Positions 1-64,000 of a stretch of 64,000 bases of DNA are shown here, one piece after another. The DNA comes from Lachnospiraceae bacterium AC2028 (GTDB lineage: Bacteria > Bacillota > Clostridia > Lachnospirales > Lachnospiraceae). The DNA lies in the NCBI GenBank assembly GCA_000702685.1, contig JNJD01000011.1, positions 62,001 to 126,000 on the forward strand, given 5' to 3'. A program made the translations under genes and the position numbers. Numbering within the stretch: position 1 is the first letter of the stretch; each line of letters begins with the position of its first letter. Below the pieces are notes generated by a model that did no database searches, had not been told where the DNA came from, and saw only the letters and a list, made by a program, of their open reading frames with translations.

Positions 1-3000
1 AGGTTCATCGGATTGTCATCTACAACCAGAACATCCGCATCGGGTGCAACAAACTGTGCAACGTAAGGTCCCTTTACACCTGTTTCCTCACGTTCGGTAA
101 AGATACCCATCGGTGTGGCATCGACAATCTTCTGTCTGACGGTGAAAATAAATTCAGAGCCCTGTCCGTAAACACTTTCAACTACGAGATCTCCTCCGAG
201 GAGCTGGGCAAAACGCTTGGATATATCAAGTCCAAGTCCGGTTCCCTGTATTCCCGAATTCTTCTCTTCATCAAGTCTTTCATAAGCCGTGAAGAGCTTT
301 TCCATATCCTCTTCTCTTATACCGATGCCGGTATCCTTGACGGAGAATTTCAGGTCTATCATGTCATCGGTCCTTGATTCCACCGATACGGCAAGTGCAA
401 ATCCGCCGTTCTCGGTGTATTTGACCGCATTGGTGAGCAGATTAAGTACTATCTGCTTGATCTTGCCGGAGTCACCGTACAGGCGCTTGGGAAGTATCTC
501 ATCTATGCAAACGTCAAATGAAAGATCCTTCTCGGTACTCCTTACACGTATCATGGATACGATCGAACGCAGAAGTTCCTGCATATCATACTCGAGCTCA
601 ACGGGATGCATCTTTCCCGATTCTATCTTGGACATATCGAGCAGATCGTTGATCAGTCCGAGGAGTGATTCGGAAGCATTTCTTATATCAAGAGCATAAT
701 TGATCACATTAAGGAAATAATTCTTGGGAACACCTGCAGCTTCTTCCCTGAGTATCATCTCATCCATTCCCATGATCGTATTTATGGGCGTTCTGATCTC
801 ATGGCTCATGTTTGCGAGGAAGCGGCTCTTGGCGGAATTTGCCCTTTCGGCTTCATCCTTCGCATTTCTTATCTCATCATACTGTCTGCTGATAAGTGTG
901 ATCTTAACTACTCTCCATACTATGAATCCGGAAAGCAATGCAACAAGCGCGACAAGAAGCAGTCTTACGATAAGAAGTTCGAGAATCCTCGGCTTTTTGA
1001 CTATATCAAATGTCTCGTCCATACGGACCTGTCCGGTCCTGCTGTCAAGAATCTGTATATGGAGCTTATAATTTCCGTACTTAAGCCTGGTATATTCGAG
1101 AGCTGAAAGCTGGTTTCTCGGTACGGTGATCCCGTCATCCCCTGTACCCTCAAGGAAAACATGGACAAGAGGATTGGTCATGGAATAATCCATGACTGAT
1201 GTGGTTATGGTTATACGGCCGTCGGACGCGGGTATGGTGTACTTTCCGTTATCGTCCGGAAGTATCTGCTCGTCATCGCAATAGACCGAAGCAAGGGCGA
1301 CTTTAACACTTACCTGATCGCGATAGAAATTATTGATATTTACGCAGCTTACACCATCTCTTCCGGAAATATAGAGATTTCCGTCGCTGTCAAGTGCACT
1401 GTAAGCATTACTTGTCGGCGTGGATGTAAGTCCGTTCGCATTGGTATAAAGATCGTATTCCCTGATATCATCAGCGATCATATCATCGATCTTTACGCAG
1501 TAAACTCCGTATGATGACAATATCCATGCGTCATCATTGTCATCAAAATACATATCGAAATTATTGTTATAAGGGAAAGATGATACTTCATGTATGCGGC
1601 CGTCCCTGATATATTCAATGGAGTTGGATGTGACGATCCAATAGATGTCTCTCTTTTCATCATGGATGATCCTCATGACGACATCACTTGTAAGACCGTC
1701 TTCACGTCCGAGTTTTACAACATGATCCCTGGCTATCTCATATATACCGTCACCGTCCGTACCGACATATATCAGTCCGAAATTACCTTCCGCAACGGTA
1801 AGGAATACCGTGTTCTTGATTCCGTCGGAATCATCGACCACTCTTTCTACCTTGAAATCCCTGATAAAGGCAAGACCGCCGTTCGAACCGACAAGCATCG
1901 AACCGTCCGAAGACTGTACGACACATCTTATCTCGTTGCTGGGAAGACCTTCTTCAGTAGTGATGTTCACAATCTCACCGTTTCGCTTCATGACGACAAC
2001 GCCGAGATCATGATTATATACTGCGATCCAAAGATTACCGGCATCGTCGGGAGTTATGCATCTGATCCTGCCGTTTCCGATGAACTCGGTAAGATCATTT
2101 TCGACAACTCTGTTATTCTTATCGATTATGTACAGACCGTTACCGGTTCCGATATACAGATTACCCTTGAACAGGCATGTCGCACTGACCACTTCTCCGG
2201 GTATGCCCGCATTTCTGGTGATATTAACGAAATTATTGGTGACAACTTTCATGACTCCCAGAGTCGATGAAGCATACCAGAGATTCCCCTGATAGTCTGA
2301 TGTCATCATCTCTATCGCATTATTCATCGGAACATCATCGAGAACCACGAACTTTCCGGATTCATTGAAATATCCGGTAAGATTTTGCGAAGTAACCCAG
2401 AGCTTTCCGCATTCACGGCTTATCCACTGAACGGAAGAAAGAGGTGCGGCATCCATCGCTTTCATAGCGGATGCTTTTTCTCCGAAACCTCCGTAATAGA
2501 TCATACCTTCGGCCGTGCCGAAATAGAGTTTTACAAATTCCGTTGAATTGGTATAGATGGAAGTTATCTTATCCATACCAAGATCATCACCCGAATAAAT
2601 ACCTGTAACTTTAAGGTCATTCAGAGCGAACACCAAGCCGTTCTTCGTCAGTCCGTATACCGTTCCCATGGCATCCGAACAGAGCCTGAGGATGGTTTCT
2701 CCGTTCAGCTCATCTTCATCTATGGTCATAAGATTCAGCTCAGGATCTACATATGCAAGCCCGGCCGTTGTTCCGATTATGATATTTCCGTCAGAATCCT
2801 CGGCAAAGCATCTTATGGAAGAAGATGTAAGACCGTTTTTATACGTATAATGTATGCTCTCATTTCCGTCCATGAGAACAACACCGTTATCATTGGTAGC
2901 AACCCAGATACGGCCCTTTGAGTCTTCAAAAAGACTTCTTCCGCTGGTAAGACCGCCGGAAGTATCCATCCTTACAAAATTCGATCCGTCATAGCGGATG

Positions 3001-3290
3001 ATACCGCTGTAGCTTCCTATCCAGACATAACCGTCTGACGAGCAGAGAATATAATTGGCATCCGATGTCGGAAGTCCGCTTGAGGCATCGTATATCTGGG
3101 ATGAATATCCCGCTCCGCTTATCTGCCCCGATGCCGAATAACCGCCGCCGGTAAGATGAGGAAGATATTCGCTGCCGGCTTTCAGCCGCAGGGGAAATAC
3201 ACATGCCGAGCCCGCTATGATAAATGCGGATACAAGGACTGCAATTCTTTTTATATTATGTTTTCCGAAATGTTTCGAAATCTTATGCAT
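1..3290 (-). CDS. Hybrid two-component sensor kinase with periplasmic beta-propeller (partial, C-terminus cut)
   Basis: The reading frame starts at an ATG at 3290 and stays open to the window edge, giving at least 1096 residues. Residues 14-35 are a signal peptide or membrane anchor. Roughly residues 55-700 carry two-component-regulator propeller repeats with recurring motifs such as VWIGS, IWVATND and IIIGTT. A Y_Y_Y-like segment follows, then a membrane helix at about 768-795. The histidine kinase core has the H-box [13 protein letters not shown] with His830, an N-box ([14 protein letters not shown]), DTGIGI and GTGLGL. The sequence ends just after [10 protein letters not shown], the start of a receiver domain, so the phospho-acceptor Asp and any output domain lie outside. 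The start overlaps the end of the HD-GYP gene by 8 bp, suggesting translational coupling. Family knowledge: such proteins often sense extracellular saccharides; the ligand here is unknown. Confidence 0.9.
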
Positions 3291-5430
3291 CCTGATTATA
3301 TTTCCTGAGCACTTTCTTGACTTCGGGAAGTGCTTCCATAAACACCTCAACACATTTGGGATCGAACTGCTTTCCCGCCCCATCCTGCAGGATCTTCAGG
3401 GCTTCCTCAACAGGAAAAGCCGGTTTGTAAATTCTCTTGGAAGTAAGAGCATCGAAAACATCGGCAACTGCCATGATACGTGCCGAAAGAGGAATGACCT
3501 CACCGTGCAGGCCCTCGGGATAGCCCTTGCCGTCCCATCTTTCATGGTGATAGCCTGCCATATTGCGGGCTTCCTTAAGATAACTTCCGCCCTGAACAGT
3601 GGAGATCGCATGTTCCATTATCTCCTTACCGGCCGTGGTATGAGTCTTCATTATCTCGTATTCTTCGTCGGTAAGCTTTCCGGGCTTATTCAGGATCTTA
3701 TCGGAAATATTGATCTTACCGACATCATGAAGAGGTGCGCTTCGCACAACATCGGACATGAATTTGGGTGTGAGCTTTTCGGGATAATACCCCTTCGCTT
3801 TCAATCCCTCGGAGATGATGCGTACATATTCGGCCGTCTTTTGTACATGCTCTCCCGTATCGGAGTCACGGCTTTCTACCATGTTCGCCATAGTGATGAT
3901 AAGTCCGTCCTGCATCTTGGCAGTGGAATCGGAAAGCCTTCTGACATCCCTGAGCGTTTCAGCCTGATCGACAGTCATTGAACACAGGGTCTGGTAAAGC
4001 TTCTCTACCTCATCACCTGTCTTTATATTAAGCTTGCGAAGCTTTTTGACATTGGCATCAAGCTGCTCCTGAGAGTCGTCATCATTAACGAATCCGTCAA
4101 GACACTGTGTGATCGTACTTACGGGATATGCGGTGCAGTATCTGGTGAATTTGATCGCGCTCGCAAGGAAAAGAATGATGAAACCGAGAACTATGAATCC
4201 GATCTTGTAAGCAAATTCAAATATGCTATCAAAGAGATAATCAAACGGGACATCGGCTCCGACATAACAGACCACATTGCCTTCGGAATCAAATACCGGA
4301 GTATAAACTGTCATTATATGACTCCAGATGCTCTGAAGATCAACCGGTCCCACTTCCCTGCCTGCTTTAAAATCATCCATGTATTTTAAGAATGCTTTAT
4401 CAACGGGAACAACTTCTCCGGGTTCATAACCTTCTTCACCGTCAGTAGTCACCAGGTCGAATACGAATACACAATCATCACCTTCTATCGTATGTGCATA
4501 GAGATATTTGATGCCTCCGATGGCATCTCTTATCCTGTACATCATTTCTTCGGTCTCTTCGTAACCTTCGGCATCCCTGCCGAGAGTCAGATATTCCTTT
4601 ACCCTGTCTCCGTCAATCTCATCGGCAACAAAGTGAACCGCATTCCAGGACATTTCCACTCTTTCGGCTTTTTCGTTGTCATAGAAAAGCTTGTATCCGA
4701 CAACTCCGATGATAAGCACCAGCCATACACATACTATGACAAGCGTAAAGTAGATCCTGGATTCTATGGAATGCCTTACATTTTTCTTCCATTTTTTGAT
4801 GGATTTCTTTTCCTCATCGGAAAGAGGCCTCTGTCTCCAATCAACGGCTTTCAGCCGGTCGATGAAACTCTTGGGAGCAACGACCATAAGAAGCAGAACA
4901 ACAAGTGATGAGATACCCTTGTCGAGGACATTAAGGAAAACATTTGTGACTAGGAAAGCATTGAAAAGTGACATTTCGGAAACTTCCGAAATACCTCCGG
5001 CCATATCGGTCAGCAGATTATGCTGCGGTCCGCCGAAAAGAAGCCACTGGACAAATGAACTCGTGGTTCCGGCAAATACGGAGATCGCCACAACAAACAG
5101 TATGAACCTTCCGGGTTTTCTTAAGGAATATTTCGAATGATAAAATGCCGTGAACACGGCAATGAATGCATTTATAAATGCAAAGTACATGGAGGACTGA
5201 TTGAATGTCAGGCACAAAAGATTTGTGAGCATTGCGCAGAATATTCCGGGAACAGTGCCGCAGAATATCGTGACCGCAATCGTACCTGCCGTATCAAGGA
5301 ATAACGGTAAGCCGAGTCCGCTCATAATATAGGACAACAGAACATTAACGAAGACTCCCGCAAATACCAGAGTCACTCGCCATATTCTCCCCACCTCATA
5401 AGTTGTTCTTTTTTTAAAGTGCTTGCCCAA
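3283..5430 (-). CDS. Membrane HD-GYP domain cyclic-di-GMP phosphodiesterase
   Basis: The N-terminal third has about six hydrophobic segments. An extracytoplasmic sensory region of about 150 residues follows, then another membrane helix and a C-terminal HD-GYP domain. HD is intact at about residues 568-569 (PLHDVGK), and [13 protein letters not shown] contains the GYP signature. The domain should hydrolyse c-di-GMP at the inner face of the membrane. No ATG is available upstream. I prefer TTG at 5430, which has GGAAGGTG about nine bases upstream. A more upstream TTG at 5505 would overlap pseF by 43 bp and has no clear ribosome binding site. It lies between pseF and the sensor kinase on one strand, so it may link second-messenger turnover to surface glycan or motility. 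That link is inferred from context only. Confidence 0.88.
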
Positions 5431-5462
5431 TACAGTGCACCTTCCGTCCCATAAGAAAAGAT

Positions 5463-6146
5463 CTATCTGGATATTATACCATATTTTATCTCTGCAATCT
5501 TCCAATCATCCAAAGTATCTATATCCTGAACTTCCATATCATCCAGGACAAGCGAAACGGTTCTGCCCGGAACAAGGGTATGCTCTTTACGCATGATCTC
5601 GCTCTTTATAAGATAGAACTGCCCCGCATCATGATAGAAAGGTTCCAGATCCTGGCTTCTTGCAAACTGGTATTCCTTCCACTTATATTCCAGAAAGCCG
5701 TCATTCATGACAAAGCACCGCTGAGGCGGAAAAGAAAACCTCACCACGGGTATGACGGCATTTGCATCATTGCTTTCAAAAAGTTCGTAAGCTTTCCTGA
5801 GCTTTTCCGCAGTCACGAAGGGTGCTGTGGGATAAATACAGCACATGACATCCGGATGCTTTCCGAGCTTCTCATAGCTTTCAAGCACCTCGCACATTAC
5901 GTCCACGGTGGTGCTGTGATCGTCGGCATTCTCGAGGCTTCTTTTGAACGGAAGGCTTGCACCGTATTTCACTGCTATCTCGGCTATCTCGTCATCTTCC
6001 GTCGAGATCATGACTTCATCAAACACTCCGCTTCCGAGTGCGGCTTCTATCGAATACGCAAGGATCGGCTTTCCGCAGAATTCCCTGATGTTCTTTCTCG
6101 GTATTCTCTTGCTTCCGCCTCTCGCGGTAATGACTGCTACTTTCAT
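5463..6146 (-). CDS. pseF: Pseudaminic acid cytidylyltransferase (CMP-sugar activation)
   Basis: This 227-residue protein starts MKVAVITARGGSKRIPRKN, the nucleotide-binding signature of CMP-nonulosonate synthetases. CGKPILAYSIEAA, MISTEDDEIAEIA and YPTAPF follow. The length matches PseF/NeuA proteins without extra domains. It would transfer CMP from CTP to a nonulosonic acid in the cytoplasm. The assignment to pseudaminic acid rests on the overlapping upstream gene (4 bp, ATGA type), which is PseI-like rather than NeuB-like. CMP-legionaminate or CMP-sialate synthesis remain alternatives. The biosynthetic genes pseB, pseC, pseG and pseH are not in the window, nor is any flagellin or glycosyltransferase target. 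Confidence 0.85.
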   Translation of the reverse strand: MKVAVITARGGSKRIPRKNIREFCGKPILAYSIEAALGSGVFDEVMISTEDDEIAEIAVKYGASLPFKRSLENADDHSTTVDVMCEVLESYEKLGKHPDVMCCIYPTAPFVTAEKLRKAYELFESNDANAVIPVVRFSFPPQRCFVMNDGFLEYKWKEYQFARSQDLEPFYHDAGQFYLIKSEIMRKEHTLVPGRTVSLVLDDMEVQDIDTLDDWKIAEIKYGIISR

Positions 6147-7174
6147 TTTATATCCTCTTGAGTGAGCGGCTCACCGCGTTTTATATCTCTTGTACATTCG
6201 GTCCCGATAAGAGAGGTGAAATGCTTGGGAGCAATTCCGTATCCCGGACGGATGACACGGATGTTCTCCTCGGAGAACTTCTCTCCGGCTTTTATATCAT
6301 TTATCGCAAAAATGCTTCTTCTGAAAGCCGTGGATGCCTTCTCGCCTTCGGTAAGGGTATAATCCGGTCCTTTGATCGCCTTCTTTGCATTTCTGATATC
6401 GGTGACCATCCTGCCGAATTCCTCGATGGTCATGCTGAAATCGGAATCGGCACTGTTTACTCCGTCAAGCTTGACATGCTTTTCGATAACACACGCACCG
6501 AGCGCAACACCCGCAACCGCCGCGCAGCTCCCCGGACTGTGATCGGAAAGACCGACATAAGTTCCGAATCTTTCGACCATATCGGGAATATTGGCAAGGT
6601 GCATATCTGCCCAGTTTGCAGGATATTCGCTGCAGCATTTCAGGAGAACCACATTGTCGTTATTCATTCTTTTGCATGCGTCAAGTGCATCGGTTATCTC
6701 CTCGGGAGAACCCATTCCGCATGAGATTATCATGGGCTTTCCCTTGGATGCGGCATATTCGATCAGGGGAATATCGACCATCTCGAAGCTTGCGATCTTA
6801 TAGGCCTCGGCTCCGATCTCATCAAGGAAATCAACAGCTTCGTTGTCGAAAGGTGTGGAAAGGAAATCAAGTCCCCATCTTTCGCATTCCTCCTTGATCC
6901 TCTTCTGCCACTCATAGGGAGTGTATGCGGTCTTATACAGATCGTGGAGTTTGTAACCGTCCCATAGTCCGCCCTTGATCTTAAAGTAATCGTTGTCACA
7001 ATCGATCGTAAGCGAATCGGCGGTATAAGTCTGTATCTTCAGACAGTCCGCACCCGTGCCGGCAACCTGCCTAACGATCTCGAGGGCATTGCCGAGGCTT
7101 CCGCCATGATTGGCACTCATTTCGGCTATGATATAGACTTCATCGTTTTTGATCTTTTCAAATAATCGGAACAT
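6143..7174 (-). CDS. pseI: Pseudaminic acid synthase (NeuB family)
   Basis: A 343-residue NeuB/PseI-type enzyme that condenses a 6-deoxy hexose derivative with phosphoenolpyruvate. The TIM-barrel synthase core begins EVYIIAEMSANHGGSLGNA. Substrate and metal motifs include YKIASFEMVDIPLI, GLSDHSPG and EKHVKLDG. The C-terminal 60 residues are a SAF domain (AGEKFSEENIRVIRPGYG). LWDGYKLHDLYKTAYTPYEW resembles PseI more than sialic acid synthases. The ATG at 7174 is chosen because AAGGA lies six bases upstream; an in-frame start at 7192 lacks a site. The gene lies 14 bp after the esterase stop codon and overlaps pseF. Confidence 0.87.
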   Translation of the reverse strand: MFRLFEKIKNDEVYIIAEMSANHGGSLGNALEIVRQVAGTGADCLKIQTYTADSLTIDCDNDYFKIKGGLWDGYKLHDLYKTAYTPYEWQKRIKEECERWGLDFLSTPFDNEAVDFLDEIGAEAYKIASFEMVDIPLIEYAASKGKPMIISCGMGSPEEITDALDACKRMNNDNVVLLKCCSEYPANWADMHLANIPDMVERFGTYVGLSDHSPGSCAAVAGVALGACVIEKHVKLDGVNSADSDFSMTIEEFGRMVTDIRNAKKAIKGPDYTLTEGEKASTAFRRSIFAINDIKAGEKFSEENIRVIRPGYGIAPKHFTSLIGTECTRDIKRGEPLTQEDIK

Positions 7175-7188
7175 ATTTTCCTTCCGGG

Positions 7189-7851
7189 TCAAAAACCCTT
7201 TTTACCGTAATGCTGTACAGCGGCATCAATACCTTTTTGCATTCTTGCGGCAGGCTCGTTAAAATGTCCGCCTTTATTCCATTCGAGACAGGAATCAATA
7301 CCCTTTTCCAACAGAAGATCATACATGGTGCGTATATTATCTTCCACGGAAGACATGACCGCATTTTTTGTTTTAGATTCCTTATCTCCGAGACTCAGAT
7401 ATACATATTCCGCATGGATATCGCATCCGGATGCATATTTTATCCATCCCGGAAACCAGACGGACGGTGAAACCGCGACCGCCCCGGCAAAAGATCCGCT
7501 GTTGCAGATGCAGTACAGTGAGAACAATCCCGCGAGAGAATAGCCTGCAGGAATATGCTTTTTGGGTCCGAAGCTTTTATCGATGTACGGCAGCAGCTCA
7601 CTTTCAATCAATGCAAGAAGTGATGCCGCACCGTTTCCGAAGGGTTTATTTCCGAAAACCGGAGGAGCTTCCCAGGGCGAAAGATCGGTATTCCAGTCAT
7701 CGACCGGATACCTTACGACGAAGCATCCGTCACATACGACGTCTACCGGCTCCTCCTTATCCGCACTGTCATCTATCCGGATAATGCAGATCTTTTCGGA
7801 AGTGTCACCATATATTCTTATACGATCAGCCTTCAAAGAATTCGAATTCAT
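7189..7851 (-). CDS. Putative alpha/beta-hydrolase esterase (Fes/esterase-D-like)
   Basis: About 220 residues from ATG 7851. AGYSLAGLFSLY is the nucleophile elbow (G-x-S-x-G), and the C-terminal GGHFNEPAARM supplies a plausible catalytic His. The region before the elbow (ELLPYIDKSFGPKKHIPAGYS) resembles the putative-esterase family that includes enterochelin esterases and acyl or feruloyl esterases. There is no signal peptide, so a cytoplasmic location is expected. The start overlaps the end of the clostripain-like gene by 26 bp, and the site GGAGAA is about 13 bases upstream, slightly distant. Starts at 7905 or 7917 would add a cysteine-rich extension without similarity to the family. Substrate unknown. 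Its place directly before pseI-pseF could mean a role in nonulosonate or acyl-group processing, but nothing proves it. Confidence 0.68.
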   Translation of the reverse strand: MNSNSLKADRIRIYGDTSEKICIIRIDDSADKEEPVDVVCDGCFVVRYPVDDWNTDLSPWEAPPVFGNKPFGNGAASLLALIESELLPYIDKSFGPKKHIPAGYSLAGLFSLYCICNSGSFAGAVAVSPSVWFPGWIKYASGCDIHAEYVYLSLGDKESKTKNAVMSSVEDNIRTMYDLLLEKGIDSCLEWNKGGHFNEPAARMQKGIDAAVQHYGKKGF

Positions 7852-10282
7852 CAACGAAAAGCAGTTCTCCGTACAGATAGTAGAATGCATCCGAAGTATA
7901 TACATTTCCGTATACATCCGTAACCTGATAAACGATGACGGTATTATCTGAAGTGAGATCTATCTCCCCATAAGTCAGTTTCAGTTCGGAAGCAAGGAAC
8001 GGATCATATGCTTCAACATATTTTTCGTCATCAAGGCAATACCAGATGATCTGGATCTCATCATCATCTTCGAGAGCATAATAGTACTCGTCCTCTTCAT
8101 CCATGACAGTATATCCGGTGATCTTGCCGGAAGGATTGTCCTGATTATAGAAGACCATCAGATAACATTCCACTCCGTTGATCTTAACGGGAATCTTGCC
8201 GGACTGATTCCATTCTCCGGTAGATTCATCCTTGTAATAATCGTATGCGATATAACATACTACCCTGTCGGTAAGGTAAGTCCAGTTCTGAGGATTGTCG
8301 GCAACAAGATCTCCGTCGTTATCAAAATTCCTGAACTGGTCCTGTCCGAGGAAATACAGTTTTCCGTTTGAATCTTCGAGATACATCTTGGAAAGGATCT
8401 CAAGCCATTCTATCGAACTTGTCTCGAAATAATAATGTTCCTCTCCGTCCTCATAAGTTGCGGTATTAGCTTCAAGTTTTATTTCTTCGGCTCCGAAGGA
8501 TAATCCGCTTCCCGAATATGTTTCAAGGATATCCTTTCTGAACCAGTCTCCCGCATATGAAGAAGCCGTGGTGGAACCATACTGGAAAGCAAGTGAAAGC
8601 GAAACATATTCATCGAAGAAATCAACTATTGTGCTGTCATATTCAAGTGCTTTGAAAGTCTTACGTCCATCGCCGTACAAATAGTCATAATCATAAGGAT
8701 AATATGCGGTTATGCCGTGACCGTATGCAAAGTCACTTTCGGTGTAATCAACGGCATTGACGATGGAATTGATCAGTGCTGTTGATGCCGTGTTCTCGTA
8801 CTTATTGGCAAGAGTTACAAGATCCACTGAGTCGGTTCCCATATATATGCCGCAGTTGTCTCTTGCGGTGGTAATTCCTGCGTACTGCTTTCTTTCGAGA
8901 TCGCCTTTGAGAAGATCTATGTAATCGATATAGGCATCATATACCGCTTCGATATGGCTCAGGGAGATTACCGACATAGATGCAATGAGGTCTCTTTCCT
9001 GACAGAAATCCATATAATCGGATACAACCTGCTCCCTGTATTTGCCTTCGGAAACCGGTGAATCCGCAAGAAGGTCGAGCCAGTTGGTGTATGCAAGTCC
9101 GGTACCGTTTACATAGCTCTCCGCACCGATCATATAATCGGCACAGTTTCTGAGAGACATACCCACCTCAAGCGAACACATATTACATGCATCAAAGATT
9201 ATGCTGTCAAAATGTATTCCTGTCTTTTCAAGAGCATGTCCGATCTGATAATCGGTAAGACAGTCATTGGGGAAAAGCTCGTCATGTCCGTAGCTGATAG
9301 GTATTCCGCCTCCATGATTCCAGAGGATAAGAACATAATCATCCGCAGGATATTCATCAGCTGCAAATTCAACAAACTCGGTCAGAGTGGCAGGCTGAAC
9401 CATTGAGATCTTTCCGAGATCATCAAGTTCATGGAACTTGCCGTCCTTATAGTTGAATCTCTGCACGGTGTCATCCTTGCAGAAAGTATTATCCCAGTTT
9501 GTGCATCCGCCGGTCTGTATGACGATATTGGTATCATCTGTAAGCTTAGCCTTGGTGATCTCGATAAGGTCTGCGGAAGCAAGTCCGGCCTCACTCTCAA
9601 GATCTGAACCGATCATATAGATCATGATGGTCTGCTTTGCCTGAGTCTCTTCGGGCTCGGGATCCACATCCGGTTCGGGATCCGGATCGGGAGTATCAAC
9701 AACAGGCTCTTCGGGCTGTCTGCCGGAGAAATATTTATACCCTGCGATACCGCCGCCGCACAGAGCAAGAATTATTATGATGACTGCGGCAATGATTCCG
9801 CCCTTCTTCTTTTTCTTGACCGGTGCCTCGGGATGCTGTACGGGCATCATGGCAGGTGTCGTATCATACTGAGGCTGAAAAAACGGAGTCTGGGGCTGTA
9901 CGGGAGCCTGTGCCTGAGGCTGAACAATGGGCTGGGGCTGAGGTTCAACCGGAGCTGCGTTCTGTATAGGAGCAGCGGGCTGAGGCTCAGCGGGTGCTGT
10001 GTTCTGAACAGGAGCGGCAGGCTGGGGCTGAGGTTCTACAGGTATTGCGTTCTGTATAGGAGCAGTGGCCTGAGGCTGAGGCTCAGCGGGTGCTGCCGGC
10101 TGTACGGGAGCTGCCGCCTGAGGAGCGGGCTCTGCGTGAGCCTGAGGCTGTACAGGTGTCTGTGGCTGAACGGGAGCCTGTGCCTGAGGCTGGACGGGTG
10201 CTTCCGTCTGCATGGGAGCTCCGCAGTTGATACAGAATTTGGTTCCTTCGGGCATCTGTGACCCGCATTTCATACAGAACAT
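7826..10282 (-). CDS. Zinc-ribbon, Pro/Gln-linker, membrane-anchored clostripain (C11) family peptidase
   Basis: An 818-residue multi-part protein. Residues 3-20 form a zinc ribbon (Cys3, 6, 17, 20). Residues 25-150 are a low-complexity linker rich in Pro, Gln and Ala with repeated EPQPQPAAPVQN-like units. Residues 163-183 form one membrane helix preceded by five lysines. An acidic Pro/Asp spacer follows, and from about residue 218 a clostripain-like domain has WNHGGG (His323) and FDACNM (Cys366), the expected His-Cys dyad. By the positive-inside rule the ribbon and linker are cytoplasmic and the peptidase external. The C-terminal 250 residues look beta-rich and unassigned. The site GGAGG lies eight bases before the ATG. 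Confidence 0.86.
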   Translation of the reverse strand: MFCMKCGSQMPEGTKFCINCGAPMQTEAPVQPQAQAPVQPQTPVQPQAHAEPAPQAAAPVQPAAPAEPQPQATAPIQNAIPVEPQPQPAAPVQNTAPAEPQPAAPIQNAAPVEPQPQPIVQPQAQAPVQPQTPFFQPQYDTTPAMMPVQHPEAPVKKKKKGGIIAAVIIIILALCGGGIAGYKYFSGRQPEEPVVDTPDPDPEPDVDPEPEETQAKQTIMIYMIGSDLESEAGLASADLIEITKAKLTDDTNIVIQTGGCTNWDNTFCKDDTVQRFNYKDGKFHELDDLGKISMVQPATLTEFVEFAADEYPADDYVLILWNHGGGIPISYGHDELFPNDCLTDYQIGHALEKTGIHFDSIIFDACNMCSLEVGMSLRNCADYMIGAESYVNGTGLAYTNWLDLLADSPVSEGKYREQVVSDYMDFCQERDLIASMSVISLSHIEAVYDAYIDYIDLLKGDLERKQYAGITTARDNCGIYMGTDSVDLVTLANKYENTASTALINSIVNAVDYTESDFAYGHGITAYYPYDYDYLYGDGRKTFKALEYDSTIVDFFDEYVSLSLAFQYGSTTASSYAGDWFRKDILETYSGSGLSFGAEEIKLEANTATYEDGEEHYYFETSSIEWLEILSKMYLEDSNGKLYFLGQDQFRNFDNDGDLVADNPQNWTYLTDRVVCYIAYDYYKDESTGEWNQSGKIPVKINGVECYLMVFYNQDNPSGKITGYTVMDEEDEYYYALEDDDEIQIIWYCLDDEKYVEAYDPFLASELKLTYGEIDLTSDNTVIVYQVTDVYGNVYTSDAFYYLYGELLFVDEFEFFEG

Positions 10283-10304
10283 GTTTTTTCCTCCGTAAGA
10301 TCGG

Positions 10305-11813
10305 TTATCGGTTGCAGAATTCTTTTATCGGTGTAAGGTCAAGAGTTTTCTCATCGGCAATGATATCGTAGAGCGCGTTTGCAATGATTAGTGCTCCGCC
10401 TTTAGTATCGCTTTCAATATTGAGAGGCATGATGGGCTCGTGAAGTGATTTTCTTAAAAGGAGCCATCCGTTTCCGTGAGAAGCATCGCAGTTGACCCTG
10501 ACGCCCTCATAGTTTTCTTTTTCGAGACTCCAGCCTTCAACCGATGATGCGGCATCTTCGAGAGCTTTGAGGATGCGGTCTCCGTTAGCCTGAAGATCGG
10601 GAACATCGCCTACATGGAATCTGAGTTCGACACTCTCCGCAGGCTCTTCGAGTCCGCTTATGAGAGATGCGATGTTATTGCCCTTACCCATCTCGATGAG
10701 AAGTTTTACCATCAGATAAGCTCCGTCATCAAGGAAGTAATTCTCTTTGAATGCACCGTGTCCGCTGGTCTCAATAGCAAGCTGTGAATCGATTCCCGAA
10801 TCGTTGAGCCTTATGGCTTCGTCAATGACATTACGGTATCCTCTTTTGAATCTCTTGTGGACACCGCCCTTGGATTTGATGAATCTTGCAAGACCGTCAC
10901 TTGTAACAGAATCAGTAACGATCGTGGTTCCGGGATTGGAATTAAGTGCGATCGAAGCAAGTGCTGCTATAAGATCGTTTCTTGTAAGTGTCTTTCCGTC
11001 GGGAAGAACCGCACCGGCTCTGTCAACATCGGTATCAAAGATTATACCGAGATCAGCCTTGGAATTAACGGTAGCAACCTTTATGGCCTCTGCCGCATCC
11101 TTGTTCTCGGGATTGGGGATGTGATTGGGGAAATGTCCGTCGGGATCAAGGAACTGGCTTCCTGCGGTATCGGCACCGAGTTTTTCCAGAACATCCCTTA
11201 CGAAAAATCCGCCCGCGCCGTTTCCGGCATCAACCACTATGTGAAGGCCTTCGAGGGGCTTGTCACCCTTGGCACATCCGTCAACGATCTTGCTTCTCAG
11301 ATAGCCGGTATAGGTATCCATGAAAGATGCCTTTTCGGGTGCCGGATAATCCTTGCTCTCTCTTCCTTCCGGTGCAAGAGTATCGGCGATTGCGGCGATC
11401 TCTTTTATCTCATTTTTTTCAAGTCCGCCTCTTGCGATGAAGAACTTCATACCGTTCCTGTACCAGGGAAGATGGCTTGCGGTGATCATGATGCTTCCGT
11501 CATAAGGATCGTCTCCGAGTACGGTCGACATGAACATTGCGGGTGTTGATGCAAGTCCGAGATCGAATGCTTTTCCGTTTTCGGATATTATTCCCTTAGC
11601 GGATGCGGACAGAAGTGATTCTCCGGTAAGTCTCGAATCACGTCCGATCGCGATCCTGATGTCTTTCTTTCCGGTCTTTTCTGCAATCCACTTTACAAAT
11701 GCAGCCGCAAGATCACACGCAGCTTTATCGGTAAGATTGACCTTTTCTCCCGTTTCGTTTTCAAGTGCGATACCTCTTATATCGCTTCCGTTCTGAAGTT
11801 CCGAATAACTCAT
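10305..11813 (-). CDS. Phosphomannomutase / phosphoglucomutase (alpha-D-phosphohexomutase)
   Basis: A 502-residue four-domain hexomutase. The phosphoserine loop is TASHLPWYRNGMKFF with Ser113. The metal loop is DTDVDR (Asp260, 262, 264). A sugar-specificity loop GHGAFKENYFLDDGAY lies near residue 345, and the C-terminal phosphate-binding segment follows. The protein interconverts hexose 1- and 6-phosphates for nucleotide-sugar synthesis; preference for mannose, glucose or glucosamine cannot be read from the sequence. The third base of the usual TASHNP loop motif is Leu rather than Asn. The gene follows the SGNH esterase by 58 bp and precedes the clostripain gene by 22 bp, so it may belong to the envelope block. 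Confidence 0.9.
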   Translation of the reverse strand: MSYSELQNGSDIRGIALENETGEKVNLTDKAACDLAAAFVKWIAEKTGKKDIRIAIGRDSRLTGESLLSASAKGIISENGKAFDLGLASTPAMFMSTVLGDDPYDGSIMITASHLPWYRNGMKFFIARGGLEKNEIKEIAAIADTLAPEGRESKDYPAPEKASFMDTYTGYLRSKIVDGCAKGDKPLEGLHIVVDAGNGAGGFFVRDVLEKLGADTAGSQFLDPDGHFPNHIPNPENKDAAEAIKVATVNSKADLGIIFDTDVDRAGAVLPDGKTLTRNDLIAALASIALNSNPGTTIVTDSVTSDGLARFIKSKGGVHKRFKRGYRNVIDEAIRLNDSGIDSQLAIETSGHGAFKENYFLDDGAYLMVKLLIEMGKGNNIASLISGLEEPAESVELRFHVGDVPDLQANGDRILKALEDAASSVEGWSLEKENYEGVRVNCDASHGNGWLLLRKSLHEPIMPLNIESDTKGGALIIANALYDIIADEKTLDLTPIKEFCNR

Positions 11814-11871
11814 TTTTCTCTCCTCTTTTTAGATCTTATGATATGCGACGCGCGGAGTTGATACCGCATCA

Positions 11872-12945
11872 TCACTTCAATACTTTTTTCAGATGTGCTG
11901 ATATGACCTCCGAAGCCGCTTTATGATTCTCATAACCCGGATGGCCTCTGGATCCGAATGCGTCTCCTACAGTCTCGGGAAGTTTAAGGAATGCGGCATT
12001 GTCATCACCTGTTTGGTTCTTATATGCGGTCACAGCTTTTTCAACCGCATCGGCAAGTCCCCAGCCGAGCATTCCGAAAACCCACAGAAGGTGAGCTTCG
12101 GGATTGGTCTCCCTTAAATGCTTCATGAAATCCACTATGCCTTTTTCGATTCTTGCAAGCGATTTCGGATCATAGCTCCCATCCGGAAGCTTTTTATTCT
12201 TATATACTTTGCCGTCTGCAGGATCCGTAAACGCAGGACTGTCGAAAGACCCGCCGTCATTGGTTCCGAGATTTATCACTACAGCATCTGTCTTCCAGCT
12301 GTCATGATCGTAATCGTATACATCACGCTTTGCATTCAGGCTGTCATAGATCGCAGGAACAACATTGTGCGGATTGTTGTCATATGCATTTACAATTCCC
12401 CAGCCGCTCTGCGAGATGAGTCTGAAATCCGCATCAAGCGCATCGGCTGTCATTACCGCATAATTTCTTACCGAGCTGAAATATGGAGTGATCCAGTCGA
12501 GCTCCTCATGTGCGCCGAGAATTCCCTCACCGCTGGTGATACTGTCTCCGACAAATTCAATCTTATACTTTTTATCAGCCGGTTTACAGATACGTCCTTC
12601 GTAGAAAAGCTCGGTTATCTTAAGAGAGTTTTCACGGGCATCAACCTCTGCCTGAAAATCCTTGATGATCCTGACCCTGTGTGTTACTGAAGGATCCATC
12701 CCCTTAAAAAGAGTGATCTTATTTACACCTTCCTGAACAGGGATATGAGCAAGCCACTCTCCGTCCATGCATACGCTTATCCAGGGCATGGTCATTGAAG
12801 AACCGCCCTTAAGGGTAACAGCGAGTTCCGATGCATTCATATCAAACTCGATACCGCTCGCAGTCCAGATGAGCTCCATGAAACCGTCACGTCTGGTTCC
12901 CCTTCCCAGGGCAAGAACATTTTCAAAAAATGTATCTCTGTGCAT
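11872..12945 (-). CDS. SGNH-hydrolase, carbohydrate esterase family 2-like
   Basis: A 357-residue two-domain protein. Residues 1-120 form a beta-rich N-terminal domain, and residues 128-357 an SGNH hydrolase with FVGDSITSGEG (Ser135), NLGTND (Asn229) and GHPG (His335). This layout, a jelly-roll before the SGNH domain, matches CE2 acetyl-xylan and gluco-oligosaccharide deacetylases. There is no signal peptide, so it would act on imported acetylated oligosaccharides or in the cytoplasm. Glycan substrate is inferred from family and from the GH51, GH120 and CE15-like genes elsewhere in the window. The site CGGAGAA precedes the ATG. Confidence 0.8.
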   Translation of the reverse strand: MHRDTFFENVLALGRGTRRDGFMELIWTASGIEFDMNASELAVTLKGGSSMTMPWISVCMDGEWLAHIPVQEGVNKITLFKGMDPSVTHRVRIIKDFQAEVDARENSLKITELFYEGRICKPADKKYKIEFVGDSITSGEGILGAHEELDWITPYFSSVRNYAVMTADALDADFRLISQSGWGIVNAYDNNPHNVVPAIYDSLNAKRDVYDYDHDSWKTDAVVINLGTNDGGSFDSPAFTDPADGKVYKNKKLPDGSYDPKSLARIEKGIVDFMKHLRETNPEAHLLWVFGMLGWGLADAVEKAVTAYKNQTGDDNAAFLKLPETVGDAFGSRGHPGYENHKAASEVISAHLKKVLK

Positions 12946-12968
12946 AGGTTATTCTCCGTTTATGCTTA

Positions 12969-14159
12969 TCAGCCGAGCTTGCCTGCCTTGCTTCCTCCGA
13001 GCACCGCACCACTAAGGATATTGGTATCGAATGAATATGTGACCGCAGCTTCCTCTCTTACACGCTTAAGTGCAAGATCGATCATCCTGTCGAGCTGCTC
13101 TCTGTATTTCATTCCGAGTGCTTCCCAGAGATAGAATGCAAGTGAACCCGGGATCGTGTTTATCTCGTTATAGTAGAACTTTCCGGTCTCTTCATCGATC
13201 ATAAAATCAATTCTCGCAACGCCGTTACATCCGAGCTTTTGGAAGGACTTAACCGCCATTGCACGGATCTCTTCCCTCATCTCGGAAGAAACCTCTGCGG
13301 GAATCTTTCTTGAAACGCCGGCCATACCCTGTGACGCACCGGTCTTCTTTCCGCCGCCCGAGCAGTACTTATCCTCGTAGCTGAGGATATCCTTGCTGTG
13401 AAGGGGCTCTTCGATCTCGGATGCCTCGGCAACATTCTCATCACCGAGCACCGCACAGTTGATCTCACGAAGCTTTGTTATGGCATGCTCCGCGATTATC
13501 TTCCTTGCGTATGAATATGCTTCATCGATTGCTTTGGAAAGCTGGGATCTGTCTTTTGCAACCGTAATACCTACGCTCGATCCTGCGTTAAAGGGCTTGA
13601 TGATGACGGGATAGCCGATCTTTGCTTCGATGTCATTCATAAGGGCATCCATCTTCTCATAATCAGCCATCGTATAGATAAAGCTGTCGAGAACAGGGAT
13701 ATCGTTATCCTTGAGAACGGCTTTCTGCACATACTTATCCATTCCCACTGCGGAAGCGGTAACATCGCATCCGACAAAAGGAAGACCGAGAGTCTTGAAA
13801 TATCCCTGGAGTGCACCGTCTTCAACATTGGTTCCGTGAACAACGGGGAAAGCAAGATCTACGGGAATGTCCGTCTTCCTGCCGAAGAGTCCCGCCTTAT
13901 GGCTTACCATATGCACACCGTCGCCTTCATTGATCATGATGACGCGTGTGGATCTTCCGAGCAGCGCGGGGATATCACGGTAGCTTTCGATCTTGCCGAT
14001 ATCCTCTCCGACATACATCTCATTATTCTTGGTCAGATAGACGGGAGTGATATCATACTTCTCCTTGTCTATTGCCATATAAGCCTGAATTCCGGATATG
14101 ACGGAAACCTCATGCTCAACGCTTCTTCCGCCATACATAAGTGCTATCCTGGTCTTCAT
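12969..14159 (-). CDS. ddl: D-alanine--D-alanine ligase
   Basis: An ATP-grasp ligase of 396 residues. The N-terminus MKTRIALMYGGRSVEHEVS, GYPVIIKPFNAGSSVGI, GVARIDFMID and NEINTIPGS are the Ddl signatures. It joins two D-Ala molecules for the muramyl pentapeptide. It is somewhat longer than typical Ddl (about 310-370): the omega-loop region carries a Gly/Lys-rich insert (SGGGKKTGASQGMAGVSRK) and the C-terminus extends about 30 residues past the last conserved helix. D-Ala-D-Lac or D-Ala-D-Ser activity cannot be excluded by eye. It lies 4 bp after the membrane protein and close behind murF, which uses its product. Confidence 0.92.
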   Translation of the reverse strand: MKTRIALMYGGRSVEHEVSVISGIQAYMAIDKEKYDITPVYLTKNNEMYVGEDIGKIESYRDIPALLGRSTRVIMINEGDGVHMVSHKAGLFGRKTDIPVDLAFPVVHGTNVEDGALQGYFKTLGLPFVGCDVTASAVGMDKYVQKAVLKDNDIPVLDSFIYTMADYEKMDALMNDIEAKIGYPVIIKPFNAGSSVGITVAKDRSQLSKAIDEAYSYARKIIAEHAITKLREINCAVLGDENVAEASEIEEPLHSKDILSYEDKYCSGGGKKTGASQGMAGVSRKIPAEVSSEMREEIRAMAVKSFQKLGCNGVARIDFMIDEETGKFYYNEINTIPGSLAFYLWEALGMKYREQLDRMIDLALKRVREEAAVTYSFDTNILSGAVLGGSKAGKLG

Positions 14160-14163
14160 TTTT

Positions 14164-14841
14164 TTACTGTCCTTTCACTTCTTTTTTATCGAACAACTCC
14201 GGCTTTAGGATCCAGAGTACAAATGCTGCTATGATCAGATCCGCAATGATATCTGACGTTACTGCCAGCATGGAGACGATAAAATCCTTCGATCCGTGTG
14301 CGAGAGCCCTGATGTAAATCATCTCCGATCTGATATCGGACAAAATATATGCCGCAGCAACGATCCATCTCAATATGGCAAAAACAAGCTTTAATGCTTT
14401 TCCCGAACCTATGACGAGCATGAGCCATGCCATAAAGAGAAGAAGCGGCAATCCGCATAGTCTGACGGTATTAAATACCGATTCACGGTAGATCACAACG
14501 GAAGCCAGTGCAGTGCAGAGATTAAAAACATAATATACAAATGTTATTATGATGGGAACGCGAAGAGACTTTGCACCCGCAGAAATGGTGAGTATCCACA
14601 TTATCCATAAAACTGGAAACAGTATATACGCCAGAAAACCCAGGACCTGCAGGGCCGTATAGAATACTGCGTAACCGGACGGATATAATTGTGTGGCAAA
14701 ATCATAAAAACCGGAAATGCCCATATCCATAAACACTAATTTATAGTATCTCCAGGATAGGATGATCGAAACAACCACATAGAACAGAGCAACGATCAGC
14801 AGTACTTTTGCAAATGTGTTCTTCTCAGATAATTTCCCCAT
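14164..14841 (-). CDS. Multi-pass membrane protein of unknown function
   Basis: A 225-residue protein with about six hydrophobic segments (near residues 12-30, 58-86, 95-117, 127-147, 150-170 and 188-212) and short charged loops. No catalytic or transporter motif was recognised. It sits between murF (19 bp upstream) and ddl (4 bp downstream) on the same strand with a GGAGAG site, so it is very probably cotranscribed with peptidoglycan precursor genes. A role at the membrane in envelope assembly is only a positional guess. Confidence 0.75.
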   Translation of the reverse strand: MGKLSEKNTFAKVLLIVALFYVVVSIILSWRYYKLVFMDMGISGFYDFATQLYPSGYAVFYTALQVLGFLAYILFPVLWIMWILTISAGAKSLRVPIIITFVYYVFNLCTALASVVIYRESVFNTVRLCGLPLLLFMAWLMLVIGSGKALKLVFAILRWIVAAAYILSDIRSEMIYIRALAHGSKDFIVSMLAVTSDIIADLIIAAFVLWILKPELFDKKEVKGQ

Positions 14842-14860
14842 ACAAGTCTCTCCTTATCGA

Positions 14861-16471
14861 TCAATAGTTATCCGGAAGGTCGTTTTCAAGCAGGATGTAT
14901 TTTTTCTTTTCGCTCTTAAGAGCATTAGCAAGATTCATCGCGTCCTGCAGTGTATCGACGGCTTTAAGCCTGCTTTCGTCAAATCCCTTGGAAAGGACAC
15001 CATCATAGATGGGCTTTGTCCTCTTAACACCTACAAGGAATATGTAATCGCAGCAATCAGCCGCATAGGTACCGAACTTGTAGTTGTACTCTTCTTCCTT
15101 CTCACCGAGTTCGACCATACCGGGAGTAATGAGGATCTTGGTCCCGTCGAAAAGAGCAAGCATCTCGACGGCCGCTTTCGAACCTATCGGATTGGAATTG
15201 AATGTATCGTCGATAACGGTAACCGTTCCGCGGTCAAGGAGCTGTAATCTGTGCTCTGCGGGCTGAAGTCTTCTTACGGGAATCTTGAGATCCGCAAGAG
15301 GAATTCCGTATGAATGTGCGACTGCGATCGCGCCGAGTACGTTTATGACATTGTGTCCGCCGATGAGCCTTGTGGTGAATTCTTCTTTTTCTCCGTCAGG
15401 AGCGATGACGGTAAATGTCGTGCCCATGTCGGATACTTTCACATTCTCCGTGCGGTATCCGTTGGACTCTCCCGCTCCGTACATTACGGTGTTCTTATAA
15501 TTTCCCGCATTGCCTGTGATGTATTCGTTATCACCGTTAAGGAAAAGAAGTCCGCTTTCCGGAAGTGCATCGCCGAGTTCAAACTTGGTCTTTACGATAT
15601 TGTCCATCGAATAGAAAGTCTCAAGATGCTGGGGACCTATCGATGTGATGAGTCCGTCCTGCGGGTGGACTATGTCGCATATCTCTTTGATCTCTCCGAC
15701 TTTGCGTGCTCCCATCTCGCAAACGAAGATCTCGTGTGTGCTCTTCATCTGTTCCCTTATGGTCTTAACTACTCCCATCGGAGTGTTGTAGCTTTCGGGA
15801 GTAACGAGAACATTGTATTTAACCGAGAGCAATGTGTTCAGGTAGAACTTAAGCGAAGTCTTTCCGTAGCTTCCGGTAATTCCGATGATCTTAATGTGCG
15901 GATTCTCCCTGAGCACTCTTTTTGCATCGTTTATGTAATACTGCCTTACCGCTTTTTCCGCAGGGCGGTTCAGGATGTTGGCAAGCATCAGGATATACGG
16001 AGTAAGGAATATGCCAAGGAGCGCCGTGGCCATTCCGCCTACATAGTGAAGACAGTTCTCTGCGACTTCACCGATCGCGACGATGATGACAAAGATAAGA
16101 CTTGATGTGAAAACAAGTCTCTTTGCCCTGGTCGTCATGACAAGCTTCTTTTTCGTAAATACAGACTTCAGGAACAGATAAATCCTGATATCGAGTATGA
16201 GGAACAAAATGCTGATGATCGCTGTAACGGGAGCGGAATAAATTCCCATCATCACAGCACAGAGCAGCAAAAAGACCAGCTGCCTCTGCTTTCCGCGGTT
16301 GTTCTTAAGCCATGTGCCGTGCTCCTCGTTGTCGTAGCCGTTAAGCTGGAGCATATGGAGATTGAATCTGAGGGTTACGAAAAACGCCCATGCGGCAAAT
16401 GCAAAGAAAAGCACCGCAAGTGCAACGTATCCCCAAAATTCTATGCTGTTGATAAATTCATCTCCGTGCAT
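14861..16471 (-). CDS. murF: MurF-type UDP-MurNAc-tripeptide:D-Ala-D-Ala ligase with N-terminal membrane domain
   Basis: A 536-residue Mur ligase. Residues 1-170 hold about four membrane helices in place of the usual MurF N-terminal substrate domain. The ATP-binding loop is GITGSYGKTS at 197-206, followed by VCEMGARKVGEI, the LNGDN segment and VIDDTFNSNP in the C-terminal domain. It should add D-Ala-D-Ala to UDP-MurNAc-tripeptide. The membrane-anchored MurF-like form is common in Clostridia and sometimes coexists with a soluble MurF, so an amidated or paralogous substrate is possible. The stop of the preceding hydrolase lies 2 bp before its ATG, and ddl is two genes downstream. Confidence 0.87.
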   Translation of the reverse strand: MHGDEFINSIEFWGYVALAVLFFAFAAWAFFVTLRFNLHMLQLNGYDNEEHGTWLKNNRGKQRQLVFLLLCAVMMGIYSAPVTAIISILFLILDIRIYLFLKSVFTKKKLVMTTRAKRLVFTSSLIFVIIVAIGEVAENCLHYVGGMATALLGIFLTPYILMLANILNRPAEKAVRQYYINDAKRVLRENPHIKIIGITGSYGKTSLKFYLNTLLSVKYNVLVTPESYNTPMGVVKTIREQMKSTHEIFVCEMGARKVGEIKEICDIVHPQDGLITSIGPQHLETFYSMDNIVKTKFELGDALPESGLLFLNGDNEYITGNAGNYKNTVMYGAGESNGYRTENVKVSDMGTTFTVIAPDGEKEEFTTRLIGGHNVINVLGAIAVAHSYGIPLADLKIPVRRLQPAEHRLQLLDRGTVTVIDDTFNSNPIGSKAAVEMLALFDGTKILITPGMVELGEKEEEYNYKFGTYAADCCDYIFLVGVKRTKPIYDGVLSKGFDESRLKAVDTLQDAMNLANALKSEKKKYILLENDLPDNY

Positions 16472-16473
16472 TC

Positions 16474-17247
16474 TTACTCAATACCGAAATTGGCTTTCAT
16501 TATCCCGGTGAAAACACCGACGTTTTCAGCAAAGGAAAAATGACCGGTGCCCGGTATCACGGCAAGTCCCGCGCTTGGCATCAGCTTTTCCATTATCTTC
16601 GCATCACTAAGGGGAGTGGCATCATCTTTGTCACCCCAGATAAGCAATGTGTCATATTTATTCTTTTCAAAAAGATGTGTGAGATCTTCGTTGACCGCCT
16701 TGACGAGACATCCCTTCATGACAGGTGATGCGTTGCGGTAATCCTCGGAACCCTGGGTGGACTTCCAGAGTTCGATAAGTTCCGAGAACATCAGATATAT
16801 GGGCTTAAAATTCAGGATTTTCTTGAGGATCTTGTATCTGAAAACCTTAACCTTCTGCTTGAAACTGCGCTTGGGCATCACTCCCGCAGAATCGATAAGG
16901 ACTATCTGTTCAATCTCAAAAGGGATATTATCTCTTGCGACAAGCTTGATGATCATACGTCCGCCGTACGAATGGCCGATAAGAACGCATTTTTTGATCT
17001 CAAGCGCTTCCATCAGCTTTACAAAAAAATCTGTAAACTGATCGACAGTCCAGCTCTCCGGAGGCTCCTGACTGGATCCGAAACCGGGAAGATCGAACTG
17101 AAGAACACGATATTTTGATGCGATCGTATTCGCCACAACATCATAAAGAGGATACGAAGTTCCCCACCCCTGTAAAATGACTGCAGTGGTGTCTCCGGAA
17201 CCCGTGAATTTATATGATATTTTCAACCCCTCGACGGTAATGTCCAT
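16474..17247 (-). CDS. Alpha/beta-fold hydrolase
   Basis: A 257-residue hydrolase with LQGWG (oxyanion region), GHSYGG (nucleophile Ser93), IWGDKDDATP (Asp208) and GTGHFSF (His236). These make a complete Ser-Asp-His triad with a helical cap at about 125-185. There is no signal peptide. Two bases separate it from murF, so the two are cotranscribed. No Shine-Dalgarno sequence precedes the ATG; instead an extended -10 element (TGGTAAAAT) ends nine bases before it, so the mRNA may have almost no leader. The substrate is not predictable. Confidence 0.82.
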   Translation of the reverse strand: MDITVEGLKISYKFTGSGDTTAVILQGWGTSYPLYDVVANTIASKYRVLQFDLPGFGSSQEPPESWTVDQFTDFFVKLMEALEIKKCVLIGHSYGGRMIIKLVARDNIPFEIEQIVLIDSAGVMPKRSFKQKVKVFRYKILKKILNFKPIYLMFSELIELWKSTQGSEDYRNASPVMKGCLVKAVNEDLTHLFEKNKYDTLLIWGDKDDATPLSDAKIMEKLMPSAGLAVIPGTGHFSFAENVGVFTGIMKANFGIE

Positions 17248-17256
17248 AACAGGAGT

Positions 17257-17265
17257 ATTTTACCA
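17257..17265 (-). promoter_or_regulatory. Extended -10 promoter close to the start codon
   Basis: On the minus strand the sequence reads TGGTAAAAT, a TGN extended -10 hexamer ending nine bases before the ATG at 17247. No good -35 is seen. Transcription would begin 0-3 bases before the ATG. Confidence 0.4.
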
Positions 17266-17312
17266 TATTTCCTTAATTTATGCTATTTTTTCGGGAATTT
17301 CGGGAGAGATGG

Positions 17313-17341
17313 GTGAACAGGGCGACGGTTCCCCCGTTCAC
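17313..17341 (+). repeat. Family A palindromic repeat
   Basis: 29 bp with arms GTGAAC and GTTCAC around GGCGACGGTTCC (one change from the family core GGGGACGGTTCC). It lies just downstream of the Cys-rich small gene. A T-run follows only on the plus strand, so it is not a good terminator for that gene. Confidence 0.8.
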
Positions 17342-17347
17342 CCTTTT

Positions 17348-17593
17348 TCACCATTTTGAAACTGGGCAATGGGAGGAGGCGGAAGCGGCCCTTATCTCCA
17401 CATAACAGCCGCATTTTGCGCACGTCCCGGCAAGAAGACTGCCACAGGACATACAGACGTTTAAACGCTCTTCATAGAGCTCATCCGAAGCCTTCTCCTT
17501 CTCGGACAGCATGGCCCTGGTTTTCTTCACATATTCATAGATATCGGCCTTGTCCGCCATATCACGGACCAGGCAGAGCTTACATTTTTCCAT
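17348..17593 (-). CDS. Small eight-cysteine protein, putative metal binder
   Basis: 81 residues with cysteines at 4, 7, 47, 50, 58, 61, 63 and 76: a CxxC at the N-terminus, then CMSCGSLLAGTCAKCGCYVE. The pattern suggests one or two zinc sites. Between them lies a charged helical stretch (residues 12-45). It resembles conserved short cysteine-rich proteins of Lachnospiraceae of unknown function, perhaps the DUF6171 group (from memory, not checked). The ATG has AGG five bases upstream. It begins 15 bp after the GGDEF gene ends and may be cotranscribed with it. Confidence 0.65.
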   Translation of the reverse strand: MEKCKLCLVRDMADKADIYEYVKKTRAMLSEKEKASDELYEERLNVCMSCGSLLAGTCAKCGCYVEIRAASASSHCPVSKW

Positions 17594-17608
17594 ATACCTG
17601 CCCGGGAT

Positions 17609-18760
17609 TTATCTGCTTTTTTCTTTTTCCTCATACATATCCTCGTCGGCATCACCTATGAGCTGCCTGAGGGTCAGTGAACCTGATGATGAAGCAATCC
17701 CGATGCTCACGGTGAGTTCAAAAGGAACCTCGGTCTCTTTATTTATCTGTGCAAGCTTTTCCTTGATCCTGCTCTTTAAAGCTTCGCTCTCCTCGCGGCT
17801 TCCCGATTCGAACATAACGGAGAATTCATCGCCGCCGTACCTGGAGATATTGGCTCTCTTGGGAAGATCCCTGCAGCCCTGTCTCAGAGCATCCGCAATA
17901 TTCTTAAGTGCCCTGTCCCCTTCCACATGTCCGTAGGTATCGTTGATAGCCTTGAACTTATTGGCATCGATCATCATCAGATACATAACGGCACCGTCCG
18001 AATGGCTCTTTGCCCAGGAATGATAGAAATGCCTCATCTGCTTTCTGTTGTTAAGTCCGGTAAGGGGATCAAGAGAGATGAGCTGATCGATCCAGTTCAG
18101 ATACAAAAGCGCCGTTGTTATCGCAAGAACACCGCATGCAATGGGAAGTCTGGGATAGATGAACTGAAGGAGTCCTGCTCCACCGGGTGCTATGGGGAAA
18201 AGAAGGATAACCTCAAGGGTTTTCTTTTCATTCTCATCCCTGCTGCGAAGAAGCCTTATAAGGGCATGGATAAAGGCAAGTACCACATAAACATAAGCCA
18301 GAGTATATGTGAGGATATAATATGGGCCTCTGTGATAGGCTCCGTTCCCATCCACGTAGAACAAAAATCCCGTGAAAAGATTCAGTACAAGCAGCGCCGA
18401 GAGCACCCAGACAAATACGGATGAGAACTTTGAAAGCAGCTTAGTCTTTACAAATATGGAATCCGACATGTATTCAAAGTACATGAACCAGTAATAGCAC
18501 ATTAATACCGTGGCAAAATAGTACACGGTCCTGCATATGATCCTGGCAGAAGGTGTATATGCTCCGAGACTGACCGTTCCCTCATTAATGAGCACAAACA
18601 CGGTATCGGTAAGCACAAATATCATCTCCGAAACGATTGCCATGGAGAAGTGTCTCTGCGCAACCATCTTGGAAAGGCCCATATTCTTACTCAGGATGAT
18701 TGCCATGAGCAGAAACGAAAATATATTGATCTCCGTATACAGGATGGAATATTCGGCCAT
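17609..18760 (-). CDS. Membrane GGDEF diguanylate cyclase
   Basis: 383 residues: about six to seven membrane helices over residues 8-225, then a GGDEF domain starting DPLTGLNNRKQM. The active-site loop RYGGDEF is intact at residues 309-313, so it should make c-di-GMP from two GTP. The RxxD inhibitory site expected just before the loop is absent (KRANISR), so product inhibition at that site is unlikely. The membrane region resembles no ligand-binding domain I can name. ATG with GGAG six bases upstream. Confidence 0.88.
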   Translation of the reverse strand: MAEYSILYTEINIFSFLLMAIILSKNMGLSKMVAQRHFSMAIVSEMIFVLTDTVFVLINEGTVSLGAYTPSARIICRTVYYFATVLMCYYWFMYFEYMSDSIFVKTKLLSKFSSVFVWVLSALLVLNLFTGFLFYVDGNGAYHRGPYYILTYTLAYVYVVLAFIHALIRLLRSRDENEKKTLEVILLFPIAPGGAGLLQFIYPRLPIACGVLAITTALLYLNWIDQLISLDPLTGLNNRKQMRHFYHSWAKSHSDGAVMYLMMIDANKFKAINDTYGHVEGDRALKNIADALRQGCRDLPKRANISRYGGDEFSVMFESGSREESEALKSRIKEKLAQINKETEVPFELTVSIGIASSSGSLTLRQLIGDADEDMYEEKEKSR

Positions 18761-18790
18761 TACCAGCTCCTTCGCTGAGAGTGAACAGAG

Positions 18791-18819
18791 GTGAACATGG
18801 GGACGGTTCCTCCGTTCAC
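18791..18819 (+). repeat. Family A palindromic repeat
   Basis: 29 bp: GTGAAC, AT, GGGGACGGTTCC, TCC, GTTCAC. It lies 31 bp upstream of the GGDEF start, in the 5' region of that gene. A second copy follows after 7 bp in the same orientation. Confidence 0.85.
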
Positions 18820-18826
18820 CCTCTTA

Positions 18827-18855
18827 TTGAACGTGGGGATGGTTCCTGCGTTCAC
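18827..18855 (+). repeat. Family A palindromic repeat, diverged
   Basis: 29 bp: TTGAAC, GT, GGGGATGGTTCC, TGC, GTTCAC. Same orientation as the copy at 18791, with two changes from the consensus. A T-run (CTTTTTTAT) follows on the plus strand only. Confidence 0.8.
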
Positions 18856-18914
18856 CCGCTTTTTTATCTGTCCAACAGATTATAACGCTAAATCATCCGA
18901 AATCAAATAAATAC

Positions 18915-18936
18915 GGCGGAAGCATCTGCTTCCGCC
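18915..18936 (-). terminator. Rho-independent terminator of the secreted-protein gene
   Basis: Perfect nine-base stem GGCGGAAGC/GCTTCCGCC with loop ATCT (AGAT on the minus strand), about 52 bp after the stop at 18989 and followed on the minus strand by GTATTTATTTGATTT. Confidence 0.75.
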
Positions 18937-18988
18937 GCATACATAAACATATGAGATGATGAGGGAAACCATCTCGGTGTTTACTGCA

Positions 18989-20770
18989 TCAATAGGTCAG
19001 TTCATAGGTTCCCAGACGGATTATCTCAAATCCAAGACGTCCCTCGGGAGTCGGAGTGACTGTACAGAGCTTTTCCCTCGTTCCGTCCGAAAGCACACGG
19101 TATACCGTCACCTTACCTGTTCCTGCGGGAACAATGGTATGAAGAACACATTTTACCTTCAGGGCTGCATCGGATCTGAAAGATATGCGTTTAAATCCTT
19201 TACCGTAAGTCTGGTTACAGGTAACATCCAGTGAACTCTGTCCGGATATACTGTTATTGTTAAAGAATCTGAGAGCGGTTCCGTTTCCGACAAATACATG
19301 AAGTGAATTATCCGTACTTGCATCAAGTGCGCTGAACACTCCGGCCGGTATTATCTTCTCATATCTTCTGAGAACAACCTGAAGAATTCCCGTTCCATGA
19401 GTGTCCTCAGGAAGCGTACTCTGTCCCAGAAGCACTTTCTCCAGTTCCTCGAAGGAACCTATGCTTCCGCCGCCTACAGTGTAGCCGAATTCAGGCTCCG
19501 CAGGGGACGAAGAAGATATCGATCCCGAAGATACGGGAGTGCTTACAGGAGTCCCTGCCTTTTTGATCACGGTATATTCAGAGAAACCATCGGTGCTGAA
19601 TGTCAGCATTCCCGTAGAGGTATTGTAGACCGCATCCAGTTCCTTATAGGTGCCGCCGTGATGCCTGACGATGCTGTATGTCTCACCACTCGCTAGATCA
19701 TTCGGAACCGCAAGCGACAGATCAACGGGGGATGACAGATCGGTCATTGCATTGGTCCAATAGTTGGAAGGTGCACTGAAATAAGTTCCCGAACCTCCCT
19801 TGCTGATGATATTTGTCATGGAGATATCTGCTGTGGTAACTGCGCTTATAAAGTCGGCAGAATCACCTCCCATAGCATTTTGAAGATCATTATCGGAAGG
19901 ATTGGAGGCAGCGACCGCATTTACGGCAACATTGCCGCTTGTTACAGCATTTTCCGCGCCGCTTACCGACATGGAAGTGATACCGCCTGCCGATACGCTT
20001 GTCTGGGCATCGGTCCTTGTAAATGCACCGTTTATATGGAACTGACCGTTAGCAGTCACCTCAAATACAGACTGGCCGCTCTGTGCTGTAAGAGCATGTC
20101 CGTTTATTGATGCGCCGGAGATCTGGTATCCGGGACTTGGAATGAATTTATATGTAAGCACATCCCCGTTTTTGCACTGTACGAAGTGAGTATCGGGACT
20201 TACTTCAAGATATTCGTGATCCCCGCCGGCATTAGAACCGTTTTCCCATATAGTACCGGATCCACGGACTATCTTTAAAAGCTGTATGGTCCCTGTAGCC
20301 GGATCAACGTAGCAGTCTCCTCCCATCCATCCCGTGTCATCAGCCGTCCAGACTATGTTCGCATAATCCGAGTCCGTTCCGGCACCCGTTACGGTGATAC
20401 TTACCGAGGAAGTGACAGATATATTTTCGAATCTGACATGATTATAGAATGCTCCGTCTGCGTTTACTGTCGTAGCGCCTATCGTAGCCGATGTGAGTTT
20501 ATAACCCGGCTCCAGAGACAGCTCGATGTTACATTTTTCGGATGACACCGATACCGAGACCGAAGCCTCTCCGGGATTACTGTGAAAAATCCCTCCGCCT
20601 GCATCAACAGCTATATCTCCGATCATCCGCGCATTACAGCCGCTTACCGTTACGGTCATATCAGTATTCGCAGCGCTGACTCTTACGGGCGCGGTTCCGA
20701 GAACCATACACAGACACAAAGCTACGGCCGAAAAAACGGCCGTCGTTCCTTTACGGATCTTATTATTCAT
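18989..20770 (-). CDS. Secreted protein of unknown function with beta-rich repeats
   Basis: 593 residues from ATG 20770, chosen for its GGTGGGGAAG site; the open frame extends upstream to 20881 without one. Residues 1-35 are a typical signal peptide (basic start, KGTTAVFSAVALCLCMVLG, cleavage after VRVSA). The mature part begins with a bacterial-repeat-like beta region (residues 38-150: MTVTVSGCNARMIGDIAVDA, SATIGATTVNADGAFYNHVRF), and a second similar region follows at 170-260. A Ser/Pro-rich linker (TPVSTPVSSGSISSSSPAEP) separates it from a C-terminal 160-residue domain. No catalytic motif, LPXTG or S-layer anchor was seen. It is divergent to the tandem-HTH regulator, 137 bp apart, so the regulator may control it. 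Confidence 0.75.
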   Translation of the reverse strand: MNNKIRKGTTAVFSAVALCLCMVLGTAPVRVSAANTDMTVTVSGCNARMIGDIAVDAGGGIFHSNPGEASVSVSVSSEKCNIELSLEPGYKLTSATIGATTVNADGAFYNHVRFENISVTSSVSITVTGAGTDSDYANIVWTADDTGWMGGDCYVDPATGTIQLLKIVRGSGTIWENGSNAGGDHEYLEVSPDTHFVQCKNGDVLTYKFIPSPGYQISGASINGHALTAQSGQSVFEVTANGQFHINGAFTRTDAQTSVSAGGITSMSVSGAENAVTSGNVAVNAVAASNPSDNDLQNAMGGDSADFISAVTTADISMTNIISKGGSGTYFSAPSNYWTNAMTDLSSPVDLSLAVPNDLASGETYSIVRHHGGTYKELDAVYNTSTGMLTFSTDGFSEYTVIKKAGTPVSTPVSSGSISSSSPAEPEFGYTVGGGSIGSFEELEKVLLGQSTLPEDTHGTGILQVVLRRYEKIIPAGVFSALDASTDNSLHVFVGNGTALRFFNNNSISGQSSLDVTCNQTYGKGFKRISFRSDAALKVKCVLHTIVPAGTGKVTVYRVLSDGTREKLCTVTPTPEGRLGFEIIRLGTYELTY

Positions 20771-20891
20771 ATTCTTCCCCACCTTTCTAAGATCTGATGA
20801 TCCAAGAATAGCATTAAAACATTTCGGAATGGCTCGTTTTTCCGTTTCGTCATTGACAGGATGGAAAACAGAAATCCGCACGAACGCTTTG

Positions 20892-20900
20892 TGATATGAT
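20892..20900 (+). promoter_or_regulatory. Extended -10 element 7 bp before the regulator ATG
   Basis: TGATATGAT fits TGN plus TATGAT. The start codon at 20908 is seven bases downstream and has no Shine-Dalgarno sequence, so transcription probably starts at or next to the A of ATG. Confidence 0.45.
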
Positions 20901-20907
20901 TTAATCT

Positions 20908-22338
20908 ATGAAATTATCCGAAATTCTAAAAAAATACATGTCCGAAGCGGGGCTTTCCGCACATGAAATAGCCATAGCAAGTTCTCTTTCGGATTCCACT
21001 TTAAGCCGTTACATAAGCGGTGACAGATGTCCTTCCCCGGAAAGCGGTGAATTTGAATCCCTGTATGATGGATTAAAAAGCTTATTGACCGAAAAGGGTA
21101 TCGATGTCTCGGGTCTGAGCGATGAATTAATGTCATCCGTTCCGGATCTCTACACGGATACCAGGGAATATTCATCCAGATTATCATCCCTGATGAAATG
21201 TCTTTCGGTAAGCAATGCTTATCTTGCCAAAAAAACCGGATACGATCCTTCATTTATTTCCAGGATCCTCTCCGGTGAAAGATTCCCCGCCGATCATTTA
21301 ACATTCAGCGATCAGGCAGCTGAATGCTTTGTTTCCTGTGCTGATGATCCGAAAGGATGCAAAAAGATCGACGAGTTGTTCGGCTCACTTTCTTTTTCGG
21401 GAGCAGATAAAGAAGTGAAGGTCCGTATGATCAGCTCATATCTTCTGACCGGCGACGCATCAGCGGGTGAGCAAAAAGCAGGCAGTCAAAAGAAAGCTTC
21501 AATAATCCATTATCTGGAAAAACTGGACGCTTTCGATCTGAATGACTACATGAAAAAGATCCATTTTGATAAGCTCATCGTTCCATCACTCCCCGTTTCA
21601 TCCGCCACAAAACAGTATATGGGGATCAAAGGATACAAGTCAGCCGAACTCGGTTTTCTCAAAAGGACTGTACTCGCCGGTTCTTCAGAGCAGGTATTTA
21701 TGTTCTCCGATATGCCTATGGAAGAAGTTGCATCCGATATATCCTTCAGCAAAAAATGGATGCTCTGGCTTGCAATGCTCCTGAAAAAGGGAATAGGCAT
21801 CACCATAGTCCATAACATCAACAGGCCGGTGGATGAAATGATACTGGGGCTGGAAGCCTGGATCCCTCTGTATATGACCGGGCTTATTTCACCATATTAC
21901 AAATCCGGGAAAAGTGATGACGGAATTCATCATATGCTGAGGATATCCGAAAACTGCTCACTGATGGGAGAATGCATCGGTGATGATACAGAATCTTCGA
22001 TTTTCACCGTTGGTGGGAGCAGGGAATTACGGAATCTGGCCGAAAAAAGAAAAGAATATATCATGGCTGATGCTCTTCCGCTTATGGAAATATACACGGA
22101 AGACAGAAAAAATGAATTCGACGAAATGCTGAAAAAAGAAAAAGCCGAAGCAGGCAGCACGGACGGGGAATATCCGAAAAACCTGAAATTTGCTTCAGAT
22201 AACTATTTCAAAAACATAAAAATCTCATCGGTTAGTCCGAAACTGACTGTTATCACCAAGGAAAACGCGCCGATGATGCATTTTGCCATAAGAAATCCCC
22301 GCGTGATCGATGCGATAGAGTCACTAGATAAAGAATAG
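20908..22338 (+). CDS. Transcriptional regulator with two XRE-type HTH domains and an uncharacterised sensor region
   Basis: 476 residues. The first helix-turn-helix is about residues 5-45 (SAHEIAIASSLSDSTLSRYI) and the second about 90-130 (SNAYLAKKTGYDPSFISRIL); both have the XRE recognition-helix pattern followed by SGxRxP. Residues 200-476 form a conserved-looking module (ITIVHNINRPVDEMILGLEA, WIPLYMTGLISPYY) that I recall only from unstudied Clostridial regulators. No membrane helix. It is an isolated plus-strand gene between minus-strand blocks, divergent from the secreted protein, and ends at a bidirectional double terminator. The ligand and targets are unknown. Confidence 0.8.
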   Translation: MKLSEILKKYMSEAGLSAHEIAIASSLSDSTLSRYISGDRCPSPESGEFESLYDGLKSLLTEKGIDVSGLSDELMSSVPDLYTDTREYSSRLSSLMKCLSVSNAYLAKKTGYDPSFISRILSGERFPADHLTFSDQAAECFVSCADDPKGCKKIDELFGSLSFSGADKEVKVRMISSYLLTGDASAGEQKAGSQKKASIIHYLEKLDAFDLNDYMKKIHFDKLIVPSLPVSSATKQYMGIKGYKSAELGFLKRTVLAGSSEQVFMFSDMPMEEVASDISFSKKWMLWLAMLLKKGIGITIVHNINRPVDEMILGLEAWIPLYMTGLISPYYKSGKSDDGIHHMLRISENCSLMGECIGDDTESSIFTVGGSRELRNLAEKRKEYIMADALPLMEIYTEDRKNEFDEMLKKEKAEAGSTDGEYPKNLKFASDNYFKNIKISSVSPKLTVITKENAPMMHFAIRNPRVIDAIESLDKE

Positions 22339-22362
22339 CCCGGGAAAACAGTGGTGAAAAAA

Positions 22363-22383
22363 GGGGACGGTTGAACCGTCCCC
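22363..22383 (-). terminator. Palindromic repeat acting as terminator for the minus-strand GH51 gene
   Basis: GGGGACGG/CCGTCCCC stem with loop TTGAA, followed on the minus strand by TTTTTTCACC. It carries the GGGGACGGTT core of family A but lacks the GTGAAC/GTTCAC arms. Confidence 0.65.
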
Positions 22384-22403
22384 TCGTTCCCACTCGACAA
22401 AGA

Positions 22404-22440
22404 GTGAGTCACGGGGACTGTCCCCGTGACTCACTTTTTT
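22404..22440 (+). terminator. Family B palindrome plus T-run: terminator of the HTH regulator
   Basis: A 31-bp perfect palindrome (22404-22434) centred on T22419: outer arms GTGAGTCA/TGACTCAC, inner CGGGGAC/GTCCCCG. TTTTTT follows at once on the plus strand. Together with the hairpin at 22363 it separates convergent transcripts. Confidence 0.8.
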
Positions 22441-22442
22441 AC

Positions 22443-23930
22443 TTAGATCTCTGTTGCGACAACTGAGGTTACGCTGCTTGCGTGAAGCTTTACTTTGATT
22501 CCGGTGCCACCGTCAGTTACCTCGGCAGGGATCTCCGCGATCTTAACAGTCTCGGGAGCGTCAAAGGTGTTGTGGGCGGTGATCGCACCTGCAACGGTCT
22601 TGGCTACCGCACTGCCAACCTTTACTCCGCCGACGATGATATCGATCTCCGCTTCCTTATCGGGATCTGTGTTGACTATGGTAATGCATACCTTGCCGTC
22701 CTTTTCACTGGAAGAAACTGAAAGTGAAGGGATCTCGTAATCTCCGTCCTTAAGATTCTCCGCCTCAGCATAGCTTTCAACATGGCGTGCATCCATATGA
22801 TCCTTGAAGAGATCATATACATGATAGGTGGGAGTAAGGATCATCTTAGGTCCGTCGGTAAGGATCATTGCCTGAAGGACATTGATCATCTGTGCGATGT
22901 TGGCCATAACAACAGTATCGCATCTGTCATTAAACATGTTCAGATTAAGGCCTGCGATGACCGCATCACGGATGGTGTTCTGCTGGTAAAGGAAACCGGG
23001 ATTTGTTCCGGGCTCAACCTCGAACCAGTTGCCCCACTCGTCAACGATGAGCTTAAGCTGATGGTCATCCTTGGAAGCTCTCTTAAGAACAGCTATGTTC
23101 TCATCCATGATCTCACCCAGTCTAAGGGTCTTTTTAACGGTCTCGAAATAATCGGTCTTGCCAAAAGCAGTAGCGCTGTTCTTGTTAAACCATCCGGTTC
23201 CGGGAACGGTGTAATAGTGGAGAGAAAGCGCATCGACAAACTGTCCTGCCTTCTCTGCGACGACCTTGGCCCAATTGATATCATCCCCGTTTGCACCGCA
23301 TGCGATCTTATAAACGGGATGATCGTTATCGTAATTTCTTACGAAGGTGGAATATCTCTTGCACTCATCGGCATAAAACTCGGGAGTCATGTTACCGCCG
23401 CATCCCCAGTTCTCGTTTCCGATACCCCAGTATTTAACATTCCAGGGCTCTTCATGACCGTTGGCTCTTCTGAGGTCTGCCATGGGAGAAACGCCGCCCA
23501 TATTGCAGTATTCTACCCAGTCACTCATCTCCTGAACAGTTCCGGAGCCTACGTTTCCGCAGATATAGGGATCCGCACCGACCTGTCTGCAGAGCTCGAG
23601 GAATTCATGGGTTCCGAAGGAATTGTCTTCGGTAACGCCGCCCCAGTTTGTATTTACGATCTTCTTTCTCTTTTCCGCAGGGCCGATTCCGTCCATCCAG
23701 TGATAGGTGTCCGCAAAGCATCCGCCGGGCCATCTGATGACGGGAACCCTGATGTTCTTAAGCGCATTAACGACATCGCATCTCATGCCGTTTACGTTGG
23801 GGATTCCGTCCTCTTCCTTGACGAAAACGCCTTCATAGATGCATCTTCCGAGGTGCTCGGCGAACTGTCCGTAGATATTCTTGTTGATGGTGCCCTTGCT
23901 CTTTTTGGTGTTGACTACAATGTGTGCCAT
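22443..23930 (-). CDS. abfA: Alpha-L-arabinofuranosidase, GH51
   Basis: A 495-residue GH51 enzyme without signal peptide, so intracellular. Residues 1-380 are the catalytic barrel: RWPGGCFADTYHW, acid/base Glu173 in WGIGNENWG and nucleophile Glu298 in VDEWGNW. The C-terminal beta-sandwich spans about 385-495. It removes arabinofuranosyl side groups from imported arabinoxylan or arabinan oligosaccharides. It starts 15 bp after the GH120 beta-xylosidase with AGGAGA before the ATG, so the pair forms an arabinoxylo-oligosaccharide degradation unit. The end is shared with the convergent HTH regulator through back-to-back terminators. Confidence 0.95.
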   Translation of the reverse strand: MAHIVVNTKKSKGTINKNIYGQFAEHLGRCIYEGVFVKEEDGIPNVNGMRCDVVNALKNIRVPVIRWPGGCFADTYHWMDGIGPAEKRKKIVNTNWGGVTEDNSFGTHEFLELCRQVGADPYICGNVGSGTVQEMSDWVEYCNMGGVSPMADLRRANGHEEPWNVKYWGIGNENWGCGGNMTPEFYADECKRYSTFVRNYDNDHPVYKIACGANGDDINWAKVVAEKAGQFVDALSLHYYTVPGTGWFNKNSATAFGKTDYFETVKKTLRLGEIMDENIAVLKRASKDDHQLKLIVDEWGNWFEVEPGTNPGFLYQQNTIRDAVIAGLNLNMFNDRCDTVVMANIAQMINVLQAMILTDGPKMILTPTYHVYDLFKDHMDARHVESYAEAENLKDGDYEIPSLSVSSSEKDGKVCITIVNTDPDKEAEIDIIVGGVKVGSAVAKTVAGAITAHNTFDAPETVKIAEIPAEVTDGGTGIKVKLHASSVTSVVATEI

Positions 23931-23945
23931 AAAAAATCTCCTGAA

Positions 23946-25964
23946 TTATTTATCTTCCCAAACGATCTCGTCTGAAAGCTCATCTTTAGCGAACGGTCCG
24001 GGTATTACCTTAAGTCCTCTCTTGTTGCCGAAATAGTCGGTATTGAAGGTGATCGGAGTTCCGTCCGGATTCTCATAATACTCTTCGGGCTCGAAAGCTT
24101 TGCCGAGAGTTTCGGTATCTATCATGTGGACCTTGAAATCCTTTACAAGGTCAAAGACATTGGTCTTGAGTGAGTACTTCCCCTTCTTTTCTTCAAGCTT
24201 TACGAATGCCTTGGTCTTCTTGTCGACCAGATGATCCTTCTCATGCTTGAATGCGCCGGCTCCGTTAAAGTATGCATTACCGTGGATCCAGACAGGGAGA
24301 TGTCCGAAGTGTCCGGTTGCCAGTTTGCCCATATCAGGGCGGCGCTTGCCGATATCAAAGAGTTCGATCCAGTCCTCATAAAGAGGATATTCATCCCATA
24401 CATGGGTTCCGACCTCCATGTTGGTGGGAACACGCTTAGGATCCCAGCCCTTGAGATAATCCTTGGGGATCTTGGTGTTCTGGATGAAGATATTGTTATA
24501 GAACCTGTCATCACCGTGAAGGATCGTCATAAAACCGAGAACCTCGGTACGGTGTGCTATGTGGTAAGGAGTATAGCGTGGCTCGCGCTGTCCGTTAACG
24601 ATGGAATCGACGCCGCCACCGACCATGACAAACGATCCGCAGACAAGGTTATGCACCATTGCAACGCCCTGTGTAGCTATTCTCAGCGAGCAGGGTGAAA
24701 GAAGGATGTTGTTGTCGATGAGTGTGGGCCCATGTCCTACCTCGACGAAAAGATCCTGGTCGAAACGGTCGGGCTTAGCCTCTATGAAGTCGGGGAAGCA
24801 GTTGTCATGCAGGAAGTTCTGGGTGATACGGGTTCCCTGTGCCTGCCAGTCGCACCAGATTCCCATCCAGCAATGATGGATGTGATTTCTTCTGAAGATG
24901 ACATCGATCGCGGCATGGAACTTGATACCTGCGATCTCCGCTCCGCCCAGCTGCTGCATATTGTTGATGTGATGAATATGGTTATCCTCGATTATTGAGA
25001 ATACGCATCCCATACGTCCTACGATACCGGTCTGCTCGCAGTTGTGGATATGACATCTTCTTACGATATGTCCGCCCACGGTCTCCTTGGTCCAGCCGTC
25101 ATACTGGGCGCGGCATACCGCATCCCTTTCCATCTGGGTGGGACTCTTTACGTGCTTGTGGAAGAAGTAATTGTCATTGTTTTCCTGGGAGTAATTACCG
25201 AAGGAAATACCGCAGCACTTGGAACCGTATACATCACAGTCTTCGATTATCCATCCCTTTGACCAGTGTGCACCGATCATTCCGTCCTGGAAAGCTGCGG
25301 GAGGAGCCCATGTCGTAGCTGCCTTACATACGGTGAAGCCGGAAAGTGTGATGTAGCTTCTGTACTTTTCGGTAGGCATGAAGCAGTTTCTGCGGACGGT
25401 TATCTCCACCTTTTCCTTCTTTGGATCCTTGTCCTTGAAGTTGGCGTAGATAACGGTCTCATTAGTCTTTTCATCCTGTTCGCAGTACCACTTGTAAACC
25501 GAATACTCGGGTTCCCAGCTTCTGTCATACACCTTGCCGTCAATGCACTCCTGAAGGGTAGCGGTCTCATACATCATACGGTCATTAAGAAAAACGTTGC
25601 CCGTATGCATATGGTTATCGGCAAAGTACCAGTCACCCTCAACCTCCTGAATATAAGGGTTGTAGGCTCCAAATACGGTATTGTCGATCCTTGTGACATA
25701 GGTCGATCCCTTATGTTTTTTCCAATCGGTAACAACCTCCGCACCGGTGATCACTGCCTTTAAGGGCTTCTCCGATGTGTAGGTGATCCTTGCGTCTTCA
25801 CGTCCTGCATTCCTGGGATTTACATACTCCCTGTAGATTCCGGGAGCAACGATGACCTCATCTCCGGCTACGGCGATATTTGCCGCATCCTGGATGGCTT
25901 TGAAGGGAGACTCTTTACTGCCGTTTCCCCCACGGGCAGCGTTAACATTGACATAGATCTTCAT
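23946..25964 (-). CDS. Beta-xylosidase, GH120 (parallel beta-helix)
   Basis: 672 residues, no signal peptide. The N-terminus (RGGNGSKESPFKAIQDAANI) is a DUF1565-like beta-helix cap; repeats such as NHIHHINNM and RRNHIHHCWM continue the right-handed helix. WAPPAAFQDGMIGAHWSKGW and CDWQAQGTR match my recollection of the GH120 enzyme XylC of Thermoanaerobacterium. By that alignment Asp372 (CDWQAQGTR) is the nucleophile and Glu408 (LFVEVGHGP) the acid/base. The two are 36 residues apart here against 23 in XylC, because of a 13-residue insert (about 389-403). The enzyme should release xylose from xylo-oligosaccharides. It starts 27 bp after rsgA ends, with AGGAGG before the ATG. Confidence 0.88.
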   Translation of the reverse strand: MKIYVNVNAARGGNGSKESPFKAIQDAANIAVAGDEVIVAPGIYREYVNPRNAGREDARITYTSEKPLKAVITGAEVVTDWKKHKGSTYVTRIDNTVFGAYNPYIQEVEGDWYFADNHMHTGNVFLNDRMMYETATLQECIDGKVYDRSWEPEYSVYKWYCEQDEKTNETVIYANFKDKDPKKEKVEITVRRNCFMPTEKYRSYITLSGFTVCKAATTWAPPAAFQDGMIGAHWSKGWIIEDCDVYGSKCCGISFGNYSQENNDNYFFHKHVKSPTQMERDAVCRAQYDGWTKETVGGHIVRRCHIHNCEQTGIVGRMGCVFSIIEDNHIHHINNMQQLGGAEIAGIKFHAAIDVIFRRNHIHHCWMGIWCDWQAQGTRITQNFLHDNCFPDFIEAKPDRFDQDLFVEVGHGPTLIDNNILLSPCSLRIATQGVAMVHNLVCGSFVMVGGGVDSIVNGQREPRYTPYHIAHRTEVLGFMTILHGDDRFYNNIFIQNTKIPKDYLKGWDPKRVPTNMEVGTHVWDEYPLYEDWIELFDIGKRRPDMGKLATGHFGHLPVWIHGNAYFNGAGAFKHEKDHLVDKKTKAFVKLEEKKGKYSLKTNVFDLVKDFKVHMIDTETLGKAFEPEEYYENPDGTPITFNTDYFGNKRGLKVIPGPFAKDELSDEIVWEDK

Positions 25965-25991
25965 AGGTGTACCTCCTGTTTTGAAAAAAGA

Positions 25992-26876
25992 TCAATATTT
26001 TTTCCTGGAAGCCAGTTCCTCATATATCCTGCAGTAATTCTCATACCTGATGCGTGGGATTTCCCCGTTCTCCACGCCGGTTTTGATTCCGCAGTCATTT
26101 TCATAAACATGTGAGCATCCCGCAAATCTGCAGTTCTTCTCAAAATCAGCAAATTCCGGATAAAATGTCCAGAGATTTTCTTCGGTTACATCCCTGTTCT
26201 CAAAGCTTGTAAAACCGGGAGTGTCACAGATATACGTATCTTCGGATATCATAAAAAGCTCGGAATGCCTGGTGGTATTCTTGCCTCTGCTTATCTTTTT
26301 GCTGATCTCTCCGGTTTCGGATATTTCTTTACCGAAAAGCCGATTTATGGTTGATGACTTGCCCGCGCCGCTCGGTCCCGCAAGAGCTGTGGTCTTGCCC
26401 TTCAGCGTATTCTCAAGTTCATCAAATCCCTCACCTGTTTTAGCACTGATGAGTCTAGCGTCATATCCTGCTTTTTGGTACACGGATACAAATTCGCTGC
26501 CCAGTGATTCCGTATCAATGTCTTCTTTGTTGAAAGCGATGACACAGGGCAGTTTTTCTTTTTCAAGATTAATGAGGAATCTATCTAACAGATTAAGAGA
26601 TGGATCCGGATCTTTCACTGCAAATATGATAAGTATCATATCAACATTTGCTACTTCCGGCCTGAAAAGAGAATTCTTCCTCGGAAGAATGTCCACTACA
26701 TTACCTATATTTTTTGCGGGATCGATCACGTCTATCTCGCAATCGTCCCCTACAAGCGGTTTGAGGCCTTCCTTTCGGAAAGCCCCTTTCGCTCTGCATT
26801 CATATACAACCGAACCCGAGGCAACATAGTAGAAGCCTCCGATGCCTTTGATTATCTTGCCCTTAACGGAATCCAT
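25992..26876 (-). CDS. rsgA: Ribosome small subunit-dependent GTPase A
   Basis: 294 residues. The GTPase motifs are circularly permuted: NKED (G4) first, then GPSGAGKSST (G1) and DTPGF (G3). An OB-fold precedes them, and the C-terminal zinc motif CRFAGCSHVYENDC follows. It is a late 30S assembly factor acting in the cytoplasm. The ATG at 26876 overlaps the prkC stop in TGATG; a TTG codon immediately upstream is an unlikely start. The order prpC-prkC-rsgA is standard in Firmicutes. Confidence 0.95.
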   Translation of the reverse strand: MDSVKGKIIKGIGGFYYVASGSVVYECRAKGAFRKEGLKPLVGDDCEIDVIDPAKNIGNVVDILPRKNSLFRPEVANVDMILIIFAVKDPDPSLNLLDRFLINLEKEKLPCVIAFNKEDIDTESLGSEFVSVYQKAGYDARLISAKTGEGFDELENTLKGKTTALAGPSGAGKSSTINRLFGKEISETGEISKKISRGKNTTRHSELFMISEDTYICDTPGFTSFENRDVTEENLWTFYPEFADFEKNCRFAGCSHVYENDCGIKTGVENGEIPRIRYENYCRIYEELASRKKY

Positions 26877-29020
26877 CAAGTATCTTCCTGTGTGAATGTG
26901 ATCTCTCTTGTGAAGGATTTTTCAACTGTGGTGCCGGGAATTACATTTCCGTTACTGTCCGTCGTAGGTTCCGTGGTCACGGTATAGGTAATGGTCAGGA
27001 TACCCGAAGGACATCCTATGCCATAGAAATTCGAAGTGTAAGGGAACTCCCTTGTTGTCTGCTCCAGGAGCACCTTTCCGTCGGATCCGACCAGTCTGAG
27101 CTTGACTTCGGTTCCGTTTATATAATCCGGAGCTTCGCTCGAAGAAGGAGCTGAAACATTGAGATTACATTTATAGGTATGGACTACAGGGCCCGAACTT
27201 ACTTCAAAATCAATGATCGCACCTTCACTTACAAATGCGCCCTCGGCAAGTGACTGCGAACATACCATTCCGGCAGGGATATCGGCCGAAGGAACATATG
27301 TGATCCTGCCGATGCTGAGCTCATTTTCTATACAGGTAACGGTTGCTTCGGCTTCATCGAGTCCGATGATGCGGGGAACCTTGACCTTGACATCGGTGGG
27401 ACCGACACTTACGGTCACTGTTACGGATACACCCTTTGCAGCCATTACTCCGGCTTCGGGATTGGTGGAAATGATATAGCCCTGAGGAATCTCATCGGAG
27501 CTTGCCTCTTCCATGTTTACGGTAAAGCCGCTGAGTTCAAGAGTAAGCTTTGCTTCGTTTATGGTCTTTCCGACAACGTCGGGCATTTCTACGGAATCGG
27601 TTCCGGAACTTACGAGAAGATTTACATTCGTTCCGGAGATGATGGTGGTTCCGGCTTCGACATCACAGCTGATGACGATTCCGGATGCTATGGTCTCGGA
27701 CTCCTGGAAATCCACGAGGGGATTGATACCCAGAGCCACAAGTGCATTCTTTGCACTTTCAATATCGGAGCCTACGACCGAAGGCATGACAACTTCTTTT
27801 ACTTCAACGGTTCCCTGACCCTGATCGTTAATGACATAACTGCTTCCGCCATTACCGTTGTCGTTACCCGAATCCATCCTGTTTCCGATGATCTTAACCG
27901 CAAGGAAGATGATTATCATTACGATAACGATACCCGCAAGGATCGAAAGTGCGGTAGTGATCTTTTCCATTCTGGTTGGACCGTCGTAATCACCGGAGTG
28001 ATGTCCGCCGAGATCCTCATCATCTTCTTCATCGCCGTAATACTCGCTCTCCGCAAGTCTCATCTGAGCGGTATTGGAGGTCTCTTCGGGGTAATAATCG
28101 TTATAATCCGCGGTGCTGTTCTTGATCTCCTCCATCTCTTCGTCGGTCACGGTTCTGGTACCTTCATTTTCGATACCGGAACGGACTACGAAATCAGCAT
28201 CGGGAGTAAGCAGGCACTGCTTGAGATCTTCAACAAGCTCCTGCATATTCTGATATCTACGGTCAGGAGACTTTTCACAGCATTTAAGAACAATATCTTC
28301 GAGTGAATAGGGAATCTCGGGTACGAAATCCCTGGGTGAGGGCATGGGCTCCTGGATATGCTTGATCGCAATGGCAACGGTTGTCTCACCGTTGAAGGGA
28401 ACCCTTCCCGTGAGCATTTCGAACATGGTAACACCGAGTGAGTAGATATCACTCTTTTCATCGGAATAACCGCCTCTTGCCTGCTCGGGGGATGTATAGT
28501 GAACGGATCCCATTACATTGGAGGTTATGGTATTGCTGGTCGCTGCCTTGGCGATACCGAAATCGGTGACCTTAACCTTGCCGGCAAGGGAAATGATGAT
28601 ATTCTGGGGCTTAATGTCCCTGTGGATTATATGCTTTTCATGAGCGGCTTCGATACCCATACCGACCTGGATGGCGATGCTGACAGCCTCTTCAAATGAA
28701 AGACGCGCTTTCTTTTCGATATACTTCTTGAGAGTGATGCCCTCAACAAGCTCCATTACAATATAGTAGATGTCGGCTTCTTCGCCTACATCATAGACAT
28801 TTACCACATTGGGATGCATGAGGCCTGCGGCAGCCTGTGCCTCAACACGGAATTTGGAGACAAAATTCTCGTTCTCCGAAAACTCCTGCTTGAGCACCTT
28901 GACGGCAACATTTCTCGAAAGCTTGTTGTCAACAGCCTTATATACATCGGCCATTCCGCCGGTACCGATCTTCTCGAGTATCTCGTAGCGGTCTGCGATT
29001 GTCATTCCGATCTTGACCAT
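26876..29020 (-). CDS. prkC: PASTA-domain serine/threonine protein kinase
   Basis: 714 residues. The cytoplasmic kinase domain (10-270) has GTGGMADVY, Lys41, HRDIKPQN (Asp135) and DFG (Asp153). A juxtamembrane acidic stretch rich in Tyr and Asp follows, then a membrane helix at 357-378. Three external PASTA repeats (about 411-473, 478-540 and 548-610) should bind peptidoglycan fragments or lipid II. A further 100-residue beta-rich domain (613-714) follows the PASTA repeats and is unassigned. It lies 3 bp after prpC, its cognate phosphatase. Confidence 0.95.
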   Translation of the reverse strand: MVKIGMTIADRYEILEKIGTGGMADVYKAVDNKLSRNVAVKVLKQEFSENENFVSKFRVEAQAAAGLMHPNVVNVYDVGEEADIYYIVMELVEGITLKKYIEKKARLSFEEAVSIAIQVGMGIEAAHEKHIIHRDIKPQNIIISLAGKVKVTDFGIAKAATSNTITSNVMGSVHYTSPEQARGGYSDEKSDIYSLGVTMFEMLTGRVPFNGETTVAIAIKHIQEPMPSPRDFVPEIPYSLEDIVLKCCEKSPDRRYQNMQELVEDLKQCLLTPDADFVVRSGIENEGTRTVTDEEMEEIKNSTADYNDYYPEETSNTAQMRLAESEYYGDEEDDEDLGGHHSGDYDGPTRMEKITTALSILAGIVIVMIIIFLAVKIIGNRMDSGNDNGNGGSSYVINDQGQGTVEVKEVVMPSVVGSDIESAKNALVALGINPLVDFQESETIASGIVISCDVEAGTTIISGTNVNLLVSSGTDSVEMPDVVGKTINEAKLTLELSGFTVNMEEASSDEIPQGYIISTNPEAGVMAAKGVSVTVTVSVGPTDVKVKVPRIIGLDEAEATVTCIENELSIGRITYVPSADIPAGMVCSQSLAEGAFVSEGAIIDFEVSSGPVVHTYKCNLNVSAPSSSEAPDYINGTEVKLRLVGSDGKVLLEQTTREFPYTSNFYGIGCPSGILTITYTVTTEPTTDSNGNVIPGTTVEKSFTREITFTQEDT

Positions 29021-29023
29021 GAA

Positions 29024-29758
29024 TTATTTTTCCTCATATCTGATGAGCACTACGGAAATGTTATCGAGTCCGCCGTTCTCATTTGCTTCTTTAATAAGTT
29101 TTTCCGCAGCCGATGCCACATCCGGCGAACCGCTGACTATCTGCCTGATCCTCTCGTCCGTGACCATATTGGTGAGGCCGTCGGTGCAAAGAAGGACCGT
29201 ATCTCCGCTCTCCAATATATGTGAAAAGATATCGGGCTCAACCTCGGGCTTTATTCCGACCGCCCTGGTTATTACATTCTTTTCCGGATGGGATCTTGCT
29301 TTTTCCCTGGTAAGACCGCCCCTGCGGATCATCTCTTCGACCAGTGAATGGTCTACGGTGATCTGTCTGATCTCTCTGGGAGTGATGACATACATTCTGC
29401 TGTCTCCCACATTGACCGCCTGAACGACATTCTCTATAAAAGTGCACGCCACCACAGTCGTTCCCATGCCTTCCGTCAGTGTTTCTTCCACAGACAGCTC
29501 GTAAACGGCTTTGTTGGCTTTCTGAACCGCATTCTTAAGGGAGATGGAAGGGTTATTCTCGTTGGACACCTTGATGCTGTCGATCATTGTATTGACCGCA
29601 GTACGTGATGCCATCTCTCCCGCAGCGTGTCCACCCATTCCGTCCGCTACGATAAATACATTAAGCAGATCGCCCATCGGAAGGTCCGAGGTGAAAACGC
29701 AGTCCTGATTGTTTTTTCTCATGAGTCCCGTATCGGAACACGAATAAACTTTAAGCAC
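29024..29758 (-). CDS. prpC: PP2C-family serine/threonine phosphatase
   Basis: 244 residues with the PP2C metal motifs: VADGMGGHAAGE, GMGTTVVA, NVGDSRMY, LLCTDGLTN and NGGLDNISV. It reverses PrkC phosphorylation. The start codon is GTG at 29758 with AAGGA seven bases upstream. The gene has its own predicted promoter after the rlmN terminator, and heads a prpC-prkC-rsgA transcript that may continue into the GH120 and GH51 genes. Confidence 0.94.
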   Translation of the reverse strand: MLKVYSCSDTGLMRKNNQDCVFTSDLPMGDLLNVFIVADGMGGHAAGEMASRTAVNTMIDSIKVSNENNPSISLKNAVQKANKAVYELSVEETLTEGMGTTVVACTFIENVVQAVNVGDSRMYVITPREIRQITVDHSLVEEMIRRGGLTREKARSHPEKNVITRAVGIKPEVEPDIFSHILESGDTVLLCTDGLTNMVTDERIRQIVSGSPDVASAAEKLIKEANENGGLDNISVVLIRYEEK

Positions 29759-29807
29759 CTTTTTGTCCTTATAAAATGCTTATGGATTAAATGCCCATAG
29801 CGGAAAG

Positions 29808-29836
29808 ATTTTACCATTATTCAGGGTATAAATCAA
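29808..29836 (-). promoter_or_regulatory. Sigma-A type promoter for prpC-prkC-rsgA
   Basis: Minus strand TTGATT, 17-bp spacer, TAAAAT, about 50 bp before the GTG start of prpC and just after the rlmN terminator. Confidence 0.65.
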
Positions 29837-29845
29837 ATTAAAGAA

Positions 29846-29865
29846 GGGGGACGATAACGTCCCCC
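29846..29865 (-). terminator. Rho-independent terminator of rlmN
   Basis: Perfect stem GGGGGACG/CGTCCCCC with loop ATAA (TTAT), eight bases past the rlmN stop and followed by TTCTTTAATTT. The stem sequence recalls the GGGGAC core of the palindrome families. Confidence 0.75.
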
Positions 29866-29873
29866 GCTCACAT

Positions 29874-30905
29874 TCATTTTTCATCAAGTTTTCTTTTCCG
29901 TAGCTGCCCGCAGGCACCGTCGATATCCCGGCCCATCTCCCGTCTTACCGTAGAATTCACGCCTCTTTGTTCAAGTGCCTGTTTAAAAGCATTGGTCTCC
30001 CTGCCGGATGTAGGCTTAAATCCTGTCTCGGTTACGGGATTAACCGGTATAAGGTTGACATGCGCTGAAACTTTTCTTGCAAGAGCGGCTATCTCATCGG
30101 CGTCTTTGGGCTTATCATTCACTCCCGCGATAAGGGCATATTCAAAAGTAAGCCTTCTTCCGGTCTCTTTAAAATAGTAAGAACAGGCATCCGTAAGTTC
30201 GGATAAAGAGTACTTATTGGCTATGGGCATAAGTGCTTTTCTCTTCTCATCGGTGCCTGCATGCAATGAAATAGCTAACGTTATTGAAAGATGAAGATCC
30301 GCAAGTTTTCTTATCTCAGGTACAAGCCCGCATGTGGATACGGTGATATTTCTCTGGGATATGTTCAGACCGTTCTCATCAGTAACTAATGTTATGAAAC
30401 GGATGAGATTGTCAAAATTATCCATAGGCTCTCCCATTCCCATAACAACAACATTTGATACTCTTTCATTGATATCGTTTGTTATCTTATATATCTGATC
30501 GAGCATCTCGGAAGGCTCAAGACTTCTTATACAGCCCCCGATCGTTGACGCACAGAATTTGCAGCCCATCCTGCAGCCTACCTGGGAGGATATGCAGACG
30601 GAGTTGCCGTGATGATATCTCATCAGAACACTTTCAACCGTATTACCGTCCGAAAGCTCAAATAGATATTTTCTTGTCCCGTCATCCTTCGATATCTGGA
30701 CCTCAAGTTTTTTCAGATCGGTGATCTCATATTCCGAAGAAAGCTTTTCCCTTAATGCCGCAGACAGGTCGGTCATCTCATCGAAAGAACTTACAAGCTT
30801 TACATGAAGCCACTTATATATCTGTCCGGCACGGAAAGGTTTCTCCCCGAGCGCCGTCATCTCTTCCTTCAATTGTGAAAGTGTAAGCGATTTTATATCT
30901 TTCAT
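29874..30905 (-). CDS. rlmN: Dual-specificity 23S rRNA / tRNA adenine-C2 methyltransferase
   Basis: 343 residues. Radical SAM cysteines are Cys111, Cys115 and Cys118 (GCRMGCKFCAS). Catalytic methyl-carrier cysteines are Cys332 (DIDGACGQL) near the C-terminus and, by family, one in the central domain. GMGEPMDN binds SAM. It methylates A2503 of 23S rRNA and A37 of some tRNAs. It follows rsmB by about 70 bp that contain a degenerate family B palindrome. The start has only a weak purine-rich site. Confidence 0.95.
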   Translation of the reverse strand: MKDIKSLTLSQLKEEMTALGEKPFRAGQIYKWLHVKLVSSFDEMTDLSAALREKLSSEYEITDLKKLEVQISKDDGTRKYLFELSDGNTVESVLMRYHHGNSVCISSQVGCRMGCKFCASTIGGCIRSLEPSEMLDQIYKITNDINERVSNVVVMGMGEPMDNFDNLIRFITLVTDENGLNISQRNITVSTCGLVPEIRKLADLHLSITLAISLHAGTDEKRKALMPIANKYSLSELTDACSYYFKETGRRLTFEYALIAGVNDKPKDADEIAALARKVSAHVNLIPVNPVTETGFKPTSGRETNAFKQALEQRGVNSTVRREMGRDIDGACGQLRKRKLDEK

Positions 30906-30938
30906 TTTCTCTAAGCTTTGTCAAAGGCGAGCCACCAA

Positions 30939-30965
30939 GAGTAACGGGAACTGTCCCCGTGACAC
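30939..30965 (-). repeat. Family B palindromic repeat, degenerate
   Basis: GAGTAACGGGAAC and GTCCCCGTGACAC flank one central base; three mismatches from the perfect palindrome. It fills the rsmB-rlmN gap, starting about 10 bp past the rsmB stop. Confidence 0.65.
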
Positions 30966-30974
30966 ACAAAAACA

Positions 30975-32303
30975 TTATTTCCGGCGGAGAACGCAGTAGA
31001 AAAATCCGTCCTGCTCCGCCTCATCGGGAAGGAGCTGCACAGGTTCCCCGGCTATTTCATAATCATAGTTACCAGTTATATATAACACTTGTTCTTCATT
31101 TTCCGCACGTCTTACGGTACATGTTGAATATAGAAGCGTTCCACCTTTTTTTACGTAAGGAACGCAGGCATCGATTATCTTCCTCTGAAGATCGATCAGT
31201 GAATCAAGACTCTCTTTGGTAAGGTTATATTTTATATCACGTTTTTTTCCGATGACTCCGAGACCGCTGCAGGGAACATCAAGGATCACAACATCGAAGG
31301 CTTCATCCGATTCCGTATGCCGGACCGAAGCATCCCTTACAAGGACATCCACATTATTGCATTTAAGTCTCTCTATGTTTTCCCGGATGATTTCCGTTTT
31401 GGATTCGGATATGTCACACGAAGTAACACTTCCGGAATTTTTTGCAAGTTCTGATGCAAGAATGGTTTTTCCTCCCGGAGCCGCACAGCAATCGAGAACC
31501 TTGTCTCCTTCTTTTATTCCTGCTGCAAGTACGGCTTTACAGGAGCTTACATCCTGAACATTAAAAAGTCCTTCTTCATAACCCGGAAGATTTCTGATAT
31601 CTCCGGTATGGTATGCCTGATATATAAAAGGAATCCCGGGATCCTGTTTTAAAATAACTCCCGTTTCTTTAATAGCATTTACTGCCGCTTCCCTTTCGGC
31701 ATCACTGAGCGTTGACCTGAACCTGAGAGAGACTCCCCTGATGCCGCTCATGGCTTCAAGAATCTTCTCGGCCCTGTCCCCGTATTCGGAAACGAAGATA
31801 CCTACTATATCACCGGGAAGTGAATACCTGATAGCCAGATAAGTCTCTTCCGAAAACTCACTGCGCTTCGGAAGGAATATTTCATATCTATTGTTATTAT
31901 TTGCTCCGGAGCTTTCGACTTCTCTGAGGATTCCCCTGAGAACACCGTTAACAAACCCGCCGAGTCCCTTGAAACCGCGTTTGCCGGCAAGGTTTACAGA
32001 CTCCTTGACGACTGCGTAACCGGGAGCATCCGTAAACAGGATCTGGTACACTCCCATCCTGAGGATATTTCTGATGACCGGTTTCATTTTTGCGGTCTTG
32101 ACGGATGACTTCCTGTCCAAAATAAAATCCAGCGTAATACGCCGTTCTATGGTTCCTTCAAAAAGGAGCTTTATGAACGCCTTATCACGCCGGTCCAGAT
32201 AATCATATTTATTCAGAACGTTAGTTATTAAATTTCCGTATCCGCCTTTTGCACTCTCCGCTTCCATAAGAGCATCAAGTGCAATTGCTCTGGTATTATC
32301 CAT
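30975..32303 (-). CDS. rsmB: 16S rRNA cytosine-C5 methyltransferase
   Basis: 442 residues: an N-terminal NusB-like RNA-binding domain (ARAIALDALMEAESAKGGYGN) and a C-terminal Rossmann methyltransferase with DCCAAPGGKT, the catalytic cysteines in LDVPCSGLGVIGKKRDIKYN and YSTCTVRRAENEE. It methylates C967 of 16S rRNA. Five bases separate it from fmt upstream, in the conserved order def-fmt-rsmB-rlmN. Confidence 0.95.
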   Translation of the reverse strand: MDNTRAIALDALMEAESAKGGYGNLITNVLNKYDYLDRRDKAFIKLLFEGTIERRITLDFILDRKSSVKTAKMKPVIRNILRMGVYQILFTDAPGYAVVKESVNLAGKRGFKGLGGFVNGVLRGILREVESSGANNNNRYEIFLPKRSEFSEETYLAIRYSLPGDIVGIFVSEYGDRAEKILEAMSGIRGVSLRFRSTLSDAEREAAVNAIKETGVILKQDPGIPFIYQAYHTGDIRNLPGYEEGLFNVQDVSSCKAVLAAGIKEGDKVLDCCAAPGGKTILASELAKNSGSVTSCDISESKTEIIRENIERLKCNNVDVLVRDASVRHTESDEAFDVVILDVPCSGLGVIGKKRDIKYNLTKESLDSLIDLQRKIIDACVPYVKKGGTLLYSTCTVRRAENEEQVLYITGNYDYEIAGEPVQLLPDEAEQDGFFYCVLRRK

Positions 32304-32308
32304 ATCCG

Positions 32309-33232
32309 TTATCCGAGGACTGTTCCGACACTGATCTTATTGCCAAGCAGAAATGCGGAGGTTTCCATTCTCTTTTTACCCTCTGCCTGAAGTGAGGTAA
32401 CTCTGATCGAACCTTCCGAGCATGCTACGGTAAAAGAATTCTTATCCGCATCTATGATCTCGCCGGGCTTTCCGCTCTTATCACAGGGAACCGCCTCCCA
32501 AATCTTGAGAGTTTTGCCCTCAAGGCGGGTATATGCACCGGGCCAGGGATTGAATGCACGGATCTGTGCATAGACCTGAGCCGAGGTTTTCTTAAAATCT
32601 ATCCGGCCGTCCTCTTTCCTGATCAGAGGTGCATAACAGCTTAAGGAATCGTCTTGTATAACAGGCGATATTTTACCTGCCTCGATCAGTGGAAGCGCCT
32701 CCAAAAGAGCCTCTCCTCCCAGAGCCATAAGCCTGTCATGCAATGTCTCAAATGTTTCATCGTATGCCAGCTCATATTTTTTCTGATACAGGATATCTCC
32801 GGTGTCGAGTCCCTCATTCATCTGCATTATTGTGATGCCGCTCTCTTTTTCACCGTCAAGGATGACTCTCTGTATGGGAGAAGCACCGCGGTATTTCGGG
32901 AGAAGCGATGCATGGACATTGATGCATCCGTATTTCGGCTGATCAAGGATCTCTTTTGAAAGGATCTGGCCGAAAGCGGCTACTACATAAATATCAGCGG
33001 GATATTCCAAAAGCTTTGCCGTCTCCTCGGGTCTTTTGATCCTCTCGGGCTGGAGAACGGGGATGCCTGCGGCTACCGCCACTTCCTTGACAGGTGAAAA
33101 AACAGGAGCTCCGCTGCGCCCTTTGGGTCTGTCGGGCTGAGTAACAACAGCTGTTATTTCATATCCTGCATCTATAAGGCTTTTAAGACTTCCCGCCGCA
33201 AAATCGGGAGTTCCCATAAAAAGGATCTTCAT
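32309..33232 (-). CDS. fmt: Methionyl-tRNA formyltransferase
   Basis: 307 residues. The formyl-transfer domain has MKILFMGTPDFAAGSL, NVHASLLPKYRGASPIQ and MQMNEGLDTGD; a C-terminal OB-like tRNA-binding domain begins near residue 205. It formylates initiator Met-tRNA. The ATG overlaps the def stop codon by one base (TGATG), so the formylase and deformylase genes are coupled. Confidence 0.96.
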   Translation of the reverse strand: MKILFMGTPDFAAGSLKSLIDAGYEITAVVTQPDRPKGRSGAPVFSPVKEVAVAAGIPVLQPERIKRPEETAKLLEYPADIYVVAAFGQILSKEILDQPKYGCINVHASLLPKYRGASPIQRVILDGEKESGITIMQMNEGLDTGDILYQKKYELAYDETFETLHDRLMALGGEALLEALPLIEAGKISPVIQDDSLSCYAPLIRKEDGRIDFKKTSAQVYAQIRAFNPWPGAYTRLEGKTLKIWEAVPCDKSGKPGEIIDADKNSFTVACSEGSIRVTSLQAEGKKRMETSAFLLGNKISVGTVLG

Positions 33233-33741
33233 CAGACTTCTTCCTCTTCCTCTGCTTCTTCATCGTCATCATCATTAAGGGATTCGGTATCCATCAGCTC
33301 ACCCTCGAGCTTCTCGGTATAGAGATGGCCATCAAGATGTTCAAGCTCATGGCAGATGGCTCTTGCAAGAAGTCCTTCACCCTCGATCTCGATGGGGTTC
33401 ATATCCCTGTCGAGAGCAGTTGCCTTAACATGATTCGGGCGGGTCACAATACCGGTCTTCCCAGGAAGGCTCAGACAGCCTTCATATCCCGTCTGCTCAC
33501 CGTCCTGCTCGACGATCTTAGGATTGATGAGCACAATCGGATCCTCTCCCGTGGTATCGATGACCACGATCCTCTTAAGAACACCGACCTGGGGAGCCGC
33601 AAGGCCTACACCGTTGGCGTCATACATAGTCTCAAACATGTCATCGATAAGCTGCTTATTACGGTCGGTCATCTCCTTGACTTCAATACAAACCTTATTG
33701 AGCACGGGATCGCCGAATTCTCTGATGTTTCTCAGTGCCAT
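33232..33741 (-). CDS. def: Peptide deformylase
   Basis: 169 residues with all three motifs: GVGLAAPQVG, EGCLSLPG (metal Cys) and CHELEHLDG (two metal His and catalytic Glu). The third motif reads HELEH rather than the usual HELDH. The last 20 residues are almost all Asp and Glu (NDDDDEEAEEEEEV), an acidic tail absent from most deformylases. It removes formyl groups from nascent proteins. It follows priA by 15 bp. Confidence 0.96.
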   Translation of the reverse strand: MALRNIREFGDPVLNKVCIEVKEMTDRNKQLIDDMFETMYDANGVGLAAPQVGVLKRIVVIDTTGEDPIVLINPKIVEQDGEQTGYEGCLSLPGKTGIVTRPNHVKATALDRDMNPIEIEGEGLLARAICHELEHLDGHLYTEKLEGELMDTESLNDDDDEEAEEEEEV

Positions 33742-33756
33742 TTTACATTCCTCTTT

Positions 33757-35970
33757 CTATATCTGATTCATGGGATCCTGATCGAACTGTACGAACATCT
33801 GTCCCATGTCCGCCTCGTTAAAGTATTCTTCCGATATGCTTCTTATCTCAAAAAGCGTATCGAGATCGGTTGCCTTGGCATAAAGGACAAATCTGTAATA
33901 ATCCTTGACCTTCATGATATTGGCGGGTGCGGGCCCCAGAAGCCTGAACCGGCCTTTTGACTTTATCACATCTGACAGCTCGTGGGCAAGATTCGCCGTT
34001 TTCTTTTGATCCGGACCGAAAAGCTGGATGCACAGCATATGCATACAGGGAGGATAGCCCGCAGCCTCACGGTATGCGATCTCCTCTTCGTAAAAAGCTT
34101 CATAATCCTGAGCCGCGGCACATTTTACGGCATAATGCTCCGGCTGATATGTCTGGATTATGCTGATGCCCGGCTTATCGCCTCTTCCGGCTCTTCCGCA
34201 TGCCTGAGCAAGAAGCTGGAAGGTTCTTTCGGAAGCCCTGTAATCAGGCACTCCGAGCGAAAGATCGGCAGCCAGGATACCGACAACCGTTACATTCGGG
34301 AAATCGTGCCCCTTGACTATCATCTGGGTTCCTATAAGTATCTGCGCCTCTCCGTTTGAAAAAGAAGACAGGATCTTGTCATATGAACCCTTGGCGGCCG
34401 TAGTATCCTTATCCATTCTCAGGACCCTGACGCCGGGATACATCTTAAGTACACGTTCTTCGACCTGTTCGGTACCCGCCTTTATCGCAGCAAGATATTT
34501 CGAACCACAGGAAGGACAAAGAGCCGGCTTTTCCGTGATCTCGCCGCAGTAGTGACAGACCAGTTTAGAGCCTGTATGAAGCGACATCGGTACTTCACAG
34601 TGAGGACACATGATAACTTTGCCGCATTCCCTGCAGGAAACCTGTCCCGAAAAGCCCCTCCTGTTCAAAAAGAGCATTATCTGCTCACCCTTTTCAAGAG
34701 CTTCGTCCATACATGTTTTAAGAGCTCTTGAGAACATGGATCTGTTTCCGTCCGAAAGCTCCGCTCTCAGATCCACGACCTTAGTCTGCGGAAGTCCTGT
34801 TCCCGTAGCCCTCTCATTCATCTTAAAAAGAGTGATCTCACCGTTTATAGCGGCGCTGTAACTTTCTATGGAAGGGGTTGCGGAACCCATTACAAAGGTA
34901 GCTCCGGTCATTTCACAGAGCTTTTTAGCAACCTCTCTTGCATGATATTTCGGTGTGCTCTCGGATTTATAACTGGACTCGTGTTCTTCGTCCATAATAA
35001 TGAGTCCGATATTCGGAAACGGCGTAAAAAGCGCGGATCTCGGCCCAATTATGATATCTATGTCTCCGTTTTTTGCTCTTTCACACTGATCGTATCTTTC
35101 CGAAACGGACATGGTCGAGTTGAAAACACTTACTCTGTCCCCGAATTTTGAATAAAATCTTGCAAGAGTCTGATATGTAAGAGCTATCTCGGGTATCAGG
35201 AAGATAACCTGCCTGCCAAGAAGTACGCATTTTTCGGCAAGTCTTAAATAAACTTCCGTTTTTCCGCTTCCGGTAACACCGTGGATAAGAAATGTTCCGG
35301 CTCCGCCCTCTTCTATATCGGCATCTATCGCATCTACTATCCTTGCCTGCTCATCATTAAGGGAGACATTCTTACGCTCTATCTCCGCAGCGGTCGGCTT
35401 TCTGTATTCGGAAGAAGTCTCATAATAAGCCGCACCGTTTTTGATAAGATTATTTACGGTTGAGCCGCTGACCCTGAGTTTTCCGCTGATCCACGTTGAA
35501 GGGATCCTCTCATTTTCGATAAGTGCCCTTATCAGATTCTCTTTACCGGTCTGCTTTTTCCTGTTTGCATCCGCAGCAAGCGCAAGGAGCTGCTCCTTAT
35601 CCATCTTTCTGACCAGAGTTTTGATCTCTACGGGCTTAGCCTTGGCTTTGGCGGGAATAACGGCTTTCAGGGCCTGTGAAAGAGTTCCGCCGTAAGTATT
35701 TTTGATAAATCCCGCGATCTCGAAGCTTCTGTCCTCGGCTCCCATACTGCCTTCGACAAGACCCAGGATATCCTTGACCTTATCGGGATCGTATGCGACC
35801 TCATCCCTTAAGGCAGTCACATATCCCTTCTTTTCGGTATTGCCGGCCCCGAAAGGGATCCTTACTCTGCTTCCCACACAAATAGTACCGGATAACCTTT
35901 CCGGTATCCGGTAACTGAAGGGCTTATCAAGTTTTTCTATGCTGACATCTATGCAGACATCAGCGTACAT
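33757..35970 (-). CDS. priA: Primosomal replication-restart helicase PriA
   Basis: 737 residues from ATG 35970, where family members start (MYADVCIDVSIEKLDKPF). Upstream in-frame GTG 36006 and TTG 35985 also exist; the TTG has GGAG eight bases before it. The protein has a 3' DNA-binding domain, a helicase core with HGVTGSGKTEVYL and IIMDEEHESSYK, and a zinc module of eight cysteines (CRECGKVIMCPHCE, CHYCGEITEKPALCPSCG). It reloads DnaB at collapsed forks. It heads the priA-def-fmt-rsmB-rlmN block. Confidence 0.94.
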   Translation of the reverse strand: MYADVCIDVSIEKLDKPFSYRIPERLSGTICVGSRVRIPFGAGNTEKKGYVTALRDEVAYDPDKVKDILGLVEGSMGAEDRSFEIAGFIKNTYGGTLSQALKAVIPAKAKAKPVEIKTLVRKMDKEQLLALAADANRKKQTGKENLIRALIENERIPSTWISGKLRVSGSTVNNLIKNGAAYYETSSEYRKPTAAEIERKNVSLNDEQARIVDAIDADIEEGGAGTFLIHGVTGSGKTEVYLRLAEKCVLLGRQVIFLIPEIALTYQTLARFYSKFGDRVSVFNSTMSVSERYDQCERAKNGDIDIIIGPRSALFTPFPNIGLIIMDEEHESSYKSESTPKYHAREVAKKLCEMTGATFVMGSATPSIESYSAAINGEITLFKMNERATGTGLPQTKVVDLRAELSDGNRSMFSRALKTCMDEALEKGEQIMLFLNRRGFSGQVSCRECGKVIMCPHCEVPMSLHTGSKLVCHYCGEITEKPALCPSCGSKYLAAIKAGTEQVEERVLKMYPGVRVLRMDKDTTAAKGSYDKILSSFSNGEAQILIGTQMIVKGHDFPNVTVVGILAADLSLGVPDYRASERTFQLLAQACGRAGRGDKPGISIIQTYQPEHYAVKCAAAQDYEAFYEEEIAYREAAGYPPCMHMLCIQLFGPDQKKTANLAHELSDVIKSKGRFRLLGPAPANIMKVKDYYRFVLYAKATDLDTLFEIRSISEEYFNEADMGQMFVQFDQDPMNQI

Positions 35971-36061
35971 TTTTCCGGTTTCCAAATCTATTTCTCCGAC
36001 CTGCACATTATACCCTATCCGGGGTCAAGTCTCAATGAAAGATAGGACACAATAATATAGT

Positions 36062-36090
36062 ACGAACGAAGGAACCGTCCCCTTGTTCAG
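36062..36090 (-). repeat. Family A palindromic repeat, diverged
   Basis: Read on the minus strand: CTGAAC, AA, GGGGACGGTTCC, TTC, GTTCGT. The central core is perfect, the outer arms have decayed. It lies upstream of priA. Confidence 0.7.
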
Positions 36091-36129
36091 GAAAAACAAA
36101 ATGCCTCATACTCACCGAAAACGGGACGC

Positions 36130-36207
36130 AACGAAAAAGAGCACCGGGGTGACCGATGCTCTTTTCCGTTTCTTATGAGGGGGGAGAATAACTAACTTTA
36201 TTAGTTA
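36130..36207 (-). ncRNA. Candidate short RNA between recJ and priA
   Basis: A promoter-like sequence at 36214-36241 would start an RNA near 36207, which the hairpin at 36135-36165 would end about 75 bases later. The predicted RNA starts with a TAACTAA/TTAGTTA stem-loop (36188-36208). No homologous RNA family is recognised. It could instead be an attenuated leader of priA. Confidence 0.25.
36135..36165 (-). terminator. Strong hairpin terminator between recJ and priA
   Basis: Perfect nine-base outer stem AAAAGAGCA/TGCTCTTTT, with an inner CGG/CCG. A and T runs on both sides make it usable from either strand. It probably ends the recJ transcript or a short RNA started at about 36207. The remainder of the 36006-36333 gap holds a family A repeat, an inverted repeat and a promoter-like sequence, and no gene. 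Confidence 0.75.
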
Positions 36208-36208
36208 T
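36188..36208. repeat. Perfect inverted repeat downstream of a predicted -10
   Basis: ATAACTAA/TTAGTTAT separated by CTTTA. It sits just past the predicted -10 at 36214, where an operator or a 5' stem-loop would lie. Confidence 0.5.
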
Positions 36209-36213
36209 CTTGA

Positions 36214-36241
36214 TACATATGTTAAACCGAAATTGTGTCAA
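36214..36241 (-). promoter_or_regulatory. Promoter-like sequence upstream of priA
   Basis: Minus strand TTGACA, 16-bp spacer, TATGTA, in a strongly AT-rich stretch. A second TTGACA lies 11 bp upstream. Confidence 0.45.
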
Positions 36242-36332
36242 AAATATGTCAAAACAACTAAAAAAAAATAAATTTAATTAAGAAACTATAAACTTGTTTC
36301 CGGTTTCCTGAAAAAGCCCGTATTTATCGCAT

Positions 36333-38093
36333 TTATCGGTAATTTTTGATCCTAAAATCTACGGACTCGTTTCCACGAAATTCATTTAAACCTACTTCAT
36401 AACATATATCAAGGTCAATTTGTGTCTTTCCGGCACACAATTCCAAAGCGGTATTTTCACCGTATTTTTCATTCAGATATGAATCAAAAGCATCCATATC
36501 CCCGAAATATACAAGCTTGAATCTCTTTCCGCCTGATACAGCGGTCAGATTACCGTACTTTCCCTCCTTGCCCATTCTGGACATGCTGACGATCCTGACT
36601 GCGGGGCAGGCAAAAAGTGCGCCCGGATTACCGACGCCGACGGGTTCAAGCTTCGCAATATCCTTCACAAGATTTATTGAAGCATATTCAAGAGGAACAC
36701 GTGCATCAAATCTGACTTCCCTGACAAGATCTTCATCCGACAGACCGGAACCTGCTTTAAGCCTTTTTTCAAGCTCTTCCAGATTCTTTTCCTCGAGTGA
36801 AAAACCTGCCGCCATCGCATGTCCGCCGAATTTAGTGAACAGGTCCTTTACCTCGGAAAGCTTTTCGAACATATTGTATGCGGGGATCGAACGTCCCGAT
36901 CCCTTAAGCCCCTCTTCTCCTCTGGTAATGACCAGCACGGGACGGTTATACATTTCCTTGAGCTTTCCGGCAACGAGTCCGACAATGCTTTCGTGGACTT
37001 CGGGAAGATACACGATAAGTATCTTATCTTCGAGCATTTTCCGGGATTCGATCAGTTTCAATGCACCGTCAAGCCCCGTGACCGTCATATTCTTTCTATG
37101 ATCGTTCAGATCCTTGATATGAGCTGCTTCCCTCAGGCATTCATCATAGTCACCGGACAAAAGAAGATTTACCGAATCTCCCGCATATTCGAGGCGTCCT
37201 GTGGAATTGATGCAGGGTCCTATGACAAAAGAAAGAGAATATGTACCCACCTTTGATGCATCAAGCGAATTGGCGCTCATAAGAGCTTTAAGACCGGGAT
37301 TACGGGTCGATTTGATCCTCTTTATCCCTTCGCGGACAAGATATCTGTTCTCATCCGTAAGCTCCATGACATCGCACACGGTTCCGAGTGCCGCAAACTG
37401 AACGGACTCTTCCAGAGCTTCCGCAAACTTCTCACCTGAAATTTGCATTCCGAGCGCTGTCATAAATTTATAGGCTACCATTGCACCGCATATACCCTTA
37501 AACGGATACTCGCTGCCTTTTCTGTGCGGATCGACTACGGCTTCGCATTCCGGGAGGATCTCTTTTTTCTCATCACCGTCACCTGTATAAGGAACCTGGT
37601 GGTGATCGGTCACTATTACCTTCATACCGAGTTCATATGCAAGCTTTACCTGATCGGCGGCAGCAATGCCGTTATCGCAGGTGATCAGAAGCTTTATCCC
37701 GTCATCTGCGGCTTTCCTGACCAGATCATCGTTGATGCCGTATCCGTCCCTCATCCTGTCGGGGATCGAATAGGAAACATCTCCTCCGGCGGCTGCAATG
37801 CACCTTACCAGAATGACCGTTGAAGTGACTCCGTCCACATCATAATCTCCTATGACACGGATCTTTTCACCGGCATTTATCGAACTTACAAGTGAATCTA
37901 CGGCCCTTTCCATATCGGGCAGAAGAAAGGGATCGTGAAGCAGGCTGAGGTCACCGTTCATGTAAGCCTCCGCCTCCTCGATGTTTTCCATTCCGCGGTT
38001 TCTTATCAGACGGGCACACAGGGGGTCTATCCCGAGCTGCCTGCCCCATTCGACAAAATCACCGCTTTTTCTGATCTCGATCCACTTTTCCAT
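36333..38093 (-). CDS. recJ: Single-stranded-DNA-specific 5'-3' exonuclease RecJ
   Basis: About 586 residues from ATG 38093; a GTG at 38114 is possible but lies inside the palindrome at 38107. DHH-family motifs include VIGDYDVDGVTS, TCDNGIAA, VTDHHQVP and GGHAMAAGFSLE (DHHA1 domain), followed by an OB-fold. Acts in recombination and base-excision repair. It is followed by the hairpin at 36135. Confidence 0.93.
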   Translation of the reverse strand: MEKWIEIRKSGDFVEWGRQLGIDPLCARLIRNRGMENIEEAEAYMNGDLSLLHDPFLLPDMERAVDSLVSSINAGEKIRVIGDYDVDGVTSTVILVRCIAAAGGDVSYSIPDRMRDGYGINDDLVRKAADDGIKLLITCDNGIAAADQVKLAYELGMKVIVTDHHQVPYTGDGDEKKEILPECEAVVDPHRKGSEYPFKGICGAMVAYKFMTALGMQISGEKFAEALEESVQFAALGTVCDVMELTDENRYLVREGIKRIKSTRNPGLKALMSANSLDASKVGTYSLSFVIGPCINSTGRLEYAGDSVNLLLSGDYDECLREAAHIKDLNDHRKNMTVTGLDGALKLIESRKMLEDKILIVYLPEVHESIVGLVAGKLKEMYNRPVLVITRGEEGLKGSGRSIPAYNMFEKLSEVKDLFTKFGGHAMAAGFSLEEKNLEELEKRLKAGSGLSDEDLVREVRFDARVPLEYASINLVKDIAKLEPVGVGNPGALFACPAVRIVSMSRMGKEGKYGNLTAVSGGKRFKLVYFGDMDAFDSYLNEKYGENTALELCAGKTQIDLDICYEVGLNEFRGNESVDFRIKNYR

Positions 38094-38106
38094 ATAATTC
38101 TTTTTT

Positions 38107-38136
38107 TGAGTCACCGGGGACAGTCCCCCTGACTCA
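38107..38136 (-). repeat. Family B palindromic repeat
   Basis: TGAGTCA and TGACTCA arms around CGGGGAC/GTCCCC, with one extra base. It lies directly upstream of the recJ ATG, between recJ and the secDF terminator, so it is in a 5' position. Confidence 0.8.
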
Positions 38137-38153
38137 TTTCCATAGTTAAAAAA

Positions 38154-38180
38154 TTACGGGGACGAAATTCGCCCCCGTAA
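38154..38180 (-). terminator. Rho-independent terminator of secDF
   Basis: Stem TTACGGGG/CCCCGTAA, with CG/CG inside and one A-C mismatch, 15 bp after the secDF stop and followed by AATTTTTTAAC on the minus strand. Confidence 0.7.
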
Positions 38181-38195
38181 GCTTTTGATGACTCA

Positions 38196-40469
38196 TTATT
38201 TTTTCTTAGCCTTAGCGGGGAACTTCTGAGTAAGGATAACCCAGAAAGCACCGGCAAGACATACGGACGAGTAGCATCCGCATCCGATACCTACCATAAG
38301 AGGCAGAGCGAAATCCTTGATGCTCGAAACACCCATGACATAAAGAAGTGCAACCATTACGAAGGTGGTCAGTGAAGTGAAGATACTTCTTGAAAGGGTC
38401 TGGGTGACACTCTTATTGACGATCGCAACAATATCGGACTTTCCGGCGTTCGCCATATTCTCACGTACACGGTCGAATATAACGATCGTAGCGTTGATGG
38501 AGTAACCGACGATCGTAAGCATGCATGCTACGAAGGTATTGCTTACGGATACTCTTGCTGCCGCATAGAACGCAAGTACAACGAGTACGTCGTGTACAAG
38601 TGCAAGTACGGATGAGAAACCGAATCTGAAATCCTTGAATCTGATCCTGATATAAATGAGCATGCACAGGATTGCAACGATAACGGCAATGATGGTATCT
38701 CTCTTCATCTCATCGGAAATGGTTGATGAGATCGTCTCTGTCTGAATGCTGGTGGAAGCAACTCCGAACTTGGTCATAAACATCTGCTCAAGAGCCTGTC
38801 TTACGGAAGACTCAAGTGTTGAAGTCTTGAAGATGACTTCATTGGAGTTCTGAACGGTCTGAACCTGAACTGTGCTGCCGGTAACGGCTTCAATCTCGGG
38901 AACGACTGTATCGTTGAGCTGCTGGAGTGTATAGCTTTCGTTAAAGTCTACGGTCGTTGCGGTTCCGCCCACGAAATCAAGCGAATAATTCAGAGCGCCT
39001 TTTCCTGCTCCCTTATTGATTCCCATGAATACAAATCCGGCAACGATCACGATAAGTGAAAGAGCGATGAATATCGCTTTCTTGCTGAGGAAGTCGATGG
39101 ACTTCTTTTCCTTGCCCTTTCCGTAAAGGGCTACGCTCTTAAGACCGAGTGCAAAGAATGCCTTCATAAGCCACTTGGTGATAAAGAGTGCGGTAAACAT
39201 TGAAACAACGATACCGAGTGCAAGTGTCTGTGCAAATCCCTTAACATTGGAGGGTCCGAGGAAAAGAAGGACCACAGCGGCGATGAGGGTTGTCACATTT
39301 CCGTCGATGATCGCGGAAAGTGCCTTTGCATAACCGGTGTTGATAGCGTCTTCAACGCTTGCTTCCTTACCGAGCTCTTCTCTGATACGTGCGAATACGA
39401 CAACGTTTGCGTCAACCGCCATACCGATCGAAAGGATAATACCTGCGATACCGGGAAGGGTAAGCGTAAGCACATCATTAAATCCGATAAGAAGAAGTAC
39501 GATAAGTGCAACATAGAAGCAAAGTGCGATCGCAGATGCAAGACCGGGAATGAAGTAGATCACGATCATGAAAAGAGCGACGATCGCAAGACCGATGGCA
39601 CCTGCCTTAAGTGAAGTCTGAATAGCATCTATACCGAGCTGTGCGCCTACAACCTTGGAGTGCAGCTCTTCAAGTTCAAGTGAAAGTCCGCCGATACGGA
39701 TGGTGGAAGCAAGAGCGGATGCCGACTCATATGTGAAATCTCCGCCGGTAATGGAAGCTTCTCCATCGGTAATGGCCTGATTAACTCTGGGCACGCTTAC
39801 AAAAGATCCGTCATAATAGATTCCGATGGTCTCATATCCTCTGTCAACGGCTCTCTGGGTTCCCTCGGCAAACTTGATCGCGCCTTCGGGAGTAAGAGAA
39901 AGAGCTACGGCAAACTCATTATTCTTCATGTTGTCCTGCTGAACAACGGCTCTGGCATCGGCAACATCGGTTCCGGTGATGACGACCGAACCTTCAGCCA
40001 TAAGCTCATCAATGGTCTTATTGAGACCATATTCATATCCGTAGGTACCGTCCTCATTCATTACCATCTGCTGGGAATAGTTGGGATTACCTTCGGAATC
40101 GGTCGCGCTGATAAAATATAGAGCTCCGGGACGGCCAAGCTGTGCAAGGATGGTTTCCGCATCGGTAACACCGGGTATCTCAATGGTGATCCTGTTGGAA
40201 CCTTCCTGATAAACCTGGGCTTCTGTTGAATAATTCTCAACTCTCTGCTGAAGCTTATAAATGGTATCGGCCATATCGGTCTCGGAAGGGTTCTCGTCTC
40301 CGACAACCTGATAAGTGATACTGACACCGCCCGCAAGATCGAGTCCGAGCTTGATATCGGATGCGTTTCCTGCGCCGTTTCCGTCGTAGCCCCAAATATC
40401 CATGTAGCCGATACCCAGTGTAAGGGCAAGTACTACGATGATAATGAGGAGAGCCTTACTCTTTTTCAT
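38196..40469 (-). CDS. secDF: SecDF fusion protein-export membrane protein
   Basis: 757 residues from ATG 40469 with AAAGGA upstream. The SecD half (1 to about 445) has a first membrane helix, a large external P1 domain (EFAVALSLTPEGAIKFAE) and five helices including SIGMAVDANVVVFARIREE. The SecF half (450-757) has a helix, a small external domain, and five helices including VGYSINATIVIFDRVREN. It uses the proton gradient to assist SecYEG secretion. Firmicutes often carry this one-piece form. The open frame extends to 40514 without a site. Confidence 0.95.
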   Translation of the reverse strand: MKKSKALLIIIVVLALTLGIGYMDIWGYDGNGAGNASDIKLGLDLAGGVSITYQVVGDENPSETDMADTIYKLQQRVENYSTEAQVYQEGSNRITIEIPGVTDAETILAQLGRPGALYFISATDSEGNPNYSQQMVMNEDGTYGYEYGLNKTIDELMAEGSVVITGTDVADARAVVQQDNMKNNEFAVALSLTPEGAIKFAEGTQRAVDRGYETIGIYYDGSFVSVPRVNQAITDGEASITGGDFTYESASALASTIRIGGLSLELEELHSKVVGAQLGIDAIQTSLKAGAIGLAIVALFMIVIYFIPGLASAIALCFYVALIVLLLIGFNDVLTLTLPGIAGIILSIGMAVDANVVVFARIREELGKEASVEDAINTGYAKALSAIIDGNVTTLIAAVVLLFLGPSNVKGFAQTLALGIVVSMFTALFITKWLMKAFFALGLKSVALYGKGKEKKSIDFLSKKAIFIALSLIVIVAGFVFMGINKGAGKGALNYSLDFVGGTATTVDFNESYTLQQLNDTVVPEIEAVTGSTVQVQTVQNSNEVIFKTSTLESSVRQALEQMFMTKFGVASTSIQTETISSTISDEMKRDTIIAVIVAILCMLIYIRIRFKDFRFGFSSVLALVHDVLVVLAFYAAARVSVSNTFVACMLTIVGYSINATIVIFDRVRENMANAGKSDIVAIVNKSVTQTLSRSIFTSLTTFVMVALLYVMGVSSIKDFALPLMVGIGCGCYSSVCLAGAFWVILTQKFPAKAKKK

Positions 40470-40518
40470 GACAAATACATTCCTTTCAAATAAATAGTGC
40501 AAAACACCAAACAAAAAG

Positions 40519-40547
40519 ATATTACTACCTAATTAAAGAAAAATCAA
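40519..40547 (-). promoter_or_regulatory. Predicted promoter for secDF
   Basis: TTGATT, 17 bp, TAATAT on the minus strand. The -35 overlaps the TGA stop of the SCIFF maturase gene. Confidence 0.5.
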
Positions 40548-41977
40548 TCTGAGGAAGCGTTTTCATCACTTTCCACGCTGTCTTCAAAGCCTTCGCCGAA
40601 GTTTTCGGCAACCTTGAGCATTATAGCGCATTCCACGCGCTTTCTCTCGAGTTCGCATCCGACTTCGTAGCTGTCAGTGATATTACCGTGGAAATTATAG
40701 GAATTGGCCGCACAGCCGCCGCTGCAATAGAATCTGGCAAAGCAATCCCTGCAGTCCGGCTTCTGATATACATTGCAGCATGAGAACTTCTCTCTTATCT
40801 CGGGCTTGGTGATGCCCTCATCGACATTTCCCATGACGAATTTCTCATTTCCGACGAACTGGTGGCAGGGATACAGGTCTCCCCAGGGAGTGACGGCCAG
40901 ATATTCGCAGCCGACTCCGCATCCGGAAAGTCTCTTATATACGCAGGGACCGCCCGAAAGATCGATCATGAAATGGAAGAAATTGAAGGGCTTGCCGTTC
41001 TTCCTTCTGACTATCATTTCATGAGCAAGCTTATCGTACTGTTCCTTAAGGAAGGGAATATCTTCCTTGGTCAGAGCATAATCATCCGTAGGCTGGGCCA
41101 CAACAGGTTCAACGGAGATCTGCTCGAAACCGAGATCGGCAAGATGGAGCACATCCTCCGAAAAGTCCATATTGTAATGGGTATATGTTCCGCGGACGTA
41201 ATAATTCATCTGATTTCTTGATTCCGCAGCCTTGATAAACTTGGGTATTATGATGTCATAACTGCCCTGTCCGCCTCTCGATGGACGCATGCGGTCATTG
41301 ACTTCCTTCCTGCCGTCGATTGAAAGGACGAGGTTGTGCATCTCCTTATTGGCGAATTCAAGGATATCATCGTTAAGAAGCACACCGTTTGTGGTAAGTG
41401 TGAAACGGAACTTCTTATTTTTTTCTTTTTCGATGCTCCTGCCGTATTCGACTATGCCTTTGACAACATCGAAGTTAAGGGTGGGTTCACCGCCGAAAAA
41501 GTCGACTTCAAGATTAACGTGGGCTCCCGATTCCCTTACAAGGAAATCAAGTGCCTTCTTGCCCACTTCAAGGCTCATAAGGCCTCTGTCACCGTGATAT
41601 TCGCCCTCACAGGCAAAACAGTACTTGCAGGCAAGATTACAGTCATGGGCGATATTAAGGCATAAAGCCTTTACATAGTGCTTACCCTGCTTGAACTTAT
41701 CGATATAGGGCTCATACACATCCTTGGAAAAGAGTTTGCCCGCCTTGGCAAGCTCCATTATCTCCTCTACGGCCTCGTCGACTTCTTCCTCGGTAGCCGT
41801 CATATCACCTGCGACATTGACTGCGGCCTTCATTGTATCAACGTCCGTAACTCCGCCTTCATAAAGGGCCTCTACGGTCTTTACAATGTCATATACGACA
41901 TCATCGACAACGTGAACCGAACCGCTGTTGACGTCCAGGATTATGTTGTAGCCTTCGCTTTTAAACTGGTGGATCAT
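40544..41977 (-). CDS. scfB: Radical SAM/SPASM maturase of the SCIFF ranthipeptide
   Basis: 477 residues. An N-terminal peptide-binding (RRE-like) region occupies about 1-95. The radical SAM cluster motif is C113-x3-C117-x2-C120 (HDCNLACKYC). The SPASM region carries cysteines in GGPCVYKRLSGCGVGC, DLYPCHQF, FSCCNVYQKPDCRDC and FYCSGGC for auxiliary Fe-S clusters. By family it forms thioether bonds from Cys to other residues of the 48-residue SCIFF precursor encoded 87 bp upstream. No export or protease gene sits beside it, which is typical. GGGAG precedes the ATG. Confidence 0.95.
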   Translation of the reverse strand: MIHQFKSEGYNIILDVNSGSVHVVDDVVYDIVKTVEALYEGGVTDVDTMKAAVNVAGDMTATEEEVDEAVEEIMELAKAGKLFSKDVYEPYIDKFKQGKHYVKALCLNIAHDCNLACKYCFACEGEYHGDRGLMSLEVGKKALDFLVRESGAHVNLEVDFFGGEPTLNFDVVKGIVEYGRSIEKEKNKKFRFTLTTNGVLLNDDILEFANKEMHNLVLSIDGRKEVNDRMRPSRGGQGSYDIIIPKFIKAAESRNQMNYYVRGTYTHYNMDFSEDVLHLADLGFEQISVEPVVAQPTDDYALTKEDIPFLKEQYDKLAHEMIVRRKNGKPFNFFHFMIDLSGGPCVYKRLSGCGVGCEYLAVTPWGDLYPCHQFVGNEKFVMGNVDEGITKPEIREKFSCCNVYQKPDCRDCFARFYCSGGCAANSYNFHGNITDSYEVGCELERKRVECAIMLKVAENFGEGFEDSVESDENASSD

Positions 41978-41999
41978 AATTACTCCCGTTTCACAAAAT

Positions 42000-42029
42000 A
42001 AAGCAGTGTCATATTTCAGACACTGCTTT
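42000..42029 (-). terminator. Intercistronic hairpin between scfA and scfB
   Basis: Perfect 11-base stem (AAAGCAGTGTC/GACACTGCTTT) with an eight-base loop, 35 bp after the scfA stop and 22 bp before scfB, followed by TATTTTG. As a partial terminator or RNA stabiliser it would give more precursor mRNA than maturase mRNA. Confidence 0.6.
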
Positions 42030-42064
42030 TTATCCGGCTCATGCCGGCATTAGTTCAAGATACA

Positions 42065-42211
42065 TTACTTCTTAAGCTGCTCGCAGGACTGGTTGCCTAC
42101 GGTGCAGGAAGTCTTACAAGCAGACTGGCAGGAAGTCTGGCACTCGCCGCATCCGCCCTTAACTACAGATTCCTTAAGATCTCTGGTCTGGAGAGTCTTG
42201 ATATGCTTCAT
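42065..42211 (-). CDS. scfA: SCIFF (six cysteines in forty-five) ranthipeptide precursor
   Basis: A 48-residue peptide. It begins MKHIKTLQTRDLKESVVKGG (leader) and the core holds cysteines at 21, 24, 28, 32, 36 and 43 (CGECQTSCQSACKTSC then TVGNQSCEQ). The sequence agrees with the SCIFF family, one of the most conserved peptides of Clostridia. The site AAGGAGG lies seven bases before the ATG. A good promoter lies 50 bp upstream, and the maturase gene follows. Reported roles of ranthipeptides include population-level signalling; function here is not shown by sequence. Confidence 0.95.
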   Translation of the reverse strand: MKHIKTLQTRDLKESVVKGGCGECQTSCQSACKTSCTVGNQSCEQLKK

Positions 42212-42256
42212 GATATCCTCCTTGGATAAAAAGTCTTATTTCGAAAAACCTTATGA

Positions 42257-42285
42257 ATCATAGCATATGAGCACTTATAAGGCAA
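42257..42285 (-). promoter_or_regulatory. Promoter of scfA-scfB
   Basis: Minus strand TTGCCT, 17-bp spacer, TATGAT, about 45 bp before the scfA start codon. Confidence 0.6.
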
Positions 42286-42344
42286 GGGATTTATTTACCT
42301 CCATGAAGCACTTTTTAGCCCTGAAATACTATGAATATCAATTG

Positions 42345-43682
42345 TTATTTATCGCTGCCGGGCTCTTCCCCTTCAAGCCCCTGATCATCGGCTTCTTCAG
42401 CGGTTTCTGACTTTTTGGCAATTTCCTCAAGCACCTCGGGAGGAAGCGTGATCTCAACTTCCACGATACGGTTCTGGTCCATTCCGACAACCTTAAGGAC
42501 CGTTCCGTCGTCAAGAGTGACCTCATCACCGTCTTCCGGCATATGATCGAGATGCTCGATAACGATACCGCCCATCGAATCATATTCATCGCTGGAAAGT
42601 GATGTTCCTACGGCCTCGTTGAAGTCATCTATGCTGAGTGCCCCCTCGACAAGGTATTTTCCGTCTTCTTTTTTCTGGATGAGCTCTTTTTCATCCTCAT
42701 CGAATTCATCCCTGATCTCGCCAACCAGCTCCTCAAGAAGGTCCTCGAGGGTGATCATGCCTTCGACGGTTCCGTACTCGCTGAGGACGAATACGATATT
42801 GAAGGTCTCCTTACGCATCTGCGCGAGAAGATCCTGGGTCTTTTTGAACTCGTGGGTAAAATATGCCTTGCGCATGATGTCACGCACTTTGAAATTCTTA
42901 CGCTCGAGGCCTATGAACTCCTTCATATTGATGACACCGATTATATGTTCCTTCTCCCCCTCGTATACAGGGAGTCTAGTGTACATATATTCCTTGAACA
43001 CGGCAAGGACTTCGTCATATTTGCTGTCGACGTCGATGCTGACCATACGCACCTTGGGGATCATGATATCCTTGGCAACGTGGTCGGTAAAATCGAAGAG
43101 GTTATAGATCATATCACGCTCTTCGGGCTCTATCTCACCGTCCTCATGGCTTACATCGACATAGGTCTTGATGGCATCTTCGGTAATGGCATCGGTTTTG
43201 CCGTCGGCATCTATTCGCATTATGAAAAGAATTGCCTTGGCTACACCGTTAACTATCAGGATAAACGGTGTAAATACGATCATAAGGATCTCAATGATCC
43301 CGCTGTAGAGCATTGCCATCTTGTCGGCCGATACGGTCGCCCAGGTCTTGGGCACGACTTCACCGATGATAAGGATGACAAAAGTAAGGATGCCCGTCAT
43401 AATACCTACGGGTATGCCGAAATATTCCGTCGCAAGCATCGTGGAAATAGCCGACGCGGTCAGATTGACTATATTATTGCCTATCAGCACTGTGCTGAGC
43501 AGTTTTGAACCTTTTTCGAGGATGCGAAGGACTCTGGCGGCTTTCTTATTGCCGTCGTCAGCAAGGCTCCTAATGCGTGCTTTATTGCACGAAACAAAAG
43601 CCGTCTCCGCCGATGAGAAAAAACCTGATAAGAATATAAGAATTATAAGTGTGACAATTTGTATGGGGCCCGGACTGTCCAT
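42345..43682 (-). CDS. CNNM/CorC-family (DUF21-CBS) transporter
   Basis: 445 residues. A DUF21 membrane domain of four helices (1-190), a CBS pair (about 205-325: DIMIPKVRMVSIDVDS, FVLSEYGTVEGMITLEDLLEE) and a C-terminal CorC/HlyC domain (340-425), then an acidic tail (EGEEPGSDK). Members of the family are linked to magnesium or other divalent cation efflux; older records call them hemolysins. The only AGGAGG lies 17 bp before the ATG, unusually far. The gene is monocistronic with its own promoter. Confidence 0.9.
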   Translation of the reverse strand: MDSPGPIQIVTLIILIFLSGFFSSAETAFVSCNKARIRSLADDGNKKAARVLRILEKGSKLLSTVLIGNNIVNLTASAISTMLATEYFGIPVGIMTGILTFVILIIGEVVPKTWATVSADKMAMLYSGIIEILMIVFTPFILIVNGVAKAILFIMRIDADGKTDAITEDAIKTYVDVSHEDGEIEPEERDMIYNLFDFTDHVAKDIMIPKVRMVSIDVDSKYDEVLAVFKEYMYTRLPVYEGEKEHIIGVINMKEFIGLERKNFKVRDIMRKAYFTHEFKKTQDLLAQMRKETFNIVFVLSEYGTVEGMITLEDLLEELVGEIRDEFDEDEKELIQKKEDGKYLVEGALSIDDFNEAVGTSLSSDEYDSMGGIVIEHLDHMPEDGDEVTLDDGTVLKVVGMDQNRIVEVEITLPPEVLEEIAKKSETAEEADDQGLEGEEPGSDK

Positions 43683-43775
43683 ATAAAGTAAAAAATATTC
43701 CTCCTATTACCGGTCGCAGATTATACGGACGGTTTCCGAAGCAGGAAATGCCGTTTCTTCCGTATTTAGTTAATG

Positions 43776-43804
43776 ATATTACAGAAAGTGCCTGTTTTTG
43801 TCAA
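43776..43804 (-). promoter_or_regulatory. Promoter of the CNNM gene
   Basis: Perfect -35 TTGACA, 17-bp spacer, TAATAT on the minus strand, giving a leader of about 85 bases. Confidence 0.7.
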
Positions 43805-43813
43805 ATCAGTGGC

Positions 43814-43844
43814 ATGAGTCACGGGGACAGTCCCCGTGACTCAT
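43814..43844. repeat. Family B palindromic repeat (perfect)
   Basis: 31-bp perfect palindrome centred on A43829: outer ATGAGTCA/TGACTCAT, inner CGGGGAC/GTCCCCG. It lies between divergent promoters, so it cannot be a terminator for a neighbouring gene. Its right arm may form the -35 of the CE15-like gene. Confidence 0.85.
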
Positions 43845-43865
43845 ATCTGAAGGTTGTAGTATACT
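43836..43865 (+). promoter_or_regulatory. Possible promoter of the CE15-like gene, overlapping the palindrome
   Basis: GTGACT (inside the palindrome), 18 bp, TATACT, which ends six bases before the ATG at 43872. No Shine-Dalgarno sequence lies in range. A leaderless mRNA is possible. Confidence 0.4.
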
Positions 43866-43871
43866 TGGCAT

Positions 43872-44963
43872 ATGGAAAAAGAAAAACTCAGAGAATTTTA
43901 CCAAAGCAGCATATACGGAAAATGGAGAACCGGCGAGGATATCTCCTACGAGCTTCTGGGGCCTGACCCGGACACAGGTGTAAAGCCTGAGGGACCCGCG
44001 GGATTTCTGAAGGTGACGGGAGGTGACCTGGTCAGGATCACCGTATCGAAGAACGGCCGCAAGGCATCCTTTGTGATCCACGCCTATCTTCCCGGAGAAA
44101 AAAGAGTATCAAGGTCCGGGCTTATTCCCTTTATCATATGCATGCATCCCATCCCTGCAGCGGACCTTGCACTGAAGAAGGGCTATGCCCTTCTGGTGAT
44201 GAGCAGCCTTGAGATCGCATCGGATGATACGGCGCACAAGGGTGCATTCTATGATCTGTATCCGTACCTAGATGATATGGATGAGCAGACCGGAGTTCTG
44301 ATGGCATGGGCCTGGGGCGCATCCAAGATCCTTGATGCCGTATATGCCGGACTGGGAACAGACCTGAACCTGGATCCCGGGCTTTCATTGGTCACCGGTG
44401 TTTCCAGATGGGGCAAAGCCACGGCAGTGTGCGGAGCCTTTGATGAGCGCTTTAAAATGACAATACCCGCATGCTCGGGAGCAGGCGGGCTTGCATTGTT
44501 TGATGTGGTTTCCGAGGGAAAGACCTATGACTTTTCGTCCGTCGGCGGACCTTCGGACTATACCTACGGTAAAAACGAACCCCTTGACTGCCTTCAGTCC
44601 GATGCGGAAAGAGGCTGGTTTAACGACAGATTCCTTGAATACGGAAAGCCGGAGGACATTCCCGTGGGACAGTATATGCTGCCTGTTCTCGGTGTTTCCG
44701 ATAAGAGGTACTATTTCATCATAGCCGCCTGCATGGGTGAAGACTGGGTGAATGCTCCCGCCATGTGGGAATGCTACAGGGAAGCCGATAAACTGTTGAA
44801 AGCCGAAGACCTGGATTCACATCTTCTTGTCCATTTTCATAAGGAAGGCCATGCCGTGATCGATGAAGATATGGAACTGATAACCGACCTGTTCGACCAT
44901 ATAGCCTTCGGAAAACCACTGCATGTACCGTTTGAATCGCTGAAGACTACAGTCTTTGAATAA
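43872..44963 (+). CDS. Cytoplasmic CE15-like (glucuronoyl esterase-type) alpha/beta hydrolase
   Basis: 363 residues without a signal peptide. GVSRWGKAT (Ser178) matches the GxSRxGK nucleophile motif of glucuronoyl esterases; the following CSGAGGLALF fits the conserved segment after the elbow, and His327 (HFHKEGHAVI) is the likely catalytic His. CE15 enzymes cleave esters between 4-O-methylglucuronate of xylan and lignin alcohols. Without export this protein would act on imported esterified oligosaccharides, or on another ester. It is a single-gene unit on the plus strand, next to the PadR operon. Confidence 0.75.
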   Translation: MEKEKLREFYQSSIYGKWRTGEDISYELLGPDPDTGVKPEGPAGFLKVTGGDLVRITVSKNGRKASFVIHAYLPGEKRVSRSGLIPFIICMHPIPAADLALKKGYALLVMSSLEIASDDTAHKGAFYDLYPYLDDMDEQTGVLMAWAWGASKILDAVYAGLGTDLNLDPGLSLVTGVSRWGKATAVCGAFDERFKMTIPACSGAGGLALFDVVSEGKTYDFSSVGGPSDYTYGKNEPLDCLQSDAERGWFNDRFLEYGKPEDIPVGQYMLPVLGVSDKRYYFIIAACMGEDWVNAPAMWECYREADKLLKAEDLDSHLLVHFHKEGHAVIDEDMELITDLFDHIAFGKPLHVPFESLKTTVFE

Positions 44964-44966
44964 GTG

Positions 44967-44999
44967 AAACCGGAAGCCTGAAAGGTTTTATTTTTTTTT
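44967..44999 (+). terminator. Weak hairpin with long T-run after the CE15-like gene
   Basis: AAACC/GGTTT stem with a small inner CCT/AGG, followed by TATTTTTTTTT. It is also the AT-rich region upstream of the PadR promoter. Confidence 0.5.
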
Positions 45000-45017
45000 A
45001 AATTTTTTAAATACTAC

Positions 45018-45046
45018 TTGACGCATTATACTATGTGTCATATAGT
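45018..45046 (+). promoter_or_regulatory. Promoter of the padR operon
   Basis: TTGACG, exact 17-bp spacer, TATAGT, 25 bp before the ATG at 45071. The -10 is inside an inverted repeat. Confidence 0.75.
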
Positions 45047-45048
45047 AT
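45028..45048. promoter_or_regulatory. Likely PadR operator (inverted repeat over the -10)
   Basis: Perfect seven-base arms ATACTAT/ATAGTAT separated by GTGTCAT. PadR dimers typically bind AT-rich inverted repeats of this size, so the operon probably represses itself. Confidence 0.65.
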
Positions 45049-45070
45049 TATGCATCAGGAGGTAATGCAT

Positions 45071-45394
45071 ATGGATGCTCAACTACGACGAGGCATACTT
45101 GATGCCTGCGTTCTGGCGGTTCTGGAGCGTGGAGAATCCTACGGGTATAAGCTTGTTGCCGATATTTCAACATTTATAGAAATAACCGAATCGACACTCT
45201 ACCCGATACTCAAGCGTCTCGAATCCCAGAACATGCTGACCGTCAGGAAGGCAGAATACAGCGGAAGACTCCGCAAGTACTATTCCATCACCGATGCAGG
45301 AAGGGCCAGAATTGACGAACTGCTTGGTGAATGGGAAGAGATTGTCAAGGTCTATAAGTATATAGCCGATGAAAGGGGAGAAAAAAATGCTTAA
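45071..45394 (+). CDS. PadR-family transcriptional regulator
   Basis: 107 residues from ATG 45071, chosen because AGGAGG is eight bases upstream (the ATG at 45065 is only two bases from it). The winged-helix domain has LDACVLAVLERGESYGYKLV, STLYPILKRLESQNML and YSITDAGRARIDELL. PadR proteins repress stress or drug-response genes until a ligand binds. The operon partners HAAS/DUF1700 and DUF4097 are the usual companions of this PadR class. Stop overlaps the next gene by 8 bp. Confidence 0.92.
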   Translation: MDAQLRRGILDACVLAVLERGESYGYKLVADISTFIEITESTLYPILKRLESQNMLTVRKAEYSGRLRKYYSITDAGRARIDELLGEWEEIVKVYKYIADERGEKNA

Positions 45395-45992
45395 ACAGGA
45401 ATTTCTGACTCAACTCAGATCCGGACTCGAAGCTGCAAGCATCGAAGATATAGATGAGTGCATTGAATTTTATGATGAGATGATCAGCGACCGTATCGAA
45501 TCAGGAATGAACGAAGAAAGTGCTGTTGCTCAGATGGAGTCCATTGATTCGATAATAAATAATTACAAAGCGGAAAAGCCGGTGGCAAAGCTCATCATGG
45601 ACAAGGTTCAAAAGAGCCATGAAGAAGCAAAGGGAAAGGGAAAGGGAACTCTTTGGATCGTACTTGCCATTATCGGTTTTCCCATCTGGCTTCCGATACT
45701 GATCGTTGTATTTACTCTTCTGCTCACTCTTTACATTGTCCTTTGGTGCATTGTGGTCGCAGTTTTTTGCGTTCTGGTTTTAATAGGGGCCGTAGCCCTT
45801 TCGGGACTGTTCGTTTTCATAATGATGTTTACCGGACTCGTTCCATGGCCTTTGGGAATCTTTTCTCTGGGCGCAGGTCTTTTCCTCGGTGGACTTGCCG
45901 TTCTTCTGTGGCATCCCATCTGGTCACTTTGTAAATCCATAGCAGGAATGATACCGGCTATTTTCAGAAAGATAAAAAAAGGTATTGCGTAA
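45387..45992 (+). CDS. HAAS/DUF1700 membrane protein
   Basis: 201 residues from ATG 45387, preceded by AAAGGGGAG. Residues 1-65 form the helical HAAS domain (FLTQLRSGLEAASIEDIDEC). Four to five hydrophobic segments fill 80-185. HAAS domains are thought to link PadR regulators to membrane or envelope sensing. The gene overlaps padR and is followed 15 bp later by the DUF4097 gene, so all three are cotranscribed. Confidence 0.88.
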   Translation: MLKQEFLTQLRSGLEAASIEDIDECIEFYDEMISDRIESGMNEESAVAQMESIDSIINNYKAEKPVAKLIMDKVQKSHEEAKGKGKGTLWIVLAIIGFPIWLPILIVVFTLLLTLYIVLWCIVVAVFCVLVLIGAVALSGLFVFIMMFTGLVPWPLGIFSLGAGLFLGGLAVLLWHPIWSLCKSIAGMIPAIFRKIKKGIA

Positions 45993-46007
45993 GAAAGGAA
46001 GTCTATC

Positions 46008-47051
46008 ATGAAGAAAATCATATTGATTGCCGGAGGCTGCTCTCTCATAGGACTTATCCTTATGGGAATCGCATTCATCGGAGTAAGAGGCAGGGTCACT
46101 GAATTTTCCGCAACAAATGTGGAATCGGAAAGAAAAGAATATACATGCTCTTCAGAAATACAGAACATCGAAGCAGATACCACATCAGATAATATCGAGG
46201 TCAGGACAGGCGATGTCGAATATGTGACTGTGACCTGCTATGACAGACCGGATTACAGTGAATATGTGATAACCGAATCCGGAGATACTTTAAAAATACA
46301 TTATAAAGATCTAAACGGTCCCATCCATTTCGTAGTGAATGTTGGCTATGTTCCGGATGAACCGGTTACAATAATCGTTCCTGAATCTTTTGCCGGAAAA
46401 TTAGAGCTTAAATCTACAAGCGGCGGAATCCTGACGGAAAGCATGAGCGTCAGCTCACTTGATCTGAATTGCACATCCGGTCAAATTTCCGTACAGGATA
46501 TCGTATCCGAAGGAAAAATAAATCTTGCCAGCACTTCCGGCTCGATACATATTGAAGATTCGGAAGGAAGCGGAATAACCGCATCTAACACCTCCGGCGG
46601 AATCACTATCGATGATACGAGCGTTCGAGGAGACATTACGCTGAACTGTAACAGCGGATCCATTAACATGAGTACCGTTACTGCTGAAGGAGACATAAAA
46701 GTATCAACAACCTCCGGAACCAGAAACCTTACCAATGTCACTGCAGAAAACATCACCACCAATGCAACTACCGGATCTTTTAAAGCAGTCAGAGTTTCAG
46801 CAAATGATTCAATCTCCGCCTCAGCCACCTCCGGCACTACCAGATTTGAGGAATTATACGCCGGACGCAGCATAAAGATAAATGCCCACAGTGGCAGCGT
46901 GAGCGGATCCATCATCGGAAACGAAGATAATTTCAGTATCATTGCAAACACAACATCCGGTTCCTGCAATCTGGACAGCAAGGCGGAAGGCGAAAAGAGA
47001 CTTGAGATATCCACCACCAGCGGCTCTGTAAATATTTGCTTCACAGAATAA
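46008..47051 (+). CDS. DUF4097-family beta-helix repeat protein, membrane-anchored
   Basis: 347 residues. Residues 6-26 are a membrane anchor or uncleaved signal (IILIAGGCSLIGLILMGIAF). Residues 45-347 contain about a dozen short repeats with the motif STSGSI/NTSGGI/ATSGTT, giving a beta-solenoid. DUF4097 proteins face the outside of the membrane; their biochemical role is unknown. As third gene of the PadR operon it may be the sensor or effector of an envelope-stress response. AAAGGAAG precedes the ATG. Confidence 0.87.
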   Translation: MKKIILIAGGCSLIGLILMGIAFIGVRGRVTEFSATNVESERKEYTCSSEIQNIEADTTSDNIEVRTGDVEYVTVTCYDRPDYSEYVITESGDTLKIHYKDLNGPIHFVVNVGYVPDEPVTIIVPESFAGKLELKSTSGGILTESMSVSSLDLNCTSGQISVQDIVSEGKINLASTSGSIHIEDSEGSGITASNTSGGITIDDTSVRGDITLNCNSGSINMSTVTAEGDIKVSTTSGTRNLTNVTAENITTNATTGSFKAVRVSANDSISASATSGTTRFEELYAGRSIKINAHSGSVSGSIIGNEDNFSIIANTTSGSCNLDSKAEGEKRLEISTTSGSVNICFTE

Positions 47052-47078
47052 CAATGCTAACGAATAAGCAAAGCAAAA

Positions 47079-47123
47079 GGACGGCCTCTGCATTCACAGT
47101 TTCAGTGAACGCAGGGGCCGTCC
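47079..47123. terminator. Bidirectional terminator between DUF4097 and trpD
   Basis: Long hairpin: GGACGGCC/GGCCGTCC, then CTGC/GCAG and TTCAC/GTGAA, with single mismatches between and a seven-base loop. GATTATTTT follows on the plus strand and TTTTGCTTT on the minus strand. It serves both convergent genes and shares GTGAACGCAGG...CCGTCC with the family A palindromes. Confidence 0.75.
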
Positions 47124-47140
47124 GATTATTTTACCGGAGC

Positions 47141-48157
47141 TTAAGAATTGCTTACTGCAATGAGTTTTTCAAGAGTTTCCATAGCCTTTCCGGAATCGAT
47201 GAGCTCTGCAGCGAGCTTAACTCCCTCTTCCATCGTCTCGGCCTTGCCGTCTATATAGAGCGCTGCGCCTGCGTTGAGAAGCACAGCATTTCTCTTGTGT
47301 CCCTTTGCACCGCCCAGAAGATCCCTTGCGATCTGAGCATTTTCTGCGGGTGTTCCGCCCTTAAGGTCTTCTTTTGAACAGGTCTCAAAACCGAAATCCT
47401 CGGGAGTGATGGTGCGGGTCTTATACCATCCGTCCTTGATCTCGCAGATCCTGGTAGGTGCCGAAAGCGAGATCTCATCAAGCTTATCCGTTCCGTATAC
47501 CACCATTCCGCGCTTTACACCGAGGCTTACGAGAACCCGGGCAAGAGGCTCAACAAGATATTCGTCATATACACCCAGCAGCTGCTTGGTGGGTGATGCG
47601 GGGTTGGTAAGGGGTCCGAGGATATTGAACACGGTCCTGAAGCCCAGTTCCTTCCTGATAGGTCCCACATACTTCATTGAGGTGTGGTATTTCTGTGCGA
47701 AAAAGAAACACATTCCCACCTCTTTAAGAAGCTCCACGCACTTATCCGGAGTCTGATCGATGTTGACTCCGAGAGCCTCAAGACAGTCTGCGGTTCCGCA
47801 AAGGGATGAAGCGGCGCGGTTTCCGTGCTTTGCAACCTTGACTCCGCCGGATGCGGCAACGATTCCCGAAATGGTGGAGATGTTGAAACTTCCCGCATTG
47901 TCTCCGCCGGTTCCGACTATCTCGAATACATCCATTCCCGTATCAACCTTAGTCGCATGGTCTCTCATTGCGGCAGCACATCCTGCGATCTCATCGGTTG
48001 TCTCCGCCTTGGCACTCTTGGTTGAGAGCGCTGCAAGAAACGCCGCATTCTGGGTGGGTGTGGTCTCACCGCTCATTATCTCGTTCATCACATCATAGGC
48101 CTCGGAATAGGTTAAGTCCTCCTTGTTTACGATCTTTACGATTGCTTCTTTGATCAT
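47141..48157 (-). CDS. trpD: Anthranilate phosphoribosyltransferase
   Basis: 338 residues. The phosphoribosyl-pyrophosphate loop is [17 protein letters not shown], followed by [21 protein letters not shown] and [17 protein letters not shown]. It makes N-(5-phosphoribosyl)-anthranilate, the second step of tryptophan synthesis. No other trp gene is adjacent. AAGGAGC precedes the ATG, and a T-box leader controls it. The coding sequence starts about 40 bp past the T-box terminator. Confidence 0.95.
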
Positions 48158-48194
48158 ACCTTGCTCCTTTCGCTTAAGGCTTTCTGACGGGAAT

Positions 48195-48490
48195 AAAAAA
48201 AGCCCCGACAGAAAATTAATGGTTTTCTGTCAAGGGCGAATTATCTATCCGCGGTGCCACCTTGATTCACGGATCTGACTCCGTGCACTTGCGAGATACC
48301 TTCATATCTCCGACAATTAACGTATGCCTCACGTCACGAATACTCGAGCGAGCTCTTTCCTCATGCCCTCAGCGGCCCATATAAGGATCTCTCCACGCAT
48401 TCCTCATATCATCCGGCTCGCACCGTCCCGGACTCGCTTGGATCTCTCCGACGATAAAATGCTTTTTCTTCCGCTTCACAGGTTTTAAAT
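48195..48490 (-). ncRNA. T-box leader of trpD, probable specifier UGG (Trp)
   Basis: The 396-bp gap upstream of trpD carries the T-box sequence AAGGTGGCACCGCGGA (48248-48263, minus strand). A terminator hairpin with an eight- to nine-base stem (GACAGAAAA/TTTTCTGTC plus GCCC/GGGC, 48202-48237) and a seven-base U-run (48195-48201) follows. In the stem I region the sequence GAATGCGTGGAGAG places TGG (48393-48395) in a position suited to the specifier codon. Uncharged tRNA-Trp would stabilise the antiterminator and allow trpD transcription. Confidence 0.9.
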
Positions 48491-48497
48491 TATCTGG

Positions 48498-48526
48498 ATT
48501 TTAACCCGATATATTCTGCGTGTCAA
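48498..48526 (-). promoter_or_regulatory. Promoter of the T-box/trpD transcript
   Basis: Perfect TTGACA, 17-bp spacer, TAAAAT on the minus strand; RNA would start near 48490. Confidence 0.75.
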
Positions 48527-48552
48527 GAAAAAACGCAGGAAGTTTTCCGCAT

Positions 48553-49374
48553 TTACTCCATGTTCACCGTCCCACCGGCCGGAACCCTGACGATATCCGA
48601 CATCTCCGGGCCTTCACCCGATACCTTGCGGATCCAGACGTCGATCGCACACGGATTATAAACAAGGCTTCCGTCAGCGGAATATATAAGTGACCTCGCA
48701 GCATTCATATAGTCTGCGATCTCAATATTCGTCGCATACCAGATATCTTCGTGACCCGAAACATATTCGCAAAAGTTTTCGATAATGTTCCAGTTGTCAT
48801 CCCTGTCGAATTCATAGCTGTGCCCCCAGACATAGAGGAGCTTCAGATACTGTGCACGGTCGAATTCAACCAGTTTTTTCGCAAGGTCCATAAGAGTGGG
48901 ATCACTGTGATGACACGTGGGATGCCACTCCAGATAATCTTCGGGGAGTTCAAGATCCAACGTGGGTGAAACAGCTCTTGCGTAGGCAATGCCGAGACTT
49001 TTAAGTATTCTTTTTACATTTTCATTGTATGCGCCGTTGGGATAGGAATGGCCTCTTATGATCCTGCCGGTGAGTTTTTCAAGATTCCTTCTGTCTTCGA
49101 GGATCTCATAAGCTACGGCGGTATCCGAAAGCCTTGTAAGTGTCGGATGAGTAAGCGAATGAGTTGCAATCTCATGACCCTCATACAGACTTACGGCTTC
49201 ATTGCGCATTTCGACCAGTTCCGGATCCATCCAGCCGGAATTAAGATGGAATGTCCCTCTGATGCCGTACTTATTGAACAGTTCAACAAGTCTTCTGTCC
49301 TGAGGTCTTCCGTCATCGTAGCTCATGGTAAGGGCCTTGAATCTTCCGCCCGGGTAGGTGATATACGTGATCAT
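48553..49374 (-). CDS. Polysaccharide deacetylase (NodB family)
   Basis: 273 residues without signal peptide. MSYDDGRPQDRRLVELFNKY is the first NodB motif (S-Y-D-D-G in place of the usual F-D-D-G), ATHSLTHPTLTRLS the second (metal His residues), and SYPNGAYNE the third. WGHSYEFD is a plausible later motif. It should remove acetyl groups from an N- or O-acetylated sugar in the cytoplasm. The target is unknown; peptidoglycan is less likely for a non-exported protein. AAGGAGAG precedes the ATG. Confidence 0.88.
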   Translation of the reverse strand: MITYITYPGGRFKALTMSYDDGRPQDRRLVELFNKYGIRGTFHLNSGWMDPELVEMRNEAVSLYEGHEIATHSLTHPTLTRLSDTAVAYEILEDRRNLEKLTGRIIRGHSYPNGAYNENVKRILKSLGIAYARAVSPTLDLELPEDYLEWHPTCHHSDPTLMDLAKKLVEFDRAQYLKLLYVWGHSYEFDRDDNWNIIENFCEYVSGHEDIWYATNIEIADYMNAARSLIYSADGSLVYNPCAIDVWIRKVSGEGPEMSDIVRVPAGGTVNME

Positions 49375-49411
49375 CTGCTCTCCTTCTCTGTTTCCGGTAT
49401 ATCAGACACGA

Positions 49412-49437
49412 AATGGGAAGCAGCTGAGCTTCCCATT
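49412..49437 (-). terminator. Hairpin between the GGDEF and deacetylase genes
   Basis: Perfect ten-base stem AATGGGAAGC/GCTTCCCATT with a six-base loop, 38 bp after the GGDEF stop. The following run on the minus strand is only TTTCG, so termination may be partial. Confidence 0.5.
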
Positions 49438-49451
49438 ATAAGCTGAAGATA

Positions 49452-49477
49452 TAAACACGGGGACCGTCCCCTGTTTA
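49452..49477. repeat. Palindrome with GGGGAC core, overlapping a stop codon
   Basis: Arms TAAACA/TGTTTA around GGGGAC/GTCCCC. The last three bases are the TAA stop codon of the GGDEF gene. It is a variant of the A/B palindromes. Confidence 0.75.
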
Positions 49478-50815
49478 CTTCCTGAAGGTGTAAGTGCGCT
49501 TTCCGTTTTTCTTGGATTCGTACATTGCGGCATCCGTCTTTTCAAACAGTTCTTCCTTGTCAGATGCGTTCTGTCCGTTGACGATACCGACGCTTACGGA
49601 AATAGGCGGCAGGCCGTCATCGGTCTTTTCCAGCTCACTGTTGATCTGTTCGATCTTTGATTCGATGAGTCTCCGGTTTATGGCTGCCGAGTGAACCATG
49701 AGGACAACGAATTCATCTCCTCCGATCCTGCAGATATGGTCGTCATCACGGAATATGCCGTTAAGGATACGGACAAGCTTTACGAGCACCTTGTCTCCGA
49801 TCTCATGTCCGTAATTGTCATTGACACTCTTGAAATCATCCACATCCAGAAGCAGCATATATGTTGATTCAAGGTCTATGCCGGAAAGAAGCAGTTCATA
49901 TCCGGCACGGTTATAAGCACCGGTAAGTTCGTCATGTGATGCCTTATAGTTGAGGTTTTCAAGACTCGATCTGTATTTCAGATACATCTTGTTGTATGCG
50001 TGGGCCAGATACTTGAACTCGTTGGCACCCTCTTCGGGAATGGGGCTGTCAGCTTTTATATTGTCCACCGCCTTAAGTACGGGATGTATGCCGAGTATGG
50101 AGGTAAGTCTTACCATGACAAGAATCGAAATGGCCTGAATTATGATGACTATCCTTACAAAAGTAAGCTCGCGGTGAAGCCTTGCAAGTTCATCATTCTT
50201 GATGTTCTCTATCATCTTATCGATCTCACCGAGACTTTCCTGCATATCCCTGCGGATATTGTCTTTCTGCTCATAATATGTATCATTAAGAACAAGCTCC
50301 GTTGCTCTTCTGATCTTATCATCGGCAGAAAGCTGCATATCCCTCTCGTCCAGGACCACCGTATCCAAAACGTCGGGATAATCCGTGTATCCCTTCGCCT
50401 CGATCACCAGTCTCATCGCATAGTATTCCTGATCCATGAGACTGACGGAGGAGGCCATGGCAGCTTTAAGCTCCTCCAGAGCGGGCCCGGTCTGTTCATT
50501 AATGTCCATCCTGGAGATGGCTTCTTCACGTCTTCCGGATTCAAACGCTTCGGTAAAATACTCGTTAAGGAATCTGATATCCCCGGTTGCCACAAATCTC
50601 TGCACACGTTCCGTCAGATAATCGGATGCATCCATCAGCTGATGCGCAGCCTGAATAAGATCAGTCTGCTGCTTTTCCGCATCGGACAGACGCATGAACG
50701 TATTGGTCAGTCTGAAGGAAGATATCACAACCGTACCCGACCATATGATCATGGTGGTTATGAGCCAGATATGTATCGTTCTGAGTGATATTCCGTTTTT
50801 ATACTTTTTGAACAT
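49475..50815 (-). CDS. Membrane diguanylate cyclase with external four-helix sensor region
   Basis: 446 residues from ATG 50815 (GGGAGAAG upstream). Membrane helix at about 14-35, an external helical region of about 185 residues resembling four-helix chemoreceptor-type sensors, a second helix at 219-240, a HAMP-like linker, and a GGDEF domain beginning SHDELTGAYNRAGYE. The active loop RIGGDEF is at 365-369, and the RxxD inhibitory site (Arg356 to Asp359) is present, so product feedback is expected, unlike the GGDEF protein at 17609. It is transcribed ahead of the deacetylase. Confidence 0.9.
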   Translation of the reverse strand: MFKKYKNGISLRTIHIWLITTMIIWSGTVVISSFRLTNTFMRLSDAEKQQTDLIQAAHQLMDASDYLTERVQRFVATGDIRFLNEYFTEAFESGRREEAISRMDINEQTGPALEELKAAMASSVSLMDQEYYAMRLVIEAKGYTDYPDVLDTVVLDERDMQLSADDKIRRATELVLNDTYYEQKDNIRRDMQESLGEIDKMIENIKNDELARLHRELTFVRIVIIIQAISILVMVRLTSILGIHPVLKAVDNIKADSPIPEEGANEFKYLAHAYNKMYLKYRSSLENLNYKASHDELTGAYNRAGYELLLSGIDLESTYMLLLDVDDFKSVNDNYGHEIGDKVLVKLVRILNGIFRDDDHICRIGGDEFVVLMVHSAAINRRLIESKIEQINSELEKTDDGLPPISVSVGIVNGQNASDKEELFEKTDAAMYESKKNGKRTYTFRK

Positions 50816-50906
50816 TAAAACTTCTCCCGGCAAAAAAATCTCTTACTGCCAACGCACAACACCCCTTATCAGAACGGGTAATCCTCACCCTCATTTGTGA
50901 TAAAGA

Positions 50907-52532
50907 TCACTTCGATTCATCTTCACCGAGTACACGGTCATAAAGCTCAAGACCGAAGCTCGTAAGTTCCGGAGCATGAGGGATCATCTTAAAGGTACGC
51001 TTTCCGTCATCAAGATGCTCGGCGCTCAGAAACACAACGCTCTCATCATCTTTCGTCTCTTCATACATCTGCTGCGCAAAAGAAAGAAGATGCGTTACCG
51101 TATAAATCTTCACACCGGCTTCCTTAAGTGCCTTCACAATTCCGTATGCGATTGCAGATCCGTCTTTTTCGGTGGTTGTTGCAAATGATTCGTTAAGCAG
51201 GACAAGCGATCCCTTTGTAAGACCGTTGACTATCCTGTCCATCCTGCGAAGCTCTTCATCGAGTCTTCCGCTGTTCATAGCACTTTCTTCACGCCTTGTA
51301 AAGTGTGTATATATGGAAGTCTGTATGGGGCTTCTGTATCTTTTTGCGGCAACTATAAGACCGCACTGCATCATGACCTGAGCAACACCGAGGCTTCTCA
51401 GGAAAGTGGATTTGCCTCCCTGATTGGCACCGGTTATGATGACAAGCTGCTTATCATCAAGCCTTCCGGTATTCGCTACAGTCCTTCCGTTAAGACTGAA
51501 GGAAAGTATAAGTTCCCTGAGTTCTTCGTAACGAAGCCTGTTTTCTTCATCGGTCTCGGGATAACAGTAATCAATATTGAATCTGACCATCTGCGATCTT
51601 ATATTGATCGCGCCGAGATAGAACCCCATCTGAAAATGCAGCTGATCGAAGAACGAACCGAAATCGGCAACAAGGTCGGTACAGAAAGAATACACATACG
51701 ACACAACCGCAAACTCCAGCTTTTCCGCATCTTCCTTGAGTGCCTGATCGTTACGCAGGGATATGACACCGGGTGCAAAAGAAGTGATCCTGTCGGCAAT
51801 CTTATTACCCATGCCAAACTGTCTGTCATACTCGATCGCTTTTGATTCGAGACTGTCTATCCTGAAATCGCCGACCTTAAGGCCGTTGCTGAGTCCGCAT
51901 TCCAGGCGCATCTTAGGGATCCTGACAAGATACTCGTTCCTTTTTCTTTCATTTTCATATATGTCGGAATAGAAAGACATACTGTCCAGGAAAATATAGA
52001 GATTCGTCTGTCTTTCATCGGAGAATTCATTCTCAAGCCTCTCGCAAAGCCCCTGCCATCCTTCCGATTCAAGTCCGGCCCTGTTCAACAGGACTGTTTT
52101 TTTCACATCCCTCATTCCGTCGACAAGGAGCTTGAAGACTTTGATATCGGTGATCAGCTTTCCCTTTGTTCCGACTTCACCGGCGGCATTGTTCTTCCTT
52201 CCGAGCCTGTCCCACTCGGAAAGAACACGCGTGGATATACGATACAGTTCATCGACCATCCCCTGTTTCGTAAAGCAGTCCTTCAGGATATCCTGTCTGT
52301 ACTTTATCTCTTCCGCGGTCTTGAGCGGTACGGCCATGACTCTCTTGACAGCCTGTCCGAGATACGGATCGCCGTCATCGGGAGTAGCGATCCTTTTGTT
52401 CCTTACGACATTTTCTGTTTCGGCAGCCTTAAACAGCGAATTAAGTTCAAGATCCTTGGTAATGGAGAGCCAGTCCCTGTAAGGAGCTGCCGATCCCCAT
52501 TCCCTATCACGGTATAACAAGTTCAGGTTCAT
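50907..52532 (-). CDS. MutS-like ATPase (second of a coupled pair)
   Basis: 541 residues with a MutS lever/clamp region (60-340) and a MutS ATPase domain: Walker A GANQGGKST (368-376), QTSIYTHFTRREESAMNSG, and Walker B LVLLNES (Asn447-Glu448). The canonical MutS Walker B has Asp-Glu; here it reads Asn-Glu. ESFATTTEKDGSA replaces the EIGRGTSTYDG segment and THLLSF replaces THY. No mismatch-recognition domain with the Phe-x-Glu motif is present, so this is not a mismatch-repair MutS. The start overlaps the upstream MutS-like gene by 4 bp (ATGA). Confidence 0.82.
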   Translation of the reverse strand: MNLNLLYRDREWGSAAPYRDWLSITKDLELNSLFKAAETENVVRNKRIATPDDGDPYLGQAVKRVMAVPLKTAEEIKYRQDILKDCFTKQGMVDELYRISTRVLSEWDRLGRKNNAAGEVGTKGKLITDIKVFKLLVDGMRDVKKTVLLNRAGLESEGWQGLCERLENEFSDERQTNLYIFLDSMSFYSDIYENERKRNEYLVRIPKMRLECGLSNGLKVGDFRIDSLESKAIEYDRQFGMGNKIADRITSFAPGVISLRNDQALKEDAEKLEFAVVSYVYSFCTDLVADFGSFFDQLHFQMGFYLGAINIRSQMVRFNIDYCYPETDEENRLRYEELRELILSFSLNGRTVANTGRLDDKQLVIITGANQGGKSTFLRSLGVAQVMMQCGLIVAAKRYRSPIQTSIYTHFTRREESAMNSGRLDEELRRMDRIVNGLTKGSLVLLNESFATTTEKDGSAIAYGIVKALKEAGVKIYTVTHLLSFAQQMYEETKDDESVVFLSAEHLDDGKRTFKMIPHAPELTSFGLELYDRVLGEDESK

Positions 52533-54028
52533 GAGAATCTCTCCTTTAACTGATCATATGTAAGTCTGTATTTGACTACAAGTTTGTTGACTGTATTTAC
52601 TTCGACCGGCATGCTTCGTCCGATCCGGAAGGTCTGATTATTATTCTCATCGACTTCGGCTATAAGACTTACGACTCCGGTTCCCGCTTCGGTAAGTTCA
52701 CTGAGATGCGTTACGTATATTCCCCTGCATTTTTTGGATATGAGTTTTCTGAGAACTCTCTGTCCCATCTCCACCGCATCAAAATTTGCCGCCGTGGTAA
52801 AGAGCTCGTTGATGACGACAAAAGCTCCGTCCCTGCTGTCATCCATGATCGGCCTGAGTCTTACAAGTTCATCCATGAGTTTTCCGCGTCCGGACTCGGC
52901 ACTTTCCTCAACGGAAAAATGCGTGCACAGATCGGTAAAATACGGAACGCACGCCGATGCAGCGGGAACACTGAATCCCATCTTGGAAAACCATATAAGC
53001 TGTCCGAGGCTTCGTCCGTATGTCGTCTTTCCGCCCTGATTGGGACCGGTCAGAACGAAGAACGATTCGTCACCCGAAAGCATGAGCGGGTTGGATACAA
53101 CTTTTTTTCCAAGCTCCGTATTGGTGATTGCAAGAGCAAGATCGTACAGATCATCGGCGGAAAGTTTATCATCCGATGCTTCCGGCATATTCATCTCAAA
53201 TCCCTGCTTTTTCATATATCTTTCAAATGCCGCAAAAGCAAGGTAATAGACCATCTCTGATTCGACAGACGATAATTCCTTATTATCCACTGAGGGATAG
53301 TCGCTGCAGAACTTCTCAAGCTTTCTGAAAAACTCCTTATTCTTCCTTGTGAACAGTCTTACTATCTCGGCCTCAAGATCCGAGTAGTACTCCGTATCGG
53401 TGAAAGGATTGTCGAACACACTCTTTTCACCGGGGAACAGTTCCGTAAGGAATTTCTCATAAGCTCCGGGAGCGGTTCCGTTCGTGATCGTAAAATGGCC
53501 CTTGTCATATGAAAGGACAACGTGGAAATCCGACAGTTCCTTCCAGAGTGAAGTTGATTCGCTGTACAGATTTTTGAAGCCCGGATCGGAAAGATACGAG
53601 GAAAGGAAAGAAGAAAAAGCCTTCATGCCTTCAGACCTAAGCTGAGCTTTCTTCAGATCCGCATCAAGTGTCACGAGTGAGGAAACATAAGTGTAGATGA
53701 CCCTGAGATACCACACTCTCTTCTGGACTAGTTCATATGCATTTTCAATCTTGGAGGAATAATCCAGACGTGCTTTGATAAAAGAATGATATTTGAACAG
53801 CGCGGAATATACCTGATCGTTTCTGATATCAGCGTATACAGCCCTTCTGTATTCTTCGTCTTCCTTACAGGATGGAAAAGAAGCATAAAGGGATCTTACA
53901 TCTTCATCCCATCCGTCGCAGACCTTATCAAGGATCTGATCAATATTCAGATCCGTAAAGACCGATTCCGACAAAGGGGTTTCTTTTTCGGCATTTTCGG
54001 AGCTTTTTCTCAGCAGACTCAGGGGCAT
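52529..54028 (-). CDS. MutS-like ATPase (first of a coupled pair)
   Basis: 499 residues. A divergent helical N-terminal region (20-300) precedes a MutS-type ATPase: Walker A GPNQGGKTT (328-336), CTHFSVEESAESGRGKLMDE and Walker B FVVINEL (Asn407-Glu408). The Asn-Glu Walker B is shared with the downstream partner. No mismatch-recognition, Smr or endonuclease domain was seen. The two proteins probably form a heterodimer because the genes overlap. It follows the ABC exporter by 15 bp. Function unknown; recombination-intermediate or nucleic-acid remodelling roles are conceivable. Confidence 0.78.
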   Translation of the reverse strand: MPLSLLRKSSENAEKETPLSESVFTDLNIDQILDKVCDGWDEDVRSLYASFPSCKEDEEYRRAVYADIRNDQVYSALFKYHSFIKARLDYSSKIENAYELVQKRVWYLRVIYTYVSSLVTLDADLKKAQLRSEGMKAFSSFLSSYLSDPGFKNLYSESTSLWKELSDFHVVLSYDKGHFTITNGTAPGAYEKFLTELFPGEKSVFDNPFTDTEYYSDLEAEIVRLFTRKNKEFFRKLEKFCSDYPSVDNKELSSVESEMVYYLAFAAFERYMKKQGFEMNMPEASDDKLSADDLYDLALAITNTELGKKVVSNPLMLSGDESFFVLTGPNQGGKTTYGRSLGQLIWFSKMGFSVPAASACVPYFTDLCTHFSVEESAESGRGKLMDELVRLRPIMDDSRDGAFVVINELFTTAANFDAVEMGQRVLRKLISKKCRGIYVTHLSELTEAGTGVVSLIAEVDENNNQTFRIGRSMPVEVNTVNKLVVKYRLTYDQLKERFS

Positions 54029-54043
54029 GGCATGTACCTCTTT

Positions 54044-55795
54044 TTATGCGTTTGAATATTGTGCTGTATAAAGATCGTAATAGAAACCTTTTGAAGCAAG
54101 AAGCGAATCGTGAGTACCGGTTTCGATAACATGACCGTCCTTCATTACGAGAATGAGGTCCGCTTCCTTGATCGTCGATAATCTGTGGGCAACGATGAAA
54201 CTCGTACGCCCTTTCATGAGCTTTGCAAATGCACTCTGTATCTTAAGCTCGGTTCTGGTATCGATCGAGCTTGTAGCTTCATCGAGGATGAGCATCGGAG
54301 GAAGTGCGAGCATTACCCTTGAAATACAAAGGAGCTGCTTCTGTCCCTGTGAAAGACCTTCTCCGTCCTCTCCTATGATCGTCTGATATCCGTTTTCCAG
54401 TCTCTTGATGAATCCGTGTGCGTGTGATGCCTTAGCTGCTTCAATTACTTCTTCATCACTTGCATCGGGCTTTCCCATGCGGATATTGTCCATTATCGTT
54501 CCGGACTTAAGCCAGGTCTCCTGAAGAACCATTCCGTAACAGTTACGAAGATCCTTTCTCGAGATCTCCCTGATGTCCTTGCCGTCCACTTTGATACATC
54601 CGCTGACCGGTTCATAGAATCTCATAAGGAGATTGATTATTGTAGTCTTACCGCATCCGGTAGGTCCTACTATCGCTATCCTCTGACCGCTCGATACGCT
54701 GACATTAAGATCTTCGATAAGAGGTCTGTCGGGAACATAACTGAAATCAACATTTTCTATGTCAACATTACCGGCGACGCTGTCCTTGGCTACAGGCTCC
54801 GCAGCTTCGGCGATAACGCTCTTTTCATCTATCAGTTCGAATATCCTTCCCGCGCAGACAAGTGCGTTCTGGAATTCGGTTATGACTCCGGATATCTCAT
54901 TGAAGGGTTTTGTGTACTGGCTTGCATATCCGAGGAATGCAGTAAGTCCGCCGATGGTTATGCCGCCGTTTATGGCATAGATCGCACCGCCGACTCCGAC
55001 AAGTGCATAGACACAGGAATTGACAAATCTCGTCGAGGGATTTGTAAGACTGGAAATAAAGATTGCCTTCAGCGAAGCATTGCAAAGCGTTTCGTCAGCC
55101 TTATCAAACTGCTCTGTCGCTTCGTCTTCGTATGAAAAAACTCTGACCGTCTTCTGTGAAGAGATCATCTCTTCGGTAAGCTCGGTAAGAACACCTCTCG
55201 CTTCGGACTGGGCTTTAAACATCGAATGGGATCTTGTCGCAATGAATCTTGCAACAAGAAGAGACAGGGGCGTGATTATCACGACCAAAAGAGCGATGAG
55301 AGGGCTCATCCTAACCATAAAGATAAGAGTTCCGATTATCGTCATAAGACCCGTAAAAAGCTGTGTAAAGCCCATCAGAAGGCCGTCTGCGAATGTATCC
55401 GCATCCGTTATCATACGGCTGAGCACATCGCCGGTCCTGTGAGAATCAAGATAGCTTATAGAAAGCTCCTGGATCTTCTTCATCGCATCATTTCTGATAT
55501 CTCTTACCACATTATATGTAATGTGATTTCCGAGCCTGCTCATAAGATACTGGAAAAATGCGGAAATAAGCGCTGCTACACCGACCTTTCCGGCCGAGGC
55601 GATAACGGCATCCATATCTATGTTTCCGGGTCCGACGGTAAGAAGATCCACGGCTCTTCCCGTAAGTACCGGAATGTACAGTGAAAATGCCACAGAAACA
55701 GCGGCAAAAATGAGCACAAAGATTCCCGCAGGAATATATCTTCCGATATATTCAAACAGTCTCTTTATTGTCTTTTTGCCGCTTTTATTCTTCAT
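54044..55795 (-). CDS. ABC exporter half-transporter, canonical nucleotide site
   Basis: 583 residues from ATG 55795 (a TTG lies directly before it; neither has a good ribosome site). Six membrane helices fill residues 15-310. The ATPase domain has Walker A VGPTGCGKTT, signature LSQGQKQ, Walker B MLILDEATSSID and the H-loop IVAHRLS. The LSQGQ signature with an intact Glu and His is typical of the canonical subunit in heterodimeric exporters of the TM287/288, LmrCD and BmrCD type. The degenerate partner is expected next door but is 4.4 kb upstream, at 60188-61972. Confidence 0.9.
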   Translation of the reverse strand: MKNKSGKKTIKRLFEYIGRYIPAGIFVLIFAAVSVAFSLYIPVLTGRAVDLLTVGPGNIDMDAVIASAGKVGVAALISAFFQYLMSRLGNHITYNVVRDIRNDAMKKIQELSISYLDSHRTGDVLSRMITDADTFADGLLMGFTQLFTGLMTIIGTLIFMVRMSPLIALLVVIITPLSLLVARFIATRSHSMFKAQSEARGVLTELTEEMISSQKTVRVFSYEDEATEQFDKADETLCNASLKAIFISSLTNPSTRFVNSCVYALVGVGGAIYAINGGITIGGLTAFLGYASQYTKPFNEISGVITEFQNALVCAGRIFELIDEKSVIAEAAEPVAKDSVAGNVDIENVDFSYVPDRPLIEDLNVSVSSGQRIAIVGPTGCGKTTIINLLMRFYEPVSGCIKVDGKDIREISRKDLRNCYGMVLQETWLKSGTIMDNIRMGKPDASDEEVIEAAKASHAHGFIKRLENGYQTIIGEDGEGLSQGQKQLLCISRVMLALPPMLILDEATSSIDTRTELKIQSAFAKLMKGRTSFIVAHRLSTIKEADLILVMKDGHVIETGTHDSLLASKGFYYDLYTAQYSNA

Positions 55796-55827
55796 CAAAT
55801 ATTCAGGTTAATCCGAGGAACATTTTT

Positions 55828-55855
55828 GAGTCACAGGGACAGTCCCTTCTGACTC
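55828..55855. repeat. Family B palindromic repeat, diverged
   Basis: GAGTCA/TGACTC arms around GGGAC/GTCCC with several mismatched bases between. Together with the copy at 55889 it fills the gap between the ACT gene and the ABC exporter. Confidence 0.7.
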
Positions 55856-55888
55856 TTCATACAATATTCAAGTTAAACTGCGGAACAG

Positions 55889-55926
55889 ATTATGAGTCAG
55901 GGGGGACTGTCCCCGTGACTCATAAT
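55889..55926. repeat. Family B palindromic repeat overlapping the ACT-gene stop
   Basis: 38 bp: outer arms ATTATGAGTCA/TGACTCATAAT, inner GGGGAC/GTCCCC, centred on T. The TGA stop of the ACT-domain gene (55920-55922) is part of the right arm. Confidence 0.8.
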
Positions 55927-56354
55927 GTGGGGATATCGTCCTGTGATACAACGCGGATGCCGGCCTTGGTAAGTGCAGCCTGCGCAACCTTGTGATCGTT
56001 TACACGGAATACCATGTATGCCTTGTTTCCGGAATTTTCAGCGGAAAGCGCATACATATATTCAAGGTTGATCTTCTCGTCGGCAAATACCTTGAGGATC
56101 ATGCTGAGGCCCCCGGGAATATCGGGGATCTCGGCAACGACAACGCTCGTGAGCTTGTTGATGTAATTTGAATCCTTGAGCACGGTTGTTGCTTCGTAAA
56201 CATCGTCAACGATGATACGGACGATTCCGAAACCCTCGGTCTCTGCAAGGGAGATACCTCTCATGTTGATGCCGCGCTCAGCAAGAACTTCTGTCATCTC
56301 ACACATTTTACCGGGCTTATTTTCAAGAAATATTGAGATCTGTTTAACGCTCAT
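55920..56354 (-). CDS. Tandem ACT-domain protein of the indolepyruvate oxidoreductase cluster
   Basis: 144 residues: two ACT domains, residues 3-68 (QISIFLENKPGKMCEMTEVL) and 70-140 (SVVVAEIPDIPGGLSMILKV). Such free-standing ACT proteins bind small ligands, often amino acids, and occur beside phenylacetate-CoA ligase and IorAB in many anaerobes. It may sense an aromatic amino acid and regulate the neighbours; this is inferred from context. AAGGAGG precedes the ATG. Confidence 0.9.
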   Translation of the reverse strand: MSVKQISIFLENKPGKMCEMTEVLAERGINMRGISLAETEGFGIVRIIVDDVYEATTVLKDSNYINKLTSVVVAEIPDIPGGLSMILKVFADEKINLEYMYALSAENSGNKAYMVFRVNDHKVAQAALTKAGIRVVSQDDIPTL

Positions 56355-56369
56355 ATAAGTACCTCCTTA

Positions 56370-57671
56370 TCAGATTTTTCTCTTATCGATTACACGTACC
56401 GCCTTGCCTTCGCTTCTTGCGATGGTCTGGGGAGCTACGAGTGTGACCTTAGCCTTTATTCCGAGCATGTTTACAAGGCCCTGCATGAGCTCATTCTGAG
56501 CCTTGGTGATATCGGATACGTTATCGGTGAACATCTCGGGAGTCATCTCTACCTGGATATCGAATGTATCGGTGTTGTTCACGCGGTCAACGATGATCTG
56601 GTAGTTAGCCTGATAACCGTGCTCGAGAAGAACGGTTTCGATCTGTGAAGGGAATACATTGACTCCGCGGATGATGAGCATGTCATCGCTTCTTCCCATG
56701 GGCTTGGCCATTCTGATGAATGTTCTTCCGCAGCTGCACTTTTCCTTGGAAAGTCTGCAGATATCCTTGGTGCGGTATCTCATCATCGGGAATGCTTTCT
56801 TATCGATAGCGGTGAAAACAAGTTCTCCGGTCGATCCGTCGGGAAGGACTTCAAGCGTATCGGGATCGATGATCTCCGCAATGAAGTGGTCCTCGTTGAT
56901 GTGCATTCCGTGCTGTTCGCTGCACTCATATGCAACGCCGGGACCCGAAAGCTCGGTAAGTCCGTAGATATCATATGCCTTGATGCCGAGAGACTCTTCG
57001 ATGCTCTTTCTCATCTCCTCGCTCCATGCCTCTGCGCCGAAGATGCCGGCCTTAAGAGGGATGTCATCGGGAGTAAGTCCCATCTCCTTCATGGATTCAC
57101 CGAGGTATGCGGCATATGAAGGAGTACAGCAGATTATGGATGCGTTAAGATCCTGTATGAACATGATCTGACGCTCGGTATTTCCGGATGACATGGGAAC
57201 TGTCATGCAGCCTACCTTCTGGCTTCCACCGTGAACTCCGAGGCCGCCGGTAAAGAGACCGTAACCGTAAGAAATCTGTACGACATCCTCCTCGGATGCA
57301 CCGGCAGCAACAAGTGCTCTTGCGCAGCAGGTCTCCCACATATCAAGGTCTTCCTGCGAATAATATGCGATAACTCTTTTTCCTGTGGTTCCGGAAGTTG
57401 AATGGATCCTTACGACATCCTTCTTGGGAACGCCGAGGAGTCCGTCGGGATAAGTCTCCCTGAGATCTGCCTTGGACATAAAGGGAAGCTTGTGAAGATC
57501 TTCGATGGACTTGATGTCATCGGGCGTAACTCCCGCCTTCTCCATCTTCTTGCGATAATAAGGAACATTGTCCCATACATGCTTTACCTGCTCGACAAGC
57601 TTTTCGTTCTGAATCTTTGTGATCTCTTCTCTCGAAGCGCATTCCGCTTCTTTCTGAAAATACCTTTCCAC
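56370..57671 (-). CDS. paaK: Phenylacetate-CoA ligase family enzyme
   Basis: 433 residues starting at GTG 57671, which has AGGAG seven bases upstream. An ATG-free extension to 57716 would be encoded by the palindrome and is rejected. Adenylate-forming motifs: STSGTTGKRVIAYY, DIYGLTELSGPG, YRTKDICRLS and the four-Cys-type CSCGRTF loop. It interconverts aryl-acetate, CoA and ATP with aryl-acetyl-CoA. With IorAB it would turn arylpyruvates to aryl-acetyl-CoA and then to the acid with ATP synthesis, or the reverse. Confidence 0.92.
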   Translation of the reverse strand: MERYFQKEAECASREEITKIQNEKLVEQVKHVWDNVPYYRKKMEKAGVTPDDIKSIEDLHKLPFMSKADLRETYPDGLLGVPKKDVVRIHSTSGTTGKRVIAYYSQEDLDMWETCCARALVAAGASEEDVVQISYGYGLFTGGLGVHGGSQKVGCMTVPMSSGNTERQIMFIQDLNASIICCTPSYAAYLGESMKEMGLTPDDIPLKAGIFGAEAWSEEMRKSIEESLGIKAYDIYGLTELSGPGVAYECSEQHGMHINEDHFIAEIIDPDTLEVLPDGSTGELVFTAIDKKAFPMMRYRTKDICRLSKEKCSCGRTFIRMAKPMGRSDDMLIIRGVNVFPSQIETVLLEHGYQANYQIIVDRVNNTDTFDIQVEMTPEMFTDNVSDITKAQNELMQGLVNMLGIKAKVTLVAPQTIARSEGKAVRVIDKRKI

Positions 57672-57687
57672 TTTTTTTCTCCTGATG

Positions 57688-57716
57688 GTGAACAAGGGGA
57701 CGGTTCCTCCGTTCAC
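57688..57716 (+). repeat. Family A palindromic repeat
   Basis: GTGAAC, AA, GGGGACGGTTCC, TCC, GTTCAC. First half of a head-to-head pair with 57733; the two are separated by a T-rich 16 bp and could fold into one long hairpin. Confidence 0.85.
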
Positions 57717-57732
57717 GTTTTTGATTTTTTAA

Positions 57733-57761
57733 GTGAACGGGGGAACCGTCCCCCTGTTCAC
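57733..57761 (-). repeat. Family A palindromic repeat, opposite orientation
   Basis: On the minus strand: GTGAAC, AG, GGGGACGGTTCC, CCC, GTTCAC. It begins one base past the iorB stop codon. With the copy at 57688 it forms a 74-bp inverted pair between iorB and paaK, with a T-run in the middle on the plus strand and A-run on the minus strand. Confidence 0.85.
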
Positions 57762-57762
57762 T

Positions 57763-58335
57763 TTACGCGTTTTTGCCGAGCTCAAATGCCTTTTTGTTCA
57801 TTTCAAGGAACTTGGCGGGAACGATTGCTTCCATTGCTTTCATCCATGCCTCTTCGGGCATATCGAAATAATGTGAAAGACGTCCCATAAGGACTATGTT
57901 AACTGCCTTGGATGATCCTGCCTCTTCCGCAAGTGCAAGGCAGTCAAGTGCATCAACCTTTGCACCGGTCGCTTTCATTTTCTCAACAAGATCCTCGGGA
58001 TACTGCATCGCGCCCGTGATGACGGGCATGGGATCGATCTGCTGGATATTGGTAACGATCTGACCGTCCTTCTTAAGGTAAGGAAGCCATCTTGCGGCTT
58101 CGAGGAGCTCAAAAGAAACTATTACGTCAGCCTCACCCTCATCGATAACGGGAGAATAAACATGCTCGCCGTATCTTACATAAGTAACAACGCTTCCGCC
58201 TCTCTGGCTCATTCCGTGAACTTCGGAAACCTTTACATCATATCCTTCATCGAGAAGGAGTCGTCCGAGAAGCTTACTTGCAAGGAGTGAACCCTGTCCG
58301 CCGACTCCCACTATCATTACATTCTTCGTACTCAT
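57763..58335 (-). CDS. iorB: Indolepyruvate:ferredoxin oxidoreductase beta subunit
   Basis: 190 residues of the pyruvate/ketoisovalerate oxidoreductase gamma-type fold: MIVGVGGQGSLLASKLLG, EVHGMSQRGGSV and YSPVIDEGEADVIVSFE. The subunit pairs with IorA. AGGAGG precedes the ATG, two bases after the iorA stop codon. Confidence 0.94.
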   Translation of the reverse strand: MSTKNVMIVGVGGQGSLLASKLLGRLLLDEGYDVKVSEVHGMSQRGGSVVTYVRYGEHVYSPVIDEGEADVIVSFELLEAARWLPYLKKDGQIVTNIQQIDPMPVITGAMQYPEDLVEKMKATGAKVDALDCLALAEEAGSSKAVNIVLMGRLSHYFDMPEEAWMKAMEAIVPAKFLEMNKKAFELGKNA

Positions 58336-58337
58336 CT

Positions 58338-60116
58338 TCAGTCCTCCTTCTGGCAGGATTCAAATGCTCCTACCGGGCAAAGCTGCTCGCAGATTCCGCA
58401 ACCGACGCAAAGAGTATTGTCGATATGCGCTTTTCCGTCCTTCATGGAGATTGCGGGACATCCGATCTTCATGCAGGACTTGCAGCCTACGCACTTATCC
58501 CTGTTAACCTTGAGAGGAGGATTGTGCTTTACATTCTTGAGAAGTGCACAGGGTCTTCTTGAGATGATGACCGAAGGAGCCTTGACGGCAAGTTCTTCCT
58601 TGATCGCATCATCGCATGCCTTAAGATCGTAAGGATCGACTACGCGCACACGCTCGAATCCCATTGAACGGCAGAGAGCTTCAAGATCGATCTTACCTGC
58701 GGGATCGCCCTTGATGTTAAGACCGGTCGTAGGATTCTGCTGATGTCCGGTCATACCTGTGATCGAATTATCAAGGATGATGACGGTTGAATCGGACTGG
58801 TTATATGCGATGTTTGCAAGGCCGGTCATACCTGAGTGCATAAAGGTTGAATCACCGATGACCGCAACGGTCTTACCTTCGTTCTCACCGCCGCCTGCCT
58901 TGTTGAATCCGTGGATCGCACTTACGGATGCACCCATGCAGAGGGTCATATCCATTGCAGAAAGAGGTGCCACTGCTCCGAGAGTGTAGCATCCGATATC
59001 TCCGAGTACGGTGCACTTGTTCTTGCTGAGTGTATAGAAAAGTCCTCTGTGGGGGCATCCCGCACACATTACGGGAGGTCTCATCGGTATCTGATCATTT
59101 ACGGAAGAAATCTCTTCTCCGCTGTACTCAGCGCCGGTAACAAGAGGTGACAGGCACTTTTTGAGGAGATTCTGTGAGAACTCTCCGCAGATGGGAAGAA
59201 CATCCTTACCGTAAACACTGAGTCCGAGTGCCCTGCAGTGATTTTCAATGATGGGATCGAGCTCTTCGGCAACAATAACGGTATCAACCTTGGATGCGAA
59301 ATCCCTGATGAGATTTACGGGAAGAGGATTTACCATTCCGAGCTTGAGAACGGAAACGGTATTTCCGAATGCTTCCCTTACATACTGATATGTTGTAGAG
59401 CAGGTGATGATACCGACATGCTTTCCGGAAGCGGATGCATCCCTCATCTCAACTCTGTTAAAAGAAGCCGTCTCAGCAAGCTCGCGGAGCTTAGCGGTCC
59501 TCTCTTCAACAAAGGGATGCCTCTTGATTGCATTACCGGGCATCATGACATTCTTGGGAATGTTCTTTTCGTAAGGTTTTCTTGCAATCTGTGCTCTCTC
59601 GGAAGTCTCGACAACCGACTGTGAGTGTGCAACACGTGTGCACATCTTCACAATGACGGGAGTGTCATATTCTTCGGAAAGATCATATGCAAGCTTTACA
59701 AAAGAAAGAGTCTCTCCGGAATCCGAAGGCTCGAGCATGGGAACCTTGGATGCGATCGCATGATGTCTGGAATCCTGCTCATTCTGTGATGAATGCATTC
59801 CCGCATCATCGGCTACGCAGATAACAACACCGCCGTTAACGCCGGTGTATGACATTGTATAAAGGGGATCGGCTGCAACGTTAAGGCCTACATGCTTCAT
59901 TCCGCAGTAGCTGCGTGCACCTGCAAGTGATGCACCGAAAGCCGCTTCCATCGCAACCTTCTCATTGGGTGCCCATTCGCAGTAGATCTCATCATACTTT
60001 ACCGCCTCTTCCGTAACCTCGGTACTGGGCGTGCCGGGATAACTGGAAATAAAAGAACAGCCCGCTTCGTACAGTCCGCGTGCAAATGCTTTATTTCCGA
60101 GCATTAACTCCTTCAT
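58338..60116 (-). CDS. iorA: Indolepyruvate:ferredoxin oxidoreductase alpha subunit
   Basis: 592 residues. The N-terminal pyrimidine domain begins FARGLYEAGCSFISSYPGTP; the thiamine diphosphate domain has GDIGCYTLG and GDSTFMHSGMTGLANIAYNQ. The C-terminus has two [4Fe-4S] sites (CVGCKSCMKIGCP and CVGCGICEQLCP). It oxidatively decarboxylates aryl pyruvates from Trp, Phe and Tyr to aryl-acetyl-CoA, reducing ferredoxin. AGGAGG is 11 bp before the ATG. A TATAAT-like hexamer at 60167-60172 may be its promoter, without a clear -35. Confidence 0.95.
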   Translation of the reverse strand: MKELMLGNKAFARGLYEAGCSFISSYPGTPSTEVTEEAVKYDEIYCEWAPNEKVAMEAAFGASLAGARSYCGMKHVGLNVAADPLYTMSYTGVNGGVVICVADDAGMHSSQNEQDSRHHAIASKVPMLEPSDSGETLSFVKLAYDLSEEYDTPVIVKMCTRVAHSQSVVETSERAQIARKPYEKNIPKNVMMPGNAIKRHPFVEERTAKLRELAETASFNRVEMRDASASGKHVGIITCSTTYQYVREAFGNTVSVLKLGMVNPLPVNLIRDFASKVDTVIVAEELDPIIENHCRALGLSVYGKDVLPICGEFSQNLLKKCLSPLVTGAEYSGEEISSVNDQIPMRPPVMCAGCPHRGLFYTLSKNKCTVLGDIGCYTLGAVAPLSAMDMTLCMGASVSAIHGFNKAGGGENEGKTVAVIGDSTFMHSGMTGLANIAYNQSDSTVIILDNSITGMTGHQQNPTTGLNIKGDPAGKIDLEALCRSMGFERVRVVDPYDLKACDDAIKEELAVKAPSVIISRRPCALLKNVKHNPPLKVNRDKCVGCKSCMKIGCPAISMKDGKAHIDNTLCVGCGICEQLCPVGAFESCQKED

Positions 60117-60187
60117 TTATTTATTTCCTCCTACACTTTATTTGCCTGATACAAATAATTTTTTATATTATATTTCCCATTCGGGAT

Positions 60188-61972
60188 TTAATTCTTCCTC
60201 TCGAACTGAGAATAATATATCTCCTCATATACATCGCAGGTTTTGAGAAGCTCTTCGTGAGTTCCTATGCCTGCGGCTTTTCCGTCATCAAGCACTATGA
60301 TCATATCGGCATTCATAACGGATGAAGCTCTCTGGGATACGATGAATACTGTTGCATCATCGATCTTCGCGATCTCCTCACGGATATTCTTCTCGGTAAG
60401 GAAATCAAGTGCTGATGTCGAATCATCAAGGATGAGTATCTCCGGTTTTCTGACAAGCGCTCTTGCAATGGTAAGACGCTGTCTCTGACCGCCGGAATAA
60501 TTCTTTCCGTTCTGAAGAACCTCCGCTTCAAGTCCTCCCTTTTCGGATACAAAATCGAATGCCTGAGCTTTCTTAAGGCATGAGATCATCTCATCATCCG
60601 TGGCATCGCCGTTTCCTATCTGCATATTGGAACGTACGGTTCCCTTGAAAAGAACAGCCTTCTGAGGTACAACTCCTATCCTCTCGCGAAGCTTTACTTT
60701 ATCGGAAGACTTAACGTCTTCACCGAAGACTTTAACGCTTCCTTCCGTCGCTTCATACATTCCGGGGATCAGGTTTATGAGCGAACTCTTGCCCGAACCT
60801 GTACCGCCTATGATTCCCACGGTCATTCCCTTCTTCACCGAAAAAGAAATACCTGAGATCGCAGGTTCGCTGCCTTTCGAATACCGGAGCGAAACGTTGT
60901 CAAATACTACGATGTCATCTGCGAACGGAGGGACGGTTCCTGTGTTCACCGCAGGATCAGCGCATTCACCCGAAAAGGTATCCGCATTCATCGAATCTTG
61001 ACCGGAAGTGAACGCAGGAACCGTCCCCTCGTTTCCGCCCTCCAGCACTGATGCGACTCTCTGTGATGAAGCAAGTGACTTTGTTATCGTAACGATCAGA
61101 TTGGTGAGCTTTAAAAGTTCAACCAGTATCTGGCTCATATAGTTCAGTATCGCAACAGCCTGTCCCTGCGAGATCGCACCGATATTTACTCTTACCGCTC
61201 CCTTATAGATAAGGAACATGACCGCCGCATTTACAACGATGAACGTTACGGGATTTGTAAGTGCCGTAAAATTCGATGCACTTATCTGCTTCTTTTTAAG
61301 TGCTTCATTCTTTTCGGTGAACGCATTTTTTTCATCATCCTGAAGATTGAATGCACGGATGACCCTGACACCGGTAAGATTCTCTCTCGAAGAAAGCATT
61401 ACCGCATCAAGGAGCTTCTGGACCTTCGAAAACATCGGTATGCTCAGGCGCGTAATGCCTATGACGATCACCGCAAGTACGGGCACGGCAACGCAGAATA
61501 TAAGCGCGCTGGGTACATCGATAGTAAATGCCATTATCATTGCACCGAAGACAATGATCGGGCTCCTGAGCAGAAGCCTTAATGTCATATTGATACCGGT
61601 CTGTACCTGGTTGATATCCGATGTCATCCTGGTAATAAGAGTTGAAGTGCCTGCCTTGTCAACCTCCGTAGCTTCCATGCTCATGATACGTGCAAAGAGC
61701 TGCTTTCTAAGGCTTCCGGATACTCCCACGGCCGCTTTGGCCGCAAAGTACTGTGCCGTTATCGCAACGATAAGTCCCGCTGCGGCAAGTGCGATAAGTA
61801 TGATCCCGTTTTGGAAGATAACGCTCTTATCGGACTTTACTATTCCGATATCGATTATCCGGGCCATAACAAGAGGTACAAAGAGTTCAAAGCATGCCTC
61901 GGTCAACTTAAAAAAAGGGGCAAAGAATGCCTCTTTTTTATAATTTTTTAACCAGGACAGAAAAATCTTCAT
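60188..61972 (-). CDS. ABC exporter half-transporter, degenerate nucleotide site, with palindrome-derived linker
   Basis: 594 residues. Six membrane helices (residues 15-300), then an unusual linker at 310-352, then the ATPase domain: Walker A IGGTGSGKSS, signature YSGGQRQ, Walker B ILILDDSTSALD (Asp where the catalytic Glu belongs) and FIVSQRASS (Gln where the H-loop His belongs). This is the degenerate-site subunit of a heterodimeric exporter; its canonical partner is very probably the gene at 54044. Two family A palindromes (61008-61036 and 60921-60949) lie in frame within the linker, encoding GTVPAF and GTVPPF. Four genes separate it from its presumed partner. Confidence 0.9.
   Translation of the reverse strand: MKIFLSWLKNYKKEAFFAPFFKLTEACFELFVPLVMARIIDIGIVKSDKSVIFQNGIILIALAAAGLIVAITAQYFAAKAAVGVSGSLRKQLFARIMSMEATEVDKAGTSTLITRMTSDINQVQTGINMTLRLLLRSPIIVFGAMIMAFTIDVPSALIFCVAVPVLAVIVIGITRLSIPMFSKVQKLLDAVMLSSRENLTGVRVIRAFNLQDDEKNAFTEKNEALKKKQISASNFTALTNPVTFIVVNAAVMFLIYKGAVRVNIGAISQGQAVAILNYMSQILVELLKLTNLIVTITKSLASSQRVASVLEGGNEGTVPAFTSGQDSMNADTFSGECADPAVNTGTVPPFADDIVVFDNVSLRYSKGSEPAISGISFSVKKGMTVGIIGGTGSGKSSLINLIPGMYEATEGSVKVFGEDVKSSDKVKLRERIGVVPQKAVLFKGTVRSNMQIGNGDATDDEMISCLKKAQAFDFVSEKGGLEAEVLQNGKNYSGGQRQRLTIARALVRKPEILILDDSTSALDFLTEKNIREEIAKIDDATVFIVSQRASSVMNADMIIVLDDGKAAGIGTHEELLKTCDVYEEIYYSQFERKN
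60921..60949 (+). repeat. Family A palindromic repeat inside an ABC transporter gene
   Basis: GCGAAC, GG, AGGGACGGTTCC, TGT, GTTCAC. In-frame, about residues 342-351 of the protein. Confidence 0.85.
61008..61036 (-). repeat. Family A palindromic repeat inside an ABC transporter gene
   Basis: On the minus strand: GGAAAC, GA, GGGGACGGTTCC, TGC, GTTCAC. About residues 313-322. Opposite orientation to the copy at 60921. Confidence 0.85.
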
Positions 61973-61993
61973 ACAATCCTCAAAAATCCCTTA

Positions 61994-62695
61994 TCAGGAC
62001 AGTTTCTCACAAACGCAGAGAGAATACCCTTCCGGGTTGTTGTTCTCATTCCACATATAATATCTGGACAATCCCTTGGACAGATCGGAAAAATCCCTGT
62101 GAAGTCCGGGAACAAGGCCTCCGCCTTCACACTTGCCCCATGCTTCCTTGCGTGACCAGAAGGTATAGAAAAGAGCGGGATCCCTGCCGATCAAAAACGA
62201 CTCTTTCTCGGTAAAATATCTGGTCGATATCTTCTCGGTATTGATCGGTTTTCTCTCCTGTATGTCGATACCGATCTCATAATACGAAAGGGCAAGAGCA
62301 ACGTATTTTCCCGAATGTGAAATACTTAAAAAAGGGATTCCGGTCTCACCTACGGGAATATCGATGTCGGGTTCAAGATATGGCTTCCCTGAATTCTCGA
62401 TACTGTACGCAAGCTTTATGGGCTCACCGTTTCTCTCAAGAACCCTGACCGCTTCTTCCGCTTTGAGCGCAATGGGAATACCCTTTGCGGCTCTTGAAAC
62501 ATCCTCGACATAGCCTCTTGCGGCAAGCTGGAGAGCAAGCCCGACACCGAGGGATAATCCTCTGGCAGACATGCTTCTGCACTTATCGGCCTTGTCCCTT
62601 CTGTAGCTGTCGATCAGTTCGCGTGCCCTTTCACAAAGTCCGCGTCCCGATTCTTCATCCTGCAATTGTTCCACGTCGATCAGATATAATCTCAT
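61994..62695 (-). CDS. Sfp-type 4'-phosphopantetheinyl transferase
   Basis: 233 residues. KPYLEPDIDIPVGETGIPFLSISHSGKYVALA matches the Sfp fold. The first metal motif is GIDIQER, where the second acidic ligand of Sfp (GIDIE) is Gln. The second is FWSRKEAWGK. It transfers phosphopantetheine from CoA to a carrier protein; the carrier is not in the window. The gene follows aspS by 39 bp and precedes the ABC exporter by 21 bp. Fatty-acid carrier activation normally uses AcpS, so a secondary-metabolite role is possible. Confidence 0.88.
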   Translation of the reverse strand: MRLYLIDVEQLQDEESGRGLCERARELIDSYRRDKADKCRSMSARGLSLGVGLALQLAARGYVEDVSRAAKGIPIALKAEEAVRVLERNGEPIKLAYSIENSGKPYLEPDIDIPVGETGIPFLSISHSGKYVALALSYYEIGIDIQERKPINTEKISTRYFTEKESFLIGRDPALFYTFWSRKEAWGKCEGGGLVPGLHRDFSDLSKGLSRYYMWNENNNPEGYSLCVCEKLS

Positions 62696-62734
62696 TCTTT
62701 ATCCACCGAAGCAGAGGATGGTTCCGTTGATCTG

Positions 62735-64000
62735 TTACTCTTCAACAGGAACGCATTTAAGGTGCAGTTCGTCAAGCTGATGCTGTGATACGGGTGAAGG
62801 AGCATCCATCATGACATCCTGTGCATTCTTGTTCATGGGGAAGGTTATGACTTCGCGGATGGACTCTTCTCCTGTAAGGAGCATGATCATACGGTCAACT
62901 CCGGGTGCGGCACCTGCGTGAGGAGGTGCTCCGTAAGTGAATGCGTTGTACATAGCGGGGAACTTTGCCTTAACCTCAGCTTCTCCGAGACGTACAAGTT
63001 CGAATGCCTTGACCATGATCTCGGGATCGTGGTTTCTTACGGCTCCCGATGCGGACTCATATCCGTTGATGACAAGGTCATACTGGTTGGCCATTATATC
63101 AAGAGGATCCATCTCCCCTCTTTCGGCTTTTTCAAGAGTCTCAAGTCCGCCTACGGGCATTGAGAACGGATTGTGGCAGAATTCAAGCTCACCGGATTCC
63201 TCACCGATCTCATACATCGGGAAGTCTACGATCCAGCAGAACTGATACTGCTCTTTATCCATATGCTCGGGGCAGAGAGTTCCGAGCTTGGTGCGCAGAA
63301 CACCTGCGGTCTTTTGGGCAACAGCCTTAGGGCCCGCAGCAAGACCTACGAAGCATCCGTTCTCAAGTCCGAGCTTGGAAATGACCTCTTCCTTGATGGG
63401 CTGCAGGAACTTTGCAATACCGCCGACGATCTCACCGTTTTCATCAACTCTGAACCAGCAGGTCTTTCTTGCGGTCTGTACTTCAACGTCAGCAACGAGC
63501 TGATCGATCTGTTTTCTTGTTGCATTAAATCCCGTTACGACAACCGCTTCTATCGTCTGGCCCTTGAAAGGTTCGAAATCGATTCCGCCTAAGATCTCCG
63601 TCACATCATTAAGCTCAAGGTCGATACGAAGATCGGGTTTGTCGCTTCCGTACTTTTCCATTGCCTCCCTGAAAGGGATCCTCTTGAAAGGAGCGGGAGT
63701 TATACGGTCATAGATTCCGTACTTTTCGAATACGGGAACAAGAACCTTCTCGAGCACTCCGAGAACATCATCCTGAGATGCAAAAGCCATCTCCATATCC
63801 ATCTGATAGAACTCACCGGGAGTACGGTCTCCGCGCGCATCCTCATCCCTGAAGCAGGGTGCGATCTGGAAGTAACGGTCGAATCCGGATGTCATGAGCA
63901 GCTGCTTGAACTGCTGGGGTGCCTGGGGAAGCGCATAGAACTTGCCGGGATGCTTTCTTGCGGGTACAAGATAATCCCTTGCTCCCTCGGGAGATGATGC
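62735..64000 (-). CDS. aspS: Aspartyl-tRNA synthetase (partial, N-terminus outside the window)
   Basis: The frame is open through the window edge, covering the last 422 residues. Class II motif 2 appears as FDRYFQIAPCFRDEDARGDRTPGEFYQ; the bacterial GAD insertion domain, then motif 3 (APPHAGAAPGVDRMIMLL), follow. The residues at the edge (DYLVPARKHPGKFYALPQ) are the conserved active-site entry of AspRS, so the missing part is the anticodon-binding domain. It charges tRNA-Asp, possibly also tRNA-Asn. It is first in the transcript to the transferase and ABC genes. Confidence 0.95.
   Translation of the reverse strand, partial: ASSPEGARDYLVPARKHPGKFYALPQAPQQFKQLLMTSGFDRYFQIAPCFRDEDARGDRTPGEFYQMDMEMAFASQDDVLGVLEKVLVPVFEKYGIYDRITPAPFKRIPFREAMEKYGSDKPDLRIDLELNDVTEILGGIDFEPFKGQTIEAVVVTGFNATRKQIDQLVADVEVQTARKTCWFRVDENGEIVGGIAKFLQPIKEEVISKLGLENGCFVGLAAGPKAVAQKTAGVLRTKLGTLCPEHMDKEQYQFCWIVDFPMYEIGEESGELEFCHNPFSMPVGGLETLEKAERGEMDPLDIMANQYDLVINGYESASGAVRNHDPEIMVKAFELVRLGEAEVKAKFPAMYNAFTYGAPPHAGAAPGVDRMIMLLTGEESIREVITFPMNKNAQDVMMDAPSPVSQHQLDELHLKCVPVEE

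Follow-up and report, generated by a model that had tools for sequence, protein, structure and literature searches.

Paired MutS-like ATPases with an Asn-Glu Walker B motif in Lachnospiraceae, and a sister group mostly located in fluoride-riboswitch operons

The closest described relatives of the genes reported here are ATPases of the MutS type. MutS and the MSH2-MSH3 proteins combine a core/lever fold with the ATPase domain known as MutS domain V, while MutS2 has the core/lever and ATPase regions and lacks the mismatch domains. These domains are also missing from KamC (NF052383), a short MutS-like ATPase whose neighbours we take to be genes of aminomutase clusters. According to the section of a review dealing with Walker motif residues 693-696 of Escherichia coli MutS, substitutions there abolish ATPase activity, and the structure of the D693N mutant is 3K0S (PMC3848065). 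The crcB (fluoride) riboswitch has been described from 2010 onwards as preceding 'DNA repair (mutS)' genes, the passages on the crcB motif in Weinberg et al. (2010, PMC2864571) placing it upstream of mutS genes and reading these as DNA repair. Here we describe a pair of MutS-like genes, A and B, from Lachnospiraceae bacterium AC2028 and the family to which they belong; an earlier description of this paired family was not found in the open-licence literature, and none of the fluoride papers listed in our search of that literature mentions mutS.

The pair lies within a window of 64,000 nucleotides, which is the whole stretch of DNA analysed (part of contig JNJD01000011.1), and has the following features.

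54044..55798, minus strand: ABC exporter gene, 15 nt 5' of A and on the same strand (ORF list, Pfam)
52529..54028, minus strand: A gene, first of the pair, a MutS-like ATPase of 499 aa (ORF; MutS_V; A clade)
53021..53047, minus strand: A Walker A, GPNQGGKTT, residues 328-336
52802..52822, minus strand: A Walker B, FVVINEL, residues 403-409, with Asn407-Glu408
52706..52708, minus strand: A switch (H-loop) residue, His441; Phe in group II A
52529..52532, minus strand: 4 nt shared by the stop of A and the start of B (ORF list)
50907..52532, minus strand: B gene, second of the pair, a MutS-like ATPase of 541 aa (ORF; MutS_V; B clade)
51405..51431, minus strand: B Walker A, GANQGGKST, residues 368-376
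51186..51206, minus strand: B Walker B, LVLLNES, residues 443-449, with Asn447-Glu448
51090..51092, minus strand: B switch (H-loop) residue, His481

A first-pass annotation, made from the letters of the DNA, had read two overlapping MutS-family genes devoid of mismatch-recognition, Smr and nuclease domains and with Asn in place of the Walker B Asp, and all of this proved correct. In Pfam, MutS_V is the sole domain matched in B and the sole match above cut-off in A, where a cholesterol-oxidase domain scores 16.1 against a cut-off of 25 bits; no mismatch-recognition, connector, Smr, nuclease or KOW domain is matched in either protein. The exporter upstream is separated from A by 11 nt in the nearest relatives (L061-L063), and exporter and A are perhaps co-transcribed both here and there; the family at large does not conserve it as a partner. 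A second A-B pair is present in the same genome.

The relatives of these genes adjoin, and do not occur singly and far apart, the outcome that would have told against a functional pair. A is followed by B in 77 of 80 named relatives, the contig beginning at B in the other three; the two are adjacent in every locus with enough sequence, and the 4-nt overlap recurs in 87 of 122 adjacent pairs as called. Three loci seemingly without A (L091, L113 and L135) proved to be artefacts of ORF calling, and the stops inside the B matches G566, G714 and G487 are located at called ORF ends and were for that reason not taken as breaks. In the tree, A forms one clade and B another (100/99 and 100/98), which upholds the subfamily part of the proposal that the pair represents a distinct functional subfamily. 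Each clade splits in the same two ways, into a group I that is nearly all Lachnospiraceae and contains the window pair, and a group II that is its sister. Within groups the distances in A and B are correlated (r 0.92 and 0.90; 0 of 500 permutations as high), a correlation that shared species history alone could also yield. Adjacency and correlated distances fit an obligate heterodimer, which we infer A-B to be. Close relatives are under purifying selection, with dN/dS of 0.05-0.11 in six YN00 comparisons and about 0.13 in two more distant ones calculated by NG86 fallback, ratios which are rough because dS exceeds 1 throughout.

All 48 A rows and all 48 B rows in the tree alignment have the Walker B Asn, as does locus L120, so that orthologues carry Asn-Glu and not Asp-Glu; retention in every row, together with purifying selection among close relatives, argues that the motif is not a product of chance. 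One of the two patterns used to scan for the 80 loci includes the Asn of B, which is therefore partly selected in those loci, while the Asn of A formed no part of the selection and loci found by profile were not selected for Asn at all. As a marker of the paired clade the motif holds to the extent that all A and B retain it and falls short in that three single-gene relatives share Asn-Glu. The window pair itself is adjacent, falls within the A and B clades and has Asn-Glu in both members. Where a Ser-Thr motif is usual, A, B and the proteins nearest to them have Gly-Lys/Arg, and the A switch residue is His in all 23 tree rows of group I and Phe in all 25 of group II; the window A, with His441, belongs to group I on both residue and placement. 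Every aligned row of B, and every one of group I A, conserves Walker A, the Walker B Glu and the switch His. The E. coli D693N protein has the same Asp to Asn change, but it is a single-residue laboratory mutant of a complete mismatch-repair protein, whereas in A and B the change is kept across two clades. Pairing, clade structure and motif states are thereby established.

Group II is mostly located in fluoride-riboswitch operons. Among 18 group II loci from the phylum to which the window belongs, collected without regard to fluoride, a match to RF01734 lies directly 5' of A in 12, against a chance expectation of about 0.005 in 18, and in another 4 it lies 5' of A with one transporter gene between. 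RF01734 is present in 17/17 carrier genomes and 122/380 others (Fisher p 9e-9, uncorrected for kinship). A riboswitch 5' on the strand of A is lacking in 6 of a set of 29 group II loci: it is truly absent there in four (L238, L239, L244 and L251), occupies the divergent strand in L213, and is apparently missing in L241 because of an over-long ORF start; some group II riboswitch sites score under the Rfam threshold. Most of the plasmid copies of the pair that were examined sit inside fluoride islands, with genes for crcB, enolase, UspA, pyrophosphatase or an antiporter. Group II A and B frequently carry the annotation 'DNA mismatch repair protein MutS', and like the 'mutS' genes of the crcB regulon in the cited passages of PMC2864571 they stand under RF01734; the genes printed there are probably A-B pairs. 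The earlier view that the pair has no assigned role accordingly needs amending, given a sister group under fluoride riboswitches and a crcB-mutS link in print in those passages since 2010. Since the MutS-like genes under riboswitches are paired, free of mismatch domains and altered in their catalytic motifs, a DNA-repair reading is doubtful, as is the label 'DNA repair protein MutS' for the family.

The reading that we favour, with modest confidence, is that A-B is an obligate heterodimeric ABC ATPase of the MutS fold, an ATP-driven clamp or remodeller that acts as a stress module and not in mismatch repair. Counting against this reading are the want of a fluoride link in the window's own group, the group II loci with no riboswitch upstream on the strand of A, the Asn-Glu of single-gene relatives, and the loss of ATPase activity that the review cited above ascribes to substitutions in this motif of E. 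coli MutS. Profiles of A and B match MSH3, MSH2 and MutS2 chains across the core and ATPase regions, and the predicted single-chain folds (AlphaFold pLDDT 86.6 and 84.3) find their best Foldseek matches in MutS2, MutS and MutS-beta. The heterodimer would consist of core and lever helices, a beta hairpin at the place of the MutS clamp, and a dimerising ATPase domain, and would work on nucleic acid or nucleoprotein; by analogy, our best guess for the substrate is nucleic acid or the ribosome. With MutS and MSH2-MSH3 the pair has MutS domain V and the core/lever fold in common, and its organisation may resemble the heterodimers of MSH proteins, but domains I and II are absent and the clamp region is smaller, being reduced in both models to a predicted beta hairpin that is longer in B. 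Neither protein has the Asp-Glu Walker B and Ser-Thr motif of MutS1 in the alignment, Asn-Glu and Gly-Lys/Arg standing in their place, and scores for the NCBIfam MutS equivalog PRK05399 (B 79.9, A 63.2 bits) fall below the cut-off of 480.

A clamp for DNA repair or recombination, comparable to MSH4/MSH5 and loading as a heterodimer on branched or damaged DNA, is a less probable account that still deserves weight, in which group II would be induced by fluoride because fluoride stress harms DNA or replication. It draws on fold and sequence nearest to MutS/MSH proteins and on the DNA-repair interpretation of crcB-linked mutS in the passages of Weinberg et al. (2010, PMC2864571), yet the hairpin clamp and the missing mismatch-recognition and connector domains sit poorly with it, and the recurrent partners in the islands concern ion transport and fluoride-inhibited metabolic enzymes, with no repair genes among them.

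Somewhat less likely is a remodeller of ribosomes or RNP resembling MutS2, which splits stalled ribosomes through a MutS-type ATPase; the parts of PMC10897456 on this activity describe the ATPase domain of MutS2 as critical and splitting as requiring ATP hydrolysis, and the best Foldseek match of A is MutS2. However, neither A nor B matches KOW or Smr, the domains that recruit MutS2 to collided ribosomes, and the pair differs from MutS2 also in its two distinct subunits and its Walker B. Both proteins fall outside the MutS2 clade, which is distant in the tree, score 71.5 and 41.8 bits against the NCBIfam mutS2 cut-off of 400, and come from a genome that encodes its own MutS2.

Of similarly low probability is a role for the window pair itself in fluoride tolerance under some other regulation. 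The sister-group relation, with the same domains and the same pairing, speaks for it, and the passage on gene control in a review (PMC11139923) puts riboswitch control at only about 15% for Fluc genes and 30% for those of CLC-F. Against it, RF01734 is found neither in the window nor in its genome, which also has no match to CrcB, the one exporter type that the search covered; two of the four group II genomes compared likewise have no CrcB match. In the genomes of 50 relatives there are 7 RF01734 matches, spread over 6 genomes; 2 of the 7 exceed the cut-off, and all are off the contig of the pair. Neighbours were compared across 93 loci (91 of the group I kind, with L056 and L058): no cluster occurs in more than 12, positions and strands vary, and no fluoride gene recurs beside the pair. 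By sequence, the two largest neighbour clusters resemble ordinary ABC proteins. No common leader motif emerged from 80 upstream regions, and no Rfam leader is found at the pair in seven additional loci from the window's family; away from the pair, matches in those seven were to tRNAs, an RT-5 RNA and, at a distance, a glycine riboswitch. The window pair thus differs from the riboswitch-associated 'mutS' in the passages of PMC2864571 in having no riboswitch, no fluoride island, and the diagnostic His instead of Phe at the A switch.

We regard as improbable a reactivase akin to KamC, an ATPase that would rid its client enzymes of an inhibitor caught in them, which in group II would be a magnesium-fluoride complex. 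KamC is MutS-like, is named a reactivase by NCBIfam and aligns to both proteins, and enolase and pyrophosphatase genes lie within group II islands; but its profile scores only 69.3 and 51.6 bits against a cut-off of 300, it has Asp-Glu, and it groups with MutS2. As for a KamB/KamC reactivase pair, each of ten fetched KamC loci holds a single MutS-like gene, with Asp-Glu, and we reject KamC as kin of A-B beyond the superfamily level. Lysine 5,6-aminomutase (PF09043) has 0 matches in the window genome, as in control genomes. Equally improbable are dead, purely structural nucleotide-binding subunits, a notion prompted by the loss of ATPase activity on substitution at residues 693-696 and the D693N structure 3K0S in the cited section of PMC3848065, and opposed by the conservation of Walker A, Walker B Glu and switch His throughout the aligned B and group I A proteins.

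Two further candidates were rejected. PADLOC gave only weak matches for B (best E 0.0014) and none for A, and hence no known defence system; a phage origin has to its credit one unverified 7.7-kb record among 50,697, perhaps bacterial DNA, in a scan that did not extend to viral contigs.

In the heterodimeric remodeller that we favour, Asn at the magnesium position together with Gly-Lys/Arg for Ser-Thr would slow the ATPase cycle and favour a long-lived ATP-bound state; the first-pass annotation likewise expected the Asn to alter magnesium binding. Group II may have evolved under magnesium-fluoride stress, with its A site weakened by the change from His to Phe, while the group I copy in the window, with both switch His kept, may have a general function that the known fluoride riboswitch does not induce. 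A wider proposal, offered tentatively and with less confidence than the remodeller itself, is that a two-subunit ATPase family of the MutS fold, mislabelled as mismatch repair, remodels a core cellular machine and came to be drawn into stress regulons, group II being fluoride-switched and asymmetric through loss of the switch His in A, and group I, of gut and rumen Lachnospiraceae, keeping both switch His and having a non-fluoride function. With these genes identified, a component of fluoride islands becomes directly testable, and the window pair, as the fluoride-free sister branch, offers the natural comparison, differing in one catalytic residue of A and in regulation. If the proposal is true, Asn for Asp with a basic residue where Ser-Thr usually stands would constitute a new low-magnesium-binding ATP site among MutS/ABC proteins, one perhaps tolerant of magnesium-fluoride.

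The first-pass annotation reported two overlapping MutS-like genes, and both open reading frames lie where it placed them, sharing 4 nt:

52529-54028, minus strand: A, the first gene of the pair, 499 aa, ahead of B
50907-52532, minus strand: B, the second gene, 541 aa, overlapping A by 4 nt

The Asn-Glu Walker B is present in both protein sequences. MutS_V is the sole Pfam domain above cut-off in the pair, and both proteins score far under the cut-offs of the NCBIfam models for MutS, MutS2 and KamC (a short MutS-like protein named reactivase by NCBIfam). AlphaFold models of the single chains (pLDDT 86.6 for A and 84.3 for B) each contain a helical core/lever, a beta hairpin at the expected place of the clamp, short in A and longer in B, and an ATPase domain. 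The best Foldseek matches are MutS2 and MutS for A, and MutS-beta and MutS for B; the domain arrangement is matched poorly, since TM-scores are near 0.5 and rmsd is high. The window genome, with a tool-estimated completeness of 99.6%, holds seven MutS_V matches: MutS, MutS2, a 565-aa Asp-Glu single, the window pair and, on another contig, a further A-B pair. The 565-aa protein (L009, contig C6, 5032-6729) has hydrophobic segments and a long branch. Elsewhere in the window, the interval separating an ABC exporter from an ACT-domain gene contains a strong long hairpin at 55820-55928 (-57.7 kcal/mol, z -9.4). It resembles a REP/MITE-type repeat; the genome has 34 copies of a 17-base segment from its arm and none of the reversed control. 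Two genes at 57763-60116 with pyruvate/indolepyruvate-ferredoxin-oxidoreductase domains neighbour an AMP-binding (phenylacetate-CoA-ligase-like) gene and an ACT-domain protein.

The two-gene MutS-like ATPase family is real and widespread. Its presence is patchy within the window's own family, where a search with a capped number of scored candidates per genome found A-B pairs in at least 9 of 149 genomes, the window genome counted. Scanning named genomes yielded 570 confirmed relatives; because the best 80 of these were taken (68 assemblies, 12 with two loci each), the sample is tilted to close kin. A is followed by B at 77 of these 80 loci, five of them with one gene cut at a contig end (L063, L078, L083, L094, L123); at the other three (L069, L105, L111) the contig begins at B. 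The overlap is exactly 4 nt in 87 of 122 adjacent pairs as called, part of the remainder being due to over-long ORF starts. Six close comparisons gave dN/dS of 0.05-0.11 and two distant ones about 0.13; dS was > 1.

In a tree of 134 domain-V rows, picked from loci in hand, A and B each form one branch (support 100/99 and 100/98), which bears out the earlier idea of a distinct subfamily, and a long, fully supported branch separates them from MutS1, MutS2, KamC and the 565-aa single. The single-gene relatives termed R and a third kind of pair group with A and B (99/88). This third, divergent kind of adjacent Asn-Glu pair (L242 and L243, in G404 and G577) attaches on the B side, a placement left unsure by its very long branches; one member has an unusual Walker A, GDNSSGKT, and L243 includes an additional related fragment at the contig edge. 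Asn-Glu occurs in A (48/48), B (48/48), the third kind of pair (4/4) and R (3/3), and Asp-Glu in the H singles (7/7), KamC (10/10), MutS2 (7/7), MutS1 (6/6) and the 565-aa single. The proposal that Asn-Glu marks a clade of adjacent pairs thus stands as regards the adjacency of A and B, but the motif extends to all three R singles. Single-gene Asn-Glu proteins akin to the pairs (L040, L041, L047; 563-601 aa) carry GANRGGKTT and lie in varied neighbourhoods. An automatic motif count read Asn-Glu in 120 of 124 A rows and 123 of 129 B rows; eight of the ten exceptions are pieces or variants lacking the Walker A pattern (these include the B members of L242 and L243, which have Asn-Glu in the 134-row alignment), and the remaining two are the degraded L250 and a regex misread in L120.

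Further changes lie in the catalytic motifs. The Ser of the Ser-Thr motif acts in trans in MutS; Gly-Lys/Arg replaces Ser-Thr ahead of the conserved Glu in A, B, R, H and the third kind of pair. The motif also varies among other MutS proteins (Ser-Ser in two KamC, Ser-Tyr in the 565-aa single). The laboratory counterpart of the Walker B change is E. coli MutS D693N; according to a review (PMC3848065), the magnesium-bound waters are held by residues 693-696, and ATPase activity is abolished when these are substituted.

The A and B trees share an identical two-way split. Group I comprises 23 loci, including both window-genome pairs, its named relatives being nearly all Lachnospiraceae. Group II comprises 25, from other genomes of the phylum, and from plasmids (hosts in Actinomycetota, Pseudomonadota and one Alicyclobacillus), together with L056 and L058, which lie in genomes of the window's family. 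A distances correlate with B distances (r 0.92 in group I, 0.90 in group II; none of 500 permutations reached this level), which can also come from shared species history alone. The switch His, which contacts the gamma phosphate, is kept as VTH in B (48/48) and in group I A (23/23 tree rows, 52/52 rows of alignment A3), whereas group II A has VTF (25/25, including L056 and L058). A wider automatic read gave His in 80 of 88 A proteins of the group I kind (8 unread), Phe in 30 of 32 of group II (2 unread), and His in both A proteins of the third kind. Judged from these residues, the group II pair would be asymmetric, its A site weakened, since Phe replaces the switch His in A and B keeps it.

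Group II is associated with fluoride (crcB) riboswitches, called with Rfam RF01734 (gathering threshold 34 bits). A context-blind set of 18 loci in 17 genomes was drawn at profile scores > 450 bits from 398 evenly drawn phylum genomes; at most three candidates were scored per genome, so carriers number at least 17. RF01734 lies directly upstream of A, on the same strand with no intervening gene, at 12 of 18 loci, against a chance expectation of about 0.005: 11 computed (L224, L226-L231, L234-L236, L240) and L241, where the site falls inside an over-long ORF with the next start codon 19 nt beyond it. One MFS transporter gene intervenes at L225, L232, L233 and L237, and no RF01734 was found near A at L238 and L239. 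Among these 16 sites, four fall below the gathering threshold (L225 31.5, L231 33.5, L232 28.4, L241 24.7 bits). Genome-wide, RF01734 (E <= 1e-6) occurs in 17/17 carriers versus 122/380 others, G000 set aside (p 9e-9, uncorrected for kinship).

Among 11 plasmid loci, a table omitting L250 (apparently degraded) and L252 (same island as L211), RF01734 is directly upstream in five (L212, L214, L245, L246, L249) and about 2 kb upstream, past antiporter and UspA genes, in three of one island type (L211, L247, L248); it is on the divergent strand only at L213, only elsewhere in the island at L244, and absent at L251. Neighbours of the plasmid relatives vary among crcB, a CLC-type channel, enolase, pyrophosphatase, UspA, phosphoglycerate mutase, an antiporter and a P-type ATPase. 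The near-identical Enterobacteriaceae plasmids count as a single event or a few; at megablast similarity the pair occurs in 1 of 5426 E. coli genomes, on the query plasmid itself. Fluoride-riboswitch islands repeatedly include a dynamin-family GTPase, present in 8 of 29 clustered loci (L225, L226, L228, L231-L235) and annotated in the Burkholderia island L212. The L251 pair (5719-8744, Tsukamurella plasmid), of group II type, adjoins dnaE, in a stretch with no above-threshold riboswitch or annotated fluoride gene.

No link to fluoride is seen in the window's own branch. The window genome has no RF01734 match, nor does the window at the gathering threshold, and 53500-56500 gives none at E up to 5. 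Under stricter filters, the genomes that carry 50 of the 80 named loci gave seven matches in six genomes, two above cut-off, all on contigs that by their lengths are not those of the pairs. No common motif was found upstream of A, where the upstream gene and its distance vary. CrcB was not found in the window genome, an absence that says little, given matches in 4/8 other carrier genomes of the family and 2/4 of group II.

The riboswitch-mutS association was already known, since Weinberg et al. 2010 (PMC2864571) describe 'DNA repair (mutS)' genes downstream of the crcB motif. Neither 'mismatch' nor 'DNA repair' occurs in a 2024 review of fluoride resistance (PMC11139923). In the open-licence literature searched, we found no description of the pairing, the missing domains, the motif changes or the two-group history. 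The most useful addition to the first-pass annotation is a sister group belonging to the fluoride regulon, together with caution about the window's branch.
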